Assembly: GCA_002897635.1 (NCBI GenBank)
Contig: BDTD01000036.1
Coordinates: 1-64,000 of the forward strand
DNA: 64,000 bases
Source of the DNA: a bacterium BMS3Abin11
GTDB lineage: Bacteria > Pseudomonadota > Gammaproteobacteria > BMS3Bbin11
Direction of reading: 5' to 3'
Part shown: piece after piece, positions 1 through 64,000 of the stretch
Numbering within the stretch: the stretch's first letter is position 1
Layout of the letters: every line of letters starts with the position of its first letter
The notes under the pieces: model-generated
What the model was told of the DNA's origin: nothing
The model's input: the letters and a program-made list of their open reading frames with translations, nothing else
Databases searched by the model: none
Program-made: the position numbers and the translations under genes

Positions 1-1
1 A

Positions 2-127
2 CTTGAAAATATACTAGATGCCATTAATAACAAACTATCTATAGGTATAATGGGAATGCAGGTACTTGAAGATTCATTATGTAATTGGCAAAAAAAACCA
101 AATATATATATGCTATTTAGGGGTTAA
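2..127 (+). CDS. 3' end of an unrecognised gene (partial)
   Basis: An open frame enters from the left edge and gives 41 residues before a TAA stop; it includes the stretch SIGIMGMQVLEDSLCNW. It converges on the HigA-like gene and their last few bases overlap. The DNA is very AT-rich, like the following 1.5 kb. I do not recognise the family. The frame could be chance in AT-rich DNA, although it is stop-free to the edge and ends exactly where the opposite gene ends. Confidence 0.35.
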   Translation, partial: LENILDAINNKLSIGIMGMQVLEDSLCNWQKKPNIYMLFRG

Positions 128-1221
128 GCTCTTACTAAATTCATTCCAGACCACTTGTACCTATTCTTCAATTTATTTAAATAACGAGGATCCACTTTAT
201 TAAAATATTGTAACTGCCCTAATACTATTCCAGCTGACGTATTAATTTTTTTAGCAAATTTAATTATTTTTTTCCACTCTCTAGAATTTAACGATAAAAA
301 CTCATCTCTAAAATCATCAGGTATAAGTATTTTTTCAGCAAACTTATCTGCTTCTTTTTCTTCATCATCATTATTTTTATTAATGTCATCAAACTCAAGA
401 AATAGCTCCATATTACCATGCAACAGTATATGCCCTGCCTCATGAAAAAATGAAAACCAAAAATGATCATCGGATAGGTGCCGACCACTTAACATGATAA
501 CTGCTTTCTTAGATGTTACAAAAAAAGCAGCACCGCTCGCTTTACAACGTTTAGGAGATTTTTCTACAACTATCGCCACGCCACATTTAGAAAATATTTT
601 TTGTAATTTTGGTATAAATACTTCAGGATCTCGTTCTCTTGTTAACCCTCTAGCTTCATTAACTGCACATGTAAATGACGATTCATTCCATGAATCAGAA
701 ATAATTTTTTCACTAATTAACTCGCCACGTTTTAACCAAGTCACAACAGACTCCGGAGTAGAATCAAATGATCCAGATGTCCTAAATGATGTTACTGAAA
801 GAATATCATTGTACTTTTCATACCATTCATCAACAGTTGAAACCTCAAAGTATTTTAAGCATTCCAATTCTTTACTGTACGTATTTTCAATCCACCCAAA
901 ATTAAGCATATCAGCAGCAGGTATTGACTTAATCCACTCTTTTCTCTCGCTTGCTTCTGCTGTATACCTCAATAAATCTTCTTTATATTGCGAGTCGCGT
1001 TTCATCCAATAAGATTTTGTAGAGCCAAGTAAGGTTTCCAATGTCTCGGCTATTTTTTTTGTTATTGATTTTTTACCTTTTATTAATTTATCCACTTGTG
1101 CTTCTGATAAACAAATAGAGTCTGCAAATTGCCTATGAGACATTCCTTTATTGAGTAATAACTCTTCAATAGTATCTCCAGGTGGAGAAGCCCATACTGG
1201 CTTAAATGCATCATCCATCAT
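124..1221 (-). CDS. HigA-like antitoxin with XRE helix-turn-helix and ImmA/IrrE metallopeptidase domain
   Basis: Probable antitoxin and autorepressor of a type II toxin-antitoxin pair. Residues about 15-75 form a Cro/C1-type HTH typical of HigA (PPGDTIEELL, then LSEAQVDKLIKGKKSIT). The C-terminal half is an ImmA/IrrE-type zinc peptidase domain with HEAGH at about 263-267 and a downstream EADKFAEKILIP segment, which supplies the third ligand region in this family. The frame extends to a TTG at 1230, but GGAG followed by tandem ATGs at 1221 and 1218 makes one of those the likely start. It overlaps the end of the HigB-like gene by about 10 bases, implying translational coupling. The very AT-rich DNA suggests horizontal acquisition. 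Family call is secure; activity as an antitoxin is inferred from the gene pair. Confidence 0.85.
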   Translation of the reverse strand: MMDDAFKPVWASPPGDTIEELLLNKGMSHRQFADSICLSEAQVDKLIKGKKSITKKIAETLETLLGSTKSYWMKRDSQYKEDLLRYTAEASERKEWIKSIPAADMLNFGWIENTYSKELECLKYFEVSTVDEWYEKYNDILSVTSFRTSGSFDSTPESVVTWLKRGELISEKIISDSWNESSFTCAVNEARGLTRERDPEVFIPKLQKIFSKCGVAIVVEKSPKRCKASGAAFFVTSKKAVIMLSGRHLSDDHFWFSFFHEAGHILLHGNMELFLEFDDINKNNDDEEKEADKFAEKILIPDDFRDEFLSLNSREWKKIIKFAKKINTSAGIVLGQLQYFNKVDPRYLNKLKNRYKWSGMNLVRA

Positions 1222-1540
1222 ATTCTCCAATAGAACATATTTTTATCCGACTTACTTTATCCCATTCAACTTCATTATTTGAAAGCATTGGGTTATTGCT
1301 ATGATTTGCACATATGATCATCAATTCTTTTCTTGCAAGCTCAATTTTAATGCACTTTTCACCATCGCGATCAATACTTTCTGGATTCCCAACAGGTATC
1401 TGACTAACTTTATCTACTGCTCTTAAATCTGCAAGCCTCGCAATTAAACTTTTTGCTGTATCAGCATCAAACATTTGATACGCCAACACTTCACTTTCAC
1501 AGATATCTCGCAGCATCTTTGTTGAAAATGCTATTTCCAA
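1211..1540 (-). CDS. HigB-like (RelE/ParE-superfamily) toxin
   Basis: A 109-residue protein with the length and pattern of HigB-type plasmid-killer proteins, which are ribosome-dependent mRNA endonucleases. The N-terminus MEIAFSTKMLRDICES and the segment DTAKSLIARLADLRAVDKVSQIP follow the family pattern, and it ends with a strand-like VSRIKICSIGEY. The start codon is TTG with GGAA about nine bases upstream; the next ATG, at codon 9, would remove the conserved N-terminus. It lies immediately upstream of, and overlaps, the HigA-ImmA gene, which is the toxin-first order characteristic of higBA. Catalytic residues in this family are poorly conserved, so toxicity is inferred. Confidence 0.7.
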   Translation of the reverse strand: MEIAFSTKMLRDICESEVLAYQMFDADTAKSLIARLADLRAVDKVSQIPVGNPESIDRDGEKCIKIELARKELMIICANHSNNPMLSNNEVEWDKVSRIKICSIGEYDG

Positions 1541-1739
1541 TTATTGAATTTCCTTTATACATTTTGCACTGCCACACTAAGATATCGACCATACCACAAT
1601 AAATGCTCACTAAATAGATAAGTCTATCTTTGATACTTCTTCAATCAATATGTACCTCAATAAATAAGGAAAAGGAAGGAAAAGGGGTCCAGGAAAAAGG
1701 GTAGAGTAGAAAGCAGGCGTCACGCACCGGTAGATCAAA

Positions 1740-2195
1740 CCTATCTGTTGCCGCCTCTTTCGTCTGGCGGTGCCTCAATAGTCCAACCATAGTCACACTA
1801 ACCTGCCCTCCCTCATCAAACCGTGCATACGGTTTTCCCGTACACGGCTTTCCGATGTTCTTCTTCCTCAAGCATGCACACCTTCCCTGGTGCTTGGCTT
1901 TGAAGTATTGCTACCTCTGGAGTGCCCTGACGGTCTCTTTCGAGTATTGAGATGTGTCTAGCATTAAGCAATCATCTCCGTCCTTTACTCTTCGGTAAGC
2001 GTGAACAAAGCAGGGTTCCTTTCCTCGGATGTCGTTTTGTTGTCGCTCACCCTCAAACGGTACTATGAACCCCTCCGAATCCCGTGACAGCCCAATACCC
2101 TTTTCGACTCTCGCCTTATAGGGTTCGGTTGGCAGTTCTGCTCTGCCACTGTAACGGACCTCCCGCTCTGCATTGTCTTTCTTCCGATACAAAGA
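1740..2195 (-). mobile_element. Degenerate group II intron remnant, reverse transcriptase lost
   Basis: On the minus strand a segment beginning near 2192 reads like the 5' region of bacterial group II introns, with open-frame text YSGRAELPTEPYKARVEKG and SRDSEGFIVPF that I associate with such elements. It is followed after only about 60 bases by an intact-looking domain V and a 3' segment. The 1.2-1.5 kb maturase/reverse-transcriptase gene that normally sits between is absent, so this is an internally deleted, immobile remnant. The exact boundaries are uncertain. Confidence 0.6.
1818..1850 (-). ncRNA. Group II intron domain V hairpin
   Basis: The minus strand reads AAGCCGTGTACGG, GAAAA, then CCGTATGCACGGTTT. 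This is the domain V pattern: an AGC triad at the base, a GNRA-type loop, and a small bulge in the 3' arm. It marks the catalytic core of the remnant intron. Confidence 0.7.
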
Positions 2196-2393
2196 GTATA
2201 AGGGGTCAAACCTATTTGACTATGTATGAGAAATTATGCACTCCTGAAAAATCAAAGACAGCCCACGATTAAAAGGTCTCAGGGTCTTGCCTTTTGCCTA
2301 AAATCAGGTACAGACCACGATTTATTCAACTTATTAGTTATTCAACCGTTCTCCCAAGTCTAGGCTGGCGGTGCAATGGGTGAACTTCAGCTT

Positions 2394-2430
2394 AAAGTGA
2401 AAAGTAAAAGGTAGAAAGAGAAAAGAAAGT
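2394..2430. repeat. Degenerate heptamer array
   Basis: Five consecutive 7-base units (aaagtga, aaaagta, aaaggta, gaaagag, aaaagaa) with the purine-rich pattern seen at several other intergenic loci in this window. Confidence 0.5.
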
Positions 2431-2441
2431 TTTTTAACTCT

Positions 2442-2623
2442 TATTGATCAAGCTGATTTTTAATCTCTTTTAAAGGCAGCCTGCTTCCATCATCGAGCAT
2501 CTTTTTATAGGCATTTTCAGCATCGATTATAGAAAGACAGCCATTGTCTAACATTTCACCCACCAGCCACAATGTACCATGTACATTAACACCTTCCATA
2601 GTAGCCAGCTGCTTAAGTTTTGC
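2442..2623 (-). pseudogene. C-terminal remnant of a PIN-like (DUF3368-type) gene
   Basis: Directly after the stop codon of the XRE-ImmA gene, and in the same frame, 59 further codons read AKLKQLATMEGVNVHGTLWL and end in LPLKEIKNQLDQ. The V-x-GTL segment followed by an acidic helix resembles the C-terminus of DUF3368 PIN-like proteins, which commonly accompany XRE-ImmA genes. The N-terminal two thirds with the catalytic aspartates is missing. An internal deletion that fused the two genes, followed by a stop, would explain it. A short independent gene from the internal ATG at 2599 is the alternative. Confidence 0.4.
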
Positions 2624-3694
2624 TCACTGATAAAGAGCTTCTTGCTCACAACTGCCAACCTTCCTTAGTTTTCTAAAATCTATTAGCGGCATACTCAATA
2701 AATCTGCTGCCCTGGACTCACTGATCAGGTCTTCTGCGAGCGCATGAAACACCAGCTGTTTGAATAGTTTCGGCTGCTCCGACGGATACGGGCTTCCGGG
2801 TTCATTCTTTACCCAGTTGTTGCGCCGGAAATACCCCCACATTTTTCGTGCATCAGACTTGTTCAGTATACCAAGATCGCTGGCACGGTATATCCAGCCC
2901 CGCATACTTAAACCGTAAGTCTCCTTCAAAATACACAGTTCTACAGGCTCGAGTCTGCTTCGGGATTCACCAAGCTCTTTAATGGCTTCAGATTCCGGTA
3001 CTAAAAATGCGGACGCAAATCGGTTCGCTGCTTTTTCTTCGTCGAGATCATCAGGCAAACGCCCAGCCAGTGCCAGATGCCCGAGCTCATGCGCAAGGGT
3101 GAATCGCTGGCGGTCACCCGGCCAGTCTTTACCCACGACAATTACGGGGATCCCGTTCACCTGTGCGGCAAGTCCATCGAATTTATCATCGTGCGGGATA
3201 CTGGACAGAAATACCTTAATGCCCCGTTCTTCAAGAGCGTCGGTTAAATCAGGTATAGGGTTACAACCTAAACCCCAGCTCTTTCTGAATAAATTTGAAA
3301 TTTTCTCGATGTCACTGTAACTGTCTATTTTTGCCTTAAGCCCTTTTGGCAATGAAAATTTTTCTACCGGCATGACAGGTAGAAACTCTTCAAGTTGAAA
3401 GAAACGCTCCATCTGTTCAATTACTTCACCTTCAATCTGATCAAGAACTTTCCTGGGTATTTTTGAATGCTTCCGGTATTCCACCTCTTTCAGCTTAATT
3501 TCACTTTGTCTGAAAAAGTACTCAGTGCGCACTCCAAGTGCTTTTGACAAAGAAAGCATCACGCCTGATGACGGAGTGTTTTTGTTAGCTTCATATTTTG
3601 AAATTGCCATGGCAGAAATACCTGCCCTTTCAGCCAGGTTACGCATAGAGAGGCCTGATGCCTTGCGCGCAAGTTGAATTCGTTCACCAATCAT
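2624..3694 (-). CDS. XRE-family regulator with ImmA/IrrE metallopeptidase domain
   Basis: A 356-residue protein with an N-terminal Cro/C1 HTH (residues about 1-60; IQLARKASGLSMRNLAERAG) and a C-terminal ImmA/IrrE-type zinc peptidase domain with HELGH at about 202-206 and EEKAANRFASAFLVP after it. Proteins of this architecture act as repressors that cleave themselves or a partner; several are antitoxins to PIN-like proteins. A perfect 9-bp inverted repeat covers the promoter region just upstream, consistent with autoregulation. The partner immediately downstream appears reduced to a remnant. The final residues (GSCEQEALYQ) may derive from that partner through a deletion fusion. Confidence 0.8.
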   Translation of the reverse strand: MIGERIQLARKASGLSMRNLAERAGISAMAISKYEANKNTPSSGVMLSLSKALGVRTEYFFRQSEIKLKEVEYRKHSKIPRKVLDQIEGEVIEQMERFFQLEEFLPVMPVEKFSLPKGLKAKIDSYSDIEKISNLFRKSWGLGCNPIPDLTDALEERGIKVFLSSIPHDDKFDGLAAQVNGIPVIVVGKDWPGDRQRFTLAHELGHLALAGRLPDDLDEEKAANRFASAFLVPESEAIKELGESRSRLEPVELCILKETYGLSMRGWIYRASDLGILNKSDARKMWGYFRRNNWVKNEPGSPYPSEQPKLFKQLVFHALAEDLISESRAADLLSMPLIDFRKLRKVGSCEQEALYQ

Positions 3695-3711
3695 AATTAT
3701 GCCCTTGACAA

Positions 3712-3750
3712 GGTTTACAAATTAGTTATTATTATAATTTATTGTAAACC
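3712..3750 (-). promoter_or_regulatory. Probable operator of the XRE-ImmA regulator
   Basis: GGTTTACAA and TTGTAAACC form a perfect inverted repeat with a 21-base AT-rich spacer, 18-56 bases upstream of the XRE-ImmA start codon. Position and symmetry suit a dimeric HTH repressor binding its own promoter. Confidence 0.5.
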
Positions 3751-3819
3751 ATGCTATCTCGCATGAGGATTCGCGTCAAGTGGTGTTATTGTAACTTACA
3801 GATTATTGAAGAGGCATAA

Positions 3820-4022
3820 CAATGGCAATATTAAGGGGTCACAATATTAAGGGGTCAAGCCTATTTTACAATGTAAAACTTCCCCCAGTTTGTTTTCATC
3901 CCTTTTCACAACCCAACTCCAATTTCCTACACGATCTTGTTGTTGAGAAATGATGAGCATAGGGGGCAGGTCTTGCATTTTGCCCAATATCCCCAGCTTC
4001 TTGTTTCTGCTCATCGTATATC
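3820..4022. repeat. Mobile-element-associated intergenic repeats
   Basis: AATATTAAGGGGTCA occurs near 3827 and a related ATATTAAGGGGTCAAGCC just after; GGGGTCAAACCTATTT recurs at 2201 and CAGGTCTTGCATTTTGCC lies at about 3968. Such GGGGTCA/TTGCATTTTGC segments commonly flank REP-associated transposase remnants. No transposase is left here. The rest of 3751-4022 holds nothing else I recognise. Confidence 0.35.
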
Positions 4023-4880
4023 CTAGTTTTGATTAAAGCCATCCATGAACGCAGACAGTAATTTCCAGTTTCTATCAAACTGTGTATCGACATCATCGCA
4101 CATTTCTTCAACCAATCTTTCCATATTCAGACTATCTAATCCTTTGTTCGTAAACCTATTAATCATGGTCTTTGTTTTCTTTTGGGCTATATCACTTGCA
4201 TGCCGCCCAAGCAGATAGGCGGCAGACAGGGTGATATCCCAATCATGCACTTCCATAATCTGTGTGTTATTGCTCTCATATAATGCATCCATAACCGCTG
4301 TAATCTTCTCGTAGGTCGATAACAAATAAGAGATATCCATCGCATCCTTTCCTCGCAAATCCCTGGCGCGATCTGACCACGCAATAATCTTAAGAAGCAC
4401 TAAACCCGCTGGTGTGACCACTGGCACATCAAGTTTAGGCCTATCTTGAACCCGGACCCACTCAGCAGTATCACAAGCTTCCTGGAAACCGAGAACATTC
4501 ATGATGACTTCATCACCAGGAGGCCACGTAATGGAAGCTTCTCCATTCTCGATATCACCAAATGGTACTATATCTACCTCTGTACCCATGGGACTGATCA
4601 ATCGATGCTGTGCATTGCTTGTCTTGAAGCCTTGTTCGCAAAGTCTATTTTTCAGTGCATCAAAAGCAGTCCAATTGGGCACTTCAATCGCGAAATCAAC
4701 ATCGATCGTTGCACGCTCTAATGCGGCACCGTGACCATAGTGCAGCACAATATCCCGCGCCGTTGCACCGACAACCACATAGGGTATCTCCAGATCAGTC
4801 ATTACCCGGCTTACCGTTTCAAATAGTGCGACGGTACGCGGCTCAATCTTCCCTGATATGTTGAGCAATGTACTCATCAT
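4023..4880 (-). CDS. AbiEii-family nucleotidyltransferase toxin
   Basis: Toxin component of a type IV (AbiE-like) toxin-antitoxin pair, a predicted cytoplasmic nucleotidyltransferase of the DNA polymerase beta fold. The minimal NTase signature is visible: VVVGATARDIVL at about 35-46, the paired aspartates in ATIDVDFAI (D60, D62) and a third acidic strand TEVDIVPFGD near 102-110. The all-helical C-terminal part is typical of the family, as is the 285-residue length. It overlaps the 3' end of the AbiEi-like gene by 38 bases, the usual order and coupling. AbiEii proteins stop growth by modifying RNA or nucleotides; that is family knowledge, not shown here. Confidence 0.8.
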   Translation of the reverse strand: MMSTLLNISGKIEPRTVALFETVSRVMTDLEIPYVVVGATARDIVLHYGHGAALERATIDVDFAIEVPNWTAFDALKNRLCEQGFKTSNAQHRLISPMGTEVDIVPFGDIENGEASITWPPGDEVIMNVLGFQEACDTAEWVRVQDRPKLDVPVVTPAGLVLLKIIAWSDRARDLRGKDAMDISYLLSTYEKITAVMDALYESNNTQIMEVHDWDITLSAAYLLGRHASDIAQKKTKTMINRFTNKGLDSLNMERLVEEMCDDVDTQFDRNWKLLSAFMDGFNQN

Positions 4881-5928
4881 AAATCCTCTGTGCTACTTCT
4901 AAATTTCTTGTATCACCGGTTGCCACCAGGTCGGCATAAACCAATATTGGGTGAACCAGACCTTTCCTCAATTCGTTATCAAACTTATCAAATTGCTCCG
5001 GCCAAAATGGCCGGTAAATAAGCACCCTGGTCCCTTCACCTCCGGCCCATGCAGTCGCTTTTCTTAAGCGAACATCACGAAGTAGCTGGTTGCGTAAGTC
5101 TTCCTGCATATAAATAGTCGCCACTTTTGGCTTGAGATAGTTCGTATATTTCGCTGCCGCAATTTCCCCGCCCCAGTAGCCATCGTACTCTCGAATATCG
5201 ATATCTTTCCACCAGTACGGGTCATCCGCGATGAACTCCCCGATCAATTGCTTTGGTTTGAGTTTTTCTGGCCACGCTTCTATCCAGCGGTCCAGCAACT
5301 TTTGGTAGTGGACAAGACGACGGCCTTTTTTGCTACCTGTATCGCGTATGAAATCAGCCGCCTTTAGACCATTAAGAACCCAGCCGACAGTGCCTAATGC
5401 TACACCTGCCACTTCTGCTATCTTACGATAAGGCGCATTAACAAGCCCTGGATGGCAGAGGAACGTGTATACAACTTTCAGGCCGGTGGGTTCAAAGGCG
5501 CGCCTGGCCCCATCTTTGGTCGGCATGAATCCAGGTTTCTCTTGCCGATGACCGGTAACGTAGACATAGACAGGAGGCTGATCGATATAGGCGTTCCCAG
5601 TTGTATCAATGAACTGAATTTCCTGTTGCCGCAATTTCTCGGCCATTATGGGGTTGATGTAGTCTGCGACCAGTAAGCCAGTCTCAGGAAGCTGTTTTAT
5701 CTGGTTTATTAGCGCACCAAGATTAGCCTGCTGAGCCCATCTTTTTATCTCAGCGGCCATCATTTGATCTTGTCCTTTAATATAGACAAAGGCATCCACC
5801 CGTTTCCCATGCCCATAGGCTTCCAACTCGCTGACTTCAATATCAAGGCCAGTTTTTTGCCCTACAGCTATAATTGCCTGCTCCAGCTGCAATTGCTCTA
5901 ATGTTTCGTATTCCTTCATGATGTACAT
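4843..5928 (-). CDS. AbiEi-family antitoxin with nuclease-like N-terminus
   Basis: Antitoxin and likely transcriptional repressor of the AbiE-type pair. The first ~120 residues have a restriction-endonuclease-fold pattern (RVDAFVYIKGQ, then MAAEIKRWAQQANLGALINQ), giving D-x(n)-E-x-K. A winged-helix part follows (APYRKIAEVAGVALGTVGWV at about 164-183), then the C-terminal AbiEi-type domain. Two starts are possible, ATG at 5928 or ATG three codons later; neither has a clear Shine-Dalgarno. An inverted repeat of GTACATT lies directly upstream. Whether the D/E-x-K site is active is unknown; it may be a structural relic used for DNA binding. Confidence 0.75.
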   Translation of the reverse strand: MYIMKEYETLEQLQLEQAIIAVGQKTGLDIEVSELEAYGHGKRVDAFVYIKGQDQMMAAEIKRWAQQANLGALINQIKQLPETGLLVADYINPIMAEKLRQQEIQFIDTTGNAYIDQPPVYVYVTGHRQEKPGFMPTKDGARRAFEPTGLKVVYTFLCHPGLVNAPYRKIAEVAGVALGTVGWVLNGLKAADFIRDTGSKKGRRLVHYQKLLDRWIEAWPEKLKPKQLIGEFIADDPYWWKDIDIREYDGYWGGEIAAAKYTNYLKPKVATIYMQEDLRNQLLRDVRLRKATAWAGGEGTRVLIYRPFWPEQFDKFDNELRKGLVHPILVYADLVATGDTRNLEVAQRIYDEYIAQHIRED

Positions 5929-5956
5929 AAATATATCACGTACATTAATAATGTAC
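5921..5956 (-). promoter_or_regulatory. Probable AbiEi operator
   Basis: Three TGTAC-type words lie within 36 bases around the AbiEi start. Two form the perfect repeat GTACATT-AAT-AATGTAC (5940-5956). AbiEi antitoxins repress their own operon by binding inverted repeats, so this is a plausible operator; the region also lies between AbiEi and the divergent DUF2779 gene. Confidence 0.5.
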
Positions 5957-6091
5957 AGCAGTATTTAGTGAACATGCTCGCTCAGGGAAATCAGGGATAT
6001 ACATCTATTATTCTGACTTCATCTCTCTCGAGTCAGCATGATACCCTGAACTTGCCATCTGGCATGACAGTCATAAACACTGATTCCTTCT

Positions 6092-7564
6092 ATGAACCCA
6101 CCGCAACAAAAATACCTTTCAAAGTCCTCCTTCATGGCAGGCCTCGATTGCCCCCGAAAACTCTGGCAACTGCTCTGGGATCGTTCAAGTGCAGCACCAT
6201 TCGGCGGCATGTCCCAGCTAATCATGGAGATGGGTACCCGGTTTGGGACTCTTGCCCACCAGCTATACCCAGGTGCTACGCTGATTGATGTCGATTTTCG
6301 GAATCTGGATCAGGCATTGTTGGATACAGAAGCAGCCATTGCCTCCGGTGCCAGCACTATTCTTGAAGCATGTTTCGTCTACGATCATTTCAGGGTTGTG
6401 TCCGATGTCGTGGAGCGGCAGGCCGATGGCAGCTGGCATCTTGTTGAGGTGAAATCTTCTACCAGTGTAAAAGCCCGGCACATCCCGGATCTTGCTTATC
6501 AGAAATGGGTCATGCAGCAGGCGGGCTTCCGTGTTTCGAGATGCAGTGTGTTGCATGCGAACCGGTCTGGCAGCTGGCCGGATGTCGCGAGTATCTTCAA
6601 ACTCGTTGACGTGACAGAGGAAGTCAATGACTGGACTCCCAATGTTGAACCTGCCCTGGAAATCATGCGTCCTTTGATGGTCAAAGGCTCTGCTGCCCCG
6701 GAAGCACGTCCCCTCTTTTCCAGGAAATGCCATGATTGCCCATTTAAGGAGACTGTTTGCTGGAAAGATATTGATGGGTTCACGATCTACGATGTCATCA
6801 ATGCCAGTTGCCTTCCTGCACTGGAGGCCGAGGGGATACTGTACATAAATGATATCTCTGAAGAACAAAAGGAACAAACGCTGAACAAGAAGGATCGTGC
6901 TAATGTCGATCGTATTCAGCAGCAAAGAATTGATATTAACCAGGACGTGATAAAAGACAGGCTGAATGAATTAGTCACTCCCATCTACTTCCTCGACTTT
7001 GAGTCCATCGCTACTGCCGTGCCATTGTTTGACAGCATTGCCCCGTGGAAGCAGCTCGCCTTTCAATACAGCCTGCACGTGTTGCACGAGGATGGACGCC
7101 TGGAGCACTGTGAATATCTTCATAGGGATGCCTCTGATCCATCAGAAGCTGTCGCGAAAAGGCTTTGTGAGGATATTGGGGATGTGGGGTCTATTGTTGT
7201 CTACTTCGCGAACATGGAACGGGGGGTATTGAATAGTCTTAGAAACCAGTTTCCTGAGTATGCGCCGGCATTAAAGTCAATGACTGAGCGTTTGTGGGAT
7301 TTGCATCCTGTTTTTGAAAAGCATTATCGGCATTGGAAGTTTGGGTCGAAATCTAGCATTAAGGTTGTGTTGCCTACGTTGGTGCCGGGGTTGAGTTATA
7401 AGGATCTTGAGATACAGGAGGGAGGATCGGCTTCTTTAGGTTGGCTGCAGATGATTGAATCGGATGATGAAACTTCAAGAGAACTTTTAGCTCGGGATTT
7501 GCTTGCTTATTGTGGGCTGGATACTTTGGCTATGGTGCGGTTGTTGGAGGTTTTAAAATCGTAA
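6092..7564 (+). CDS. DUF2779 protein: Cas4/RecB-like nuclease fused to DEDD exonuclease
   Basis: A predicted DNA or RNA nuclease with two catalytic modules. Residues about 1-225 are a PD-(D/E)xK Cas4/RecB-like domain: YLSKSSFMAGLDCPRKLW (C20), D105, E119-V-K121 and a CHDCPFKETVC cluster (C213, C216, C223). Together with C20 this can ligate a 4Fe-4S cluster, as in Cas4 and AddB. Residues about 295-490 form a DnaQ-like exonuclease: YFLDFES (D302, E304), an acidic VVYFANME segment, LWDLHPVF and GLDTLAMVRLLEVL, so all four DEDD acids appear present. It is divergent from the AbiE pair with 160 bases between. Its role is not established; defence or DNA repair is inferred. No good Shine-Dalgarno precedes the start. 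Confidence 0.8.
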   Translation: MNPPQQKYLSKSSFMAGLDCPRKLWQLLWDRSSAAPFGGMSQLIMEMGTRFGTLAHQLYPGATLIDVDFRNLDQALLDTEAAIASGASTILEACFVYDHFRVVSDVVERQADGSWHLVEVKSSTSVKARHIPDLAYQKWVMQQAGFRVSRCSVLHANRSGSWPDVASIFKLVDVTEEVNDWTPNVEPALEIMRPLMVKGSAAPEARPLFSRKCHDCPFKETVCWKDIDGFTIYDVINASCLPALEAEGILYINDISEEQKEQTLNKKDRANVDRIQQQRIDINQDVIKDRLNELVTPIYFLDFESIATAVPLFDSIAPWKQLAFQYSLHVLHEDGRLEHCEYLHRDASDPSEAVAKRLCEDIGDVGSIVVYFANMERGVLNSLRNQFPEYAPALKSMTERLWDLHPVFEKHYRHWKFGSKSSIKVVLPTLVPGLSYKDLEIQEGGSASLGWLQMIESDDETSRELLARDLLAYCGLDTLAMVRLLEVLKS

Positions 7565-7567
7565 GTA

Positions 7568-7597
7568 TTACGGATTACGTTTTACGTGTTACGTGAG
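7568..7597. repeat. Degenerate heptamer array (TTACGTN)
   Basis: Four successive 7-mers, ttacgga, ttacgtt, ttacgtg and ttacgtg, directly after the DUF2779 stop codon. Confidence 0.5.
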
Positions 7598-7605
7598 ATC
7601 AAAAT

Positions 7606-7633
7606 CTGGATTCCGGCATTCGCCGGAATGACG
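7606..7633. repeat. Palindromic intergenic repeat
   Basis: ATTCCGGC-ATTC-GCCGGAAT forms a hairpin of the widespread 'ATTCCGGCnnnnGCCGGAAT' type. It lies between convergent genes and could also act as a weak bidirectional terminator. Confidence 0.5.
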
Positions 7634-7719
7634 TGCTGGTGTTGAAGAGATTGCCGCGCTGCGGTGCTCGTGACCACAGGAAATACCCGAAGGGTGCAAT
7701 AACTGCGTGGGGAAAGTGA

Positions 7720-8601
7720 CTAACAAGCATTCACTCTGTCATAGTATCTTGCTCTATACAGTAATCTCTTTTTTGCGGGATCATCACTGTCTACAGGTTT
7801 TTCCCTGGTATGGAGAACATTGTTTGATATCAATCCCATTCCAGACTCCAACCTGCCTTCAATGACATACTCAGACTCATCTAATATCACAGATTCCAGG
7901 ACATCCCTGGCGGCAATGATCTCACTATCTTCTGACCAGGCCATATCCATTTTTCTAAATGAAAATCTATGACACAAGTGGCCATCCGGGTTGGTCCAGA
8001 AAACCTTGCCACCCAGTTGTTCACTAATCTCACCGGTCTTTGGATTCTTATACTTAAAACAATCATTTCTCATCAATATTTTCAGGGCTTGCGGATCTTT
8101 ATCACGAAGAAGAATATACAAGATTTCATTATCCAGGACCTTGTTACTCCCCCCTTCAATAGCAGGTCGTTTACACAATAAGAACAAAGCCTGTATCGTT
8201 TTGTCTGATCCATAATAAGTGGCATCAGTATGCCAACGAACCTGTCTTGTTGAAAAGGGTATCGCATTACCTAAGATACCTGAATCTGTTAATTCATCAG
8301 ATCTGGAATGTCGGGTCGATTTATCTGTATTGGTAACCTCGAGTTGTTCCCCTAATTTTAATAATGAATCCATGCTCAGTTCAGCAGTGCCTGCCGTGTA
8401 AACACACATATTAGCCAATTCAACAAGTTCCAGAATCCTGGTTTTTTCTGCATTGGTAATCGCAGTCATATCCGCTAATTCAACAACCAGGTCACCAACA
8501 CTTCCAGGATAAGCCGCTAGTTTTTCCTCGCGCCATTTTTTGTAATCCTCGTCTGTATCTAAATCAAATCTCTTTGGATATTTTGTATTCCAATGTTTCA
8601 T
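7720..8601 (-). CDS. TauD/TfdA-like Fe(II)/2-oxoglutarate dioxygenase
   Basis: A 293-residue protein with the iron-binding facial triad of TauD/TfdA enzymes: H124 and D126 in RWHTDATYY and a distal histidine in NNVLHTREK near residue 265, with the 2-oxoglutarate-binding arginine in KRLLYRARYYD close to the C-terminus. Such enzymes hydroxylate small substrates such as taurine, aromatic acids or carnitine precursors. The substrate cannot be told from the sequence and no neighbouring pathway gives a hint. It sits alone between the DUF2779 gene (convergent) and a small hypothetical upstream on the same strand. Confidence 0.8.
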   Translation of the reverse strand: MKHWNTKYPKRFDLDTDEDYKKWREEKLAAYPGSVGDLVVELADMTAITNAEKTRILELVELANMCVYTAGTAELSMDSLLKLGEQLEVTNTDKSTRHSRSDELTDSGILGNAIPFSTRQVRWHTDATYYGSDKTIQALFLLCKRPAIEGGSNKVLDNEILYILLRDKDPQALKILMRNDCFKYKNPKTGEISEQLGGKVFWTNPDGHLCHRFSFRKMDMAWSEDSEIIAARDVLESVILDESEYVIEGRLESGMGLISNNVLHTREKPVDSDDPAKKRLLYRARYYDRVNAC

Positions 8602-8702
8602 CGAATGCCCCTGAGTGTTTTAGAAATTATATACCGCTGTAGTCCCAATTATTTGTAAAACTCTCTGAATCTGCCTCAGATGTTTCTAAATACCTGAGAT
8701 GA

Positions 8703-9035
8703 CTAGATACCAGAATCTTCCACCAAGTTATTTTTTTTTAAAATCGTATAAATCTTTTTGCTAGTCTTTGAAACCTTTTGAATGTCACCAAGGTTTGGTA
8801 TTTCACCATTCTTTATGCGTTGCTCCCATTCTGCGAACTCCATATCTATATATTCCAATAGCTTTTGGGGGCAGCCATAACTGCAGGTTTCTGCACATAA
8901 TTTTTCTTTAGTCATTGCAAATGGAAAGATTGACCTGACTTGCTGAATAAGATCAAGCATTGCAACTGGGGTTTTCGGTTTCATAATTGACTGCTGTATA
9001 CATAATGTTGATGTATAAGTAAGAAATCTTTTCAA
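8703..9035 (-). CDS. Conserved hypothetical protein with CSYGCP motif
   Basis: A soluble protein of 93-110 residues. The core reads PFAMTKEKLCAETCSYGCPQ, then KLLEYIDMEFAEWEQRIKNG and LGDIQKVSKTSKKIYTIL. Three cysteines lie close together, which suggests metal binding or a disulfide. The composition and helical periodicity look like a real protein and I have seen similar short gammaproteobacterial hypotheticals, but no function is known to me. The first 17 codons look less protein-like; ATG at 8984 is the probable start. Confidence 0.6.
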   Translation of the reverse strand: MKRFLTYTSTLCIQQSIMKPKTPVAMLDLIQQVRSIFPFAMTKEKLCAETCSYGCPQKLLEYIDMEFAEWEQRIKNGEIPNLGDIQKVSKTSKKIYTILKKNNLVEDSGI

Positions 9036-9121
9036 AATTGAAGCTAATCGTTGAATTGTCTGAATCTAAACTTCACATGATATACAGAACCTGTATTTTA
9101 TCAGAAAACCTGGGAGAACTA

Positions 9122-9212
9122 GAGGAAAGGGGAAAGGAAGAACACAAGGTTTTACGGTTTATGTTTTAGGTTTTACGTAACACCTAATACGTAATACTAA
9201 TCCTTAACACTT
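9122..9212. repeat. Long degenerate heptamer array
   Basis: At least twelve 7-base units in register: gaggaaa, ggggaaa, ggaagaa, then ttttacg, gtttatg, ttttagg, ttttacg, then taacacc, taatacg, taatact. Motif content drifts along the array while the 7-bp period is kept. Confidence 0.6.
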
Positions 9213-9253
9213 AATTCGCCATGACAACTCGCATGAAGGGATACTTAATCACA

Positions 9254-9433
9254 TCAGGAACCGTATGGATCAAGGGGATATCTTCTACTTATTTCTTGCA
9301 CCGCCGTACGTATGGCATCTGCATTATCTGCGTCTAATGGGATATTTAGTGCAGTACGGCATGCTGAGCATAATTGGAGCCCGGTCTTATCCATCTCACA
9401 CCTGGATTCTCCCGGTGGCATGTGCCGACCCAT
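9254..9433 (-). CDS. Possible small protein with LCSACR motif
   Basis: An open frame of 59 codons from ATG at 9433. Residues 18-48 (GLQLCSACRTALNIPLDADN onward) look protein-like: a CxxC followed by an acidic amphipathic helix. The first 15 residues overlap a short imperfect repeat in the DNA (GGGAATCCCAGGTATGG and GAGAATCCAGGTGTGAG) and are less convincing; an internal ATG at 9391 is an alternative start. It lies in the otherwise gene-free 9036-9762 stretch. It may be the tail of a decayed gene rather than a functional one. Confidence 0.3.
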   Translation of the reverse strand: MGRHMPPGESRCEMDKTGLQLCSACRTALNIPLDADNADAIRTAVQEISRRYPLDPYGS

Positions 9434-9673
9434 ACCTGGGATTCCCCCGTGCCCGGACCATCACAGGCTGTTGATATTCAATACTATTTAGGCGTAAAAC
9501 AGTCAATATTTTGGCTTAGAACACTCTTTTTGGTACCAAAATGGGCAGTGTAAGCGCTTGCCTGCTCTTTGACCTGTTACAGGTTTGCATTAGCGCTTCT
9601 TGCCTGGAATAACCAGTAACACCCTCGTTCCCGGTCACGGCTCCCACACAACATGAAACAGCTTTCAGACTTG

Positions 9674-9704
9674 CTGTGGGAGGCGCGCCCTCGCGGCGAA
9701 GCTT
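9674..9704. repeat. REP-like unit
   Basis: TGTGGGAGGCGCGCCCTCGC followed by GGCGAAGC resembles REP units with a TAGGAG/GGGAG head and a GC-rich palindrome. Related units lie at 35327, 45073 and 56529. Confidence 0.45.
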
Positions 9705-9762
9705 TTCCTGCACTAGCTTATAACACTCGACTCCCAATCCTTAGTTATGTAGATTCACACGG

Positions 9763-12700
9763 ATGCGATGGAAATTCTGGATAGACCGTGGCGGTACATT
9801 TACCGATGTCGTCGCCTGTGATGCAGAGGGTGCGTTGCATACGCACAAGCTACTGTCGGAAAATCCCGAGCAATACCCTGATGCTGCCATTGCCGGCATC
9901 CGGCACCTCCTTTCTCTCAACAACTCAGAGCCTATACCAGCAAGTCAGATTGATAGCGTCCGCATGGGCACAACAGTGGCTACTAATGCACTGCTTGAAC
10001 GTAAAGGCACACCCACGGTTCTTGCCATCACCGAGGGATTTGCTGATGCCTTACGCATAGGATATCAAAACCGGCCAGATATTTTTGCCCTCGATATTCA
10101 GCTTCCCGATGCCCTGTATGATTGCGTGGTAGAAATACCAGAACGCATCAGTGCGATCGGTGAAATAAAAAAAACACTTGATGGTGCTTTAAGCCTCAAA
10201 CGGCTGCAGGAGGCATATGAAGCAGGTTATCGATCCTGTGCCATTGTGCTGATGCATGGTTATCATACCCCTCAACATGAACAGGATGTTGCGAAACTTG
10301 CCGGGCAATGTGGCTTCGAACAGATCTCCCTGTCATCGCAGTGCAGTCCCCTGCCCCGGCTGGTCTCACGTGGTGACACGACGGTTGCCGATGCCTATCT
10401 ATCACCGGTACTCAGCCGCTATGTTAATCAGGTACGAAGCGAGTTGGGTGACATTCCATTACTATTCATGCAATCCTCTGGTGGTCTGTGCCATGCCAGT
10501 GCTTTTGATGGCAAGGATGCCGTTCTTTCCGGCCCTGCCGGCGGAGTAGTCGGCGGTATAGAGACCGCTCGCCGCGCTGGTTTCGATCAGCTGATCGGTT
10601 TTGACATGGGCGGCACATCTACCGATGTCTGGCATTATGCCGGCGACTATGAACATCAATCAGAACATACCGTTGCCGGTATCCGCCTGCGCACCCCGAT
10701 GATGCGCATCCATACTGTTGCCGCGGGTGGCGGCTCAATTCTTCATTACAGCGATGGTCGATTTCAGGTTGGGCCTGATTCAGCCGGTGCCAGGCCGGGG
10801 CCATCATGTTATCGCCGAGAAGGCCCTTTATGTGTGACCGACTGCAATGTGTTACTGGGAAAGATACAGCCCGATCATTTCCCATCTGTGTTCGGAGCTG
10901 AAGGAGATTTACCTCTCGATATTCAGGCAGTGACAGAAAAGTTTACTGCATTTTCAGCAACCAGCAAGCTTACTGAAAAAGGGGACCAACAACTGGTCGT
11001 TGCAGAAGGCTTCCTGACCATCGCTATCGAAAATATGGCGCAGGCGATAAGAAAGATTTCTGTACAGCGAGGTTACGATGTCAGTCGTTACACACTCTGT
11101 GTATTCGGTGGTGCCGGCGGCCAGCATGCCTGCCTGGTAGCCGATGCCCTGGGCATGAAGACTATCTACTGTCACCCGCTGGCGGGAGTGCTTTCTGCCT
11201 ATGGCATAGGCCTGGCGGCGATCAGTACAGTTCATGAAGTTGCCATTGGCCAGATCCTGACGGCTGATTCAGCGGCCAGTTTGCAGAAACATCTGCAACA
11301 TCTGCATGATGTCGGCCTGAATGATCTAAAAGATCAGGGTGAAGATCACACTGATACACACATACTTGCACGCCTGTTCCTGCGCTATCCGGACTCTGAT
11401 ACGACACTTCAATTCGCTTTCAGCACGGCGCCTGATGAACTAATCAAAAAGTTCACCGATGAGCATCGTCGAAAATTTGGCTATTCTGACCCAGCCAGCC
11501 CCATCATTATCGAAAGCCTGCGAGTTACGGTCTCAACACGGGCTGAGAGACCTGCTAGCGAGTTTTTTCAATACTCCGAGCAATTAACTGAAGCCGGGCA
11601 GACGGAATTCTTTAGTGGCGGCAGGATGCATGAAGCCAGTATTGTAAAGCGAGCAGGCATGCCTGCAGGGCAAACCATAAAGGGTCCTGCAATCATCACA
11701 GAAAACACGGGCACGTTGATAATTGAACCTGGTTGGCAGGCTGAAGTCATGCAGGATATGGCCATAGTCCTGACTCGGGTCGTTAAGCAAACAACAAATC
11801 AAAAACCGGAAAACAGTGACAAGGCCGATCCTGTTCTACTAGAGATCTTCAATCGTCGATTCATGACCATTGCCGAACAGATGGGTCTGGTTCTTGAGCG
11901 TACCAGCCACTCGGTTAACATCAAGGAACGCATGGATTTTTCCTGTGCCCTGTTCACACCCAGCGGCGATCTGATTGCCAACGCGCCACATATCCCTGTC
12001 CATCTCGGCTCGATGTCTGATTCTGTGCGGGCAGTAATCAAAAAATATCAAAATGATATCCATGCCGGTGACTCCTTCATTCTGAATAATCCTTACCAGG
12101 GTGGCACTCACTTACCGGACATCACCGTCATCACTCCCGTATTTGAACAGGATAAAGACGATACGCAGAATAAATCACTGCTTTTCTTCGTTGCCTCACG
12201 CGGCCATCATGCCGACATAGGCGGCATTACACCCGGATCAATGCCAGCCACCAGCCAAAGCATCAATGAAGAAGGCATCTTGCTGGATAATATTCGTTTC
12301 GTCAGGAACCATCAGCTTGATGAAAGTTTACTCAATCAGCTGTTAACTCAGAACCCGTATCCAGCACGTACACCGAAACAGAATATTGCTGACCTACGTG
12401 CCCAGCTGGCAGCCAATCATAAAGGTATCAGCGAACTGCATAAATTGCTGGAAGAGTTTGGTTTAAACGTAGTCAGTAACTACATGGATCATGTACTGAA
12501 TAATGCGGAAATGACAGTCAGAAAACTCCTTGGCACACTTGATGACGGGAAATTTTCCTGTGAGATGGATAATGGTGCGCAGATCCATGTCAGTATTAAG
12601 ATAAACCAGAATAAGCAAACTGCTGTTGTCGATTTCAATGGCACGTCTGAGCAACTGAGCTCAAACTTCAATGCACCTGCTTCGGTTTGCCGGGCAGCTG

Positions 12701-13374
12701 TACTCTATGTTTTTCGCTGCCTTGTAAACAGGGACATACCACTAAATGAAGGATGCCTGCGCCCTTTGGAATTACGCATACCCGAGCATTCATTCATCAA
12801 TCCTGCTTTCCCGGCTGCTGTCGTAGCAGGAAACGTCGAGACATCACAGATAATTGTTGATTGTCTGTTTGCAGCACTGGGTGTGATGGCCGCTTCACAG
12901 GGAACGATGAATAACTTCACCTTCGGCAATGAACAATTTCAATACTATGAAACCCTCTGTGGTGGTACTGGCGCCGGTCCGGATCATCACGGCACCAGTG
13001 CCGTGCAATCAAACATGACGAACTCCCACCTCACCGACCCCGAAATTCTAGAGCAGCGCTTTCCAGTTCGAGTTGAATATTTTAAAGTACGAAAAAATAG
13101 CGGTGGAAAAGGGAAATTTAATGGTGGTGATGGTGTTGAACGCTGCCTGTATTTCCACCAGCCGGTACAGGTTTCAATACTTGCCAACCGGCGACAAACT
13201 GAACCCTTTGGCCTGGCCGGTGGAAATGCAGGAGCGTGTGGAGAAAACTGGTATATTGATCCCGATGGGAAAATGCATACTCTACCCGCTTGTGCAGAAG
13301 TTGATGTACCTGCCGGGGGTTCGATACTGATCAGAACACCGGGCGGTGGTGGGTTTGGGGCGAAACAGGAATGA
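9763..13374 (+). CDS. 5-oxoprolinase (fused hydantoinase A/B type)
   Basis: Predicted ATP-dependent 5-oxoprolinase, opening 5-oxo-L-proline to glutamate in the gamma-glutamyl cycle; cytosolic. The 1203 residues combine a HyuA-like half (about 1-690; [11 protein letters not shown] at 8-18, [14 protein letters not shown] near 281, [11 protein letters not shown] near 450) and a HyuB-like half (about 700-1203; [20 protein letters not shown] at the junction, [24 protein letters not shown]). This single-chain architecture and length match eukaryotic and bacterial 5-oxoprolinases; split enzymes are usually hydantoinases or acetone carboxylase relatives. The start has no strong ribosome-binding site. 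The gene stands alone, with ppsR 100 bases downstream behind a palindromic repeat. Confidence 0.85.
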
Positions 13375-13414
13375 AAAACATCAGAGCTATATCACAACAA
13401 TGGTAGGATTTTAT

Positions 13415-13466
13415 TGTAGGTTCGAATTTATTCGAACACAACCGTGCGAATGAATTCGCACCTACA
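13415..13466. repeat. Compound palindromic repeat (TGTAGGTGCGAAT family), copy 1
   Basis: TGTAGGTTCGAATTTATTCG and CGAATGAATTCGCACCTACA face each other around a short centre. The outer arms pair, and each half is itself a small palindrome. Copies lie at 51624 and 60288. Confidence 0.65.
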
Positions 13467-13475
13467 GCTTCAATC

Positions 13476-14300
13476 ATGAATCAACCAATCAATCTCGAAG
13501 TTTTTTTTGTTTCCGACCGCACCGGCATTACCACCGAGGCACTCGGCAGGAGCTTGCTGACACAGTTTAATAAAGGTGACTGTCGATACACTGTGCTGCC
13601 ATATATCGACACAGAGAAAAAGTTATCTGCACTTATCCAACAGATACAGACTGTAAAAAATGATAACCGACAGATAATCGTTTTCAGCACTCTATCTGAT
13701 CAAACTCACCGGCAAAGACTTATCAACGAAGACTTTTTTGTACTGGATTTATTTTCTACCTGCCTGCCTCCATTACAGGTAGCAATGAAGCAACATAGCT
13801 CACCCGCCATAGGGCAGACACACGGCATGGGTAACCAGAACCAGTATCTTGCTCGCATGGATGCAGTAAATTTTACCTTGAATGTCGACGATGGACTACG
13901 TACCAGGGACTACGAAGATGTCGATATAATACTGGCTGGTGTATCACGATCTGGCAAAACACCTACCTGCCTCTACCTGGCCATGCAATTTGGCATTCGT
14001 GCCGCCAATTACCCGCTAGTTGATGAAGACCTGGAAAAAGGTCGGCTTCCAGATGCACTAAAACCATGGAAAGCTAAGCTCTATGGCCTTGTTATCGACC
14101 CGATCTCCTTACAAAAAATACGTCAGAGCCGTATGCCTGATAGTCGCTATGCATCAATCGAACAATGTCGTAAAGAAATAAAGCTGGTCGGCAGCTTGTA
14201 TAAGCAGGAAAATATAACCGTCGTTGAATCAAGCAACATGTCAGTTGAAGAACTGGCGACTACCCTGATGCAGAGGGCCGGATTACAACGGCAGTTTTAG
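13476..14300 (+). CDS. ppsR: Phosphoenolpyruvate synthase regulatory protein (kinase/pyrophosphorylase)
   Basis: Bifunctional DUF299-family enzyme that inactivates PEP synthase by ADP-dependent phosphorylation and reactivates it by Pi-dependent dephosphorylation, so controlling gluconeogenesis. It has 274 residues, the usual length. The N-terminal EVFFVSDRTGITTEALGRSL is highly characteristic, and the nucleotide-binding loop GVSRSGKTPTCLYLAMQFG lies at about residues 152-170. The gene encoding PEP synthase is not in the window. A strong intrinsic terminator follows immediately. Assigned with high confidence from the whole-length pattern. Confidence 0.93.
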   Translation: MNQPINLEVFFVSDRTGITTEALGRSLLTQFNKGDCRYTVLPYIDTEKKLSALIQQIQTVKNDNRQIIVFSTLSDQTHRQRLINEDFFVLDLFSTCLPPLQVAMKQHSSPAIGQTHGMGNQNQYLARMDAVNFTLNVDDGLRTRDYEDVDIILAGVSRSGKTPTCLYLAMQFGIRAANYPLVDEDLEKGRLPDALKPWKAKLYGLVIDPISLQKIRQSRMPDSRYASIEQCRKEIKLVGSLYKQENITVVESSNMSVEELATTLMQRAGLQRQF

Positions 14301-14301
14301 G

Positions 14302-14338
14302 AAAGAGGCAGTATTTTCAGACTGCCTCTTTGTTTTTT
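14302..14338 (+). terminator. Intrinsic terminator of ppsR
   Basis: AAAGAGGCAGT and ACTGCCTCTTT form an 11-bp perfect stem with an 8-base loop, followed by TGTTTTTT, two bases after the ppsR stop. Confidence 0.85.
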
Positions 14339-14380
14339 ACGCTCTGATTCATCGCGCCAGTGCGACGCGATAAACCTTCA

Positions 14381-15094
14381 TCAGAACCAGGCCCTAACTC
14401 CCGCAACAACCCGGAAATCACTGACATTACGGCCTTCTTCACGCCGGTAATCAGCAGTGCCACCGTAAACCTTTTCCCAGTTGATGCCAATATAGGGAGC
14501 AAATTCACGGCGTATTTCATAGCGCAAACGCAAACCGAGTTCCAGATCAGAAATTCCGGAACCAATACGCACCTCCGGGTCATCCTTACTGAACATATTC
14601 AGCCCGATGTTCGGGGTGAGAATCAATCGCTGGGTAAACAGGAATTCATACTCAGCCTCAAACCGCGCAGATACACGACTGTCTTTGCCAAAAAATAACG
14701 CCGTATCAACTTCATACATATACGGTGCTAGACCCTGAACACCGAGCGCCAACCAGTCCCTGTTTGGCTCTGGTCGAATATCCCTGCGCCAGCCTACCTG
14801 CGCATCCCAGAATGGCGCAATTGCATGGCTGTATAGCGCCTGAATTTCCGCACTTTCCGTCTCGCCACCGGTGACCTCTCCGTCAGTCTTGAACCAGAAC
14901 TTGTTCAGATCCTTGCCTATCCAGCCCTGCGCTTCCCATACGAATGGATCATCGCCATCACCTCCACGCCACTCGAACTGATCTATGATTAACATGCCAA
15001 GTAACGGATCATCTCTCCCAGCTGCCATCACATTGGAGGACATAAACAAGGAAGATACAAGCAAACTGCCAATTATAAAGTAACTCTTTTTCAT
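14381..15094 (-). CDS. copB: Copper resistance outer-membrane protein CopB
   Basis: A 237-residue outer-membrane beta-barrel of the CopB/PcoB family, which works with the periplasmic multicopper oxidase CopA in copper tolerance. The signal peptide (MKKSYFIIGSLLVSSLFMSS, cut near NVMAA) is followed by FEWRGGDGDDPFVWEAQGWI, the conserved family start, and barrel strands to an aromatic C-terminal VRAWF. The open frame extends to 15187 inside copA, but AAGGGGG eight bases before the ATG at 15094 and the signal peptide fix the start there. It follows copA by 13 bases and is surely cotranscribed. The Met-rich N-terminal extension of longer CopB proteins is absent. Confidence 0.88.
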   Translation of the reverse strand: MKKSYFIIGSLLVSSLFMSSNVMAAGRDDPLLGMLIIDQFEWRGGDGDDPFVWEAQGWIGKDLNKFWFKTDGEVTGGETESAEIQALYSHAIAPFWDAQVGWRRDIRPEPNRDWLALGVQGLAPYMYEVDTALFFGKDSRVSARFEAEYEFLFTQRLILTPNIGLNMFSKDDPEVRIGSGISDLELGLRLRYEIRREFAPYIGINWEKVYGGTADYRREEGRNVSDFRVVAGVRAWF

Positions 15095-15107
15095 CGTCAT
15101 ATCCCCC

Positions 15108-17003
15108 TTAGACCACTTCGACTTTTCTGAACATGCCCAGCAAATGATAAAAGAGATGGCAATGGTAAGCCCATCCACCCATGGCATCAGCTGTTACCAG
15201 GAAACTGATTTTTTGCCCCGGCTGCACAACAACCGTATGTTTCCTGGGTATCCGTTTAGGATCACCGGTTTCAATGTCACTCCACATACCATGCAGATGA
15301 ATAGGATGGTTCATCATCGTATCATTGACCAGATTCATACGCATCCGCTCACCAAATTTAAGTTGAATGGGATCTGCATCAGCAAACTTTACACCATTCA
15401 CCGACCACATATAGCGGCTCATATTACCGGTAAGATGCAGGTCAATTTCACGCCCCGGTTCACGAGGGTCAGGTGTCGGGTAGAGATTAGCCAGGTCTGC
15501 ATAGGTTAAAACTCGGCGACCATTATTTCTTAGACCAACCCCCGGATCATCGATCCGAAATTTTTGACCATCTGCACGCATATCGACCTGTGGACCATAT
15601 TCCGTTTTAAAATGCTCGACTTTATGGCTGCTACCATAACCGGCCATACCATTTCCCATGCCCGCTTTTGCACCACTGGGCTGCATACTGCTATTTGCTC
15701 CGCCTCCTGTCATGCCGGACATATTGTGCTTGCTGTGATTCATACCTGGCATATCCCCAGACATCTCACTACTGCTGTCAGCTTTTTTCATGCTCGACAT
15801 ATCATTCCCGGCATGATTCATACCGGGCATATTCATGCCGCCCATGTCCATTCCCATATCGGTATGCGTGAGAATGAGGTCAGGGTCCATTTCAGGAACA
15901 GCGGCTTTCAATGACAGATCGGGAGTCAATGTTCCGCGCGCATAACCTGAGCGATCAATTGCCTGGGAAAAGATTGTATAGGCACGATCGTCACTTGGCT
16001 CGACGAGGACATCAAAGGTTTCTGCTACCCCTATGCGCATCTCATCAATAGTGACCGGCTCGATATATTGCCCGTCGGCCGCAACAACGGTCATTTTTAA
16101 TCCGGGTATACGGACATCAAAGAATGTCATCGCCGCGGCATTAATAAATCTCAGCAATACCTTTTCACCACGTTTAAACAGGCCTGTCCAGCCATCAGCC
16201 GGGTTCTGGCCATTCATCAGGAAAGTATAGGTATAGCCCGTAACATCAGATATATCTCTGTCGCTCATACGCATCCGCAGCCACATCTTTCGCGCATTCC
16301 AGGTATTGGCAAGGCCATTTTCTTTAATGTCCTTACTCAAGTCGGCGTATGTACGTTGCTTAAAGTTATAGTAATCAGAATTCTTTTTTAGTTTGTGATA
16401 CACACGATAGGGGTCCTCGTCACTCCAGTCAGAGATAACAATTACGTATTCTCTATCAAATTTGTAGGGTGCGGGTTCTTTCGGTTCAATGATAATTGCA
16501 CCGTACGCTCCCGTAGGCTCCTGAAAACCGGAATGACTGTGATACCAGTATGTTCCATTTTGATGGACATCAAAACTGTAGGTAAAGGTTTCACCCGGTT
16601 TAATGCCACCAAAGCCATTACTAATATGTGGAACCCCGTCCATTTCACTGGGCAGGATAATCCCGTGCCAGTGAATAGATGTATCTTCTGCAAGATTATT
16701 TTTTACCCTCATCGTCACCCTGTCGCCCTCTTTCCAGCGCAGGATCGGGGCCGGTACTGAGCCATTGATTGCCGTTGCATAGCGCTCTTCACCAGTAAAA
16801 TTTACCAATGTCGGGCTGTACGTAAGATCGAATTGAGTGCCGCTCAATGTCACCGGCCCATTCTGACCTTTATCCATTGAAGCCAGCAGTGGTCGGGCAT
16901 CAAGGCCCAACAGGCCAGCAGCGCCGCCCATTGCCACACCTTTGACAAAGGTTCGGCGCGACATCGACGCTCCCTGTATGGAAGGGAATCCTGGTTTATA
17001 CAT
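15108..17003 (-). CDS. copA: Copper resistance multicopper oxidase CopA (Tat-exported)
   Basis: Periplasmic multicopper oxidase of the CopA/PcoA family, thought to oxidise Cu(I) and sequester copper. A Tat signal lies at the N-terminus (SRRTFVKG at 15-22). Copper-ligand motifs are complete: IHWHGIILPSEMDGVPH, TYWYHSHSGFQEPTGAYG, HPIHLHGMW, and the type-1/3 motif HCHLFYHLLGMF at the C-terminus. A Met/His-rich segment near residues 385-440 repeats MxGMxM and MPGMNH units and probably stores copper. The start at 17003 has GAGGAAA eight bases upstream. The order CzcI-like gene, copA, copB on one strand suggests a single operon. Length 631 is normal. Confidence 0.93.
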   Translation of the reverse strand: MYKPGFPSIQGASMSRRTFVKGVAMGGAAGLLGLDARPLLASMDKGQNGPVTLSGTQFDLTYSPTLVNFTGEERYATAINGSVPAPILRWKEGDRVTMRVKNNLAEDTSIHWHGIILPSEMDGVPHISNGFGGIKPGETFTYSFDVHQNGTYWYHSHSGFQEPTGAYGAIIIEPKEPAPYKFDREYVIVISDWSDEDPYRVYHKLKKNSDYYNFKQRTYADLSKDIKENGLANTWNARKMWLRMRMSDRDISDVTGYTYTFLMNGQNPADGWTGLFKRGEKVLLRFINAAAMTFFDVRIPGLKMTVVAADGQYIEPVTIDEMRIGVAETFDVLVEPSDDRAYTIFSQAIDRSGYARGTLTPDLSLKAAVPEMDPDLILTHTDMGMDMGGMNMPGMNHAGNDMSSMKKADSSSEMSGDMPGMNHSKHNMSGMTGGGANSSMQPSGAKAGMGNGMAGYGSSHKVEHFKTEYGPQVDMRADGQKFRIDDPGVGLRNNGRRVLTYADLANLYPTPDPREPGREIDLHLTGNMSRYMWSVNGVKFADADPIQLKFGERMRMNLVNDTMMNHPIHLHGMWSDIETGDPKRIPRKHTVVVQPGQKISFLVTADAMGGWAYHCHLFYHLLGMFRKVEVV

Positions 17004-17157
17004 AATATTTTCCTCTATATCTATTCCTGATTCAGGACATGCGATCAGATCTTGTTGGAAAGATCTTTTCGCCTAAGCCCCGATAAATATTTCAGCAAAC
17101 CGAAATCAGTAGTGCCGAAACTACCACTGTGTAACAACTACTCTAAAAAGGTAGTTA

Positions 17158-17496
17158 TCAAAGGTCAGGAATAGGGGGGGGTACAATGACTGCCGGCACT
17201 CTGTCGAGGGGGTCCTGTAGACTTGAGGAAGTATTCGATATTGGTGGTGCAGGGGCTGGATTAACGGCAATTGGAAAGACCAGTGCCGTGACACTGGTAT
17301 CACACTGGGAGGCCTCGTCAGGACAGGTTTGGCCTGTAATCTGGTCACGGCAGGAACATTCACTTGTAACGACAACTTTTGTGCTTATCTCAGAATGCCC
17401 CATAGAATGCGATGCACTGGCCATAGCCAGTGGTGATATCAATGGAGATATCACTAGCAGTGCTGATAATAGGATGATTAATCGTGTTAAAGGCAT
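17158..17496 (-). CDS. Small secreted CzcI-like protein upstream of copA
   Basis: A 112-residue exported protein: hydrophobic signal segment (LTRLIILLSALLVISPLISP), then a short His/Cys-bearing part (HSMGHSEIS, ECSCRDQITGQTCPDEASQC) and a proline-rich tail ending PPPIPDL. It resembles CzcI-type leader proteins that precede heavy-metal efflux operons, in size and in Cys/His content, though identity is low. Two other proteins of this layout (26693 and 27281) each head another metal operon here. It lies 154 bases upstream of copA on the same strand. Role unknown; metal sensing or chaperoning is a guess. Confidence 0.6.
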   Translation of the reverse strand: MPLTRLIILLSALLVISPLISPLAMASASHSMGHSEISTKVVVTSECSCRDQITGQTCPDEASQCDTSVTALVFPIAVNPAPAPPISNTSSSLQDPLDRVPAVIVPPPIPDL

Positions 17497-17668
17497 ATTC
17501 TGATCAGGTCAAACTTACTTTAATCTGTGACAATTTATTTATACCTAAGTTCTACAAAAAGAAAAAATTAAACATATTCCTGACACGCTACTCTCCATTT
17601 CCAACAACGATTAACCGGTTGAATTACATCATAAAAAACACCACTCGTCATTTTTATTAAAATTTTCC

Positions 17669-17699
17669 TTGACCTGGAGTCGACTCCAGCCTGTAGACT
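17669..17699 (+). promoter_or_regulatory. MerR-family (ZntR-type) promoter/operator of cassette 1
   Basis: TTGACC and TAGACT are separated by 19 bases, the stretched spacing diagnostic of MerR-family promoters. The spacer contains the palindrome TGGAGTCGACTCCA, which matches the core of the ZntR operator upstream of E. coli zntA as I remember it. It lies 106 bases before the barrel gene. The rest of 17497-17804 shows no gene. Confidence 0.8.
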
Positions 17700-17804
17700 T
17701 CTCACAACTGGAATATTCCTGTCGAAATAATGAATATTCTTCATGAACATGAACCATGTCTTGCTACTCGCACTACATGATAATAGATCAAGAGAGATAA
17801 AAAA

Positions 17805-18629
17805 ATGAAGGGGCATATGTTAAAAGTTTTTTCAGCGTTAGTAATCACGGGTCTAATGAGCAGTCTGGCCTACGCACACGATCCAATATTCAGTATTGGG
17901 CCCCATGTATTGTACAAAAATGGTGTTGAAGTTCACACAGGAGCAGCAACAAAAAAGGCCGGTGATGAAAACGAGCAAGAGGTTTCGCTGGAATTAACCT
18001 ATGGTTTGACCGGCGACTGGGCTGCCGGCATCGATATACCCTATGCCTTCAAGGAGGAAGGCAACGAAAGCAGCAATGGTAGTGGTGATATCTCGGTCTT
18101 TACCAAATACCGCTTCTGGCGTAAGGATTCTTTAGGCCTGCAGGAATCGGCTGCGGTACTAGTAAAAGTGATCACCGACACTGCCAGTGACAATAAGACA
18201 CCCTCGTTAGATAAAGGCACTACAGATACCATACTGGGACTCACCTACGGCTATGAAGGCCGTAAATGGTATCGCTGGGCGAGTGCCCGTTATCGTTTTA
18301 ATGGTAAGAATGACATGGGTATAGACCGTGGCGACAAACTTTTACTCGATCTGGTTGGCGGCATTCGTCCTAAACCTACAGGCTACCTGGAGCCGGACAC
18401 TGTCTGGCTGCTGGAACTCAATACTGAGTTTGGTCAACGTGCCCAGATAGGCGGCAACGATCTGGCTAATACTGGCGGCACCGAGGCATTCATTTCACCG
18501 GGCATCTTCTGGACCAAGCGTAACTTTGCTATTAAAGCTGGCGTGCAAATACCGGTATACAGTGACCTGAACGGAACCCAGGCTGACTCTGATTACCGAG
18601 CCAGACTTACATTTGAGTGGCATTTGTAA
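17805..18629 (+). CDS. Outer-membrane beta-barrel protein, cassette 1
   Basis: A 274-residue exported protein with a signal peptide ending SSLAYA-HDPIF and many alternating beta strands (SLELTYGLTGDWAAGIDIPY, DISVFTKYRFWRKD) ending in the aromatic LTFEWHL, as in outer-membrane barrels. The pattern recalls the MetA-pathway/phenol-type transporter families, but the substrate is unknown. It heads a run barrel, MerP-like, MerT-like, controlled by a ZntR-type promoter, so a metal role is inferred. A full-length paralogue without gaps lies at 39786-40610. A ribosome-binding site AGAGAGATAAAAAA precedes the start. A start at codon 5 (MLKVF) is possible. Confidence 0.75.
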   Translation: MKGHMLKVFSALVITGLMSSLAYAHDPIFSIGPHVLYKNGVEVHTGAATKKAGDENEQEVSLELTYGLTGDWAAGIDIPYAFKEEGNESSNGSGDISVFTKYRFWRKDSLGLQESAAVLVKVITDTASDNKTPSLDKGTTDTILGLTYGYEGRKWYRWASARYRFNGKNDMGIDRGDKLLLDLVGGIRPKPTGYLEPDTVWLLELNTEFGQRAQIGGNDLANTGGTEAFISPGIFWTKRNFAIKAGVQIPVYSDLNGTQADSDYRARLTFEWHL

Positions 18630-18690
18630 GTTACCGCTCAGATTTATGGACTCACATTTTATTACACTTTTTAATACAGGAGAAATACAG

Positions 18691-18966
18691 ATGAAAAAGC
18701 AAATCATAGCAGTGCTGTTCGGTTTAGTGCTCATGCAGGCAGCCTTTGCTGCAGGCACCCATTATGAGATGCGGGTAGACGGACTGGCCTGCCCTTTCTG
18801 CGCCTATGGCATTGAGAAAAAACTGAAGGCCGTTGATGGTGTCAGTGACATCAAAGTGGATCTCAACAAAGGTCTGGTCAGTGTCAATACCGCTGAAGGC
18901 AAAGAACTGTCCGAAGAACAAATGACAAAACTGTTTAAGGATGCCGGCTTACCTATCGCAGCATGA
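18691..18966 (+). CDS. MerP-like periplasmic HMA-domain protein, cassette 1
   Basis: A 91-residue periplasmic metal-binding protein: signal peptide MKKQIIAVLFGLVLMQAAFA, then one HMA domain with the motif VDGLACPFCAYGIEKKLKAV (CPFC in place of MerP's CAAC). It should bind soft metal ions in the periplasm and pass them to a membrane partner, as MerP does to MerT. The start at 18691 has AGGAG nine bases upstream; the open frame is longer but the extension is not protein-like. A near-identical paralogue lies at 39431-39724. It is followed 35 bases later by the MerT-like gene. Confidence 0.85.
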   Translation: MKKQIIAVLFGLVLMQAAFAAGTHYEMRVDGLACPFCAYGIEKKLKAVDGVSDIKVDLNKGLVSVNTAEGKELSEEQMTKLFKDAGLPIAA

Positions 18967-19001
18967 AAAAGTCGCCTCTCTAAATTGTAAGGATGCTCTC
19001 A

Positions 19002-19413
19002 ATGCACTCTGTAACTATGGCAAAGAAACCCGCTATGAATGAAAAAGGCATCACCATTTTCACCCTGTTCACCACCAGCGGCACAATTAATTTGTTGTGC
19101 CCTGCCGATCATCTTTGTCACCCTTGGCATGGGTGCTACGGTGGCAGCGATGACCAGCACATTTCCATTCTTGATCATACTTAGCCAGTACAAAATATGG
19201 GTCTTCCTGTTTTCCGGTTTAATGTTACTGATTTCAGGCTGGCTGATGTTTCGACCGGGTCGGGCCTGTCCGATAGAACCTGGCTTAGCCCAGGCATGTG
19301 GTACTGCACATAAATGGAACAAACGTATTTACTGGAGTTCAACCGTTATCTGGAGTATTGGCTTTATTGCGGCATTTCTGGCCTTACCTATTCGTATAGC
19401 ATTAGGCATATAA
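19002..19413 (+). pseudogene. MerT-like membrane protein, frameshifted copy
   Basis: Compared with the intact paralogue at 39001-39411, this copy reads MHSVTMAKKPAMNEKGITIF then shifts frame near 19083-19091, where it has ACAATTAATTTG against ACATTGATTTG: one extra base. After the shift it matches again through ICCALPIIFVTLGMGATVAA and FRPGRACPIEPGLAQACG to ALPIRIALGI. MerT features are clear: a Cys pair in the first membrane segment and two cysteines in the loop after FRPGRA. Either the gene is inactivated or there is a sequencing or assembly error. The length of 412 bases is 1 more than a multiple of three. Confidence 0.75.
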
Positions 19414-19480
19414 TGCGAAAGCATTAGCTATTAGAAATTAATTATTTATAATAATAATACACATTAAGCCTGAGAAAAAT

Positions 19481-20020
19481 ATGATGAAAAAATTTATCTT
19501 TGCGTTAGTACTACTCGGTCTAAGTTGGCAACCAGTATTTTCTGCTGATATGCCCAATATGCCCAATATGCCTATGGAGAGTATTCCTTTTCCGACCATA
19601 TCTGAAATCCCTGTACCAAAAGGTATGGGCTATGATAACTACTTCAGGCAAAACCAGCCAGTCAAACTGGTTTTTGGGGTTTCTGATCCCGGCGCGCAGC
19701 TGAAAGAGTCCCTGACCAATGCAGCCTATACTATCAAGTATCTGAAACCTCGCGGTATCAAATATAAAATTCAGATTGTGCTATACGGTAAAGCTGTTTT
19801 ACCTGCAAATGAATTTAATGAAGAATACGGTGGCTACAGCGAACTGATGGAATCTTTGAACAGGCAGGGCGTTGAGTTTGCCATTTGTAACAATTCATTG
19901 GCTGCACTGAACCAGTCAAGGGACGATATTTATTCATATATGAAAATCATTCCTGCCGGCATCCTGCAAATCGTCAAAAAACAGATGCAGGGCTACGCCT
20001 ATATTCATAATACCAAATAG
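19481..20020 (+). CDS. Periplasmic DsrE-family protein
   Basis: A 179-residue exported protein. The signal peptide MMKKFIFALVLLGLSWQPVF is followed by a short Met-rich repeat (MPNMPNMPME), then a DsrE/DsrF-like alpha/beta domain (PVKLVFGVSDPGAQLKESLT, KYKIQIVLYGKAVL, then GVEFAICNNSLAAL with a cysteine at the position often used for sulfur transfer). Periplasmic DsrE-like proteins are frequent in sulfur-oxidising and metal-handling gene clusters. It lies 67 bases after the frameshifted MerT-like gene, on the same strand, so it may belong to cassette 1; the second cassette has no such gene. Substrate unknown. Confidence 0.75.
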   Translation: MMKKFIFALVLLGLSWQPVFSADMPNMPNMPMESIPFPTISEIPVPKGMGYDNYFRQNQPVKLVFGVSDPGAQLKESLTNAAYTIKYLKPRGIKYKIQIVLYGKAVLPANEFNEEYGGYSELMESLNRQGVEFAICNNSLAALNQSRDDIYSYMKIIPAGILQIVKKQMQGYAYIHNTK

Positions 20021-20062
20021 TACCTGACTTAGAACTGACTCCTGAAACTGATATCAGAGAGA

Positions 20063-20485
20063 CTATTTGATACCTGCCTTTTGTTGCTCAAGCCTGACAT
20101 AGGCAATAATATCAGCAACTTCCTCACCGGATAAACCGGCAACTGCTGGCATGTCACCAAAACGCCAGTGATGCTGTCTAACTCCCGTCGAGACTGCCAG
20201 GTGGAACGCCATGTCACCATGGTGGCCCGGCCGATAGGCCTTGTCCAGAAAAGGCGGACCCTTGTTAGTCCCTCTCAAATTTACACCATGGCATTTTGCG
20301 CAATTGGCAGAAAACAGCTCCCTGCCATTTTGTGCATCTGCCTTATAATCCGGCCCCGGAATACGCGGCCGCCTGCGATCCTGGGTATCCTGGTCACAAG
20401 ATGGCAACAGTATGGGCAAACTTAGCACCGCAAGCAAAGAGACAATTTTTACAGGTTGTGGATATTTCACTGAAAAAATATGCAC
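20063..20485 (-). CDS. Monohaem cytochrome c, probable lipoprotein
   Basis: A small class I cytochrome c with one CxxCH haem site (NCAKCHGVNLRGTNKGPPF) and an axial methionine in FGDMPAVAGLS near the C-terminal helix EEVADIIAYVRLEQ. The N-terminal hydrophobic segment ends LPSCDQD, a possible lipobox, suggesting a membrane-anchored periplasmic electron carrier. The start is GTG at 20485, three bases from the stop of the DUF411 gene, so the two are translationally coupled. An association of cytochrome c with DUF411 proteins in copper clusters suggests copper-linked redox chemistry, but the partner is not shown. Confidence 0.85.
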   Translation of the reverse strand: MHIFSVKYPQPVKIVSLLAVLSLPILLPSCDQDTQDRRRPRIPGPDYKADAQNGRELFSANCAKCHGVNLRGTNKGPPFLDKAYRPGHHGDMAFHLAVSTGVRQHHWRFGDMPAVAGLSGEEVADIIAYVRLEQQKAGIK

Positions 20486-20487
20486 GG

Positions 20488-20979
20488 TCAGTGAGTACTG
20501 AAAATAGTCGTCTTTCCAGATTTATCAAAGGTAACAACGGGATACCTGACCTTCTTACCTCCCATACCCGGAGATCCTGTTGGCATACCCGGTACAGCCA
20601 GACCGGTCACTGCCGGTCTCTCTGCTAGTAATCTTTTGATTGCACTTGCAGGAACATGGCCTTCGATAACATAGCCATCAATATGAGCGGTATGGCAGGC
20701 ATAAAGTTTCTGTGGAAGGCCGGCTTCTTTCTTGTGCTTCACCACATCATCGGTATTTATTGCTTTCACCTTAAAACCATTCGCTTCAAGATGGCTTACC
20801 CAGCCCCTACAGCAACTGCAGGTTGGTGACTTATAAACGGTGACTGTATCTTCTGCTAAGGCCGGCTGAGACATAAAGCCCTGGAATAGTATGAAAGTAA
20901 GAGCAATAGCAAGTCCGCTAGCTATCATGACCTTCATGCCCGACTTTTTCTTTTTAAAAAAAATATTTTTACTTTTCAT
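20488..20979 (-). CDS. DUF411 metal-binding protein
   Basis: A 163-residue exported protein of the DUF411 family, often annotated as a copper-binding CopG-like protein and found in metal-resistance clusters. After a signal-anchor (MIASGLAIALTFILFQGF) comes VTVYKSPTCSCCRGWVSHLE with the family CxCC motif, then LYACHTAHIDGYVIEGHVPA and LAVPGMPTGSPGM, all hallmarks of the family. A GGAG ribosome-binding site precedes the ATG at 20979. The gene is immediately upstream of the cytochrome c gene. Confidence 0.9.
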   Translation of the reverse strand: MKSKNIFFKKKKSGMKVMIASGLAIALTFILFQGFMSQPALAEDTVTVYKSPTCSCCRGWVSHLEANGFKVKAINTDDVVKHKKEAGLPQKLYACHTAHIDGYVIEGHVPASAIKRLLAERPAVTGLAVPGMPTGSPGMGGKKVRYPVVTFDKSGKTTIFSTH

Positions 20980-21036
20980 AACTATTTTCTCCGTGTTTTC
21001 CCTGTCGCAGGAAAAAAACTATTTCATTTTAACCAT

Positions 21037-21135
21037 CTAATGTCCCTCACCGGCAGGCAGGTCTAGAGTGCCAATGATTTTCAAATCATTGTAATCCATT
21101 ACCCAGATGAGGGGGAGGTCAGGCGTGATACGTAG
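21037..21135 (-). pseudogene. C-terminal fragment of a beta-propeller-like protein
   Basis: The minus strand encodes PDLPLIWVMDYNDLKIIGTL ending DLPAGEGH before a stop, the look of the last blade of a YVTN/YncE-type propeller. One frame away, just upstream, the text reads RYSKVYVSRLT, as if a frameshift separates the two. No further upstream sequence is left. Probably a relic of a gene once in this cluster. Confidence 0.35.
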
Positions 21136-21167
21136 ACCTTACTGTACCGTGAATACCGCTGGTGATA

Positions 21168-21205
21168 CAAAAAATCTTTCCGACATTTATATGCCGGAAA
21201 GATTT
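21168..21205 (-). terminator. Intrinsic terminator of the merR-ATPase-SHOCT operon
   Basis: On the minus strand AATCTTTCCG and CGGAAAGATT form a perfect 10-bp stem with a 12-base loop, followed by TTTT. It is 30 bases after the SHOCT gene stop. Confidence 0.8.
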
Positions 21206-21234
21206 GTAGGTACTGATCGGTGAACCGAGCCGGT

Positions 21235-21459
21235 TTATTTTTCAAGTTCCTTACGACGGTGCTCGAACTCTTCATCGGAAATTTCACCATTCGCATAACG
21301 CCTACGCAGTGTTTCCATCGGATCTTCTAATGATGAAGTGCCTGAGCGACTATTCGAAATACTGCGGAATAGCACGACTATCGCTACAATGATCAGTATC
21401 CAGAAAATCCACATAAAGATCCCGCCAAAACCAAATCCACCAGAACCGCCGAACATCAT
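21235..21459 (-). CDS. Small SHOCT-domain membrane protein
   Basis: A 74-residue protein with a glycine-rich start, one transmembrane helix (IFMWIFWILIIVAIVVLF) and a C-terminal SHOCT motif (DPMETLRRRYANGEISDEEF). SHOCT proteins of this size often sit beside copper P-type ATPases, but their function is unknown. It is 22 bases downstream of the ATPase gene with AAGGAG before the start, so it is the last gene of that operon. Confidence 0.88.
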   Translation of the reverse strand: MMFGGSGGFGFGGIFMWIFWILIIVAIVVLFRSISNSRSGTSSLEDPMETLRRRYANGEISDEEFEHRRKELEK

Positions 21460-21481
21460 TTTTTTCTCCTTCTCTAACGAT

Positions 21482-24217
21482 CTATACTTTTACCCGTCGT
21501 AGTCGCAAGGCGTTAGTAATGACAGATACTGAACTAAAGCTCATCGCTGCCGCCGCAATGATGGGTGACAACAGAAGACCGAATACCGGGTATAACACAC
21601 CTGCCGCGACTGGTACACCCACAGAGTTGTAGATAAAGGCGAAGAAGAGGTTCTGACGAATGTTCTTCATTGTGGCGCGACTCAGGTGCCTTGCGCGAAC
21701 AATCCCACGCAGATCACCTTTGATCAGCGTTACGCCTGCACTCTCCATGGCAACATCCGTCCCCGTCCCCATTGCTATACCCACATGGGCCTGGGCCAGG
21801 GCCGGCGCATCATTTATGCCGTCTCCCGCCATGGCAACGATACGGCCTTCTGACTGAAGTTTCTTTACCACATCTGCCTTCTGATCCGGCAGCACTTCTG
21901 CCTGTACCTGATCGATGTCCAGCTTGGCGGCCACTGCTTCGGCTGTCTTGCGGCTGTCACCGGTCAACATCACTAACTTGAGACCCTCTTTGTGAAGATC
22001 GGCAATCGCTTCCGGCGTGGAATCCTTAATAGGGTCGGCCACGCCTATCAGCCCGGCGGCCCTGTTGTCTATCGCCAGCAACATCACTGTCTGGCCATCG
22101 GTACGCAGGGTATCGGCCTGTTGCGGCAGATCACCAACATCAATACCCAGATCGGTGAGCAGTTTGATATTACCGAGTGCCACACTATGGCCATCCACCG
22201 TGCCGGTCACACCCTTGCCGGTAACAGACTGGAAGTCATCGGTTTTGGTCAGTACGCTATCACGTTCCTCTGCACCACGCACAATGGCTTCGGCCAACGG
22301 GTGTTCACTGGCCCGCTCCAGGCTGGCAGCCAGTCGCAGGGCATCGTGTTCATGAAAGCCGTCTATCGCGACCACCGAGACAAGTTTTGGTTTGCCCTCG
22401 GTCAGGGTGCCGGTCTTATCCACCACCAGGGTATCGACCTTTCTCAGCACCTCCAGTGCCTCGGCATTCTTGAACAACACTCCCATCATCGCGCCTTTAC
22501 CGGTACCGACCATAATCGACATGGGTGTAGCCAGTCCCAGAGCACAGGGGCAGGCGATGATCAGTACCGCCACAGCATTGATCACCGCATAGGCCAGTGC
22601 GGGTTCGGGTCCCCAGTTCCACCAGACAAAGAAGGTGATGATGGAAATCACGATAACAACCGGAACAAAGTAACCGGCAACAACATCGACCAGTCTCTGG
22701 ATCGGCGCCCGCGAGCGCTGGGCGTCGGCTACCATCTGTACGATCTGCGCCAGCAGGGTATCCGATCCCACCTTCTCAGCGCGCATCAGGAGACTGCCCG
22801 TTGAGTTTACTGTCGCGCCAATCAGCTTGTCACCGGGGGCCTTTTCCAGCGGGATGGGTTCACCGGTGACCATGGATTCATCTACATTACTTACACCGTC
22901 CTGGACGGTACCGTCCACCGGAATTTTTTCACCAGGGCGTACTCGTAGTATATCACCCACTTGCACATGTTCCATGGGTATGTCTTCTTCGGTGCCATCG
23001 TTGCGAACGATTCGCGCGGTCTTAGGTGCCAGCCCCAACAACAGCTTAATAGCGGCGTTAGTCTGACTGCGTGCCCGCAGTTCCAGTACCTGCCCGAGCA
23101 ATATCAGCGCAGTGATCACGGCGGCAGCCTCGAAATAGACCGGAACCACACCAACCTCGTTGAGTATGGCCGGCGGGAAAATGCCGGGGGCGACGGTAGC
23201 AATCACACTATATGTCCAGGCAACCGATACACCGATTCCGATGAGGGTGAACATATTCAGGTTACCTGTGATTACCGATTGCACAGCACGTACATAAAAA
23301 ATCCAGCCTCCCCAGACCACCACAGGCGTTGCTACCACCATTTCAATCCATTGACGTAGATTAGGATCGATCAGCCCAGCCATCGCTTGTGGCCAGAACT
23401 CGGCCGCCATGGCACTGATTAATACCGGGATGGCAAGGATGGAGCTAATCCAGAAGCGCCTGCTCATATAGTCCAGTTCGCTGGTATCCTCTTCAATCTC
23501 CACGGTGAGCGGCTCCAGCGCCATGCCGCATTTGGGGCAGGCACCAGGGTGGTCCTGAACAATTTCCGGGTGCATCGGGCAGGTATATTCTGTCCTGGTT
23601 GCTACTAGGGGAATGTTCTTCGGTTCCAGTGCCATACCACACTTGGGGCAGGCACCCGGACCTTGTTGCTCCACTTCGGGATGCATTGGGCAGGTATAGA
23701 TGTTGCTGTCATCGGCTTTGCCGACATTGCCTTTTTCAGCGTGATGACACTCGTGTTCAGAATGATCATGCTGGCCATTGACTTCGTGTTTATGTATATA
23801 ATCAGTGGGCTTATTGTCAAATTTCCCTTTGCATGAAGCACTGCAAAAATAATAGTCTTCGCCATCGTACTGGGATTTATGCTCGGAACCCTCTGTGACA
23901 TCCATTCCGCAGACAGGATCTTTCAGTGATTCCGATGTGAGATATTGTCCCGGGTCAGCGACAAACTTCTCATGGCAAGATGAGCTACAGAAATAGTAAT
24001 CTTTATCGTCATGTTTATGATGATGTTCGCTGTCAGCAGAAACATCCATTCCACAAACAGGATCTTTCAGTGATTCTGATGCAAGATATTGTTCCGGGTC
24101 AGCAGTAAACTTGTCATGGCAGGATGAACTACAAAAATAATAATCTTTATCTGCATATTTGTGATGATGTTCGCTGTCAGCAGAAACGGTCATCCCACAT
24201 ACTGGGTCTTTTATCAT
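21482..24217 (-). CDS. Copper-type P1B ATPase with three YHS and two CPMHP domains
   Basis: Inner-membrane heavy-metal-exporting ATPase of the P1B-1 (Cu+/Ag+) type. The N-terminus has three tandem YHS domains (KDPVCGM at 3, 51 and 99, each with YYFCSxSC about 25 residues on) and two heavy-metal-binding YTCPMHPE domains (about 174 and 211, each ending [11 protein letters not shown]). The ATPase core follows: [18 protein letters not shown] (CPC), [23 protein letters not shown] and [13 protein letters not shown]. No N-terminal HMA domain is present. The start overlaps the merR stop as ATGA, with AAAGGAGAA inside merR as its ribosome-binding site. Copper is inferred from CPC and the YHS/CPMHP partners; silver or broader specificity is possible. 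Confidence 0.92.
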
Positions 24218-24642
24218 TGCAATTCTCCTTTATTGTTTTTGGTGCTGCTTTCTATCAGGTGACAAACAGAATGCCCATCTGGTATTCCATCAGGCATATC
24301 CGCCCATCGTTCGAGTGCCAATTCCATACGTTTCTGTAGATCCATTAAAATCTCAAGCTGTCTTCTGTTTTCTTCTATATGCTTGAGTAATATTTCACGC
24401 ACTCGCGGACAGGGTGACTGGCCTTTATCTGCATCCTGCATAATTGCCCGTATCTCAGCCAGCGTATAACCCAGCGCTTTTGCCTGCCTGACAAACCTTA
24501 ACCAGCGGACTTCGCTGGGTTTGTACAGACGGTAATTATTCTCTGGATGCCTGACAGGTTGCAGCAAACCTTTACGAGTGTAATAGCGAACGGCGTGCGG
24601 CGTTGTATCGGTCTGCCTTGCAAGTTCAGTTACTGTAAGCAT
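24214..24642 (-). CDS. MerR-family metal-responsive regulator
   Basis: A 142-residue MerR-type activator. The N-terminal winged helix is clear ([29 protein letters not shown], then [20 protein letters not shown]), followed by a dimerisation helix (about 82-115). C78 in the SPCPRV segment fits the conserved metal-ligand cysteine at the start of that helix, and C127 in HSVCHLIE supplies a C-terminal one. The ATG at 24642, with AGGAGA six bases upstream, is the start; the longer frame is not. It is cotranscribed with the downstream ATPase (ATGA overlap). A MerR-type promoter with 20-base spacing lies upstream, consistent with autoactivation. Confidence 0.9.
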
Positions 24643-24795
24643 TTCATCTCTCCTCGCTAATCGGCACAACCGGTAAAAAATACTTCCGGGTGTCTGCATT
24701 AACTAATTCATATTCGACAAATTTTTTCAGGCATCTGCTAGTGCTACTGCATCATTTGTGGATCCATGATGCCCATACGGTTTCGTGATATTTTG

Positions 24796-24827
24796 AGTTT
24801 ACAACCTATACCTTAGGCACAGGTCAA
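24796..24827 (-). promoter_or_regulatory. MerR-family (CueR-like) promoter/operator of merR-ATPase operon
   Basis: Minus strand TTGACC, a 20-base spacer and TAAACT. The spacer begins TGTGCCTAAGG and ends TATAGG, giving the dyad ACCTnnnCCT/AGGnnnAGGT. Spacing and symmetry are diagnostic of MerR-family promoters; the sequence differs from the ZntR-type operators at 17669 and 40723. Confidence 0.75.
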
Positions 24828-24937
24828 GCTTTGAAGCAAATACTATTAATTAATTAATAGAGGTGCTCAGGTGATAACTGCAGGGGGAGCTATGTTGGAT
24901 CTTTTCATAGCTAATATGAGGTACTTAAGTTGGAAGA

Positions 24938-24980
24938 AATAAAAGCAGGTGCAGTGAAATGGCACTCCATCTCACTGCAC
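24938..24980 (-). terminator. Terminator of the porin-cytochrome operon
   Basis: GTGCAGTGA and TCACTGCAC form a perfect 9-bp stem with a 14-base loop, followed on the minus strand by CTGCTTTTATT. It lies 25 bases after the cytochrome gene stop. Confidence 0.7.
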
Positions 24981-25004
24981 TGCTCAAAAACAGCGAGCCA
25001 CTAC

Positions 25005-25298
25005 TTATTTATTCGACTTCTGCATAAACGTGACCAGATCACGGGTCTGCTGACCGGTTAGTCCAGCACGTATACGCATGTGATATATTGATGATATCCA
25101 TTGATCATCGCGAAGCTCCTGTGGATCACGATAACTGTGACAACGGTTACAGTTTTCCACCCATAGCTGGGCACCCTTGCCAAAGTCGCCTTTTACCGGC
25201 CATTCCGCGGCAACTGCTGTTTGAAAAAAACCGCTACCTGCACCAAGTAGTACAGACAGGGTCATAACGCGATAGATATTAGTCATTTGCTTTTTCAT
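25005..25298 (-). CDS. Small monohaem c-type cytochrome
   Basis: A 97-residue periplasmic cytochrome: signal peptide (MTLSVLLGAGSGFFQTAVAA), one CxxCH site (WVENCNRCHSYRDPQEL) and a helical tail with a methionine in IYHMRIRAGLTGQ as likely second axial ligand. The start at 25298 follows GGGG seven bases upstream; the frame extends further into the porin gene, but without a protein-like sequence. It lies 11 bases after the porin gene and shares its operon. Electron partner unknown. Confidence 0.82.
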   Translation of the reverse strand: MKKQMTNIYRVMTLSVLLGAGSGFFQTAVAAEWPVKGDFGKGAQLWVENCNRCHSYRDPQELRDDQWISSIYHMRIRAGLTGQQTRDLVTFMQKSNK

Positions 25299-25309
25299 GT
25301 CATTTCCCC

Positions 25310-26575
25310 TTAGAAGCCATAAGCCATTTGAGCCATCCACTTGCTATCAGGCAGGTGGCTACCTTTGTTTACATCATTGGATTGATAATCAAGCTTGGCA
25401 AGCAGATGATTGGTAAAGTGGTAGTTGAGACCGACTGCCCATTGTTTGACGTCTGCTGATGCACCTGGCGAATCAAAGTCAGTGTAGCGCAACACCGGCT
25501 CAAGGCTGACAGATGGTATCATGTACGCCGCCTGCAGATACCAGGTCTTCCACTTGGCACCTTCTGATGCACCCGGGCCGGTCAGGGCCTCTCCAATTTT
25601 TGTCTGGACATATTCACCGCGAAAATCGAGCGTATTTCTCTGCCATGAAAAATCAGTACCGAAAACATCATAGTTACGGGAATTACCCAGTACACCTATA
25701 GAAGTACCGGCTTCTTCATCAACGATATTGGTCACTGCAGCCTTACCTGTCGCTGCTGACAAGCCGATTTCAAGGCCGACCATGGGTATAATTCCGTAAC
25801 GACCACCAAAGGTTTTTTTGCCATCAACATCGGCATTAAAGCCCTCAGCCATAATACCTTCCAGTTCAAACCCACCATCTTCAGCTGCTGCATTTAATTC
25901 CGGCCCGTTAGCAACATAGAGCGCATAGTTACTACGGATCTTTTCACCGAAGCCACCGCGAACCTGAAGCCCGAGATCGGAGACCGGTGCAGCGCCATCA
26001 TGCCCGAAGCCAGGCGGGGCATCTGCCATTTTGTTGATCCATGAGGGGTGAAGGTTTTGCCTGAAATTGCCTATAGGACTCAGGAACTTACCTACAATGA
26101 GCGTAGAATAGTCATTCATGAACCAGTCGATGGTCATATATTCCATCTCCACATCAGTTTCACCATCATTTTTCACAGCAAATTCAAGTTCAGCTTCCAG
26201 CATGAACATATCGCGGTATTGATAGTGCAGTATAGGGGAGAAAGATCCAACAACAAAGCTGCCATCCTTACCTACCTTGCTGTCATATCCTGCACCTGCA
26301 TAACCTGCGAGATGTACCAGGGTGTTCGGTGTCATCGCATTCGATATCTCTTCCCTGAATTGTGACTTGGCTGTTTCCATGTCCTGTTTCGATGCACTCT
26401 TCGTTTTTATTTCCTTGAGCGCCTTCTGTACCTGCTCTAATTGCTTCTGCAGCGTTTTTACCTGATCCTGCAGCACATCATAGTCGCTGCCGCCTGCCAT
26501 CGAGGTAATCGGAAAGGCACCAATCACAGCCGCCATAACGGCCTTTCTTAATATTGCATTGTGTCGTTTTTTCAT
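25310..26575 (-). CDS. Outer-membrane porin with N-terminal coiled coil
   Basis: A 421-residue porin-like barrel. After the signal peptide (ending ITSMA-GG) there is a heptad-rich segment (YDVLQDQVKTLQKQLEQVQK) typical of OprP/SlpA-like and other trimeric porins. About sixteen amphipathic strands follow, ending in an aromatic residue (AQMAYGF). Porins of this kind pass anions or small solutes; the substrate is not evident. It is preceded by a CzcI-like gene and followed by a cytochrome, all on one strand, within the metal island. It may take up or release oxyanions, which is speculation. Confidence 0.8.
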   Translation of the reverse strand: MKKRHNAILRKAVMAAVIGAFPITSMAGGSDYDVLQDQVKTLQKQLEQVQKALKEIKTKSASKQDMETAKSQFREEISNAMTPNTLVHLAGYAGAGYDSKVGKDGSFVVGSFSPILHYQYRDMFMLEAELEFAVKNDGETDVEMEYMTIDWFMNDYSTLIVGKFLSPIGNFRQNLHPSWINKMADAPPGFGHDGAAPVSDLGLQVRGGFGEKIRSNYALYVANGPELNAAAEDGGFELEGIMAEGFNADVDGKKTFGGRYGIIPMVGLEIGLSAATGKAAVTNIVDEEAGTSIGVLGNSRNYDVFGTDFSWQRNTLDFRGEYVQTKIGEALTGPGASEGAKWKTWYLQAAYMIPSVSLEPVLRYTDFDSPGASADVKQWAVGLNYHFTNHLLAKLDYQSNDVNKGSHLPDSKWMAQMAYGF

Positions 26576-26692
26576 TTCATTACTCCATTTCTGTATATTT
26601 CATGGAAGCTAATCTCACGATTGAATTTTTACTACTTTGCTGGTTCATGCACCATGGCGCACGAACAACTTTAGCTTTTAGCAAGCCTTAGG

Positions 26693-27091
26693 TCAGAAAA
26701 TAGGAGGGCGCAAGGGGGGGCGGTAATTCTCATTGGTAGAGAAAGGATCAGTAGCTGAAAAGAAACTGATAACTACATCACGTTGAGATAGAGTTGATGT
26801 TTGGTCCAATAAAACTGGCGTAGTCGAAGCCTCATTAAAGCAGGGACTCTGGCAGGAATATTCACCTTTATGACAACAGGAGTCTATAAAGTACTGACGC
26901 TCGCTAATTGCTGCCATATCCGTTGCCCTGTCAATAGCATCCTGACCATCAACAGATGAATGATTGTGCCCTGTCTTATCAATACATTCTTCATGCTCGG
27001 CTGCAAATGAAGATGCAACAGAAGCCAGTAGCAGAATCAAAATCATGATTCGCAACATTGTTCCAGATAATTTTTTGTAAATATACAACAT
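26693..27091 (-). CDS. Small secreted CzcI-like protein upstream of the porin
   Basis: A 121-132 residue exported protein. The signal peptide (MLRIMILILLLASVASSFAA) precedes a His/Cys-containing part (EHEECIDKTGHNHSS, FIDSCCHKGEYSCQSPC) and a tail ending YRPPLRPPIF. The layout matches the proteins at 17158 and 27281: signal, Cys/His cluster, proline-rich C-terminus. It heads the porin-cytochrome unit and is divergent from the czc operon leader. ATG at codon 12 (27058) fits the signal peptide better than the first ATG. Function unknown. Confidence 0.6.
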   Translation of the reverse strand: MLYIYKKLSGTMLRIMILILLLASVASSFAAEHEECIDKTGHNHSSVDGQDAIDRATDMAAISERQYFIDSCCHKGEYSCQSPCFNEASTTPVLLDQTSTLSQRDVVISFFSATDPFSTNENYRPPLRPPIF

Positions 27092-27280
27092 AATAATATA
27101 TGAAGAATATACCTGACCACAACTAGACTATATACCAAATTACGAGATTATATTAGCATATCATTAAATTATTTATATTAATATATGTCAAAGAATGTTG
27201 TCTTTCTCCAACATATCCACACGTTTTGAATGATTCAGTGACTTCGCATCATTATCTATCATGTTGTACAATGAAAGAAT

Positions 27281-27595
27281 ATGAAAAAGCTTCTTATCAA
27301 TGTCATTATATTCTTCCTGCTCAGTAGCAATGTGGTATGGGCCATTGGTGTGGCAGATCTGGTTCAGGAACATAAAAAACAAAATCACTCTTCTGCTACG
27401 TCTGGCGATGTTGATCCAGTAAATCTGAACAATTCGTCCAGCAAACACTGCTGCCATGACGCTGTCCATTTTCTTGGTATCCTTAATAACAGCAGTGAAA
27501 TAATTACCCGTAGCGCCCTGAGTACAATAGCAACCAGTAATCATGCCCGGGCTTCCCAGGCATACCAGCCCCCTCTTCCACCCCCCAACGTCTGA
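27281..27595 (+). CDS. Small secreted CzcI-like leader of the czc operon
   Basis: A 104-residue exported protein: signal peptide MKKLLINVIIFFLLSSNVVW, a His/Cys part (VQEHKKQNHSS, SSKHCCHDAVHFLG) and a tail ending YQPPLPPPNV. It lies 68 bases upstream of czcC, the position of czcI in characterised Czc systems, where CzcI is thought to modulate expression or act in the periplasm. The two sibling proteins in this window share only the layout and the C-terminal proline motif. The 27092-27280 gap to the divergent sibling gene is very AT-rich and must hold both promoters. Confidence 0.65.
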   Translation: MKKLLINVIIFFLLSSNVVWAIGVADLVQEHKKQNHSSATSGDVDPVNLNNSSSKHCCHDAVHFLGILNNSSEIITRSALSTIATSNHARASQAYQPPLPPPNV

Positions 27596-27663
27596 TTTCT
27601 GAATAAATTGCTTCGCGCGCATCTAGACAGATGTGCTGTTGTAACCTTTTCAGGAATTATTAA

Positions 27664-28929
27664 ATGATTAACAAGACATTACTCGTGTCTGCACTTTGTG
27701 CAGGCCTGCTCGCGGTTCCTACGTGGGCAAATCAAACAAAACCGGCCGTGTCGCTGGATAACTATGCGCCAGCGGATCTCACCACACTCATTTCGGACAC
27801 GCTGCCTGACCACCCGCGCCTGCTCGCCGCCAGGGATGCCCTGCAAGCGGCTATCACGCGCCTGCAGGCGGCGGGACGGCCGCTGTATAACCCGGAACTG
27901 GAGTTTGATACGGAGAATACCGATATCAATACGACAGTATTGCAGTACAGCCAGAAGATAGACAGCGGCGGACAGCGCAAGGCAAGAACAGGGGTTGCCG
28001 AAGCCGAACTGAAAGCCGCCCGCGCCGAGTTCGAGCTGGCCGAGTTATCGCTACTTCACGATTTGTTGACCGCACTGTCTGACCAGCAGTCAGGCAAAGA
28101 GATTGCAGCTCTCGCCGTTGAAGGACTGGAGCTAATGCGCGAGTTTGCCGATATTGCTAAGCGCCGCTACCAGGCAGGCGACCTCTCACAGGTAGAAACC
28201 AACCTCGCACAGCTGGCCTACAACGAAGCGATGATGGCACACGCACAGGCGCTGACAGCTTATACTGTTGCCCGGGAAAGGGTCATCGCCCTTTTCCCCA
28301 CACCACCGGCTAAAACCAGCGTACTGCCAGAATCACTACCCTCGCCTGTCCTGCCAGCGGATATAGAAGCATTCGTCATTGAACTGCCAACTATTCGAAA
28401 ATCAGCATCCAATATTGGTGCCTTGAGTGAGCGCGTGGCGCTTCGAAATAGTGAGCGCAGCTGGGAGCCAACGCTTGCCGTACGTGGTGGCAGGGAAAAT
28501 GATAAATCCCTGGTTGGGCTGACATTGAGCCTGCCGCTCAAGATACGAAACGATCAGAAGGCTGAAGTACAAACAGCACGTCAGGAACTGGCACAGGCAG
28601 AACAAATACTTCGCCAGACGGAGCGCGACCTGAAGGCGCGGGTTTTGAGCAGCACGCAACGCTATCGCCTGCTGCGTTCGGCATTCGACGCCTGGAGGAA
28701 AAGCGGTCGTGGGCATATCGATAGCCAGCTCGCGCTGACCAAACGCCTGTGGCGCAGCGGCGATATGAGCACCACCGACTATCTCGTGCAGCTCAAGCAG
28801 GCACTGGATACGCAGGCTTCGGGAATCGAACTGCGCAACCAGATGTGGCGCAGCAGCTTCGAATGGATGAAAGATACAGCCATCATCGACGACTGGCTGA
28901 AAATTACGAACACAGGAATAGACAAATGA
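27664..28929 (+). CDS. czcC: CzcC/CusC-type outer-membrane efflux protein
   Basis: TolC-family outer-membrane channel of a heavy-metal RND pump. The signal peptide (MINKTLLVSALCAGLLAVPT) is followed by long helical hairpins characteristic of TolC proteins (LIEQ-like repeats: ARTGVAEAELKAARAEFELA; RQELAQAEQILRQTERDLKA), internally duplicated. The length of 421 is usual for CzcC. It is followed by the adaptor gene with a four-base ATGA overlap, and by the pump gene. The metal exported cannot be fixed from this subunit. Confidence 0.88.
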   Translation: MINKTLLVSALCAGLLAVPTWANQTKPAVSLDNYAPADLTTLISDTLPDHPRLLAARDALQAAITRLQAAGRPLYNPELEFDTENTDINTTVLQYSQKIDSGGQRKARTGVAEAELKAARAEFELAELSLLHDLLTALSDQQSGKEIAALAVEGLELMREFADIAKRRYQAGDLSQVETNLAQLAYNEAMMAHAQALTAYTVARERVIALFPTPPAKTSVLPESLPSPVLPADIEAFVIELPTIRKSASNIGALSERVALRNSERSWEPTLAVRGGRENDKSLVGLTLSLPLKIRNDQKAEVQTARQELAQAEQILRQTERDLKARVLSSTQRYRLLRSAFDAWRKSGRGHIDSQLALTKRLWRSGDMSTTDYLVQLKQALDTQASGIELRNQMWRSSFEWMKDTAIIDDWLKITNTGIDK

Positions 28930-30101
28930 TTATGCCTATAAAACCACTACACGTAGCACTTCTTATATCGATGGCGACTATGACTTACGCCTTCACGGTA
29001 GAGAGTAATCCCACCAATACGTCTTCTGCATCACCTGCTCATGAAGAACAGGGACACGATAAGGGCGGCGAACATGAAGAATCCGCTACGGTGCAGCTGA
29101 CCCCCGAGCAGCTGAAGACAGCCGGCATAGAAGTGACCAGACTTGCACTGGGTAATGTCGCCGGGATATTAACCGCACCGGGTGAAATTATGCTGAATGA
29201 CTATCGCACGGTAAAAATCACACCACGTATAGCCGCTCAGATCATAGAACGCCATGCCCGACTCGGTGATATCGTCGAGCAAGGCCAGCCTCTGGTGACC
29301 CTGTCCAGTGTAGAAATGGCACAGGCCGAAGGCGAACTGCTGGTTGCTGACCGCGAATGGCGGCGAGTTAAATCTCTTGGCCGCAAAGTCGTTTCGGAAA
29401 AACGCTATACCGAAGCCCGTGTCAGCAGGGATCAGGCAAGTGCAAAAGTCCGTGCCTATGGAATGTCACATGACGAAATAACCAACCTGCTTGATACAAA
29501 AAATAAAATTGCTGCAGACGGCACTTTCAGCTTGATTGCAACACTCAAGGGACGTGTCCTTGTGGATGATTTTGTTATCGGTGAACGAGTGGAACCTGGT
29601 CGTGAACTAATGGTTATTGCAGATGAATCCGTCATGTGGGTGGAAGCACGGGTACGCCCTGCCGATGCCGCCCGCATTAGTTCAGGTAATCCTGCCACTA
29701 TTCAGGTTGGAAACAGGATATTCCAGGCCAAAGTCAGCCAGATCCACCATACCCTTGATGAAACTACTCGCACGCTGGCAGTGCGGCTGGATGTGGAAAA
29801 TGATGACGATCAGCTTCACCCAGGCATGTTCGTCAATGTACGCATTCAGACCAATACGGTTATACGGGCACTTAGTGTGCCTGAGTCAGCTGTACTACGC
29901 AGCCCTGATGGTGACTGGCAGGTACTGGTGCAGCAGGATGAACCGGGTGAGTTCAAAGCAGTAGAAATTGAATTGAAATATGTCAGCGACGGTAAGGCTA
30001 TCATCTCCGGTATCGAACCCGGCACTCCCGTGGTCACGCAAGGCGCTTTTTTTGTTCAGTCTGAGCTGGCAAAAAGTGGCTTCGAAATTCACAACCATTA
30101 G
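28926..30101 (+). CDS. czcB: CzcB/CusB-type periplasmic adaptor
   Basis: Membrane-fusion protein linking CzcA and CzcC in the periplasm. The N-terminus is a signal/anchor, then a His/Glu-rich stretch (HEEQGHDKGGEHEES) likely to bind metal. The adaptor core follows: barrel and lipoyl halves (TAPGEIMLNDYRTVKITPRI, GRVLVDDFVIGERVEPGREL), a helical hairpin (LLVADREWRRVKSLGRKVVS) and the membrane-proximal domain. ATG at 28926 overlaps the czcC stop as ATGA; the longer upstream frame is antisense-like noise within czcC. Cusb-type methionine ligands are not obvious. Confidence 0.88.
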   Translation: MIMPIKPLHVALLISMATMTYAFTVESNPTNTSSASPAHEEQGHDKGGEHEESATVQLTPEQLKTAGIEVTRLALGNVAGILTAPGEIMLNDYRTVKITPRIAAQIIERHARLGDIVEQGQPLVTLSSVEMAQAEGELLVADREWRRVKSLGRKVVSEKRYTEARVSRDQASAKVRAYGMSHDEITNLLDTKNKIAADGTFSLIATLKGRVLVDDFVIGERVEPGRELMVIADESVMWVEARVRPADAARISSGNPATIQVGNRIFQAKVSQIHHTLDETTRTLAVRLDVENDDDQLHPGMFVNVRIQTNTVIRALSVPESAVLRSPDGDWQVLVQQDEPGEFKAVEIELKYVSDGKAIISGIEPGTPVVTQGAFFVQSELAKSGFEIHNH

Positions 30102-30110
30102 GAGGCCACC

Positions 30111-33100
30111 ATGCTAAATAAAATTATTGATACTGCCGTCGGCAGTCGCCTGCTAGTGGTTATTGCTCTGGTTGCCATGGTATTTGGGGCCGTAATTATT
30201 CTGCCTAATCTCAATCTCGATGCCTTCCCTGATGTCACCAATATCCAGGTCACCGTCAATACGGAAGCACCTGGACTGGCCGCAGAAGAAGTTGAACAAT
30301 TGATCACCTTCCCGATTGAAGCGGTGATGTATAGCCTGCCAGATGTCGAGGAGGTACGCTCAATTTCCAAGACGGGCTTATCAGGAATTACCGTTGTTTT
30401 CAAAGAAGGAACCGACATCTATTTTGCCCGTTCACTGGTATTCGAGCGTCTGCTATCGGCTCGCGAGCAAATACCGAGCGGTATAGGTACACCGGCCATG
30501 GGACCGAATACTTCCGGCCTTGGGCAGGTGTTCCAGTACATGATCCGCTCTAAAGAACCCGGAAGATATGACAGCCAGACATTGCGCAGTCTTAATGACT
30601 GGGTGGTCAAACTATTGATCATGCCTGTAGGGGGTGTCACCGAAGTGCTCTCTTTTGGCGGCGAGGTACGACAATATCAGGTTCAGCTGGATCCTCAGCG
30701 CCTGCTGAGCTTCGATCTCCAGCCACGCGAAGTGACTGAGGCCATTGAGGTCAACAATCGCAATGCCGGAGGCTGGTATATGGATCGGGGCGCCGAACAA
30801 CTCGTCATTCGCGGTGTCGGCTGGATACGCCCGGGCCAGGATGGACTGCGTGATATCGGTAACATCCCGCTTAAAGACAAGAATGGTACCGTGGTACGGG
30901 TGAAAGATGTCGCGGCTGTTGAGTTTGGCGCTGAAATTCGCCAGGGGGCGGTCACCATGACCATGCGAGACAAAACCGGCTCTGCAAAACAACTCGGCGA
31001 AGTCGTCGTGGGTATAGTGATGAAACGTATGGGCGCGAATACCAAGGCCACTATTGATGGCATCAAGGATCGCTTGCCCGCTATTCAGCAGGCACTACCA
31101 GACGGCGTCATCATTGAACCATTCTATGACCAGTCCAAGCTGGTCGATAAAGCCGTCTCAACGGTAACCAAAGCACTACTGGAAGCCTTTGTACTGATTA
31201 TCGTTGTACTGCTACTGTTTCTGATGAACATCCGTGCGACCCTGCTGGTGCTTCTGTCTATCCCGATATCCATTGGTATGGCACTGATGGCCATGGCTTA
31301 CTGGGGGATATCGGCAAACCTGATGTCACTGGGTGGGCTGGCTATCGCTATTGGCATGATGGTCGATGGCTCGGTGGTAATGATGGAGCATATCTTCAGT
31401 CATCTGACGCATCCGGATGCCCAGCACAGAGAAGAACTACAGCAGGGTATTGATAGGGGCGACCCGCATCCCTATGACTCGGCGCATGATGATCACGGCA
31501 TGGCACTGCGCATCAAGGAGTCGGCCAAAGAAGTCGGTAGACCAGTGTTTTTTGCTGTGCTTATCATTACCATTGTATTTGCACCGTTGTTCGCACTCGA
31601 AGGCGTGGAGGGTAAGCTATTCCAGCCGATGGCAATTTCCATCGTTCTGGCCATGATTGCCTCACTGCTGGTAGCCTTGATAGTCATACCGGCACTGGCA
31701 ACCTTTGTTTTCAAAACAGGTATCAGGGAAAAAACCAGTCCGATTTTGAAACCAGTAGAAAAGCTGTATCGAGGATTATTGCAAAAATCACTGTCCCATC
31801 GGGCAGTAGTTGTGATAATAGCTCTCGGACTGTTTATTGCCTCGATCGCCCTGGTTCCTTTTCTGGGAACAGAGTTTGTACCGGAACTTGAAGAAGGTAC
31901 CATCAATGTACGTGTGACGCTGGCCCCCTCCTCCAGCCTCAATACCGCCATGGAAGTAGCACAGGTACTCGAGAAACAGTTGCTGACATTTCCAGAGGTA
32001 CTGTACGCCTCAAGTCGAGTCGGTCGTGCTGAAGTGGGTGGTGACCCTGAGCCTGTTTCCAATATCGAGATATTTATGGGTCTGAAACCGGTACCAGAAT
32101 GGACATCAGCGAAAAACCGTAAGGAAATTCAGAAGCTGATGGAAGAAAAAATGTCCATCGTGCCCGGTCTACTGTTTACTTTCTCACAGCCTATCGCTAC
32201 CCGTGTTGATGAACTGCTGTCGGGTGTTAAGGCTCAGCTTGCCATTAAACTATTTGGACCAGATCTGGCTGTACTGGTAGAAAAAGGCAAGGAGATTGAT
32301 GCCCTGGTCAAGAAGATTGATGGCACCACCGGTGTGGCGCTGGAGCAAAGCGAAGGTGAAGCACAGTTGGTTGTACGACCGGATCGAGACAAGCTGGCGC
32401 GCTACGGCATTCCCGTAAATCAGGTCATCAGCCTGGTGTCTGATGCAATTGGCGGGCAGAAGGCCGGCCAGGTGATCCAGGGTAATGAGCGTTATGATAT
32501 TTATGTCCGTCTGGCCAGGGAGCATCGTAACAGCATCGAAGCCATCAGTAACCTGATCCTGCAAGCCCCTGGCGGGGCATGGGTAAAGCTTAGTGATGTC
32601 GCCAGTGTCGGTATCGAATCCGGTCCGCCACAGATTCGCCGTGACGACGTACAACGCCGCGTGGTAATTCAGACCAATGTTGAAGGTCGCGACATGGGTG
32701 GGCTGGTAACAGAAATCGACCAACGCATCCGTGACGAAATCGACCTGCCTGCCGGTTACAGCATAGTCTACGGTGGCCAGTTCGAAAATCAGCAACGTGC
32801 ACAACAGCGTTTGATGATCGTTGTGCCGCTATCACTCGGGCTGATCTTTCTGCTGTTATATTTCGCCTTTAACTCAGTCGGCCAGGCATTGCTGATCATG
32901 CTCAATGTACCGCTGGCATTGATAGGTGGAATCGCTGCCCTGTTCTTTTCTGGACAATATCTATCGGTACCGGGGTCCATCGGCTTCATCGCCCTTTTTG
33001 GCGTTGCCGTACTAAATGGCGTAGTAATGGTGAATGCTATCAACCAGCGTGTCGAAGGCTGGACGGGTCCGGTGGATAAAGCCATATTCAGTGGTGCACT

Positions 33101-33323
33101 GTCACGTTTGCGCCCTGTATTGATGACTGCTTCTATTGCAGCACTGGGGCTCATCCCCATGCTATTGGCCAGTGGTGTCGGTTCGGAAGTGCAGCGTCCG
33201 TTAGCAACGGTTGTGGTAGGTGGATTATTTTCTTCTACCTTGCTGACCCTGTTCGTTCTGCCAGTCCTCTATACACGTTTCTCAAAGGGTAAGATCGAAA
33301 TGGATACCGGGCACGGTATTTAA
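30111..33323 (+). CDS. czcA: CzcA/CusA-family heavy-metal RND efflux pump
   Basis: Inner-membrane proton-driven pump, 1070 residues, of the HME-RND family. Conserved landmarks: LNLDAFPDVTNIQVTVNTEA near the N-terminus, PIEAVMYSLPDVEEVRSISK, the TM4 motif AIAIGMMVDGSVVMMEH with one aspartate, and GVEGKLFQPMAIS. The periplasmic segment reads FTFSQPIATRVDELLSGVKA; CusA has a methionine ligand near this point that is absent here, so a divalent-cation (Czc-like) specificity is more likely than Cu/Ag. A His/Asp-rich loop follows TM4 (HLTHPDAQH, DPHPYDSAHDDH), which is common in one subgroup. AGGAGG precedes the start. Confidence 0.9.
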   Translation: MLNKIIDTAVGSRLLVVIALVAMVFGAVIILPNLNLDAFPDVTNIQVTVNTEAPGLAAEEVEQLITFPIEAVMYSLPDVEEVRSISKTGLSGITVVFKEGTDIYFARSLVFERLLSAREQIPSGIGTPAMGPNTSGLGQVFQYMIRSKEPGRYDSQTLRSLNDWVVKLLIMPVGGVTEVLSFGGEVRQYQVQLDPQRLLSFDLQPREVTEAIEVNNRNAGGWYMDRGAEQLVIRGVGWIRPGQDGLRDIGNIPLKDKNGTVVRVKDVAAVEFGAEIRQGAVTMTMRDKTGSAKQLGEVVVGIVMKRMGANTKATIDGIKDRLPAIQQALPDGVIIEPFYDQSKLVDKAVSTVTKALLEAFVLIIVVLLLFLMNIRATLLVLLSIPISIGMALMAMAYWGISANLMSLGGLAIAIGMMVDGSVVMMEHIFSHLTHPDAQHREELQQGIDRGDPHPYDSAHDDHGMALRIKESAKEVGRPVFFAVLIITIVFAPLFALEGVEGKLFQPMAISIVLAMIASLLVALIVIPALATFVFKTGIREKTSPILKPVEKLYRGLLQKSLSHRAVVVIIALGLFIASIALVPFLGTEFVPELEEGTINVRVTLAPSSSLNTAMEVAQVLEKQLLTFPEVLYASSRVGRAEVGGDPEPVSNIEIFMGLKPVPEWTSAKNRKEIQKLMEEKMSIVPGLLFTFSQPIATRVDELLSGVKAQLAIKLFGPDLAVLVEKGKEIDALVKKIDGTTGVALEQSEGEAQLVVRPDRDKLARYGIPVNQVISLVSDAIGGQKAGQVIQGNERYDIYVRLAREHRNSIEAISNLILQAPGGAWVKLSDVASVGIESGPPQIRRDDVQRRVVIQTNVEGRDMGGLVTEIDQRIRDEIDLPAGYSIVYGGQFENQQRAQQRLMIVVPLSLGLIFLLLYFAFNSVGQALLIMLNVPLALIGGIAALFFSGQYLSVPGSIGFIALFGVAVLNGVVMVNAINQRVEGWTGPVDKAIFSGALSRLRPVLMTASIAALGLIPMLLASGVGSEVQRPLATVVVGGLFSSTLLTLFVLPVLYTRFSKGKIEMDTGHGI

Positions 33324-33383
33324 TGAACGAATACCAGGCAGCCATGGCAAGACTGTCTGATGTTCACAACCAGGAGGTAAAGA

Positions 33384-35303
33384 ATGTCCTGTTCTGATTC
33401 TAACGAGAATTTCACTGGCCCCTGGTGGCGCTTCCCCCCTCTACGCAATGCCCTGATTGCAGGTCTGATCGCCCTGCCTGCATGGATACTCGCTCTTACA
33501 GGTCTCATTGATTCAACTTTCGAGAACATGCTCTACTGGATCGCCATTCCGATCGGTGCATGGTTCTGGGTACAGGAAGGTATTGAGACACTTTATGAAG
33601 AGCATGAAATCGGTATTTCCATCTTGATGATAGCGGCCACGACTGGCGCAGGGATCTTGGGCATGTGGGAAGAAGCAGCCGCTCTGGTCGTGCTGTATAG
33701 TGCTGCAGAAGGTGTTGAGGAATTTGCTTTTGCCCGAACACGCACGGCTATACGCGCCTTGCTGGACCTTGCACCAAAGGAAGCCAGGGTCATTCGAAAT
33801 GATGAAGAACTGCTTATTCCGGCAGAAGAATTGAAAGTCGGCGACCTTTTTATTGTACGACCCGGTGAGTCGTTGCCAACAGACGGGAAAATAGTCAGCG
33901 GCACATCAAGTCTCGACGAATCACCTGTCACCGGCGAGTCTGTGCCTGTGGACAAAGGACCAGGAATGAAAGTCTTTGCTGCCAGCATAAACGGTCAGGG
34001 CGCACTAAGCATTGAGGCAAACAAAACCTTTGCGGATAACACCCTGTCACGCATCATCAAACTGGTTGAAGAAGCACAGGATCAGAAAGGTAGAGCTCAG
34101 CAGTGGATGGAAAAGTTCGGTCGGCGCTACAGTCCTGCCGTGCTTCTGGCATCTGCACTGATGGTATTGATACCCTGGCTCGCCTCCGCAGACATGCTCT
34201 TCTGGGCTGAGCGCGCCGTAGTCCTTCTGGTAGCCGCAGCTCCCTGTGCACTGATCATATCACTGCCAATCACCATGGCTGCAGGAATTGCCGGAGCTGG
34301 CAAACATGGGATTTTGATTAAGGGCGGCGCTCACCTGGAACATCTCGGTATTATCGATATTATTGCCTTCGACAAGACCGGCACCCTCACCTATGGCAAA
34401 CCACGGGTAACGGATCTCATCAGCAGTGACGACAAGAATAATTCAAACCTAATCGCTCTGGCATACGGTATGGAACGCAATTCCGAACACCCACTGGCTC
34501 ATGCTATCCGTAATTATGGCAATGACAGGGGAATAGCTCCTGTGAAAGTATCCGGCTTCTCGGCACTGACGGGATCGGGGATACAGGCGGACTGGAACGG
34601 CACGACCTGGTATATGGGAAAACCCGACCTGTTTCTCGAGATGGGACAGGATATCAGCCAGTTTGAAGATCAAATCAGCAGTCTTCAGAATGAAGGAAAA
34701 ACTGTCGTACTGGTTGGATCAAAAACCGAACTTCAGGGTCTTATCGCCATGCAGGATATCTTGCGTGATAATGTTGCACAAGCCATACAGTCACTGCATA
34801 AGCAGGGTATCCGCACAGTCATGCTGACAGGTGATAACATCAGAACAGCAAAGAGAATTGCCGAGCAGGTTGGCGTCGACGATGTACGGGCTGATCTGAG
34901 GCCCGAAGACAAGGTCGATGCGATCAGGAAATTACTTACCCAGGGTAAGGTTCTAATGATTGGAGATGGCGTCAACGATGCCCCTGCCCTGGCTACAGCC
35001 ACCTGTGGCGTCGCCATGGGTGCTGCTGGCACGGATGCCGCTATCGAGTCTGCCGATGTTGTGCTGATGGCAGATGACCTGAACAAACTTGTTGAAGTCA
35101 TGCAGCTTGGCCGTAAAGCAAGGAAGGTCAGCAGGCAGAATATCATTTTTTCTATTACTGTTCTTGCCTTACTTATCCCGCTTGGCGTGACAGGCATGAT
35201 CAGCATAGCCTTCACGGTGCTGGTCCATGAAGCGAGCGAGTTGCTTGCCGTTGCAAATGGCCTGCGTGCCGGAAAGATAACAGGGAAAATAGAAAACACC
35301 TGA
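33384..35303 (+). CDS. Heavy-metal P-type ATPase with APC membrane motif
   Basis: A 639-residue P1B-family ATPase without any N-terminal metal-binding domain. Core motifs are intact: DESPVTGESVPVDK, FDKTGTLTYGKPRV, GMERNSEHPLAHA (HP motif), LTGDNIRTAKRIAEQ, IGDGVNDAPALA. The metal-site motif in TM6 is AAPCALIIS, i.e. APC instead of the CPC or SPC of better-known subgroups, and the last membrane part reads VLVHEASELLAVANGLRAGK. Such proteins resemble the Zn/Cd and Co branches, but the ion is uncertain. AGGAGG precedes the start; it follows czcA by 60 bases and may share the operon, giving inner-membrane export to the periplasm upstream of the RND pump. Confidence 0.85.
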   Translation: MSCSDSNENFTGPWWRFPPLRNALIAGLIALPAWILALTGLIDSTFENMLYWIAIPIGAWFWVQEGIETLYEEHEIGISILMIAATTGAGILGMWEEAAALVVLYSAAEGVEEFAFARTRTAIRALLDLAPKEARVIRNDEELLIPAEELKVGDLFIVRPGESLPTDGKIVSGTSSLDESPVTGESVPVDKGPGMKVFAASINGQGALSIEANKTFADNTLSRIIKLVEEAQDQKGRAQQWMEKFGRRYSPAVLLASALMVLIPWLASADMLFWAERAVVLLVAAAPCALIISLPITMAAGIAGAGKHGILIKGGAHLEHLGIIDIIAFDKTGTLTYGKPRVTDLISSDDKNNSNLIALAYGMERNSEHPLAHAIRNYGNDRGIAPVKVSGFSALTGSGIQADWNGTTWYMGKPDLFLEMGQDISQFEDQISSLQNEGKTVVLVGSKTELQGLIAMQDILRDNVAQAIQSLHKQGIRTVMLTGDNIRTAKRIAEQVGVDDVRADLRPEDKVDAIRKLLTQGKVLMIGDGVNDAPALATATCGVAMGAAGTDAAIESADVVLMADDLNKLVEVMQLGRKARKVSRQNIIFSITVLALLIPLGVTGMISIAFTVLVHEASELLAVANGLRAGKITGKIENT

Positions 35304-35326
35304 TAAAAATATCTTAGCCTGGTCGA

Positions 35327-35363
35327 CAGTAGGAGTTCGCCCTCGACGCGATTATTTTTCGGC
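35327..35363. repeat. REP-like unit
   Basis: GTAGGAGTTCGCCCTCGACG followed by CGATTATTTTTCGG is related to the units at 9674, 45073 and 56529. Confidence 0.5.
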
Positions 35364-35432
35364 TAACAATACCTGTAAAATGGAATCGTGCCTGGGACAA
35401 TACTCCTGCAACGGGTCATAGAATGAATAGTG

Positions 35433-36440
<1,008 letters not shown>

Positions 36441-36468
36441 AAAGGGGAATAAACTTTACGATTGCTTT

Positions 36469-36930
36469 CTAATTTACATCGATAGAGATCTTCTTCGGTT
36501 TAACTTCTTCAACTTTTGGAAGCTCAAGTTCAAGAACACCATCCTTGTATCTTGCCTTGACATGGCTTTCATCTACATCTTTGCCAAGCCGAATGCTTCT
36601 AACATATTTACCATAACGACGTTCCTGTCGAAGTACACGACCATCATCTTCCTTCTCTTCATTTTCATATCGGGTCTCAGCATTAATAGTCAACACTCCG
36701 TCATTCATAGTGACATCGATATCTTCTTTCTTTACTCCGGGTATCTCTGCTCTGACCGTATAGCTATTGTCATTTTCATGCAGATCAATGGCCGGAACCA
36801 GACTGCCACCTGTTACATCACCCGGATTTGCTGAGTACGGCCTGTAGAAACCTTCAAACACATCATCCAGGCTATTATTAAAAAGACCCCAACCGATTTC
36901 ACGACCAGGCTGTTGTACGATATTTTTCAT
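36469..36930 (-). CDS. Small heat shock protein, Hsp20/alpha-crystallin family
   Basis: ATP-independent holdase chaperone of 153 residues. The alpha-crystallin domain spans about 45-140 (AIDLHENDNSYTVRAEIPGV, KKEDIDVTMNDGVLTI, then ARYKDGVLELELPKVEE), and the C-terminus has the IxI-type anchor KISIDV. The N-terminal DVFEGFYRPY segment matches the Hsp20 class common in environmental gammaproteobacteria rather than IbpA. A GGAGG ribosome-binding site precedes the start. A CTTGAAA and CCCATA pair lies upstream but with only eight bases between, so a sigma-32 promoter is not proven. Confidence 0.93.
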   Translation of the reverse strand: MKNIVQQPGREIGWGLFNNSLDDVFEGFYRPYSANPGDVTGGSLVPAIDLHENDNSYTVRAEIPGVKKEDIDVTMNDGVLTINAETRYENEEKEDDGRVLRQERRYGKYVRSIRLGKDVDESHVKARYKDGVLELELPKVEEVKPKKISIDVN

Positions 36931-37170
36931 ATCACACCTCCGTTCATTTATTTAAATTTAGCATTTAGCTAGCAGATACTGCACCCCATACCAAAGACAT
37001 GTGCAGTAGATCTGTTTCATATATGTGTATGGGTTTTTAATTTTCAAGGGGTGAAAATTTGGTATTTTTATTTTTATTTGTTGCGCTTGCACGCTGACAG
37101 CTTTTCGCCCTTCATGGATGAGTGACTTTTAGGATCAGTCTTCGCCTGTTCAAATCCGTTCCCGGCGGAT

Positions 37171-37737
37171 TTAGTCTTTACTTGCCTCTTCAAAAAAACG
37201 TAAGCGAATTGATTTCTGTTCGACGGGTACAAATTCCACCTTGATGACCTGCTGACGGCCCAGTAACAGCGGTTCGAGTATTTCCATTTCAAGTGACTGT
37301 GGTGCCTCTATCACCAGGCGCGATGGCGCCGCTGCAGCGATATTACCAATGGCCTTTATCACGGGTTCGAACTTATCGGTATCAGTGCCTGGAAAATTGA
37401 GTTCTAGCGTCGGTGTTGCTTTCCTTGACGTATTGCTGGCTGTCTTTACCTCAGTTTCGGTCAGGCCGCTGATAGTGAAACCGGATTTGGTAAATAGGGG
37501 CTCGAGCGTCTTTTGTGTTACCCGGCTGGTGGAGCGAAATCTTACCTCACCTTTTTTCAGGCTAACATCGACCGATTCTTTTACAATACCCGGCAGCTTG
37601 TTGATATTTTTTCCAACACTGTAGGCGCAAAAGGCACAGACCATGCCTTTGACATCGGCCTCATACTGGTATTCCTTGCTCCATGCGGATGTACTCCAGA
37701 TAATCAGTGGTAGTAACAGAATTAAAATGCGTTTCAT
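37171..37737 (-). CDS. Periplasmic HMA-domain protein with C-terminal extension
   Basis: A 188-residue exported protein: signal peptide MKRILILLLPLIIWSTSAWS, an HMA-type domain with YEADVKGMVCAFCAYSVGKN (CAFC), and a C-terminal domain of about 80 residues (TPTLELNFPGTDTDKFEPVI, then APSRLVIEAPQSLEMEILEP) that I do not recognise. The first domain is related to the MerP-like proteins upstream. It lies 14 bases after the NHL-propeller gene, as the last gene of cassette 2. The following 37000-37170 region shows no gene. Periplasmic metal binding is likely; the role of the extension is unknown. Confidence 0.75.
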   Translation of the reverse strand: MKRILILLLPLIIWSTSAWSKEYQYEADVKGMVCAFCAYSVGKNINKLPGIVKESVDVSLKKGEVRFRSTSRVTQKTLEPLFTKSGFTISGLTETEVKTASNTSRKATPTLELNFPGTDTDKFEPVIKAIGNIAAAAPSRLVIEAPQSLEMEILEPLLLGRQQVIKVEFVPVEQKSIRLRFFEEASKD

Positions 37738-37751
37738 AAGTATCCCCCTGT

Positions 37752-38729
37752 TTAAGGTTTAGGTTTCCATTTCTGGACTCGGTTATTCAGGAAATCAGTA
37801 ACAAATATTGATCCGTCGGCACCCACGGCAACAGCGATGGCCTTTCGAAACTGCCCTTCGCCAGTACCTTTTTTGCCAAAGCTGCTAAGAAACTTTCCTT
37901 GCGGGGTGAATTTTTGCACCCGGTTATTATAAAAATCGGCAACCAGTATATTGCCCTGTGCGTCCAGCGTGATGCTGGTCACTGTCGCGAACCAGCCATT
38001 AAACGGGCCAAAGATATCCATGCCGAACGGCCCGCCCCATTTACGGACAAACTGTCCTTGTTCATCGAACACCTGAACCCGATCATTGTAGCCATCAGCC
38101 ACATACACGGTGCCATCATCGGCTACGGCAACATCGGTGGGATAGTTAAACTCACCTGCCAGGATACCAATCTTGCCGGTATTGCCCCACTGCCTGATGA
38201 ACTGACCATCACTCGAAAGCTGTTCGACACGCTGTCCATAAAAATCGGCCACATACAGATCACCATTTACGCCGACAGCGACGCCACCCGGTGCATTGAA
38301 TTCTCCGGGGCCACTGCCACCTTTGCCAATGCTACGTAGCGGCGTGCCATCGAGACTAAAAACCTGAATCCGGTCATTAAAATAGTCGGCAACATAGAGT
38401 TCATTCTTCGCTATGGTCAGATTCATGGGCCGTCCGAGCTCACCCGGGCCATCACCTTTCTTGCCAAACTGGCGAATAAACCTGCCGTCGTAATCAAATA
38501 CCTGAATGCGCGCATTTCTAGCATCGCTAACAAACACCTCGGTAGCCGTTGTGGCTATGCCGATGGGGTCATTAAACTGACCTGCGGCGCTACCCTTGCT
38601 GCCCCATGACAGGACATAGCTGTAACCTGGTCCCGTCGCGCTCGGGATCCACACCAACCAGACAATAAACACCAGACCAATGACAAAGGCGACCAGCCCG
38701 ATGATTATTTTTTTAAGGAGTTTTAACAT
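37752..38729 (-). CDS. NHL-repeat six-bladed beta-propeller, membrane-anchored
   Basis: A 325-residue protein with one N-terminal membrane helix (IIIGLVAFVIGLVFIVWLVW) and about six NHL repeats, each containing a V(A/S)D-x-x-NDRIQ(V/K)F-like strand (VFVSDARNARIQVFD, LYVADYFNDRIQVFS, VYVADGYNDRVQVFD, ILVADFYNNRVQKFT, IFVTDFLNNRVQKWK). The propeller should face the periplasm. NHL propellers bind proteins or serve as lyase-like enzymes; no catalytic residues are identified. It is placed between a truncated barrel gene and an HMA protein on one strand, so it may act in the same metal system. Confidence 0.85.
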   Translation of the reverse strand: MLKLLKKIIIGLVAFVIGLVFIVWLVWIPSATGPGYSYVLSWGSKGSAAGQFNDPIGIATTATEVFVSDARNARIQVFDYDGRFIRQFGKKGDGPGELGRPMNLTIAKNELYVADYFNDRIQVFSLDGTPLRSIGKGGSGPGEFNAPGGVAVGVNGDLYVADFYGQRVEQLSSDGQFIRQWGNTGKIGILAGEFNYPTDVAVADDGTVYVADGYNDRVQVFDEQGQFVRKWGGPFGMDIFGPFNGWFATVTSITLDAQGNILVADFYNNRVQKFTPQGKFLSSFGKKGTGEGQFRKAIAVAVGADGSIFVTDFLNNRVQKWKPKP

Positions 38730-38770
38730 AGAGTCTATCCTATTGAGTTTTGTTTCCCTGATGGTGTTTT

Positions 38771-38971
38771 CTAGAAATTTACACGGACACTGAGACGGCC
38801 AATATAATCATTCTCCAGCGCCAGTCCGTTAAGGTCCTGTGAGACGGGGATTTGTATTGCCGCCTCTGTGATCCAGCGTCGGGTAACGTACTGAATACCC
38901 AGGCTCAGGAATAAGCGCGAGCCATTGAAGTTTTTGTCTGCAATACCATTGATTTTATTTACGTAATTCAT
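38771..38971 (-). pseudogene. C-terminal fragment of an outer-membrane barrel protein
   Basis: 66 residues ending WITEAAIQIPVSQDLNGLAL and YIGRLSVRVNF. These correspond to the last three strands of the cassette barrels (AGVQIPVYHDLNG... RARLTFEWHL) but are clearly diverged. No signal peptide or earlier strands precede it; upstream is the MerT-like gene. It seems to be a truncated third barrel gene, though an ATG and GAG-type ribosome-binding site are present. Confidence 0.6.
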
Positions 38972-39000
38972 TTATTTTCTCGTAAATGATCGGAGGCTCC

Positions 39001-39411
39001 TTAAACATCAAGCCAGATACGCAAAGGCAGTAGCAAATAGGCCGCTGCAAAGCCGATACCCCATAGGGTGACTGAACTCAAATAAATTCGCTTGTTCCAC
39101 TTATGAGCAGTACCACATGCCTGGGCTAGTTCAGGTTCTATCGGACAGGCACGTCCAGGTCGAAACATCAGCCAGCCTGAAACCAGTAACATTAAACCGG
39201 AAAACAGGAAGACCCATATTTTGTACTGGCTAAGTGTGATCAAGAATGGAAATGTGCTGGTCATCGCTGCCACCGCAGCACCCATGCCAATCGTGACAAA
39301 GATGATTGGCAGTGCACAACAAATCAATGTCCCCGTTGTGGTGAACAGGGTGAAAATGGTGACGCCTTTTTCATTCATACCGGGCTTTTTCGCCATAGTT
39401 TCAGCATCCAT
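39001..39411 (-). CDS. MerT-like membrane transporter, cassette 2 (intact)
   Basis: A 136-residue inner-membrane protein with three predicted helices. It has the MerT layout: a vicinal Cys pair in the first helix (TGTLICCALPIIFVTIGMG), a cytoplasmic loop after FRPGRA with two further cysteines (CPIEPELAQACGTAHKWN), and a final helix (GIGFAAAYLLLPLRIWL). MerT receives Hg(II) from MerP; here no mercury reductase is near and the promoter is ZntR-like, so the transported ion is probably not mercury. It follows the MerP-like gene by 19 bases. The copy at 19002-19413 is frameshifted. Confidence 0.8.
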   Translation of the reverse strand: MDAETMAKKPGMNEKGVTIFTLFTTTGTLICCALPIIFVTIGMGAAVAAMTSTFPFLITLSQYKIWVFLFSGLMLLVSGWLMFRPGRACPIEPELAQACGTAHKWNKRIYLSSVTLWGIGFAAAYLLLPLRIWLDV

Positions 39412-39430
39412 TATGATTTCCCTACAAGAT

Positions 39431-39724
39431 TTAAAGAGGGGACTTTTTCATGCTGCGATAGGTGAAACCGGCGTCCTTAAACAGTTTTTTCATTTGTTCT
39501 TCGGACAGCTCTTTGCCTTCAGCCATATTTACACTGACCAGACCTTTGTTGAGATCCACTTTGATGTCACTAACACCATCGACGGCCTTCAGTTTTTTCT
39601 CGATGCCATAGGCGCAGAAAGGACAGGCCAGTCCATCTACCCGCATCTCATAATGGGTACCTGCAGCAAAGGCGGCCTGCATGAGTATTAGGCCGAAGAG
39701 TCCTGCAATGATTTTCTTTTTCAT
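39431..39724 (-). CDS. MerP-like periplasmic HMA-domain protein, cassette 2
   Basis: A 97-residue paralogue of the protein at 18691, nearly identical through the signal peptide and the HMA domain (VDGLACPFCAYGIEKKLKAV). The C-terminus differs: after KLFKDAG it runs on as FTYRSMKKSPL, because the corresponding stop of copy 1 is bypassed; copy 1 DNA downstream of its stop (AAAAAGTCGCCTCTC) can be recognised in this tail. Function as for copy 1: periplasmic metal carrier to the MerT-like protein. Ribosome-binding site AGGAAAA upstream. Confidence 0.85.
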   Translation of the reverse strand: MKKKIIAGLFGLILMQAAFAAGTHYEMRVDGLACPFCAYGIEKKLKAVDGVSDIKVDLNKGLVSVNMAEGKELSEEQMKKLFKDAGFTYRSMKKSPL

Positions 39725-39785
39725 CTGTATTTTTCCTGTATTTAAAAACTGTAATTAATGTGAATCCATAACTATAAGTGGTGAC

Positions 39786-40610
39786 TTACAAATGCCACTC
39801 AAAGGTAAGTCTGGCACGGTAGTCAGATTTATTCTGTGTTCCATTCAGGTCATGGTAAACAGGGATTTGTACCCCGGCCTTGATAGCAAAAAAACGCTTG
39901 GTCCAGAAGATACCCGGTGAAATGAATACCTCTGTGCCGCCTGTGTTAGATAAGTCGTTTCCGCCTAGTTCAGCACGTTGACCAAACTCAGTATTGAGTT
40001 CCAGCAGCCAGACAGTGTCCGGCTCCAGATAGCCTGTTGGGTTAGGGCGTATGCCCCCGACCAGATCGAGCAAAAGCTTGTCGCCGCGGTTTATACCGAG
40101 ATCATTGGTACCATTAAAGCGATAGCGGGCGCTGGCCCAGCGATACCATTTTCGACCTTCATAGCCGTAGGTGAGTCCCAGAATGGTATCCGTTGTACCT
40201 TTATCTAACGAGGGCGTTTTATTACCACTTGCTGTGTCAGTGAGTACTTTTAGTAAAACGGCTGCAGACTCCTGCAGGCCCAACGAATCTTTACGCCAGA
40301 AGCGGTATTTGGTAAAAATGGCGAAATCACCATTGCCATTGCTACTTTCGTAGCCTTTGTCTTTAAAAACATAGGGTAAATCGACACCGACAGCCCAGTC
40401 GCCTGTTATCCCATATTTTAAATTTAGCGCAAGAACCTGTTCTTTTTCATTGCCGGCTTTATCTGATTCCATTTCAGCAGCTACTTCAACGCCATTCTTG
40501 AACAATACATGGGGTCCAATACTGAAGATTGGGTCGTGTGCAAGGGCTGTGCTGCTCATCAGACCACTGATCACAATAGCAGCAAAGCCTTTTAACATAT
40601 ATCCTTTCAT
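39786..40610 (-). CDS. Outer-membrane beta-barrel protein, cassette 2
   Basis: A 274-residue paralogue of the barrel at 17805, aligning end to end without gaps. The signal peptide ends STALA-HDPIFS. Most substitutions fall in the segment after the first strand (GVEVAAEMESDKAGNEKEQV against GVEVHTGAATKKAGDENEQE), while the centre (GRKWYRWASARYRFNG, LVGGIRPxPTGYLEPDTVWL) is almost unchanged. First gene of the longer cassette: barrel, MerP-like, MerT-like, barrel fragment, NHL, HMA. Metal passage across the outer membrane is an inference from that context. Confidence 0.75.
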   Translation of the reverse strand: MKGYMLKGFAAIVISGLMSSTALAHDPIFSIGPHVLFKNGVEVAAEMESDKAGNEKEQVLALNLKYGITGDWAVGVDLPYVFKDKGYESSNGNGDFAIFTKYRFWRKDSLGLQESAAVLLKVLTDTASGNKTPSLDKGTTDTILGLTYGYEGRKWYRWASARYRFNGTNDLGINRGDKLLLDLVGGIRPNPTGYLEPDTVWLLELNTEFGQRAELGGNDLSNTGGTEVFISPGIFWTKRFFAIKAGVQIPVYHDLNGTQNKSDYRARLTFEWHL

Positions 40611-40722
40611 TTTTGTCTCTCTTGATCTATTACCCTGTACTGTGACAACCGGGACCCGGATCCCGGTTCCCGGTTCCCGATGAAAATGAAAAATTTCAAT
40701 AGGAAAAATTCCAGTAATGAGA

Positions 40723-40753
40723 AGTCTACAACCTGGAGTTGACTCCAGGTCAA
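40723..40753 (-). promoter_or_regulatory. MerR-family (ZntR-type) promoter/operator of cassette 2
   Basis: Minus strand TTGACC, 19-base spacer, TAGACT. The palindrome ACCTGGAGTCAACTCCAGGT is perfect over 9-bp arms and equivalent to the operator of cassette 1. It lies 113 bases before the barrel gene. Confidence 0.8.
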
Positions 40754-41142
40754 GGGGAATTTGAAAATAAATTCAGCGCGATCGGGGACAAACCACGGTC
40801 CTGTCTGATTCTCATCAATAACGGCTACGAATCCAGACTGTGTGAAAACTTAAAAAACACCTGCCTGATAGCCAGTACAGCTCCTGCAACAGCTCTTCAA
40901 CCCTGTTTAGATGCGCGCTATTTATATCGGCCCTCTTTACAGAATAGTAATCACTCTTGAAATTGCCGATATGCGGCCTGGTAAGAAAAAGATACAGCGT
41001 GTATCTCGATAGAATATAGGCTGCTAAGCCCTGTATTGCCGATATTGCCAGATCAACTCAACATTGCGCGGTGCTTCTCGTTCAGGTCACCTGCTGGATT
41101 GAATACAATTCAGATACCCAGCACTATTTAGCAAAAATTATC
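40754..41142. other. Gene-free intergenic region
   Basis: No open frame, RNA or terminator that I can support between the cassette 2 promoter and the ArnT-like gene. The nearby 40645-40682 segment has a short run of GGGACCCGGATCCCGG/GTTCCCG repeats, source unknown. Confidence 0.5.
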
Positions 41143-42678
41143 TCAGTCCTTAACTGTTAATTTCCAGTCAAGTCTTGAGTTCGGTGTTATATATAACCAA
41201 TCACCTTGCTGCCAGCTATTTAAATCTGCATAACCAATATCGTGTAACCTTGTCAAAATTATTTCTTTCTGATCTTTCCTGGCTATTAGCAACATAGGCA
41301 CATCTTCTGAGGCCAATTCTTGCTCAAGACTATCTTCACCTTTGTGTGCCGATTGTTTTCTATCCAGATTTATTCGTTCAACTTCAGCTTTAAGGTAAAA
41401 ACTCAATCCCCAGAAAGGCTTGATATCAACAAAATTAATTTCAGCCGGTGGCGGGTTAAATTTAGCAGCTATTGCCTGTGCAACAGGTCGTGAATCATAT
41501 TTGTAAGGGATCACTGATAACACCCACTTGAGACCAGGAAGAAAGATCAACCAGGCTACAAAAGCATACTTTATTGACTTGCCTGGCTGCCAGCTGGACA
41601 GTAATTTTCCTACAACCAGGGCTAGTGCAGGAAATAATGGCAGGATATACAACGGTAGCCGGGATCTGGCCAGAAAAAAGATCGTCAGCGGAATAACTAG
41701 CCAGAGTATAAGGAATACAGTAAATGGATCCTCTTCCCGTTTTAATTTCCACCAGGATCTGGAGAAAATGGATTGCCTGCAATCTTTCACTGCACGCAAC
41801 AAAGGAAGTGTCCACGGCAATGTGCCCAGAATTAAAGTTGGCCCATAAATAACAAACGCACCATACCACTGCGCATTTCGATGATGGACTCCGGTAGCAA
41901 TCCGATTAATAAATTCATCATAGAAAAAATACGAAACCAGATCAGGCTGAGATATTATTATCGCAATATACCAGCCAAAACCAAATACAATAAAAATTAC
42001 TATTCCCGCGATGCTAAAAAGTCCAGTAACAGCACGTCTACCCTCAATGAATACGACGAAAGCCAGGATTACAAGTAATGGCAACAGGCCTGGTGGACCT
42101 TTGGTAATAAATGCCATGCCAAAACCAAACCACATCAGCATAACAGGAAACTTTCGCCGTCGACTTCTATCCTTCCAGTACGCAACAAACCCGAATACTG
42201 CCAAAGTTTCCCAAAGTGTCAGTAGCGTATCTGTAGTGACGACGTTTGCCGCAAGAGATGGAAACAGGAAAGAAAGATAAATGAGCGGCGGTAACCAGGG
42301 TCTGGCTGGAGTAATCGTCCTGGCAAGTAAGAATAACAGAAGCACGGTGAAAGAAAACGCAATGGCATTTGGTAAACGTGCGCTCCACTCATTGAAACCG
42401 GTCATATTTAGTGCTGATGCAATTGCCCAGTAGGTGAAAGGGGGTTTTGCATAATGCTTCAGATCATCATTAAACGCAGGATGCAAATAATCTGCACTAC
42501 GTATCATTTGACTGGCAATACCAGTATACCGGCCCTCATCTGGCTCCCAGAGACCTCTTGAGCCCTGAAAAAGCATGACAAAAGTAAACGCGCCAAGCAG
42601 GAATACAACTGGAAAAACGGTAGAGCGAGATGATTTCATATAATTAATCAAAGGTTTCTTAAAAGTAAATTTCTTCAA
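41143..42678 (-). CDS. ArnT-like glycosyltransferase (PMT/GT83 family)
   Basis: A 511-residue integral membrane enzyme that transfers a sugar from a polyprenyl-phosphate donor, probably to lipid A or a cell-surface glycan, at the periplasmic face. The N-terminal GLWEPDEGRYTGIASQMIRS carries the acidic catalytic loop of ArnT/PMT proteins, followed by KHYAKPPFTYW. About eleven helices and a C-terminal periplasmic domain follow. ArnT itself adds 4-amino-arabinose, but no arn genes are nearby, so the substrate is open. It starts 34 bases after the SLC13 gene on the same strand. The first ATG lies at 42678; MKSSRST at codon 14 is an alternative start. Confidence 0.85.
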   Translation of the reverse strand: MKKFTFKKPLINYMKSSRSTVFPVVFLLGAFTFVMLFQGSRGLWEPDEGRYTGIASQMIRSADYLHPAFNDDLKHYAKPPFTYWAIASALNMTGFNEWSARLPNAIAFSFTVLLLFLLARTITPARPWLPPLIYLSFLFPSLAANVVTTDTLLTLWETLAVFGFVAYWKDRSRRRKFPVMLMWFGFGMAFITKGPPGLLPLLVILAFVVFIEGRRAVTGLFSIAGIVIFIVFGFGWYIAIIISQPDLVSYFFYDEFINRIATGVHHRNAQWYGAFVIYGPTLILGTLPWTLPLLRAVKDCRQSIFSRSWWKLKREEDPFTVFLILWLVIPLTIFFLARSRLPLYILPLFPALALVVGKLLSSWQPGKSIKYAFVAWLIFLPGLKWVLSVIPYKYDSRPVAQAIAAKFNPPPAEINFVDIKPFWGLSFYLKAEVERINLDRKQSAHKGEDSLEQELASEDVPMLLIARKDQKEIILTRLHDIGYADLNSWQQGDWLYITPNSRLDWKLTVKD

Positions 42679-42712
42679 AAAACTATGGAGATGCGAGCCA
42701 GTACTGATCTGT

Positions 42713-44698
42713 CTAGAACACCAAACTCATCATAATTATCAGCACAACAAGAAATAGCACAGTCATACCCCCGCCTGCTTTCATAAAATCTACAACCCGA
42801 TATCCGCCTGGTCCCATAATCAGGGCATTTACCTGATGTGTAGGAAGAAGGAATGAATTTGAAGTCGCAAGGGCTACGGTCAAGGCAAACACAGCCGGGC
42901 TGGCACCCGCTCCTATAGCAATATTGACAGCAAGAGGTACTAGCAAAACTGTTGCCCCGACATTCGACATGACCAGGGTGAAAAAAGTCGCCAGCACAGC
43001 TACTGAGGTCTGAATGACCCAAATGGGCATATGCCCAACTACTACAAGCACCTGATCTGCAATCCACTTTGCCGTACCGGTAGTCTCAACTGCCAGCCCT
43101 AAGGGTATAAGTGAAGCCAGCAGGAAAACCGTTTTCCAGCTCACTGCCTCATAGGCCTCTTCGATATTTAATACGCCCGAAAGAACCATTCCCATTGCGC
43201 CTGTCAACAATGCTACGGAAAGTCGTATATCCGTAAACAGAACTAAAGCCAGTGCAATGGAAAAGCTAATCGCGGCAGCTAATACTTTGTTCGGCCGTAA
43301 TTCCTCACGCGGATATTCAGTAGTCACTACGACAAAGTTGCGATCCTTTTCTGTCCTTGCCAGCGTCTCCCAGGATGTATGTACTACAAGTGTGTCACCA
43401 GCCTGAAACGGTAAATTTCTTATATCGTCTCCCTCTCGCATCGTTTCACCGTTACGATGAAGTCCTATCATTGCCAGACCATAAGTCTTGCGCATCCAGA
43501 TATCACGGGCACTTTTTCCTATCAGGCTGGAACCGGGGGGGATAACCACCTCGGCAATACCGGCTTTAGTGGCGGCTAGTGATTCAGAAAAGCTCCTCAG
43601 CCCTTTACGTTTTTTCAAACCGTATTTCTCTACGAAGTGCGTCAGATCGCCAGGATCCGCTATCACACCTAACACCATCCCTTTCCGTATCTCAGTATCG
43701 CGTGCATGGGCTCCGGGGCCAACTCTTGGTTCCTCACCGGGACGCTTACTGGCGATTATCCGCACCCGGTAAATTGTCTCTATATCATCCAGCTTTTTTC
43801 CAACCAGCTCACTGGCATCTGGAACCACCAGTTCGTTAAGCGTGTAATCTACGCCATAAACATCATGAAAATATCTCATCGGGTCAGTACCGCGAGTATT
43901 ACTCTCACTTCTGGTTGCGGGTAATACGAAGCGGCCCGCGACTACAAAATAAATAATACCTGCTGTTATCAATACAATCCCTACCGGGGTAACTGAAAAC
44001 AGGCCCCAGGTCTCCATCTGCTGTTCTGCTGGAAGTGCTTTGTTAGAGCTTAGAATCAGGTCATTCAACAGGATCAATGGGCTTGAACCCACCATAGTCA
44101 TGGTACCACCAAGAATTGCAGTAAAACCCATAGGCATGAGCAAGCGCGACATAGGTAGTCCCGAGCGAGCAGATATTCTCGAAACTACCGGCAGGAAAAG
44201 CGCAGCAGCCCCAACATTCTGCATAAACGATGAGATCACCCCTACTGTGGCAGAAACAATTGGAATTATGCGCTTCTCTGTGGTGCCGCCATATTTGAGT
44301 ATTAGTGCTGCCACCGTACCCATGATGCCTGTCCTATCGAGACCGGCTCCAATTATCATGACAGCAATGATGGACATTACTGCGTTTGAAGCGAAGCCAT
44401 CAAACAGGTGCTTATTATCCACCAGACCCTGTTCCAAACCCATCAATGGTGCTAGGAACGTTGTCAGCCCCAACAGCACCATTATAGTTACTGCTGCAAC
44501 ATCAACTCCCACCACTTCAAACGCAAACAGATAGATCGTCAGCATCAGAATCGCGCTAATCCATGCAATCTCAGTTGTGGGCACTATGGTTGCCAGATAC
44601 AGCGCAAGCCCTGCAAAGACTACTGCTGCAATAATTTGTTTTGGTGAAATAATCCCTGGATTTGCGATAGTTTGTTCTTCATCCGCAAGTTTGTTCAT
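42713..44698 (-). CDS. SLC13/DASS-family permease with two RCK_C (TrkA-C) domains
   Basis: A 661-residue sodium- or proton-coupled anion transporter of the SAC1/CitT-like group, with membrane halves at about 20-260 and 470-661. Two cytoplasmic TrkA-C domains lie between (about 290-370, VDYTLNELVVPDASELVGKK; about 385-460, AEVVIPPGSSLIGKSARDIW). Transporter motifs are seen in SFMQNVGAAALFLPV and LVMSNVGATVLLVPLAVNIA, both with the SNT-like turn, and in ATSNSFLLPTHQVNALIM. Such proteins carry sulfate, tungstate, dicarboxylates or silicate-like anions; the substrate is undetermined. Start 44698 has a modest upstream ribosome-binding site (GAGTAAGG). Confidence 0.9.
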   Translation of the reverse strand: MNKLADEEQTIANPGIISPKQIIAAVVFAGLALYLATIVPTTEIAWISAILMLTIYLFAFEVVGVDVAAVTIMVLLGLTTFLAPLMGLEQGLVDNKHLFDGFASNAVMSIIAVMIIGAGLDRTGIMGTVAALILKYGGTTEKRIIPIVSATVGVISSFMQNVGAAALFLPVVSRISARSGLPMSRLLMPMGFTAILGGTMTMVGSSPLILLNDLILSSNKALPAEQQMETWGLFSVTPVGIVLITAGIIYFVVAGRFVLPATRSESNTRGTDPMRYFHDVYGVDYTLNELVVPDASELVGKKLDDIETIYRVRIIASKRPGEEPRVGPGAHARDTEIRKGMVLGVIADPGDLTHFVEKYGLKKRKGLRSFSESLAATKAGIAEVVIPPGSSLIGKSARDIWMRKTYGLAMIGLHRNGETMREGDDIRNLPFQAGDTLVVHTSWETLARTEKDRNFVVVTTEYPREELRPNKVLAAAISFSIALALVLFTDIRLSVALLTGAMGMVLSGVLNIEEAYEAVSWKTVFLLASLIPLGLAVETTGTAKWIADQVLVVVGHMPIWVIQTSVAVLATFFTLVMSNVGATVLLVPLAVNIAIGAGASPAVFALTVALATSNSFLLPTHQVNALIMGPGGYRVVDFMKAGGGMTVLFLVVLIIMMSLVF

Positions 44699-45340
44699 CC
44701 TTACTCTCTTCGATAATATTCATTCGTATCTGATTAATGCAACAAATCAGTCATTTCGGGCAATAACTGATTTACCAGATTATATTGGTACATACTTCTT
44801 CTCTGTAGCCCTCAGGCAACCGACTTTTTTTGCTGCTGGGTTTAGCAGCACTATTCATAAGCACAAAGGGAACAGGGATCCGTTTCCCCGTTTTGGTAAC
44901 ACCTCTTCTAAAAGCCCTCTTACGGCCACATCATCAGACATCGCTACCAGATAATTTATAGTGAATTGGCTCGTTGTATCGTACTCAAGGCGCGGAAATA
45001 CTTCAACAGATAAGGGAATGAAATGCAGAGGAAAGGGGAAAGGGGAAAGACTGAAAATTAAGGATGCGGAAAGTAGGAGCGTCGCTCGGGACAGTGCTTA
45101 TATGGACCCCTTCTGTTTTGCAAGAACAAAATAGCTGAAGAATCGACTGCACGCTTATATCCGGCCTCTACGTGGAGAATCATTTTCTCCGGGTCCTGAT
45201 GAAATGTGCACATGCTCCACTGATCTCCTACACGGCCTCAAAGGCCCAGCGCCATTTCAGTTCGAAAAAGGACGAAAAATACGATCTAATTCAAGAAAGG
45301 AATAAAAAAGAAAACTAACCCGCCCATGACGAACGATAAA
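44699..45340. other. Gene-free intergenic region with repeats
   Basis: 642 bases upstream of the SLC13 gene and downstream of hslU, without a convincing gene. It holds a heptamer array (45028-45062) and a REP-like unit (45073-45094, GTAGGAGCGTCGCTCGGGAC). Confidence 0.6.
45028..45062. repeat. Degenerate heptamer array (GGGGAAA)
   Basis: gaggaaa, ggggaaa, ggggaaa, gactgaa and aattaag in register; the gaggaaa-ggggaaa start is identical to those at 9122 and 56603. Confidence 0.6.
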
Positions 45341-46675
45341 TCACAAAATATAACGAGCTAAATCCTCATTCTCAACCAGATCCCCTACATGCTCATCCAC
45401 ATACGCAGCATCAATAATAACCGATTCACCCGCCTTGTCCGAGGCTTCAAATGAAACAACGTCCAGCAGTGCCTCCATTAGAGTATGTAAGCGGCGAGCG
45501 CCAATATTTTCGGTTCTTTCATTCACTTCAAAGGCAACTTCTGCAATTCGTTTTACGCCGTCTTCGGAAAATGACAGATCAAATTCTTCAGTTTTCATCA
45601 GGGCTGAATACTGTTCGGTCAGTGATGCATCCGGTTCAGTTAGTATTCTAGAAAAATCATCTGCGCTTAAGGCATCAAGTTCAACACGAATAGGTAACCT
45701 TCCCTGCAGTTCAGGGATAAGATCCGAAGGTTTAACGAGGTGGAAGGCACCGGAAGCTATGAACAGTATATGGTCTGTCTTTACCATGCCATATTTTGTG
45801 GACACGGTAGAACCCTCGACAAGTGGTAACAGATCACGCTGCACCCCTTCGCGTGAGACATCCGCGCCACTGGTTTCACTACGCCCTACTACTTTGTCTA
45901 TTTCGTCAAGAAATACGATGCCGTTTTGTTCTACCAGATCAACTGCATTTATCTTGATGTCATCTTCATTTATCATGCTGGCAGCCTCCTCTTCAGTCAG
46001 CAACTTTAGCGCCTCCTTGACTCTTACCTTGCGTTTTTTGGTGTTTTTAGTACCCATGTTTTGAAACATACCCTGGATCTGGCTGGTCAGTTCTTCCATA
46101 CCCTGCGGGCCGAGTATTTCTACTCCCTGAGTAAAAGCGCTGACTTCAATTTCTATCTCTTTGTCATCGAGTTTACCTTCGCGTAATTTCTTGCGAAATA
46201 CCTGACGCGCGGCTCCGTCATCCTTTTTTTCTATGTCTTCAAATCCAGCATCACGTGCAGGCGGGATCAGGATATCGAGTACCTTTTCTTCCGCCGCATC
46301 CTCGGCCCTGGGTTTCAGCTTTTCTACCTGTTGTACACGCAACATCTTGACAGCCATGTCGACCAGGTCGCGAATAATCGAATCCACTTCTCTGCCAACG
46401 TAGCCTACTTCAGTAAATTTGGTGGCCTCTACTTTAATAAAAGGCGCATTGGCAAGCCGTGCAAGACGTCTGGCTATTTCTGTCTTGCCGACACCGGTAG
46501 GACCTATCATTAGAATATTTTTCGGTGTAATTTCCGTTCTGAGGTCGGTGTCGCTCACTTGTGATCGACGCCAGCGGTTGCGCAGTGCAATGGCAACAGC
46601 TCTCTTTGCTGAATCCTGTCCAATAATATGCTTATCCAGTTCATGGACTATTTCACGGGGGGTCATACTGGACAT
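45341..46675 (-). CDS. hslU: HslU, ATPase subunit of the HslUV protease
   Basis: AAA+ unfoldase that feeds substrates to the HslV peptidase in the cytosol. Walker [16 protein letters not shown] (about 54-68), Walker [11 protein letters not shown], a sensor and arginine-finger region in [14 protein letters not shown], and the C-terminal tail EDLARYIL that docks into HslV. Length 444 is standard. It starts one base after the hslV stop, so the two are translated together. Confidence 0.97.
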
Positions 46676-46676
46676 A

Positions 46677-47216
46677 TCAGTATTCCAGGGTTTCTATCGC
46701 TAGGTTTGAATTGGTATAGATGCAGATGTCAGAGGCAATGACGAGGCTTTTCTTTACGATAGCTTTTGCATCCAGATCGGTATTTGCAGCTAGTGCCAGC
46801 GCTGCGGACTTTGCGAAGTCACCGCCGGAACCAATAGCCATGATACCCTGCTCGGGCTCAATGACATCGCCATTACCCGAGATGATTAACGAAGCATCTT
46901 TATCTGCCACGGCAAGCAATGCCTCAAGACGGCGTAACATACGGTCTGTGCGCCAGTCTTTTGCCAGCTCAACGGCTGAGCGTACAAGGTGCCCCTGATG
47001 TTTCTCGAGCTTGGCTTCAAAACGTTCAAACAAGGTAAAGGCATCTGCAGTACCCCCGGCAAAACCTGCAATCACCTGTTCTCTGTACAGACGTCGTACC
47101 TTCTTCGCATTTCCTTTCATGACAGTGTTGCCAAGTGAGACCTGGCCATCACCGCCTATAACGACAGTATTGCCCCGTCGTACTGAAAGAATAGTCGTAC
47201 CACGATATTGCTGCAT
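46677..47216 (-). CDS. hslV: HslV, peptidase subunit of the HslUV protease
   Basis: Threonine peptidase of the bacterial proteasome-like HslUV complex. The catalytic N-terminal threonine is in [20 protein letters not shown], to be exposed after removal of a six-residue propeptide. [20 protein letters not shown] and [20 protein letters not shown] follow as in the family. 179 residues, normal length. First gene of the hslVU operon. Confidence 0.97.
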
Positions 47217-47304
47217 GGGAGTTTCCGCTAAGCTGAAGTGGGTGATGGAACAGGCTTACTAATCCGAACATTGTTTAGCTAACATTCGGGCTAGTATATG
47301 GTGA

Positions 47305-47712
47305 TTACTTGACCACTTTCAAGCGAGGCTTTTCCTGTTTCTTTGTAACCTGCCTGGACACAGGGTTAATCTCATCATTATCACCATCAGGTTCCGGTGT
47401 GCCACCCTCTTCATGAAAGTAAATACCCTGACCGTTTTCCCGAGCATAAATTGCCAGCACAGCATTAACAGGCACCTCTATATTCATTGACTTACCGGAG
47501 AAACGAGCACTGAAAAGTATCCATTCATTGCCCAGTTTTAAACCCTGTACGGCAGAGAGACTGATGTTCAGAATTATCTGGCCATCATTGATAAATTGTG
47601 TGGGAACAACCACACCCTCTTCGAGGGCGTTAACCAGTAAATGAGGCGTCAGGTCGTTTTCGCAGGCCCATTCGCTGATTGCCCGAATCAGATACGGACG
47701 GGTGGTAGTCAT
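47305..47712 (-). CDS. sspB: ClpXP protease specificity-enhancing factor SspB
   Basis: Adaptor that delivers ssrA-tagged proteins to ClpXP. The N-terminal substrate-binding domain (RPYLIRAISEWACENDLTPH, LLVNALEEGVVVPTQFINDG, QIILNISLSAVQGLKLGNEW) is well conserved. A flexible linker leads to a basic C-terminal tail (QEKPRLKVVK) that matches the ClpX-docking XB motif. 135 residues, 18 bases downstream of sspA, the standard order. Confidence 0.95.
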   Translation of the reverse strand: MTTTRPYLIRAISEWACENDLTPHLLVNALEEGVVVPTQFINDGQIILNISLSAVQGLKLGNEWILFSARFSGKSMNIEVPVNAVLAIYARENGQGIYFHEEGGTPEPDGDNDEINPVSRQVTKKQEKPRLKVVK

Positions 47713-47730
47713 GGGTACCGGTCAGCCTGA

Positions 47731-48372
47731 TCAGGCTGACTTTTTCTGACGCAGACCCCGTTCGATTTCGCTCAGACTCTGCTGGAAAGCACGGCGACTG
47801 AACAGACGATGAGCGTATTCACTAACCGACTTTGCCTGTGGGGGCATCTCTACACCACAACTGGGTAAACGCCATAGTAGTGCTGCCATATAGCAGTCTA
47901 CAAGGCTGAAATCCTCACCAAGCAAATACGCCTGTACAGCAAAAACAGGAGAAAGGGCGGTTAGGCCATCGCGGATAGCCATGCGGGCTTCGGTAGCTTT
48001 TTTAACATCTTTACCTATACAAGTCGGTAACAGCCGAGTCCAGTCACGGTAGATACGCCTTACCATCAATCGTGCACGGGCACGACTGACAGGATCTACT
48101 GGCATCAGCGGAGGATGCGGCAGACGTTCGTCCAGGTATTCATTAATTAATGTGGAACTGTATAGCACCAGCTCTCTATCAATAAGGGTTGGTGTTTCAT
48201 TGTAAGGATTGAGGTCTGCCAGAACCTCTGATATTTCACTCGAATCCACATACTCAATTTTGCAATCAACGTCTTTTTCAAACAATACAATTCGAGAAGC
48301 ATGGCTGTAGGTGCAGTCATAACCTGAGTAGAGCGTCATGATAGGCTTTCTTGCTGGTGAAGACATGTTCAT
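47731..48372 (-). CDS. sspA: Stringent starvation protein A
   Basis: RNA-polymerase-associated protein with a glutathione S-transferase fold, involved in stationary-phase and stress responses. N-terminal thioredoxin-like part (KPIMTLYSGYDCTYSHASRI, then LADLNPYNETPTLIDRELVL) and C-terminal helical part with PPHPPLMPVDPV-type linker text (LPHPPLMPVDPVSRARARLM). 213 residues as expected. Located downstream of petC and upstream of sspB, as in many gammaproteobacteria. Confidence 0.94.
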   Translation of the reverse strand: MNMSSPARKPIMTLYSGYDCTYSHASRIVLFEKDVDCKIEYVDSSEISEVLADLNPYNETPTLIDRELVLYSSTLINEYLDERLPHPPLMPVDPVSRARARLMVRRIYRDWTRLLPTCIGKDVKKATEARMAIRDGLTALSPVFAVQAYLLGEDFSLVDCYMAALLWRLPSCGVEMPPQAKSVSEYAHRLFSRRAFQQSLSEIERGLRQKKSA

Positions 48373-48399
48373 ATTAATTTTTTTCCTGCGTAGTAGATC

Positions 48400-48416
48400 T
48401 AGGGAGCCTCTGATTA
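48400..48416. repeat. Solo MITE-end-like sequence
   Basis: TAGGGAGCCTCTGATTA resembles the terminal repeat of the 165-bp MITE-like element (AGGGAACCTCTGATTAAT). Only one end is present. Confidence 0.4.
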
Positions 48417-48447
48417 TGCTGTCGAAAGTATACCACCGAAAACACGG

Positions 48448-48468
48448 ACGGGGGCTTACCGCCCCCGT
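48448..48468 (-). terminator. Hairpin terminator of petC
   Basis: ACGGGGGC and GCCCCCGT form a perfect 8-bp stem with a five-base loop, 25 bases after the petC stop. The T-run is short (GTTTTCG), so it may be an attenuator between petC and sspA. Confidence 0.6.
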
Positions 48469-48492
48469 ACTGATATTCAGATGTTGGTAGAA

Positions 48493-49083
48493 TCAGTGAA
48501 CATCCTTCCAGTATTCCTTTTTCAACAGGTAGGCAAAGACCAGGAAAATTGCCAGAAAAATGAGAACATATACACCCAGCTTATATCTTATCAATTGCAC
48601 GGGTTCGCTCATGTAAACCAGAAAGTTGGTTAAATCACGAGCCACCGTGTCATACTCTTCTTCATTCAATGAACCCGGCTTGACCATTTCAAAACGCTCA
48701 AATATTTTCACGCCGTCCTCATTTTTCTTGAAAATAGCGTGACGAGCACCCTGCAGTTTGTACAAAACATGTGGCATGGCCACATTATCAAACAGAACGT
48801 TGTTCCAGCCTGATGGAGAACTGTCATCGAGATAGAAACTGCGTAGATAAGTATAAATCCATTCAGGACCACGTGAGCGTCCAACCAAAGACAAATCAGG
48901 TGGTACCGTGCCAAACCACTTCTTGGCATCCTCGGCCGACATGGTTGCAATCATCAATTCACCAATCCGATCAGTAGTAAACAACATGTTGTCTTTTACC
49001 ACCTTTTCGGGAATCTGAAGATCCTTTGCCATGCGGTTATAACGCATAAAAGCCGCACTGTGGCAAGACAGACAGTAATCAAC
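48493..49083 (-). pseudogene. petC: Cytochrome c1, 5'-truncated at an IS200-type element
   Basis: C-terminal ~196 residues of the cytochrome c1 subunit of the bc1 complex. It begins exactly at the haem motif (VDYCLSCHSAAFMRYNRM), continues with typical text (YTYLRSFYLDDSSPSGWNNV; LFDNVAMPHVLYKLQGA) and ends in the membrane anchor (LGVYVLIFLAIFLVFAYLLK). The signal peptide and the first ~35 residues before CxxCH are missing; the minus-strand DNA runs straight into the insertion element. Beyond the element there is no petC 5' part, no petB and no petA, which normally precede. An alternative GTG inside the element end would give an unexported protein, unable to take haem. Confidence 0.85.
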
Positions 49084-49680
49084 GACCACCCGCAGAGCGG
49101 GTGGTATGATGAAAGCCCCTGGAAGGGGCTATTGTTAAACTCCTATTAATCTTATTTGCTCCTGGCGTTTCTCTTCCTGTTCCTGATTCTTAATGTAGGT
49201 GCGAATCGTCTCTTCATCTAATCCCACTGTACTGACACAGTAGCCTCGGACCCAAAAATGCCTGCCTGTGAAGTTCCGCTTCACCTGCAAATATTCTCTG
49301 AATATCCGTATCGCCGATTTCCCTTTCAGAAACCCTATCGTATTGGCCACACTATACTTTGGTGGGATCATCAACAGCATATGCACATGATCACCCATCG
49401 CATGGCCTTCTACCAGTTCAATACCATTCTGACGACACAGATCTCGAAAAATACCTCCAATATCCTTTCTTAATACCCCATATATCGACTTCTTACGATA
49501 TTTAGGAACAAACACTACGTGATATCTGCAATAATGTTTAACGTGAGCTTGGCGCTGCCACTCTCTCATAATGGCCTCCTATAGAACTTGCCGGTTCAAT
49601 GAGAGGCCATTATCTTCTCTGCACGGCGCAACGGCAGAGCCTTTTCGTGTCTCACCGCCTGAGGCGGTGGTTTACCTAGA
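49084..49680 (-). mobile_element. IS200/IS605-type element without tnpB
   Basis: A single transposase gene flanked by subterminal hairpins: ACCACCCGC/GCGGGTGGT (49085-49105) and AGCCCC/GGGGCT (49114-49130) at one end, and CACCGCC/GGCGGTG (49653-49669) at the other. No terminal inverted repeats and no target duplication are expected for this family. The inner edge is fixed by the petC reading frame; the outer edge is approximate. Confidence 0.85.
49135..49569 (-). CDS. tnpA: IS200/IS605-family transposase TnpA
   Basis: A 144-residue HUH-type, single-strand DNA transposase (Y1). HVKHYCRYHVVFVPKYRKKS near the N-terminus is highly conserved; the HUH pair is in GDHVHMLLMIPP, and the catalytic tyrosine is in FWVRGYCVSTVGLDEETIRT or the following YIKNQEQ, the latter being the usual place. 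The protein is full length and all motifs are intact, so the element may still be mobile. Confidence 0.95.
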   Translation of the reverse strand: MREWQRQAHVKHYCRYHVVFVPKYRKKSIYGVLRKDIGGIFRDLCRQNGIELVEGHAMGDHVHMLLMIPPKYSVANTIGFLKGKSAIRIFREYLQVKRNFTGRHFWVRGYCVSTVGLDEETIRTYIKNQEQEEKRQEQIRLIGV

Positions 49681-49791
49681 TGTAATTAACGTACGTCAGG
49701 CGTCAGCGTATTATAACTCTTTAAGAGGTTGGGTTTCTTGATTTAATCCCTAAAATAAATATTTTTCTGTTGAAAGAGGTTAGGTACATCC

Positions 49792-50958
49792 ATGCAAGCA
49801 TTCGTCAAAACCATTGTGGTTACCCTGTTTGTGGCCGCTTTTTTTACTTACTTCTTCACCAACTTCAGCGTATTTACAACACAGGAAGACAGCAAGCAGC
49901 CTTTTTTTCAAATCGCTGAAGCAAAACCTCCAGCGGGTTCCGGCCCCGTTTCCTACTCATCAGCAGTCAAGGCCGCCTCTCCCGCTGTGGTAAACATCAA
50001 CACAGAAAAAGTTGTTACTGTTCGCAGTCACCCCTACTTCAATGATCCCGTGTTTAAACAAATGTTTGGTAATTTGATAGTCGACGGTTCTATAGCACGC
50101 AAGCGCATCGAAAACAGTCTGGGTTCTGGTGTGATTATCAATCCGGATGGCTATGTACTGACAAACAACCATGTCATACAGGGTGCCGACACTATCCAGG
50201 TCTCTCTAAAAGATGGTCGCAGCAGTACTGCAAAAGTAATCGGCACTGATCCGGAAACAGATATTGCCTTATTGAAGATCGATCTCGACAATCTGCCGGT
50301 AATTATTATTGGTGATTCTGAACAGCTGGAAATTGGTGATGTGGTACTGGCCATAGGCAACCCGTTTGGTGTCGGTCAGACAGTGACTATGGGCATAGTC
50401 AGCGCTACAGGACGCACCCGGCTTGGCATCAACACGTTCGAAAATTTTATCCAGACCGATGCCGCCATCAACCCCGGTAACTCCGGTGGTGCACTGGTCG
50501 ATGCATATGGCAAACTGATAGGAATCAATACCGCTATATTCTCGCGTAGCGGCGGATCACAGGGGATTGGCTTCGCCATCCCTAGCAAGATGGCCAAAAA
50601 TATCATGGAACAACTAATAAAATACGGTCACGCAGTACGTGGATGGCTGGGCTTCGAAGGTCATGCATTAACCCCAAGACTGGCAGAATCCCTGCAGTTA
50701 GAAACCACTGAAGGTATCATCATTACAGCAATCGTTCGTAACGGACCCGCCCATAAAGCTGGACTGGAGCCGGGCGACGTCATCGCCGGTATTGACGGTA
50801 AAAAAGTCAAAAGCGGCCAGGATGCACTGGCAGTTATTTCAGGCAAAAAACCCGGTGAAAAGGTAACCCTGATAATCAAAAGAAACGGCAGACGGTATAC
50901 TGTTACAGCAACAACCATTGCCAGACCACCACAGGCCATCAGCGAAGTAACACAATAA
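49792..50958 (+). CDS. degS: DegS/AlgW-type periplasmic serine protease with one PDZ domain
   Basis: Trypsin-like HtrA-family protease anchored by an N-terminal helix (VKTIVVTLFVAAFFTYFFTN) and facing the periplasm. In DegS/AlgW it senses misfolded outer-membrane proteins and starts RseA/MucA cleavage. Catalytic triad: His in GYVLTNNHVIQGAD, Asp in DPETDIALLKID, Ser in AINPGNSGGALVDAYG. A single PDZ domain follows (about 285-375; AHKAGLEPGDVIAGIDGKKV), which separates it from DegP. 388 residues. Next to petABC in many gammaproteobacteria, which makes the missing pet genes on its upstream side notable. Confidence 0.9.
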   Translation: MQAFVKTIVVTLFVAAFFTYFFTNFSVFTTQEDSKQPFFQIAEAKPPAGSGPVSYSSAVKAASPAVVNINTEKVVTVRSHPYFNDPVFKQMFGNLIVDGSIARKRIENSLGSGVIINPDGYVLTNNHVIQGADTIQVSLKDGRSSTAKVIGTDPETDIALLKIDLDNLPVIIIGDSEQLEIGDVVLAIGNPFGVGQTVTMGIVSATGRTRLGINTFENFIQTDAAINPGNSGGALVDAYGKLIGINTAIFSRSGGSQGIGFAIPSKMAKNIMEQLIKYGHAVRGWLGFEGHALTPRLAESLQLETTEGIIITAIVRNGPAHKAGLEPGDVIAGIDGKKVKSGQDALAVISGKKPGEKVTLIIKRNGRRYTVTATTIARPPQAISEVTQ

Positions 50959-50964
50959 ATACTT

Positions 50965-50982
50965 AAGGAACCTCTGATTAAT
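50965..50982. repeat. Solo MITE-end-like sequence
   Basis: AAGGAACCTCTGATTAAT, matching the terminal inverted repeat of the element at 51414-51579, directly after degS. Confidence 0.6.
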
Positions 50983-51071
50983 TATTATAACCGCAGACGA
51001 TCAGTAACCGTCTTACTTTCGGGATATGGTATTCTCACATTTTTTATTTCTAACAAAAAGGTAAACGACAC

Positions 51072-51416
51072 ATGTCTGAAAAAATAACCGACTCCGGTCT
51101 AAAATATGACGACATCACTGAAGGTGATGGCGATATTGCTACAGCAGGACAGATGGTCACCGTCCATTATACCGGCTGGCTAACAGACGGCAATAAATTC
51201 GATTCCAGCAAGGATCGGAACGACCCATTTAAATTCAAGCTCGGTGCCGGGAATGTCATACGTGGCTGGGATGAAGGCGTTGTCGGAATGAAAATAGGTG
51301 GTACACGCAAACTCACTATCCCGGCAAATCTTGGTTATGGCACACAGGGAGCCGGCGGCGTTATCCCACCGAATGCGACGCTGGTGTTTGAGGTAGAGTT
51401 ACTGGGGATAAACTAA
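51072..51416 (+). CDS. FKBP-type peptidyl-prolyl isomerase
   Basis: A 114-residue single-domain FKBP isomerase, probably cytoplasmic because no signal peptide is present. Active-site residues are all visible: [60 protein letters not shown] and [17 protein letters not shown]. The start at 51072 has AAAAAGG upstream. Its TAA stop lies at the outer edge of the following MITE-like element. Confidence 0.95.
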
Positions 51417-51579
51417 GGAACCTCTGATCAATTCATGAACTCGTATCTTACGCCTAAAATATCCAGTTTTTTCGTTGCAAACCTTCGCAATAGATAGCTA
51501 TTACGTGTGATTTGCGCCTCAAACCTGAATATTTTAGATCGCAATCTACTTCGTCCAGAATTAATCAGAGGTTCCCTAA
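51414..51579. mobile_element. MITE-like element, copy A (~165 bp)
   Basis: Imperfect terminal inverted repeats (TAAGGAACCTCTGATCAATT and GAATTAATCAGAGGTTCCCT) bracket a non-coding core containing CTTCGCAATAGATAGCTATT and ACGTGTGAT. The second copy at 55575-55739 has the same length and core. Confidence 0.65.
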
Positions 51580-51623
51580 GATTTTTTAAATTCGGGTAGT
51601 ACAAAAGTGCCGGATTTAATTAT

Positions 51624-51672
51624 TGTAGGTACGAATTCATTCGGACAAAATCTGTGTGAATTCGCACCTACA
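51624..51672. repeat. Compound palindromic repeat (TGTAGGTGCGAAT family), copy 2
   Basis: TGTAGGTACGAATTCATTCG and GTGTGAATTCGCACCTACA face each other, as in the copies at 13415 and 60288. It lies between convergent FKBP and trpB2 genes. The rest of 51580-51744 shows nothing else but a short pyrimidine-rich heptamer run near 51721. Confidence 0.65.
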
Positions 51673-51744
51673 ACATTGCTTCAGCTTGATTTGAGATACA
51701 AGCGTCATTTCTGGTTTTGACAACCTTTCCTCTTTCCTCTGCCT

Positions 51745-53103
51745 TTAACCTGCCGCCACTTTCGGCAAATTATGCAACGCCCGTTCTATCTCAGCTTCGG
51801 GGTATTCATAATCCACCAGCTCGTTAGCAAAGTATTGGTCATACGAGGCCATATCAAAATGGCCATGACCTGACAGGTTAAAAAACAGCGTCTTTTCTTC
51901 CGCGCTCTCCTTACAACGCAGGGCTTCATCAATGACGGCTCTAATTGCGTGGTTTGATTCAGGAGCCGCCACTATGCCTTCAGAGCGAGCGAACGTCACA
52001 CCTGCTTCAAAAGTGGCGATCTGTGGCACGGCTACTGCCTCGATCAAACCTTCCTTATACATTTGAGACACCAGGGTGGAATCACCATGATAGCGCAGCC
52101 CACCCGCATGAATACTCGGTGGGATAAAATCATGACCCAATGTGTACTGTAACAGTAGCGGTGTCATGCCCAGGGTATCACCAAAGTCATAGGCATAGTG
52201 GCCACGTGTCAGTGTCGGGCAGGATGTCGGTTCGACAGCGACCAGCCGTATATTTTTACCTGCCGCATTATCAGCGAAGAACGGGAAGGCAACACCGCCG
52301 AAGTTCGATCCACCACCACATGGCGCAAAGACCATATCCGGGTATTCACCAATCTTTGCAAACTGCTTCTGCGCTTCCTGACCGATGACTGTCTGGTGAA
52401 GTAATACATGGTTGAGCACAGAACCCAATGCATAGTTGGTATCGTCACGGGATGCCGCTTCTTCTATCGCTTCTGATATGGCGATTCCCAATGAACCGGG
52501 TGAATCGGGATCACTGGCCAGTATACTGCGCCCGGCATTGGTAATATCCGTCGGGCTAGCGAATACGTCCGCTCCCCATGTCTGCATCATGGAACGACGA
52601 GAGGGTTTCTGATCATAGCTGACTTTGACCATGAAGACGCGTACATTGATACCGAACATCTGCCCTGCAAGTGCCAATGCGCATCCCCATTGGCCAGCCC
52701 CGGTCTCGGTGGTCAATTTGGTAATGCCTGCCTGCTTGTTATAATAGGCCTGTGCCACCGCTGTATTCGGCTTATGCGACCCTGCCGGACTGACACCTTC
52801 ATACTTGTAGAAAATCTTTGCCGGCGTACCGAGTGCCTTTTCCAGTCTGTGCGCCCTGTACAGAGGAGAAGGACGCCACAGCTGATAGATCTCCCGCACT
52901 TCTTCAGGAATTTCGATCCAGCGTTCTGCAGACACTTCTTGTTCAATCAATGCCATAGGGAACAGTGGGGCCAGTGCCTCCGGACCGATGGGCTGTCCAT
53001 CCGGCCCCAGCGGGGGTGCCGGTGGGTTCGGGAAATCACTCACGACGTTATACCAATGAGTAGGTATTTCTGACTCGTCAAGCATTACTTTAGTTTGTGT
53101 CAT
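51745..53103 (-). CDS. TrpB2-type tryptophan synthase beta chain
   Basis: PLP-dependent tryptophan synthase beta subunit of the TrpB2 group, which is about 450 residues and usually not paired with TrpA; it can make tryptophan from indole and serine, acting as an indole-salvage enzyme. The PLP lysine is in [20 protein letters not shown], the phosphate loop is [17 protein letters not shown], and the TrpB2-type N-terminal extension ([18 protein letters not shown]) is present. No trpA lies nearby, consistent with TrpB2. It is followed upstream, on the same strand, by ilvA with 41 bases between. Confidence 0.93.
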
Positions 53104-53144
53104 TGTTAACTCCCCTTATTGTGTTCTTTTTTATATTACCAATT

Positions 53145-54686
53145 TTACCCTAGAAATAATTTATAAGCTGGATTATCCGTCTCTTCAATATAAGAATATC
53201 CAAGCTCCTTAAGGAACAACTGAAATGCCTTTTTCTCTTTAGGCGGCACTTGCATACCAACTAAAACGCGACCAAAATCATCACCGTGATTGCGATAGTG
53301 GAACAAACTTATATTCCAGGTTTTGCCCATTTTACTTAGAAAACCCAACAGGGCACCAGGACGTTCCGGAAAACGGAAACGGAACAGCCGCTCATTATTG
53401 GCATGGCCAGCATGGCCACCGACAAGATGGCGCATGTGCATTTTCGCCATCTCATTATCGCTCATATCAATCGCCTCGTAGCCTTTGCTGTGTAACTTTT
53501 CCAATAGACCAACCAGCTCTTCGGGGTCCTGCACCTGCAAGCCAACGAAAACATGGGCCTTATCTGCACTGCTGTAACGGTAGTTAAATTCGGTGATCCC
53601 GCGCCTGCCGAGTACTGAACAGAAAGTTCGAAAACTACCCGGCCGCTCGGGAATAGTAACAGCAATAATTCCTTCTCGGCGCTCACCGATTTCTGCGCGC
53701 TCCGCAACATGACGCAGCCGGTCAAAATTCATATTGGCACCGGATGTCACTGCCACCAGATCAAGGCCCGTTAAATTATGCTCGGCAACATATTTTTTTA
53801 TCCCTGCGACAGCCAATGCACCGGCCGGTTCAGTGATTGATCGGGTGTCTTCAAAGATATCCTTGATGGCGGCGCAAATCTGATCTGTACTAACAGTGAT
53901 TACTTCATCAACAAAATCTCGTGCCAGTTTGAATGTTTCCCTGCCAACCTGCTTAACTGCCACACCGTCAGCAAATATCCCGACTTCTTTCAATCTCACA
54001 CGACGGCCCGCTTCCAGTGACTGCTTCATTGCATCCGCATCCTCCGGTTCCACACCTATGACCTTTATATCAGGGCATAGCATTTTGACGTAGACCGCTA
54101 TACCAGCAATCAACCCACCGCCACCCACAGGCACAAAGATCATATCGGGCAGTGATTTATGCTGCTTGAGGATTTCAAAACCGATGGTTCCCTGGCCTGC
54201 TATCACATACGGGTCATCATACGGGTGGATAAATACACCCCCTTTTTCCTTGCAATAGCGTATCGCTGCCTGGTAAGCGTCATCATAGCTGTCTCCGATC
54301 AGTTTTGTAGTGGCACCATAGCCACGAACCGCATTAACCTTAATCCTCGGGGTCGTATCTGGCATGAAAATGGTTGCCTTGATACCCAGTTTGCGCGCAG
54401 CTAGCGCAACCCCCTGGGCATGGTTTCCGGCTGAAGCCGCTACGACGCCACTTTTCATTTCTGCTTGCGTAAGATTTGCCATCTTGTTGTAGGCACCACG
54501 CAATTTAAACGAAAAAACTGCCTGCAAATCCTCGCGTTTTAAAAAAATCCGGTTCTGCAGACGCTCGCTGAGGGTCTTCGCAACTTCTAGTGGTGTTTCT
54601 TTCGCTACATCATATATCTGCGCGGTCAATATCCTACGCAGATATCTTTCCGGCACACTCATCCGTTTCTTTTGCTCACAATTCAT
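53145..54686 (-). CDS. ilvA: Biosynthetic threonine ammonia-lyase
   Basis: PLP enzyme that converts threonine to 2-oxobutanoate, the first step of isoleucine synthesis. PLP lysine in FSFKLRGAYNKM (about residue 60), glycine-rich loop VPVGGGGLIAGIAVYVKM, and two C-terminal ACT-like regulatory domains (about 335-420, IAVTIPERPGSFRTFCSVLG; about 425-513, FRFPERPGALLGFLSKMGK) that mediate isoleucine inhibition. 513 residues, normal for the long biosynthetic form. Divergent from rpiA. Confidence 0.95.
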   Translation of the reverse strand: MNCEQKKRMSVPERYLRRILTAQIYDVAKETPLEVAKTLSERLQNRIFLKREDLQAVFSFKLRGAYNKMANLTQAEMKSGVVAASAGNHAQGVALAARKLGIKATIFMPDTTPRIKVNAVRGYGATTKLIGDSYDDAYQAAIRYCKEKGGVFIHPYDDPYVIAGQGTIGFEILKQHKSLPDMIFVPVGGGGLIAGIAVYVKMLCPDIKVIGVEPEDADAMKQSLEAGRRVRLKEVGIFADGVAVKQVGRETFKLARDFVDEVITVSTDQICAAIKDIFEDTRSITEPAGALAVAGIKKYVAEHNLTGLDLVAVTSGANMNFDRLRHVAERAEIGERREGIIAVTIPERPGSFRTFCSVLGRRGITEFNYRYSSADKAHVFVGLQVQDPEELVGLLEKLHSKGYEAIDMSDNEMAKMHMRHLVGGHAGHANNERLFRFRFPERPGALLGFLSKMGKTWNISLFHYRNHGDDFGRVLVGMQVPPKEKKAFQLFLKELGYSYIEETDNPAYKLFLG

Positions 54687-54788
54687 AATTTTTCTTTTCC
54701 GCCTGCCCGCAACGAGTTATCCTAATCAGCTTTCAGTAGTTTAATAGAAGCGCCCATATGAATAGTATCAGAAATCAGGAGAACCTGA

Positions 54789-55448
54789 ATGTCTCAGGAT
54801 GAATTGAAAAAGGCTTCAGCTGAAGCCGCTCTGGAATATGTTAAATCCGGTATGATAGTTGGTGTCGGTACAGGATCTACAGCAAATTATTTTATTGATG
54901 GCCTGGCCAGAATTAAAGGCAAGCTGGACGGTACCGTCGCGAGCTCCGAAGCCTCAGCTGAGCGATTGCGTGGGCATGGCATACCCGTAATGGATTTGAA
55001 TAGTGCTGGCGAACTGCAGTTATATATAGATGGTGCAGATGAAACCACACGTTACCTGCATTTAATAAAAGGTGGTGGTGGCGCATTGACACGTGAAAAA
55101 ATTGTCGCGGCTGCAAGTGAAAAATTTGTCTGTATCGCCGATGATTCAAAATTGGTCGACGTACTGGGTAGTTTCCCGTTGCCTGTCGAAGTTATTCCAA
55201 TGGCACGTAGCTATGTCGCTCGTGAAATCGTTAAACTGGGTGGGCAGCCTGTATTACGAGAAGGTTTTACCACCGATAATGGCAATGTTATTCTCGATAT
55301 AAATAATATGAGCATCATCGACCCGGTAGACCTGGAAACAAAACTTGACCACATTACAGGAATAGTTACAAATGGTCTGTTCGCAAGGCGGGGGGCTGAT
55401 ATTCTTTTGATGGCCACGAGTAATGGTGTTGAAGTAATTGAAGCCTGA
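54789..55448 (+). CDS. rpiA: Ribose-5-phosphate isomerase A
   Basis: Pentose-phosphate enzyme that interconverts ribose 5-phosphate and ribulose 5-phosphate. 219 residues with the family motifs [60 protein letters not shown] and [27 protein letters not shown] precedes the start. Divergent partner of ilvA, an arrangement common in gammaproteobacteria. Confidence 0.96.
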
Positions 55449-55574
55449 AGGGTAATTACAAACACAATATTTTTAATAAAAATCCTTCCACCACAGAGGA
55501 CACAGGGAGAACAGGGGAAAGAAAAGATTTAGCCGGGAGCCTGTCGGACTTAGGTCCGACAAGCTTCTAATGAC

Positions 55575-55739
55575 TATAGGGCACTCTATTAATCCATGAA
55601 TATTCATCTTCCATCCCAAATCGTCCCTCTCTGCGTTAAGAATCTTCGCAATAGCTAGCTATTACGTGCGATCCTTGCCTTGATATGAACAATTTTGAAT
55701 GCAATCTGATCTATCCAGAATTAATAGAGGCGCCCTATA
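55575..55739. mobile_element. MITE-like element, copy B (165 bp)
   Basis: Terminal inverted repeats TATAGGGCACTCTATTAAT and ATTAATAGAGGCGCCCTATA. The core CTTCGCAATAGCTAGCTATT then ACGTGCGAT and the 3' segment TATCCAGAATTAAT match copy A. No reading frame. It fills most of the rpiA-trmB gap (55449-55769). Confidence 0.65.
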
Positions 55740-55769
55740 ATTTACGAATTTTTTTAAAACAACTACGCA

Positions 55770-56519
55770 CTACTGTGCAGTTTCTGTACGCCTGAAAACC
55801 AAATCCCAAACACCATGACCGAGACGAATCCCTCTTTGTTCATATTTCGTCAAAGGCCGACTACCAGGACGCTCAACAAAACCATTTTCCTCGCCGCTAT
55901 TCTCTAATAAAGGTTCCGATGATAGAACCTCCAGCATCTGCCGTGCATAGTCCTCCCAGTCAGTTGCCAGATGAAGCATTCCACCTGACTGCAGCCTTGA
56001 TGCCGCCATATGGACAAAATCAGCCTGTATCAAGCGGCGTTTGTTATGCTTTCTCTTATGCCATGGGTCAGGGAAAAATATCGAAATTCCCGCCAAACTA
56101 TCCCGCGGTATATTTTTCTGAAATATTACATCGCCATCTTCACAGATTACCCGGACATTTTTCAGTCCAGCTTCATACATTTCATGCATTATCCGCCCGA
56201 CACCGGGGCGGTGGACTTCAATACCAATATAATCATTTTCTGGATGACGTGTCGCAAGTGTCTTTAACACCCGGCCATCACCGAAACCCAGTTCAAGAAA
56301 AACCTTTGATTCCCGACCGAACATTTTGCTGAAATCCCAGCAGCCCAACACCTCATCTATACCGTAAACAGGCCACAACGACTCAAACGCAGATCGTTGT
56401 GCATGCGTAAACCTCCCTTCTCGCCGAACATAGCTGCGTATCTTTGTTTGCCGATTATTATAGTTTTGTTGCTCTTTCTCTGTCACAGATATAACCTTGC
56501 TTATCTTATGAATGGCCAT
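55770..56519 (-). CDS. trmB: tRNA (guanine-N7-)-methyltransferase
   Basis: SAM-dependent enzyme that makes m7G46 in tRNA. SAM-binding motif VFLELGFGDGRVLKTLATRH, then NDYIGIEVHRPGVGRIMHEM, and the catalytic/tRNA-binding segment ISIFFPDPWHKRKHNKRRLI, all diagnostic. The C-terminal SRPLTKYEQRGIRLGHGVWD is the conserved end. 249 residues; the N-terminal ~55 residues with RSYVRREGRFTHAQR match the bacterial form. Confidence 0.96.
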   Translation of the reverse strand: MAIHKISKVISVTEKEQQNYNNRQTKIRSYVRREGRFTHAQRSAFESLWPVYGIDEVLGCWDFSKMFGRESKVFLELGFGDGRVLKTLATRHPENDYIGIEVHRPGVGRIMHEMYEAGLKNVRVICEDGDVIFQKNIPRDSLAGISIFFPDPWHKRKHNKRRLIQADFVHMAASRLQSGGMLHLATDWEDYARQMLEVLSSEPLLENSGEENGFVERPGSRPLTKYEQRGIRLGHGVWDLVFRRTETAQ

Positions 56520-56528
56520 TCTAACATT

Positions 56529-56593
56529 GTAGGAGTGCCGCCCTCGGCGTGATTTTACAATAAATAAAAAATTATTCGCCGCGAGGCGTTCCT
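56529..56593. repeat. REP-like inverted pair
   Basis: TGTAGGAGTGCCGCCCTCGG followed by CGTGA, then an A/T-rich centre and TTCGCCGCGAGGCGTTCC. The two GC-rich halves are partly complementary. Related single units lie at 9674, 35327 and 45073. Confidence 0.5.
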
Positions 56594-56602
56594 TTAAAAG
56601 CA

Positions 56603-56661
56603 GAGGAAAGGGGAAAGATGAAAGAGGGTTACGATTATAACTTTCCTTTCCCCTTTAACCT
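56603..56661. repeat. Heptamer array with inverted partner
   Basis: gaggaaa, ggggaaa and gatgaaa in register, then after about 25 bases the complementary CTTTCCTTTCCCCTTT (56641-56656), so the two halves can pair. Nothing else is visible in the 56520-56767 gap. Confidence 0.6.
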
Positions 56662-56767
56662 GAAGTTAATTTGAAACTGATCTCCACACTCAACGACTCA
56701 AATGGCATAAACTCGTCTATGAGGTAAGAGAAAACAAAAAGGACAAAAAATATTCGAGAAATTAAAA

Positions 56768-57559
56768 ATGGGCATCAGCAACTGGACACGCAACAAATTA
56801 ATCGGCTGGTTAAGTCATGAATCGGAGCACCCGGCTGATCTCCTGAGTGACTTCAATCTTCTATCTGATGAAATCAAGGTTGGTGACATCCTGCTGGTGG
56901 AAGGTCAGAGTCAGATCAGTCGCATCATCAAATCTGTTACCCAGAGTCGCTGGTCACATGCAGCAATTTATATTGGTCGCATACGTGACAATTCGATTCC
57001 AGCTTTACGTAACCGTACCAGCGAGTACTTTGGCGGCCCAGATGACACACCATTGCTTATCGAAGCAATTCTCGGTAAGGGCACCATACTCACACCATTG
57101 GAAGATTACCGCAGCTTTCGTGTTCGTCTTTGCCGCCCGAATGAACTCTCTCTGGAAGACCGCAGTATGGTCATCTCCTATGTAATAGAAAAGCTGGGTA
57201 CAGATTATGATCTACGGCAGGTCATTGACCTGGCCAGGTTTATGTTTCCCTACGGCATCCTGCCCAGACGCTGGCGTACAAGCCTGTTCCATCATAATGC
57301 TGGACCTGAGACACGCACGGTATGCTCCACCCTGATTGCGGAGGCCTTCCAGAACGTCGAGTATCCAATATTGCCTGTTTTGCTTGTAAACGACTTAGGT
57401 TACAAGTCTCTGTATCGTCGTAATCCGCGATTGTACTCACCTCTGGACTTTGACCTTTCACCGTGGTTCGACATCATGAAGTTTCCGTTGCAAAGCTTTG
57501 ATGACCAGGCAAGTTACAGCAAGATGCCGTGGAAAGAGGGCACCAGGACGAAGGACTAA
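56768..57559 (+). CDS. YiiX/YebB-like NlpC/P60-family cysteine hydrolase
   Basis: A 263-residue predicted papain-like hydrolase of the permuted NlpC/P60 group. KVGDILLVEGQSQISRIIKS is the family start; the catalytic histidine is in QSRWSHAAIYIGR and the cysteine in ETRTVCSTLIAEAF (about residue 186), in the permuted order His before Cys. No signal peptide is seen. These proteins are thought to act on lipids or peptidoglycan-linked amides, without a proven substrate here. The last residues (EGTRTKD) are encoded by the start of a heptamer array, so the natural C-terminus may have been altered by the repeat. Confidence 0.75.
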   Translation: MGISNWTRNKLIGWLSHESEHPADLLSDFNLLSDEIKVGDILLVEGQSQISRIIKSVTQSRWSHAAIYIGRIRDNSIPALRNRTSEYFGGPDDTPLLIEAILGKGTILTPLEDYRSFRVRLCRPNELSLEDRSMVISYVIEKLGTDYDLRQVIDLARFMFPYGILPRRWRTSLFHHNAGPETRTVCSTLIAEAFQNVEYPILPVLLVNDLGYKSLYRRNPRLYSPLDFDLSPWFDIMKFPLQSFDDQASYSKMPWKEGTRTKD

Positions 57560-57645
57560 AGACGAAAGGCCACAGTTGCACAGGCCAGGTTTTGACTTTC
57601 CTTTCATCTTACGTCCTTCGTCTTTAGTCCCTCGTCCTTCGTCTG
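57547..57645. repeat. Heptamer arrays in inverted orientation forming a long hairpin
   Basis: GACGAAGGACTAAAGACGAA (57547-57566) can pair with TTCGTCTTTAGTCCCTCGTC (57617-57636) at 19 of 20 positions around a 50-base loop. Read on the minus strand, 57600-57643 consists of 7-mers gacgaag, gacgagg, gactaaa, gacgaag, gacgtaa and gatgaaa. Confidence 0.7.
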
Positions 57646-57715
57646 ATCTTCAGAACAATTTGCATATTTTGCTGTCGAAGGGTATAGAATGAAGAATAAA
57701 TAAAAGGAGGTCCGC

Positions 57716-60226
57716 ATGTTGTGGTGGTTAACTTCTATAGCCTTAATTCTTACGCTAGCATATCTGTGTTCACCGGCTCGGATCTGGGTACCTGTTCTGG
57801 CACTATGGATACTCTTTTTGTCATTTTTCGGTGCGCTAAGCACACCTGCTGCCCTACTTAATCTGCTACTCCTCGGGATCATCGCCTCACCTTTATTTTT
57901 ACATGACCTGCGCCGCTCATTAATCAGCGACAAATTACTTGCTCTGTTTCGAAAACTATTACCAGAAATGTCCGAAACTGAGCGGATTGCACTGGAAGCA
58001 GGGACAGTCTGGTGGGATGTCGAACTATTTTCAGGCAAGCCCAACTGGGAACGCCTGCAATCGGCTCCACCTGCTCGCCTCAATGCTGACGAACAGGCCT
58101 TTATCGATGGTCCTGTGGAAGAGCTGTGTGAGCTAATCAATGACTGGGAAATTACCGAAAAGGAAAAAGACCTGCCGGCTGAAGTCTGGGCCTATCTGCG
58201 CAAACAGCGTTTTTTTGGCATGATCATTCCCAAACAATACGGCGGCCTTGAATTTACCGCCTACGGCCATTCCTGCGTCATCGCTAAAATCTCCAGTCGC
58301 AGCATCACTGCTGCAGTGACAACCATGGTTCCTAATTCACTGGGTCCCGCTGAACTTTTGCTGCAATACGGTACGGACGAACAGAAAGACTATTATCTGC
58401 CACGTCTGGCAGTCGGTGATGAAATACCCTGCTTCGCATTGACGGCACCGGAAGCTGGCTCTGATGCCGCTGCCATGACTGACTATGGAATAGTCTGTCG
58501 CGGAGAACATGACGGGAAAAAGGATGTGCTGGGTATTCGTCTGAACTGGAACAAGCGTTATATCACACTGGGCCCGGTTGCTACCATACTCGGTCTTGCC
58601 TTCAAGCTCTATGACCCTGACCATCTAATTGGTGATGATGAATCACGAGGGATTACGCTTGCCCTGATTCCAACCGATACCAAAGGCGTCACTATCGGTA
58701 AACGACATAATCCACTGAATGTTCCTTTTCAGAACGGCCCCAACTCGGGCAAGGATGTCTTTATACCTGTAGACTGGATCATTGGAGGTAAAAGTGGAAT
58801 TGGGCAGGGCTGGCGTATGTTGATGGAGCGTCTGGCGGTCGGCCGCTCGATTTCCCTGCCTGCTCTCAGTGCCGGTGCGGGCAAGTTAGTGTCAGCAACG
58901 ACCGGCGCCTACTCACGTATCCGCCACCAGTTCCGAATACCTATCGGTCATTTCGAAGGTGTCGAAGAGGCCCTTTCTAAAATTGCCGGCTACACCTATA
59001 TCATGGAGGCAACACGCCGCCTCACCTGTGTCGCGGTTGATATAGGCGAAAAACCTTCGGTGCTGTCGGCAATCGCGAAGTACAACCTGACTGAGATGAT
59101 GCGCAAGACCATCAATCACGCCATGGACGTACAGGGCGGCAGTGGCATATGCCTCGGTCCACGCAATCTGGTCGGGAATGCCTATCAGGGTGTTCCAGTA
59201 GGGATCACGGTTGAAGGGGCAAACATCCTTACCCGCACCATGATAGTCTTCGGTCAGGGTGCTGTACGCTGCCATCCATACCTGTTAAAAGAAATGCATG
59301 CAGCACAGGACAAAGACAACCCACAAAGCAGTAAGGATTTCGATGAGGCGCTGTTTGGTCACATCGGCTGGTCCATCAGCAATATGGCTCGCAGTCTGGT
59401 GCTGGCATTGACGGATGCGCGAATAATTGCCGCTCCTGGCAGTCCCGCCCGCCGCTATTACCAGCAAATCTCCAGGATGAGCGCCTGTTTTGCTGTTGCC
59501 GCTGATACATCAGCGATGCTTCTTGGTGCTAGCCTGAAACGACGTGAGGCCTTATCCGGTCGACTGGCAGATGCCTTGAGTCATCTCTATCTTGGCTCTG
59601 CAGTATTGAAATATTTTCTGGATAGTGGTGAGAAAAAAGCAGACAGGGTGCTAGTAGACTGGTCCAGCCAGTACTGCCTGTACCAGGTACAGGAAGCACT
59701 GCTAGAACTCTATCGCAACCTGCCGGTCAAGGCAGTTGGCTGGACGCTGAGACTGCTCACCTTCCCGCTGGGCAGACGCTTCCAACTACCGAACGACAGA
59801 CTTAACCACCGTGTTGCCCGTCTACTGCAACAACCCTCTGAGGCGCGTGATCGTCTAATCTCTGGCATCTTCATCAGCACCGACCCGCAAGAAGCTACTG
59901 GACGACTGGAAGATGCCCTGCATCAGTTAGTGAATACTGCTGACATAGACAAACGTTTGCAGGAGGCCCTACGTGGTCAGCTTAGCGACATCGCCACGGA
60001 TGCTGACAAGATAAATGCAGGCATTGAGCAGGAAATTATTACTACCGAGGAGGGCAATCAACTTCTCAGCGCCTGGGCGGCAAGACGCGAGTGTATTCAG
60101 GTGGATTCGTTCGAACCAGCGAAAGGAGCGATTGAGAATGCCAGAGGGAAGAAGAGAGTTAAAAGAAGGAAGAGGGTGGTGAAAAGCAGGAAGAAAGCGA
60201 TTAAAAGTAAAAAGGTAAAAAGTTAA
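57716..60226 (+). CDS. fadE: Acyl-CoA dehydrogenase, FadE type
   Basis: First enzyme of fatty-acid beta-oxidation, an FAD-dependent acyl-CoA dehydrogenase of the long membrane-associated class. Two N-terminal membrane helices (about 1-60) precede the dehydrogenase domain: FFGMIIPKQYGGLEFTAYGH, CFALTAPEAGSDAAAMTDYG (substrate/FAD motif) and MDVQGGSGICLGPRNLVGNA, with DUF1974-type C-terminal helices. E. coli FadE has 814 residues; this one has 836 because of a Lys/Arg-rich tail (GKKRVKRRKRVVKSRKKAIK) encoded by heptamer-repeat DNA. AAAGGAGG precedes the start. Likely the first gene of a fad gene run. Confidence 0.94.
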   Translation: MLWWLTSIALILTLAYLCSPARIWVPVLALWILFLSFFGALSTPAALLNLLLLGIIASPLFLHDLRRSLISDKLLALFRKLLPEMSETERIALEAGTVWWDVELFSGKPNWERLQSAPPARLNADEQAFIDGPVEELCELINDWEITEKEKDLPAEVWAYLRKQRFFGMIIPKQYGGLEFTAYGHSCVIAKISSRSITAAVTTMVPNSLGPAELLLQYGTDEQKDYYLPRLAVGDEIPCFALTAPEAGSDAAAMTDYGIVCRGEHDGKKDVLGIRLNWNKRYITLGPVATILGLAFKLYDPDHLIGDDESRGITLALIPTDTKGVTIGKRHNPLNVPFQNGPNSGKDVFIPVDWIIGGKSGIGQGWRMLMERLAVGRSISLPALSAGAGKLVSATTGAYSRIRHQFRIPIGHFEGVEEALSKIAGYTYIMEATRRLTCVAVDIGEKPSVLSAIAKYNLTEMMRKTINHAMDVQGGSGICLGPRNLVGNAYQGVPVGITVEGANILTRTMIVFGQGAVRCHPYLLKEMHAAQDKDNPQSSKDFDEALFGHIGWSISNMARSLVLALTDARIIAAPGSPARRYYQQISRMSACFAVAADTSAMLLGASLKRREALSGRLADALSHLYLGSAVLKYFLDSGEKKADRVLVDWSSQYCLYQVQEALLELYRNLPVKAVGWTLRLLTFPLGRRFQLPNDRLNHRVARLLQQPSEARDRLISGIFISTDPQEATGRLEDALHQLVNTADIDKRLQEALRGQLSDIATDADKINAGIEQEIITTEEGNQLLSAWAARRECIQVDSFEPAKGAIENARGKKRVKRRKRVVKSRKKAIKSKKVKS

Positions 60227-60252
60227 AGGAAAGACAAAAGACAAAAGACAAA
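60140..60252. repeat. Heptamer-periodic purine-rich tract overlapping the fadE 3' end
   Basis: From about 60140, 7-base units such as aaaagaa, ggaagag, aaaagta, aaaaggt and then gacaaaa twice and gacaaat run through the last ~28 fadE codons, its stop codon and 25 bases beyond. Confidence 0.5.
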
Positions 60253-60257
60253 TAAAC

Positions 60258-60282
60258 TACCCCGCAGCAAGCTGACGGGGTA
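60258..60282 (+). terminator. Hairpin after fadE
   Basis: TACCCCG and CGGGGTA form a 7-bp perfect stem around CAGCAAGCTGA. A T-run is missing (TTAAATG), so it may be a weak terminator or a stability hairpin. Confidence 0.45.
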
Positions 60283-60287
60283 TTAAA

Positions 60288-60358
60288 TGTAGGTGCGAAT
60301 TCATTCGCACAGCGATGCCAATGTTTATGCACATTGTGCGAATGAATTCGCACCTACA
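60288..60358. repeat. Compound palindromic repeat (TGTAGGTGCGAAT family), copy 3
   Basis: The most complete copy: TGTAGGTGCGAATTCATTCG with CAC, a 25-base centre that itself has a GCAT/ATGC symmetry, and GTG with CGAATGAATTCGCACCTACA. Each half is a palindrome and the halves pair with each other over 23 bases. Confidence 0.75.
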
Positions 60359-60408
60359 GTTTTCGTGGCAAGCCACGGGGAATTATGCCCATAGGGATTA
60401 AAATTTTC

Positions 60409-60436
60409 CTTGAAACTTGGAACCTGGAACTTGGAA
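60409..60436. repeat. Heptamer array (CTTGGAA)
   Basis: cttgaaa, cttggaa, cctggaa and cttggaa, ending ten bases before the fadI start codon. The last GGAA could serve as its ribosome-binding site. Confidence 0.6.
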
Positions 60437-60446
60437 CTAATATAAA

Positions 60447-61739
60447 ATGATCAAAGGTAAGCCAGTCTATATTGTTGACGGAACGCGCAGTCCGTTTCTC
60501 AAAGCTCGTGGTAAGCCCGGGCCGTTTAATGCGGCTGATCTGGCAGTGGCAACAGGAAAACCCCTGCTCAATCGGTTACCCTTTTCAGCTGACGTGATCG
60601 ACGAAGTCATTGTCGGTTGTGTTATGCCTGGGCCGCATGAAGTCAATATTGCTCGCATCATCGCCTTGCGGCTGGGCTGTGGCAATGAAACCCCTGCCTG
60701 GACAGTACAACGAAATTGTGCTTCCGGTATGCAGGCGCTGGATTCTGCTGCACGCAATATTTCCCAGGGTGATGCCGACCTGATTTTGGCCGGTGGTGTT
60801 GAAGTAATGAGCCACGCACCCATTCTGTTAAATGAGCAAATGACGATCTGGCTGGCCGAATTTAGTCGGGCTCGCACACCATTAAAAAAACTTGCTGCAC
60901 TTGGCCGTCTGCGTCCTGCATATCTTAAACCTGTCATCGGCCTGATCTGCGGCCTGCACGACCCAGTGGTAAATCTGTCAATGGGCCAGACGGCTGAAAA
61001 CCTGGTTTATCAGTTCGGTCTTAATCGGCAGGAAATTGATCGCTATGCCCTCACCAGCCACCAGCGGCTTGCTAACGCCCAGGATAAAAAGCATCTTGAA
61101 GAACTGGTGACAGTCTATGACAGGGCAGGTAAGTTCTATGAAAATGATGACGGACTGCGGCGCGAAAGCACGATGGAATCACTGGCCAAACTGAAACCGG
61201 TATTTGATCGCAAATACGGCAAAATCACTGCGGGTAACAGTGCCCAGATAACCGATGGCTGTGCCCTGTTGATACTGGCCAGCGAAAAGGCCGTCAAGCA
61301 GCATAAATTGCCGGTACTCGGCCGACTGCGTGATAGTGAGTGGGCGGCACTCGACCCGGCGATCATGGGACTGGGGCCGGTACATGCTATAACACCGTTG
61401 TTGAAACGACAGCGTCTGAAGATAGATGATATCGATTTCTGGGAAATCAACGAAGCCTTTGCGGCACAGGTGCTTGCCTGTAAACGTGCCTGGGCCGACA
61501 GTAAATATTGCCGGCAGCACCTGCACCTACGTTCGGCTTTTGGAGAACTGGATGAAAACAAACTGAATATTGATGGTGGCGGCGTCAGCATCGGACATCC
61601 GGTAGGTGCCACTGGCGCCCGCATCACACTGCATCTGCTGGAGATACTTAAACGAACTAATAGCAGACGCGGCATTGCCTCGCTTTGTATCGGCGGTGGA
61701 CAGGGTGGTGCAGTACTGGTGGAGCGTGCTGATGACTGA
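60447..61739 (+). CDS. fadI: Acetyl-CoA C-acyltransferase (thiolase), FadI type
   Basis: Beta-ketothiolase for the last step of beta-oxidation. Active-site Cys in VQRNCASGMQALDSAARN (about residue 91), and the second and third motifs DFWEINEAFAAQVLACKRAW, GGGVSIGHPVGATGARITLH and SLCIGGGQGGAVLVE are complete. 430 residues, near E. coli FadI (436). The downstream fadJ-like gene overlaps its end by eight bases, so the two subunits of the multienzyme complex are translated together. The only upstream ribosome-binding candidate is GGAA in a heptamer repeat. Confidence 0.92.
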   Translation: MIKGKPVYIVDGTRSPFLKARGKPGPFNAADLAVATGKPLLNRLPFSADVIDEVIVGCVMPGPHEVNIARIIALRLGCGNETPAWTVQRNCASGMQALDSAARNISQGDADLILAGGVEVMSHAPILLNEQMTIWLAEFSRARTPLKKLAALGRLRPAYLKPVIGLICGLHDPVVNLSMGQTAENLVYQFGLNRQEIDRYALTSHQRLANAQDKKHLEELVTVYDRAGKFYENDDGLRRESTMESLAKLKPVFDRKYGKITAGNSAQITDGCALLILASEKAVKQHKLPVLGRLRDSEWAALDPAIMGLGPVHAITPLLKRQRLKIDDIDFWEINEAFAAQVLACKRAWADSKYCRQHLHLRSAFGELDENKLNIDGGGVSIGHPVGATGARITLHLLEILKRTNSRRGIASLCIGGGQGGAVLVERADD

Positions 61740-63786
61740 AAAGAAGATTAAAAGCCAGCCTCTGCACTGGCACACTGAGACCGATGCGGCTAACATCATC
61801 TGGCTCTCTCTTGACCGGGCAGACACCAGCGCAAACTCACTCTCACATGCCGTACTTGATGAACTGAAGACTATTCTGGAGAACCTGCATAATCAACCGT
61901 CTGATGGGCTGGTTATCCGCTCCGCAAAAAAGAACGGCTTCATTTTTGGTGCAGATATAAATGAGTTCACCGCACTGGAAGATGCCGCTAAGACCATGGC
62001 GTTGATCCGTCGTGGCCAGCATGTCATGGATATGATAGAGAGTCTGCCCTGCCCAACACTGGCGCTGATCAATGGCGTCTGCATGGGGGGCGGTACAGAG
62101 CTTGCACTGGCCTGCGATTATCGGGTCGCCGATACCGATGCACGTCTCGGCCTGCCTGAAATAAAACTGGGCATACATCCGGGCTTCGGCGGTGTTGCAC
62201 GCTCTATCCCACTACTAGGTGCGCCAGCTGCAATGGATATTATGCTGAGTGGCCGCACCGTCTTTGCCTCTCCTGCCCGACGTATAGGTCTGCTAGATGC
62301 TATCGTTCCGCTGCGTCAAATGGAGTCTGCCGCCAGCCATTTCATCAAAAGTAGGCCCAAAAAGCGCCAGGCGAAATGGTATCTGCAGTTGACCTCACAC
62401 CCCCTTGTCAGACCGCTATTGGCACGTTATCTGCGCAAGCAGGTCAGTAACAAGGCCCGAAAAGAACACTATCCGGCACCCTATGCATTGATAGATCTCT
62501 GGCAGCGTCATGGCAGCAATAAGCGAGCCATGCTGGATGCCGAGGTCACTTCAGTCAGTCATCTAATGATGACACCGACCTCACGCAATCTTGTACGTGT
62601 CTTCCTGCTGCAGGATCGCCTCAAGTCATTTGGCAAGGATCCTGCCATAGACAAAGATGCCTTCCAGCATGTCCATGTGATAGGCGGCGGCATCATGGGC
62701 GGGGACATCGCTGCCTGGTGTGCCTCACGGGGATTAAAAGTTACACTGCAGGAAACACGTAAAGAAGCCGTTGCCAGTACCTTGCAGCGTGCCGGTAAAC
62801 TATATAAAAAACGCCTCAGGATAACCCATCGCATTACTTCAGCACTTGATAATATTATTGTTGATCCGGACGGCCACGGACTGAAGAAAGCAGATGTCGT
62901 AATTGAGGCCATCTATGAAAACATGGATGCCAAACATGACTTACTGAAATCTGTCGAACCGTTCCTGCAGACCCACGCGCTGCTGGCAAGCAATACCTCC
63001 AGCCTGATGCTGGAAGAACTGGATACAGTAATGTCTGAGCCTCAGCGGCTTGTCGGCCTGCATTTTTTCAACCCTGTCGCCCAAATGCCTCTGGTTGAGA
63101 TCGTCAATGGCGAGCAGACTGCGGCCTTCGTGGCTTCACAGGCAGCATGCTTTGCCCATCGTCTGGGAAAGCTGCCATTGCCGGTAAAAAGTTCTCCCGG
63201 CTTTCTGGTCAATCGCATCCTCATGCCTTACCTGATGGAAGCCATGATACTGGTTGAAGAAGGTGTATCTCTGACAGACATCGACAAAGCGGCAACTGAT
63301 TTCGGCATGCCGATGGGGCCGATCACCCTCGCCGATACCGTCGGCCTGGACATTTGCCTTTCGGTGGCGAATAACCTGTCAGAAAAACTGGGTGGCTCTG
63401 TACCCCAGCATCTGATGAATAGGGTAAAAGCCGGCAAGCTTGGCAAGAAAACCGGCACTGGTTTTTATCAATGGAACAAAGGCAAAATCGTTAAACCTGA
63501 TGGCAATGAAAAAACACTAACTGCTGAGCTCACAGATAGACTGATACTGCGCCTGCTAAACGAATCCGTTGCCTGTCTTCGAGAGGGTATCGTAGAGGAT
63601 ACAGATTTACTCGATGCAGGGGTGATTTTTGGTACTGGCTTCGCACCGTTCCGTGGCGGTCCAATGCGCTATATTAAAGAAACAGGCGAGAAGGCCACTT
63701 ATAACAAACTACAGCAGCTGTCTCGCCAGCACGGTGAACGTTTCTCGCCTGATGCCGGTTGGGAGTCATTGTTAACAGGTGAATAA
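61732..63786 (+). CDS. fadJ: 3-hydroxyacyl-CoA dehydrogenase/enoyl-CoA hydratase, FadJ/FadB type
   Basis: Bifunctional alpha subunit of the beta-oxidation complex, 684 residues. N-terminal crotonase domain: INGVCMGGGTELALACDYRV (oxyanion hole) and EIKLGIHPGFGGVARSIPLL with the catalytic acidic position. NAD-binding domain from about 310: HVIGGGIMGGDIAAWCASRG, VIEAIYENMDAKHDLL, ASNTSSLMLEELDTVM, and the catalytic LVGLHFFNPVAQMPLVEIV. C-terminal helical domains with GPITLADTVGLDIC. ATG at 61732 lies inside the fadI end, in another frame; the longer frame to 61606 is shadow. Clearly FadJ/FadB family; FadJ is chosen because of the fadI partner upstream. Confidence 0.92.
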   Translation: MTEKKIKSQPLHWHTETDAANIIWLSLDRADTSANSLSHAVLDELKTILENLHNQPSDGLVIRSAKKNGFIFGADINEFTALEDAAKTMALIRRGQHVMDMIESLPCPTLALINGVCMGGGTELALACDYRVADTDARLGLPEIKLGIHPGFGGVARSIPLLGAPAAMDIMLSGRTVFASPARRIGLLDAIVPLRQMESAASHFIKSRPKKRQAKWYLQLTSHPLVRPLLARYLRKQVSNKARKEHYPAPYALIDLWQRHGSNKRAMLDAEVTSVSHLMMTPTSRNLVRVFLLQDRLKSFGKDPAIDKDAFQHVHVIGGGIMGGDIAAWCASRGLKVTLQETRKEAVASTLQRAGKLYKKRLRITHRITSALDNIIVDPDGHGLKKADVVIEAIYENMDAKHDLLKSVEPFLQTHALLASNTSSLMLEELDTVMSEPQRLVGLHFFNPVAQMPLVEIVNGEQTAAFVASQAACFAHRLGKLPLPVKSSPGFLVNRILMPYLMEAMILVEEGVSLTDIDKAATDFGMPMGPITLADTVGLDICLSVANNLSEKLGGSVPQHLMNRVKAGKLGKKTGTGFYQWNKGKIVKPDGNEKTLTAELTDRLILRLLNESVACLREGIVEDTDLLDAGVIFGTGFAPFRGGPMRYIKETGEKATYNKLQQLSRQHGERFSPDAGWESLLTGE

Positions 63787-63813
63787 AAAGCAAAACGAGA
63801 GGGACGCATACTG

Positions 63814-64000
63814 ATGTCAGCCACCGATAGCCGGCAATCTGAACTATCAACTGACACTGACGATGCCGATGGCAGTGATGTCATCCATCCTGATACTGCA
63901 AAATCTATATATGGATTAATGCACGAGCGGTTGTTACGTAGCCCGGAACATTGCGCATATCGACAGTTCGATAAAGAAACAGAAAGCTGGCAGGATACCA
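63814..64000 (+). CDS. Acyl-CoA ligase / AMP-dependent synthetase (5' end only)
   Basis: A frame starting at ATG 63814, with GAGAGGGA upstream, runs to the window edge: 62 residues that include SIYGLMHERLLRSPEHCAYR and FDKETESWQD. The pattern, an N-terminal helix then a short HCAYRQFD strand, is that of the start of long-chain acyl-CoA synthetases, and the position 27 bases after fadJ fits a FadD-like enzyme that would activate fatty acids for the preceding pathway. The ATP-binding motifs lie beyond the window, so the assignment rests on context and the short N-terminus. Confidence 0.6.
   Translation, partial: MSATDSRQSELSTDTDDADGSDVIHPDTAKSIYGLMHERLLRSPEHCAYRQFDKETESWQDT

Follow-up and report, generated by a model that had tools for sequence, protein, structure and literature searches.

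The genes for the cytochrome bc1 complex appear at this locus to stop at an insertion element, which raises the question of whether the bacterium has genuinely lost the complex through a deletion beside the element, or whether the gap was created during assembly. The window, that is the whole stretch of 64,000 nucleotides analysed, covers the opening 64 kb of contig C36 (84,300 bases), and the genome to which it belongs (G000) comprises 2,669,039 bases in 38 contigs, is 99.92% complete and 0.03% contaminated. The principal features of the locus are:

47305 to 47712, reverse strand: sspB, intact (PF04386).
47731 to 48372, reverse strand: sspA (GST-like), an intact gene that follows petC, an order shared with relatives.
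48493 to 49076, reverse strand: remnant of petC (cytochrome c1), from a PF02167 match and alignment.
49077 to 49683, reverse strand: IS200-type insertion element of 607 bp with tnpA only, delimited by the ends common to three genomic copies.
49792 to 50958, forward strand: gene for a degS-type periplasmic serine protease, intact (PF13365, PF13180; 93% identical to that of G003, a genome of the same genus).

The petC remnant covers all but the N-terminal quarter of cytochrome c1, from the CLSCH haem motif to the C-terminal membrane anchor, scores 56 bits against Cytochrom_C1 (PF02167, cut-off 22.8) and is 86% identical to petC of G003. The preliminary description had petC beginning at the haem codons where the element ends, and this was borne out; the translated remnant starts at the Tyr preceding CLSCH, in which the CXXCH motif is kept, and the element lies immediately upstream, from 49077. 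A mechanically called open reading frame continues to a nominal GTG start at 49089, which is within the element. The signal peptide and the first ~45 codons of petC are gone, leaving a product that lacks what a functional cytochrome c1 requires for export and haem attachment.

The extent of the loss was defined by comparison with G003, in which the gene order is sspB-sspA-petC-petB-petA with degS divergent, and in which both flanks of the gap are collinear with the window (88% identical DNA on the petC side and 91% on the degS side). By G003 coordinates 2199 bp are missing, consisting of the first ~45 petC codons, petB (409 aa), petA (203 aa) and 227 bp of the petA-degS spacer. The proteobacterial petABC operon occupies this same neighbourhood between sspA and degS in the congeners G003, G006 and G001, an arrangement that the preliminary description had called common in gammaproteobacteria, and against these operons the window retains only the 3' part of petC; petC is also present in G002. 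Among named relatives, the same locus occurs in MAGs that carry the label Arenicellales or Gammaproteobacteria and presumably come from marine sediment or vents. The stretch from which petABC is gone is bounded on its other side by degS, and alignment confirmed that the sequence beyond the element (49690-49791) is the degS upstream region and contains no 5' sequence of petC. Further along the window an ilvA-like threonine dehydratase gene is open (53145-54686); in G003 it is split over two frames (L034 14239-14856 and 13319-14257).

No cytochrome b was found anywhere in the G000 assembly with PF00033, nor with PetB of G003 at E ≤ 10, while the family was detected in five of the six other genomes of the genus and in 48 of the 56 genomes examined, G000 included. 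Three Rieske-domain proteins are encoded, one NirD-like and beside nirB, one CMD-fused and one fused to a glutamate-synthase domain, and none of the three is PetA. A search of the remaining genome for another petABC, which had been proposed as a check, therefore returned nothing; a second bc1 locus was rejected as petA and petB are absent from the whole assembly, and G000 has neither the cytochrome b nor the Rieske subunit that a functional cytochrome bc1 complex requires. G005 (91% complete), which is also without petB, was considered as a second loss and rejected; its contig C12 ends inside sspA.

The element itself and its boundary with the degS side were characterized by aligning the three genomic copies on the transposase strand, from which the element ends were set:

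49135 to 49569, reverse strand: tnpA, an open frame of 144 aa for an HUH single-strand transposase (Y1_Tnp, PF01797).
49085 to 49105, reverse strand: right-end subterminal hairpin ACCACCCGC/GCGGGTGGT, from folding, kept in three copies.
49653 to 49669, reverse strand: left-end subterminal hairpin CACCGCC/GGCGGTG, from folding, kept in three copies except for one loop base.
49684 to 49689, reverse strand: TTAATT, the target hexamer, on the 5' side of the element; comparison with petC of G006 (TTTGTTAATT) assigns it to petC.
49689 to 49690: deletion junction, at which GTTAATT from petC meets the degS-side sequence ...GACGTACGT, the two overlapping by 2 bp.

TnpA matches Y1_Tnp at 126.3 bits (cut-off 23, E 8.9e-37). 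The two further copies, on C5 (95% identical) and C37 (90%), are both internal to their contigs. Each of the three copies has TTAATT in front of it and CGTTGATT as its last bases, beyond which the sequences diverge, and the right-end sequence TTGATT and the lack of target duplication at the right flanks likewise refer to three copies. Folding of the right-end stretch, which includes a second hairpin, gave a z of -6.4, and folding of the left end was weaker, at only -1.1. The third copy (L032 8148-8571; C37 50027-50640) is decayed, its tnpA carrying a frameshift and a stop. The Y1/HUH transposase, a subterminal palindrome at each end, insertion on the 3' side of a fixed short sequence and the absence of tnpB from the 607 bp are all shared with the IS200-like (tnpA only) group of the IS200/IS605 family; no difference from the family was found, with TTAATT and TTGATT defined from these three copies only. 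By its domain, hairpins and target site the element belongs to IS200/IS605, and it is predicted to transpose as a single strand. Dispersed palindromic MITE-like repeats of ~162 bp with ends GGAACCTCTGATTAATT were also observed, at 51417-51582 and 55560-55745 of the window and on C5, C8, C15 and C23; copies are up to 98% identical, and on C15 one seems to be nested in another.

The flanks of the element permit a history of the locus to be proposed. On the right of the element petC continues unaltered (ACTGTCTG), and the left flank (GACGTACGTTAATT) is composite, GTTAATT fitting petC and GACGTACGT fitting the degS side of G003; the junction is read directly from the sequence. At the point of insertion petC of G006 reads TTTGTTAATTATTGCC, and G003, G001 and G002 read TTTGTTAACTACTG. 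One relative, G006, has TTAATT at the petC site, and none of three has it at the degS-side breakpoint (G003, G006 and G001 read CTTGA there), which suggests that the element entered petC first and that the deletion came second. Insertion before deletion is the simplest history consistent with these alignments, although only G006 has TTAATT in petC there, G003, G001 and G002 having TTAACT, which counts against it. In a first step the element, moving as a single strand, would have entered 3' of TTAATT in petC, at the Asn-Tyr codons just ahead of the CXXCH haem motif. In a second step a deletion, which looks like illegitimate joining, would have fused the left edge of the element, with TTAATT kept, to the petA-degS spacer, removing the 5' part of petC together with petB and petA and leaving a cell without a bc1-type quinol:cytochrome c oxidoreductase. 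The preliminary description had favoured a deletion next to the element, which remains the best reading, now refined to an insertion in petC followed by a deletion from the left end of the element.

A second lesion lies in the same respiratory branch. The only PF00115 matches in G000 are two pieces of one ccoN in different frames:

Contig C5, about 17050 to 18467: ccoN, the sole haem-copper oxidase gene, with a one-base deletion.

Alignment with four intact relatives located the missing base after CGAAAA, beside an A4 run and near position 18,030 of contig C5, and detected no other lesion; the single continuous CcoN frame that a functional cbb3 oxidase requires is interrupted. Programmed -1 frameshifting was rejected for the site (CGAAAATTAAAC), which to our knowledge fits no standard slippery heptamer. 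No cyd-type oxidase was found in G000 as a replacement (a match in G003 was partial), and no alternative oxidase turned up in any of five genomes, a weak negative since the controls gave none either.

Loss of bc1 with ccoN broken only by a sequencing or assembly error, so that a working cbb3 oxidase is fed by cytochromes c reduced through other routes, is possible but unlikely. It is favoured by the nature of the lesion, a single base missing next to the A4 run in an otherwise undamaged gene, and by ccoO and ccoP, which are intact, as is ccoG, and which count against loss of the oxygen branch. Frameshifts were surveyed in 402 kb of G000, which was compared with 313 open frames of relatives, each of 120 aa or more; 224 frames matched at 60% identity or more, representing 150 distinct G000 genes and 149,414 coding bases, among which only ccoN was split over two frames. 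The fair figure is zero frameshifts in the other 149 genes, since the C5 region was picked on account of ccoN, and a random error striking ccoN in particular is accordingly improbable. Three other flagged places were dismissed, a cytochrome beside narG that matched without its N-terminus and had no second frame, and two small frames antisense to hslU. The frameshift is present in the assembled sequence, and ccoN is presumably truly dead.

The substitution patterns bear on the age of both lesions. The dN/dS of the petC remnant was 0.137 between G000 and G003, similar to the 0.133 between G003 and G006, and gave no sign of the relaxed selection that might have served as a clock for an old petC loss; 13 residues were changed only in G000 and 8 only in G003. 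The two halves of ccoN gave 0.086 and 0.040. As there is no clear relaxation of constraint, either both losses are recent or, for ccoN, a sequencing error may be responsible.

With regard to the gap itself, misassembly at a multicopy element had been put forward as the main alternative; it was retained as a rival and now appears quite improbable. What would have been collapsed is either a pair of direct copies of the element, one in petC and the other upstream of petA, or a mixture of strains that have and lack petAB, the assembler crossing one copy and a ~2.2-kb petAB piece falling below the contig cut-off. Segments of ~2.2 kb are often dropped as short contigs, a practice that the size of the missing segment matches, and the genome has three copies of the element in an assembly of 38 contigs. 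However, a copy upstream of petA would need a TTAATT of its own where three relatives have CTTGA, and the novel join, at which petC-derived GTTAATT is fused to the spacer at a 2-bp overlap, lies outside the repeat. This position of the join makes misassembly unlikely, as a false join at a repeat would be expected inside it, and so does the divergence of 5-10% among the three copies. Contig C5, moreover, begins inside a near-identical 162-bp repeat, so the assembly seems to stop, and not to jump, at repeats that it cannot resolve. A real deletion by recombination between two direct copies, or by TnpA strand transfer from the right end of the element into the petC target, is less probable still, since, although TTAATT at the petC site is a preferred target of the element and either path gives the same right junction, both require TTAATT to have been native to the degS side, where it is not seen in G003, G006 or G001.

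These data argue that the locus probably records a genuine two-step loss of bc1, by insertion of the element and a linked deletion, and that with the ccoN frameshift the oxygen branch would be disabled. The branch that is independent of bc1 is intact. NarG, NarH, NarI, NirB and NuoG (complex I) all scored above curated cut-offs, while the NarJ score of 34 did not reach its cut-off of 59. Two NarK-like transporters, so named from sequence, and a c-type cytochrome adjoin the nar genes, and the NirD-like Rieske protein adjoins NirB. Nar draws electrons from quinol without bc1. NarGHI and NirBD are independent of the lost complex and their genes, present in the assembly, are intact; the quinol pool would be drained by NarGHI to nitrate, and nitrite would be handled by NirBD. 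Beside the cco cluster lie what we take to be a QmoB/HdrA-like protein and HdrC- and HdrB-like proteins, and these predicted genes suggest sulfur oxidation. A further cluster on C23 (L148 2922-8279) encodes a DsrO-like FeS protein, an NrfD-type membrane protein, a PsrA/PhsA/QrcB-related Mo-oxidoreductase and a NapC-like multihaem cytochrome with more haem domains. This Psr/Qrc-like Mo-FeS-NrfD-multihaem cluster could connect quinone with cytochrome c, a role of possible importance after bc1 loss; it was considered as a substitute for bc1, and family scans gave no assignment.

Another gammaproteobacterium, Candidatus Azoamicus ciliaticola, provides a comparison. An oxygen branch is retained by most nitrate respirers. 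According to the published account, nearly every known denitrifier has a hybrid chain, and Ca. Azoamicus ciliaticola, a reduced endosymbiont with full denitrification and no oxidase genes, respires nitrate, has lost its aerobic terminal oxidases and has kept bc1 (qcrABC) (PMC7969357). The two share nitrate respiration, with aerobic oxidases lost in the endosymbiont (PMC7969357) and ccoN frameshifted here. Unlike Ca. Azoamicus, G000 has a genome of 2.67 Mb, bc1 is gone, ccoN is only frameshifted and nitrate reduction consists of NarGHI and NirBD. No paper title was found that names bc1 loss beside an insertion element, in a search of titles; what is new here is the ccoN frameshift alongside the bc1 loss.

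The preliminary description had seen a large respiratory change in the loss of bc1; with ccoN frameshifted and nitrate respiration intact, both outside what it had covered, that loss takes on a different meaning. Most likely, a recent insertion and linked deletion removed bc1 in a gammaproteobacterium that respires nitrate and is losing its oxygen branch. More tentatively, an apparently free-living, probably sulfur-oxidising organism may be on the way to becoming an obligate nitrate respirer, with bc1 deleted and the sole oxygen reductase frameshifted, both recently, and complex I-NarGHI-NirBD kept. The insertion event alone is ordinary, the paired lesion in one respiratory branch less so, and the exact junctions given here are testable in metagenome reads. 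If true, the two lesions would show how the loss of aerobic respiration begins at the genetic level outside an endosymbiont.
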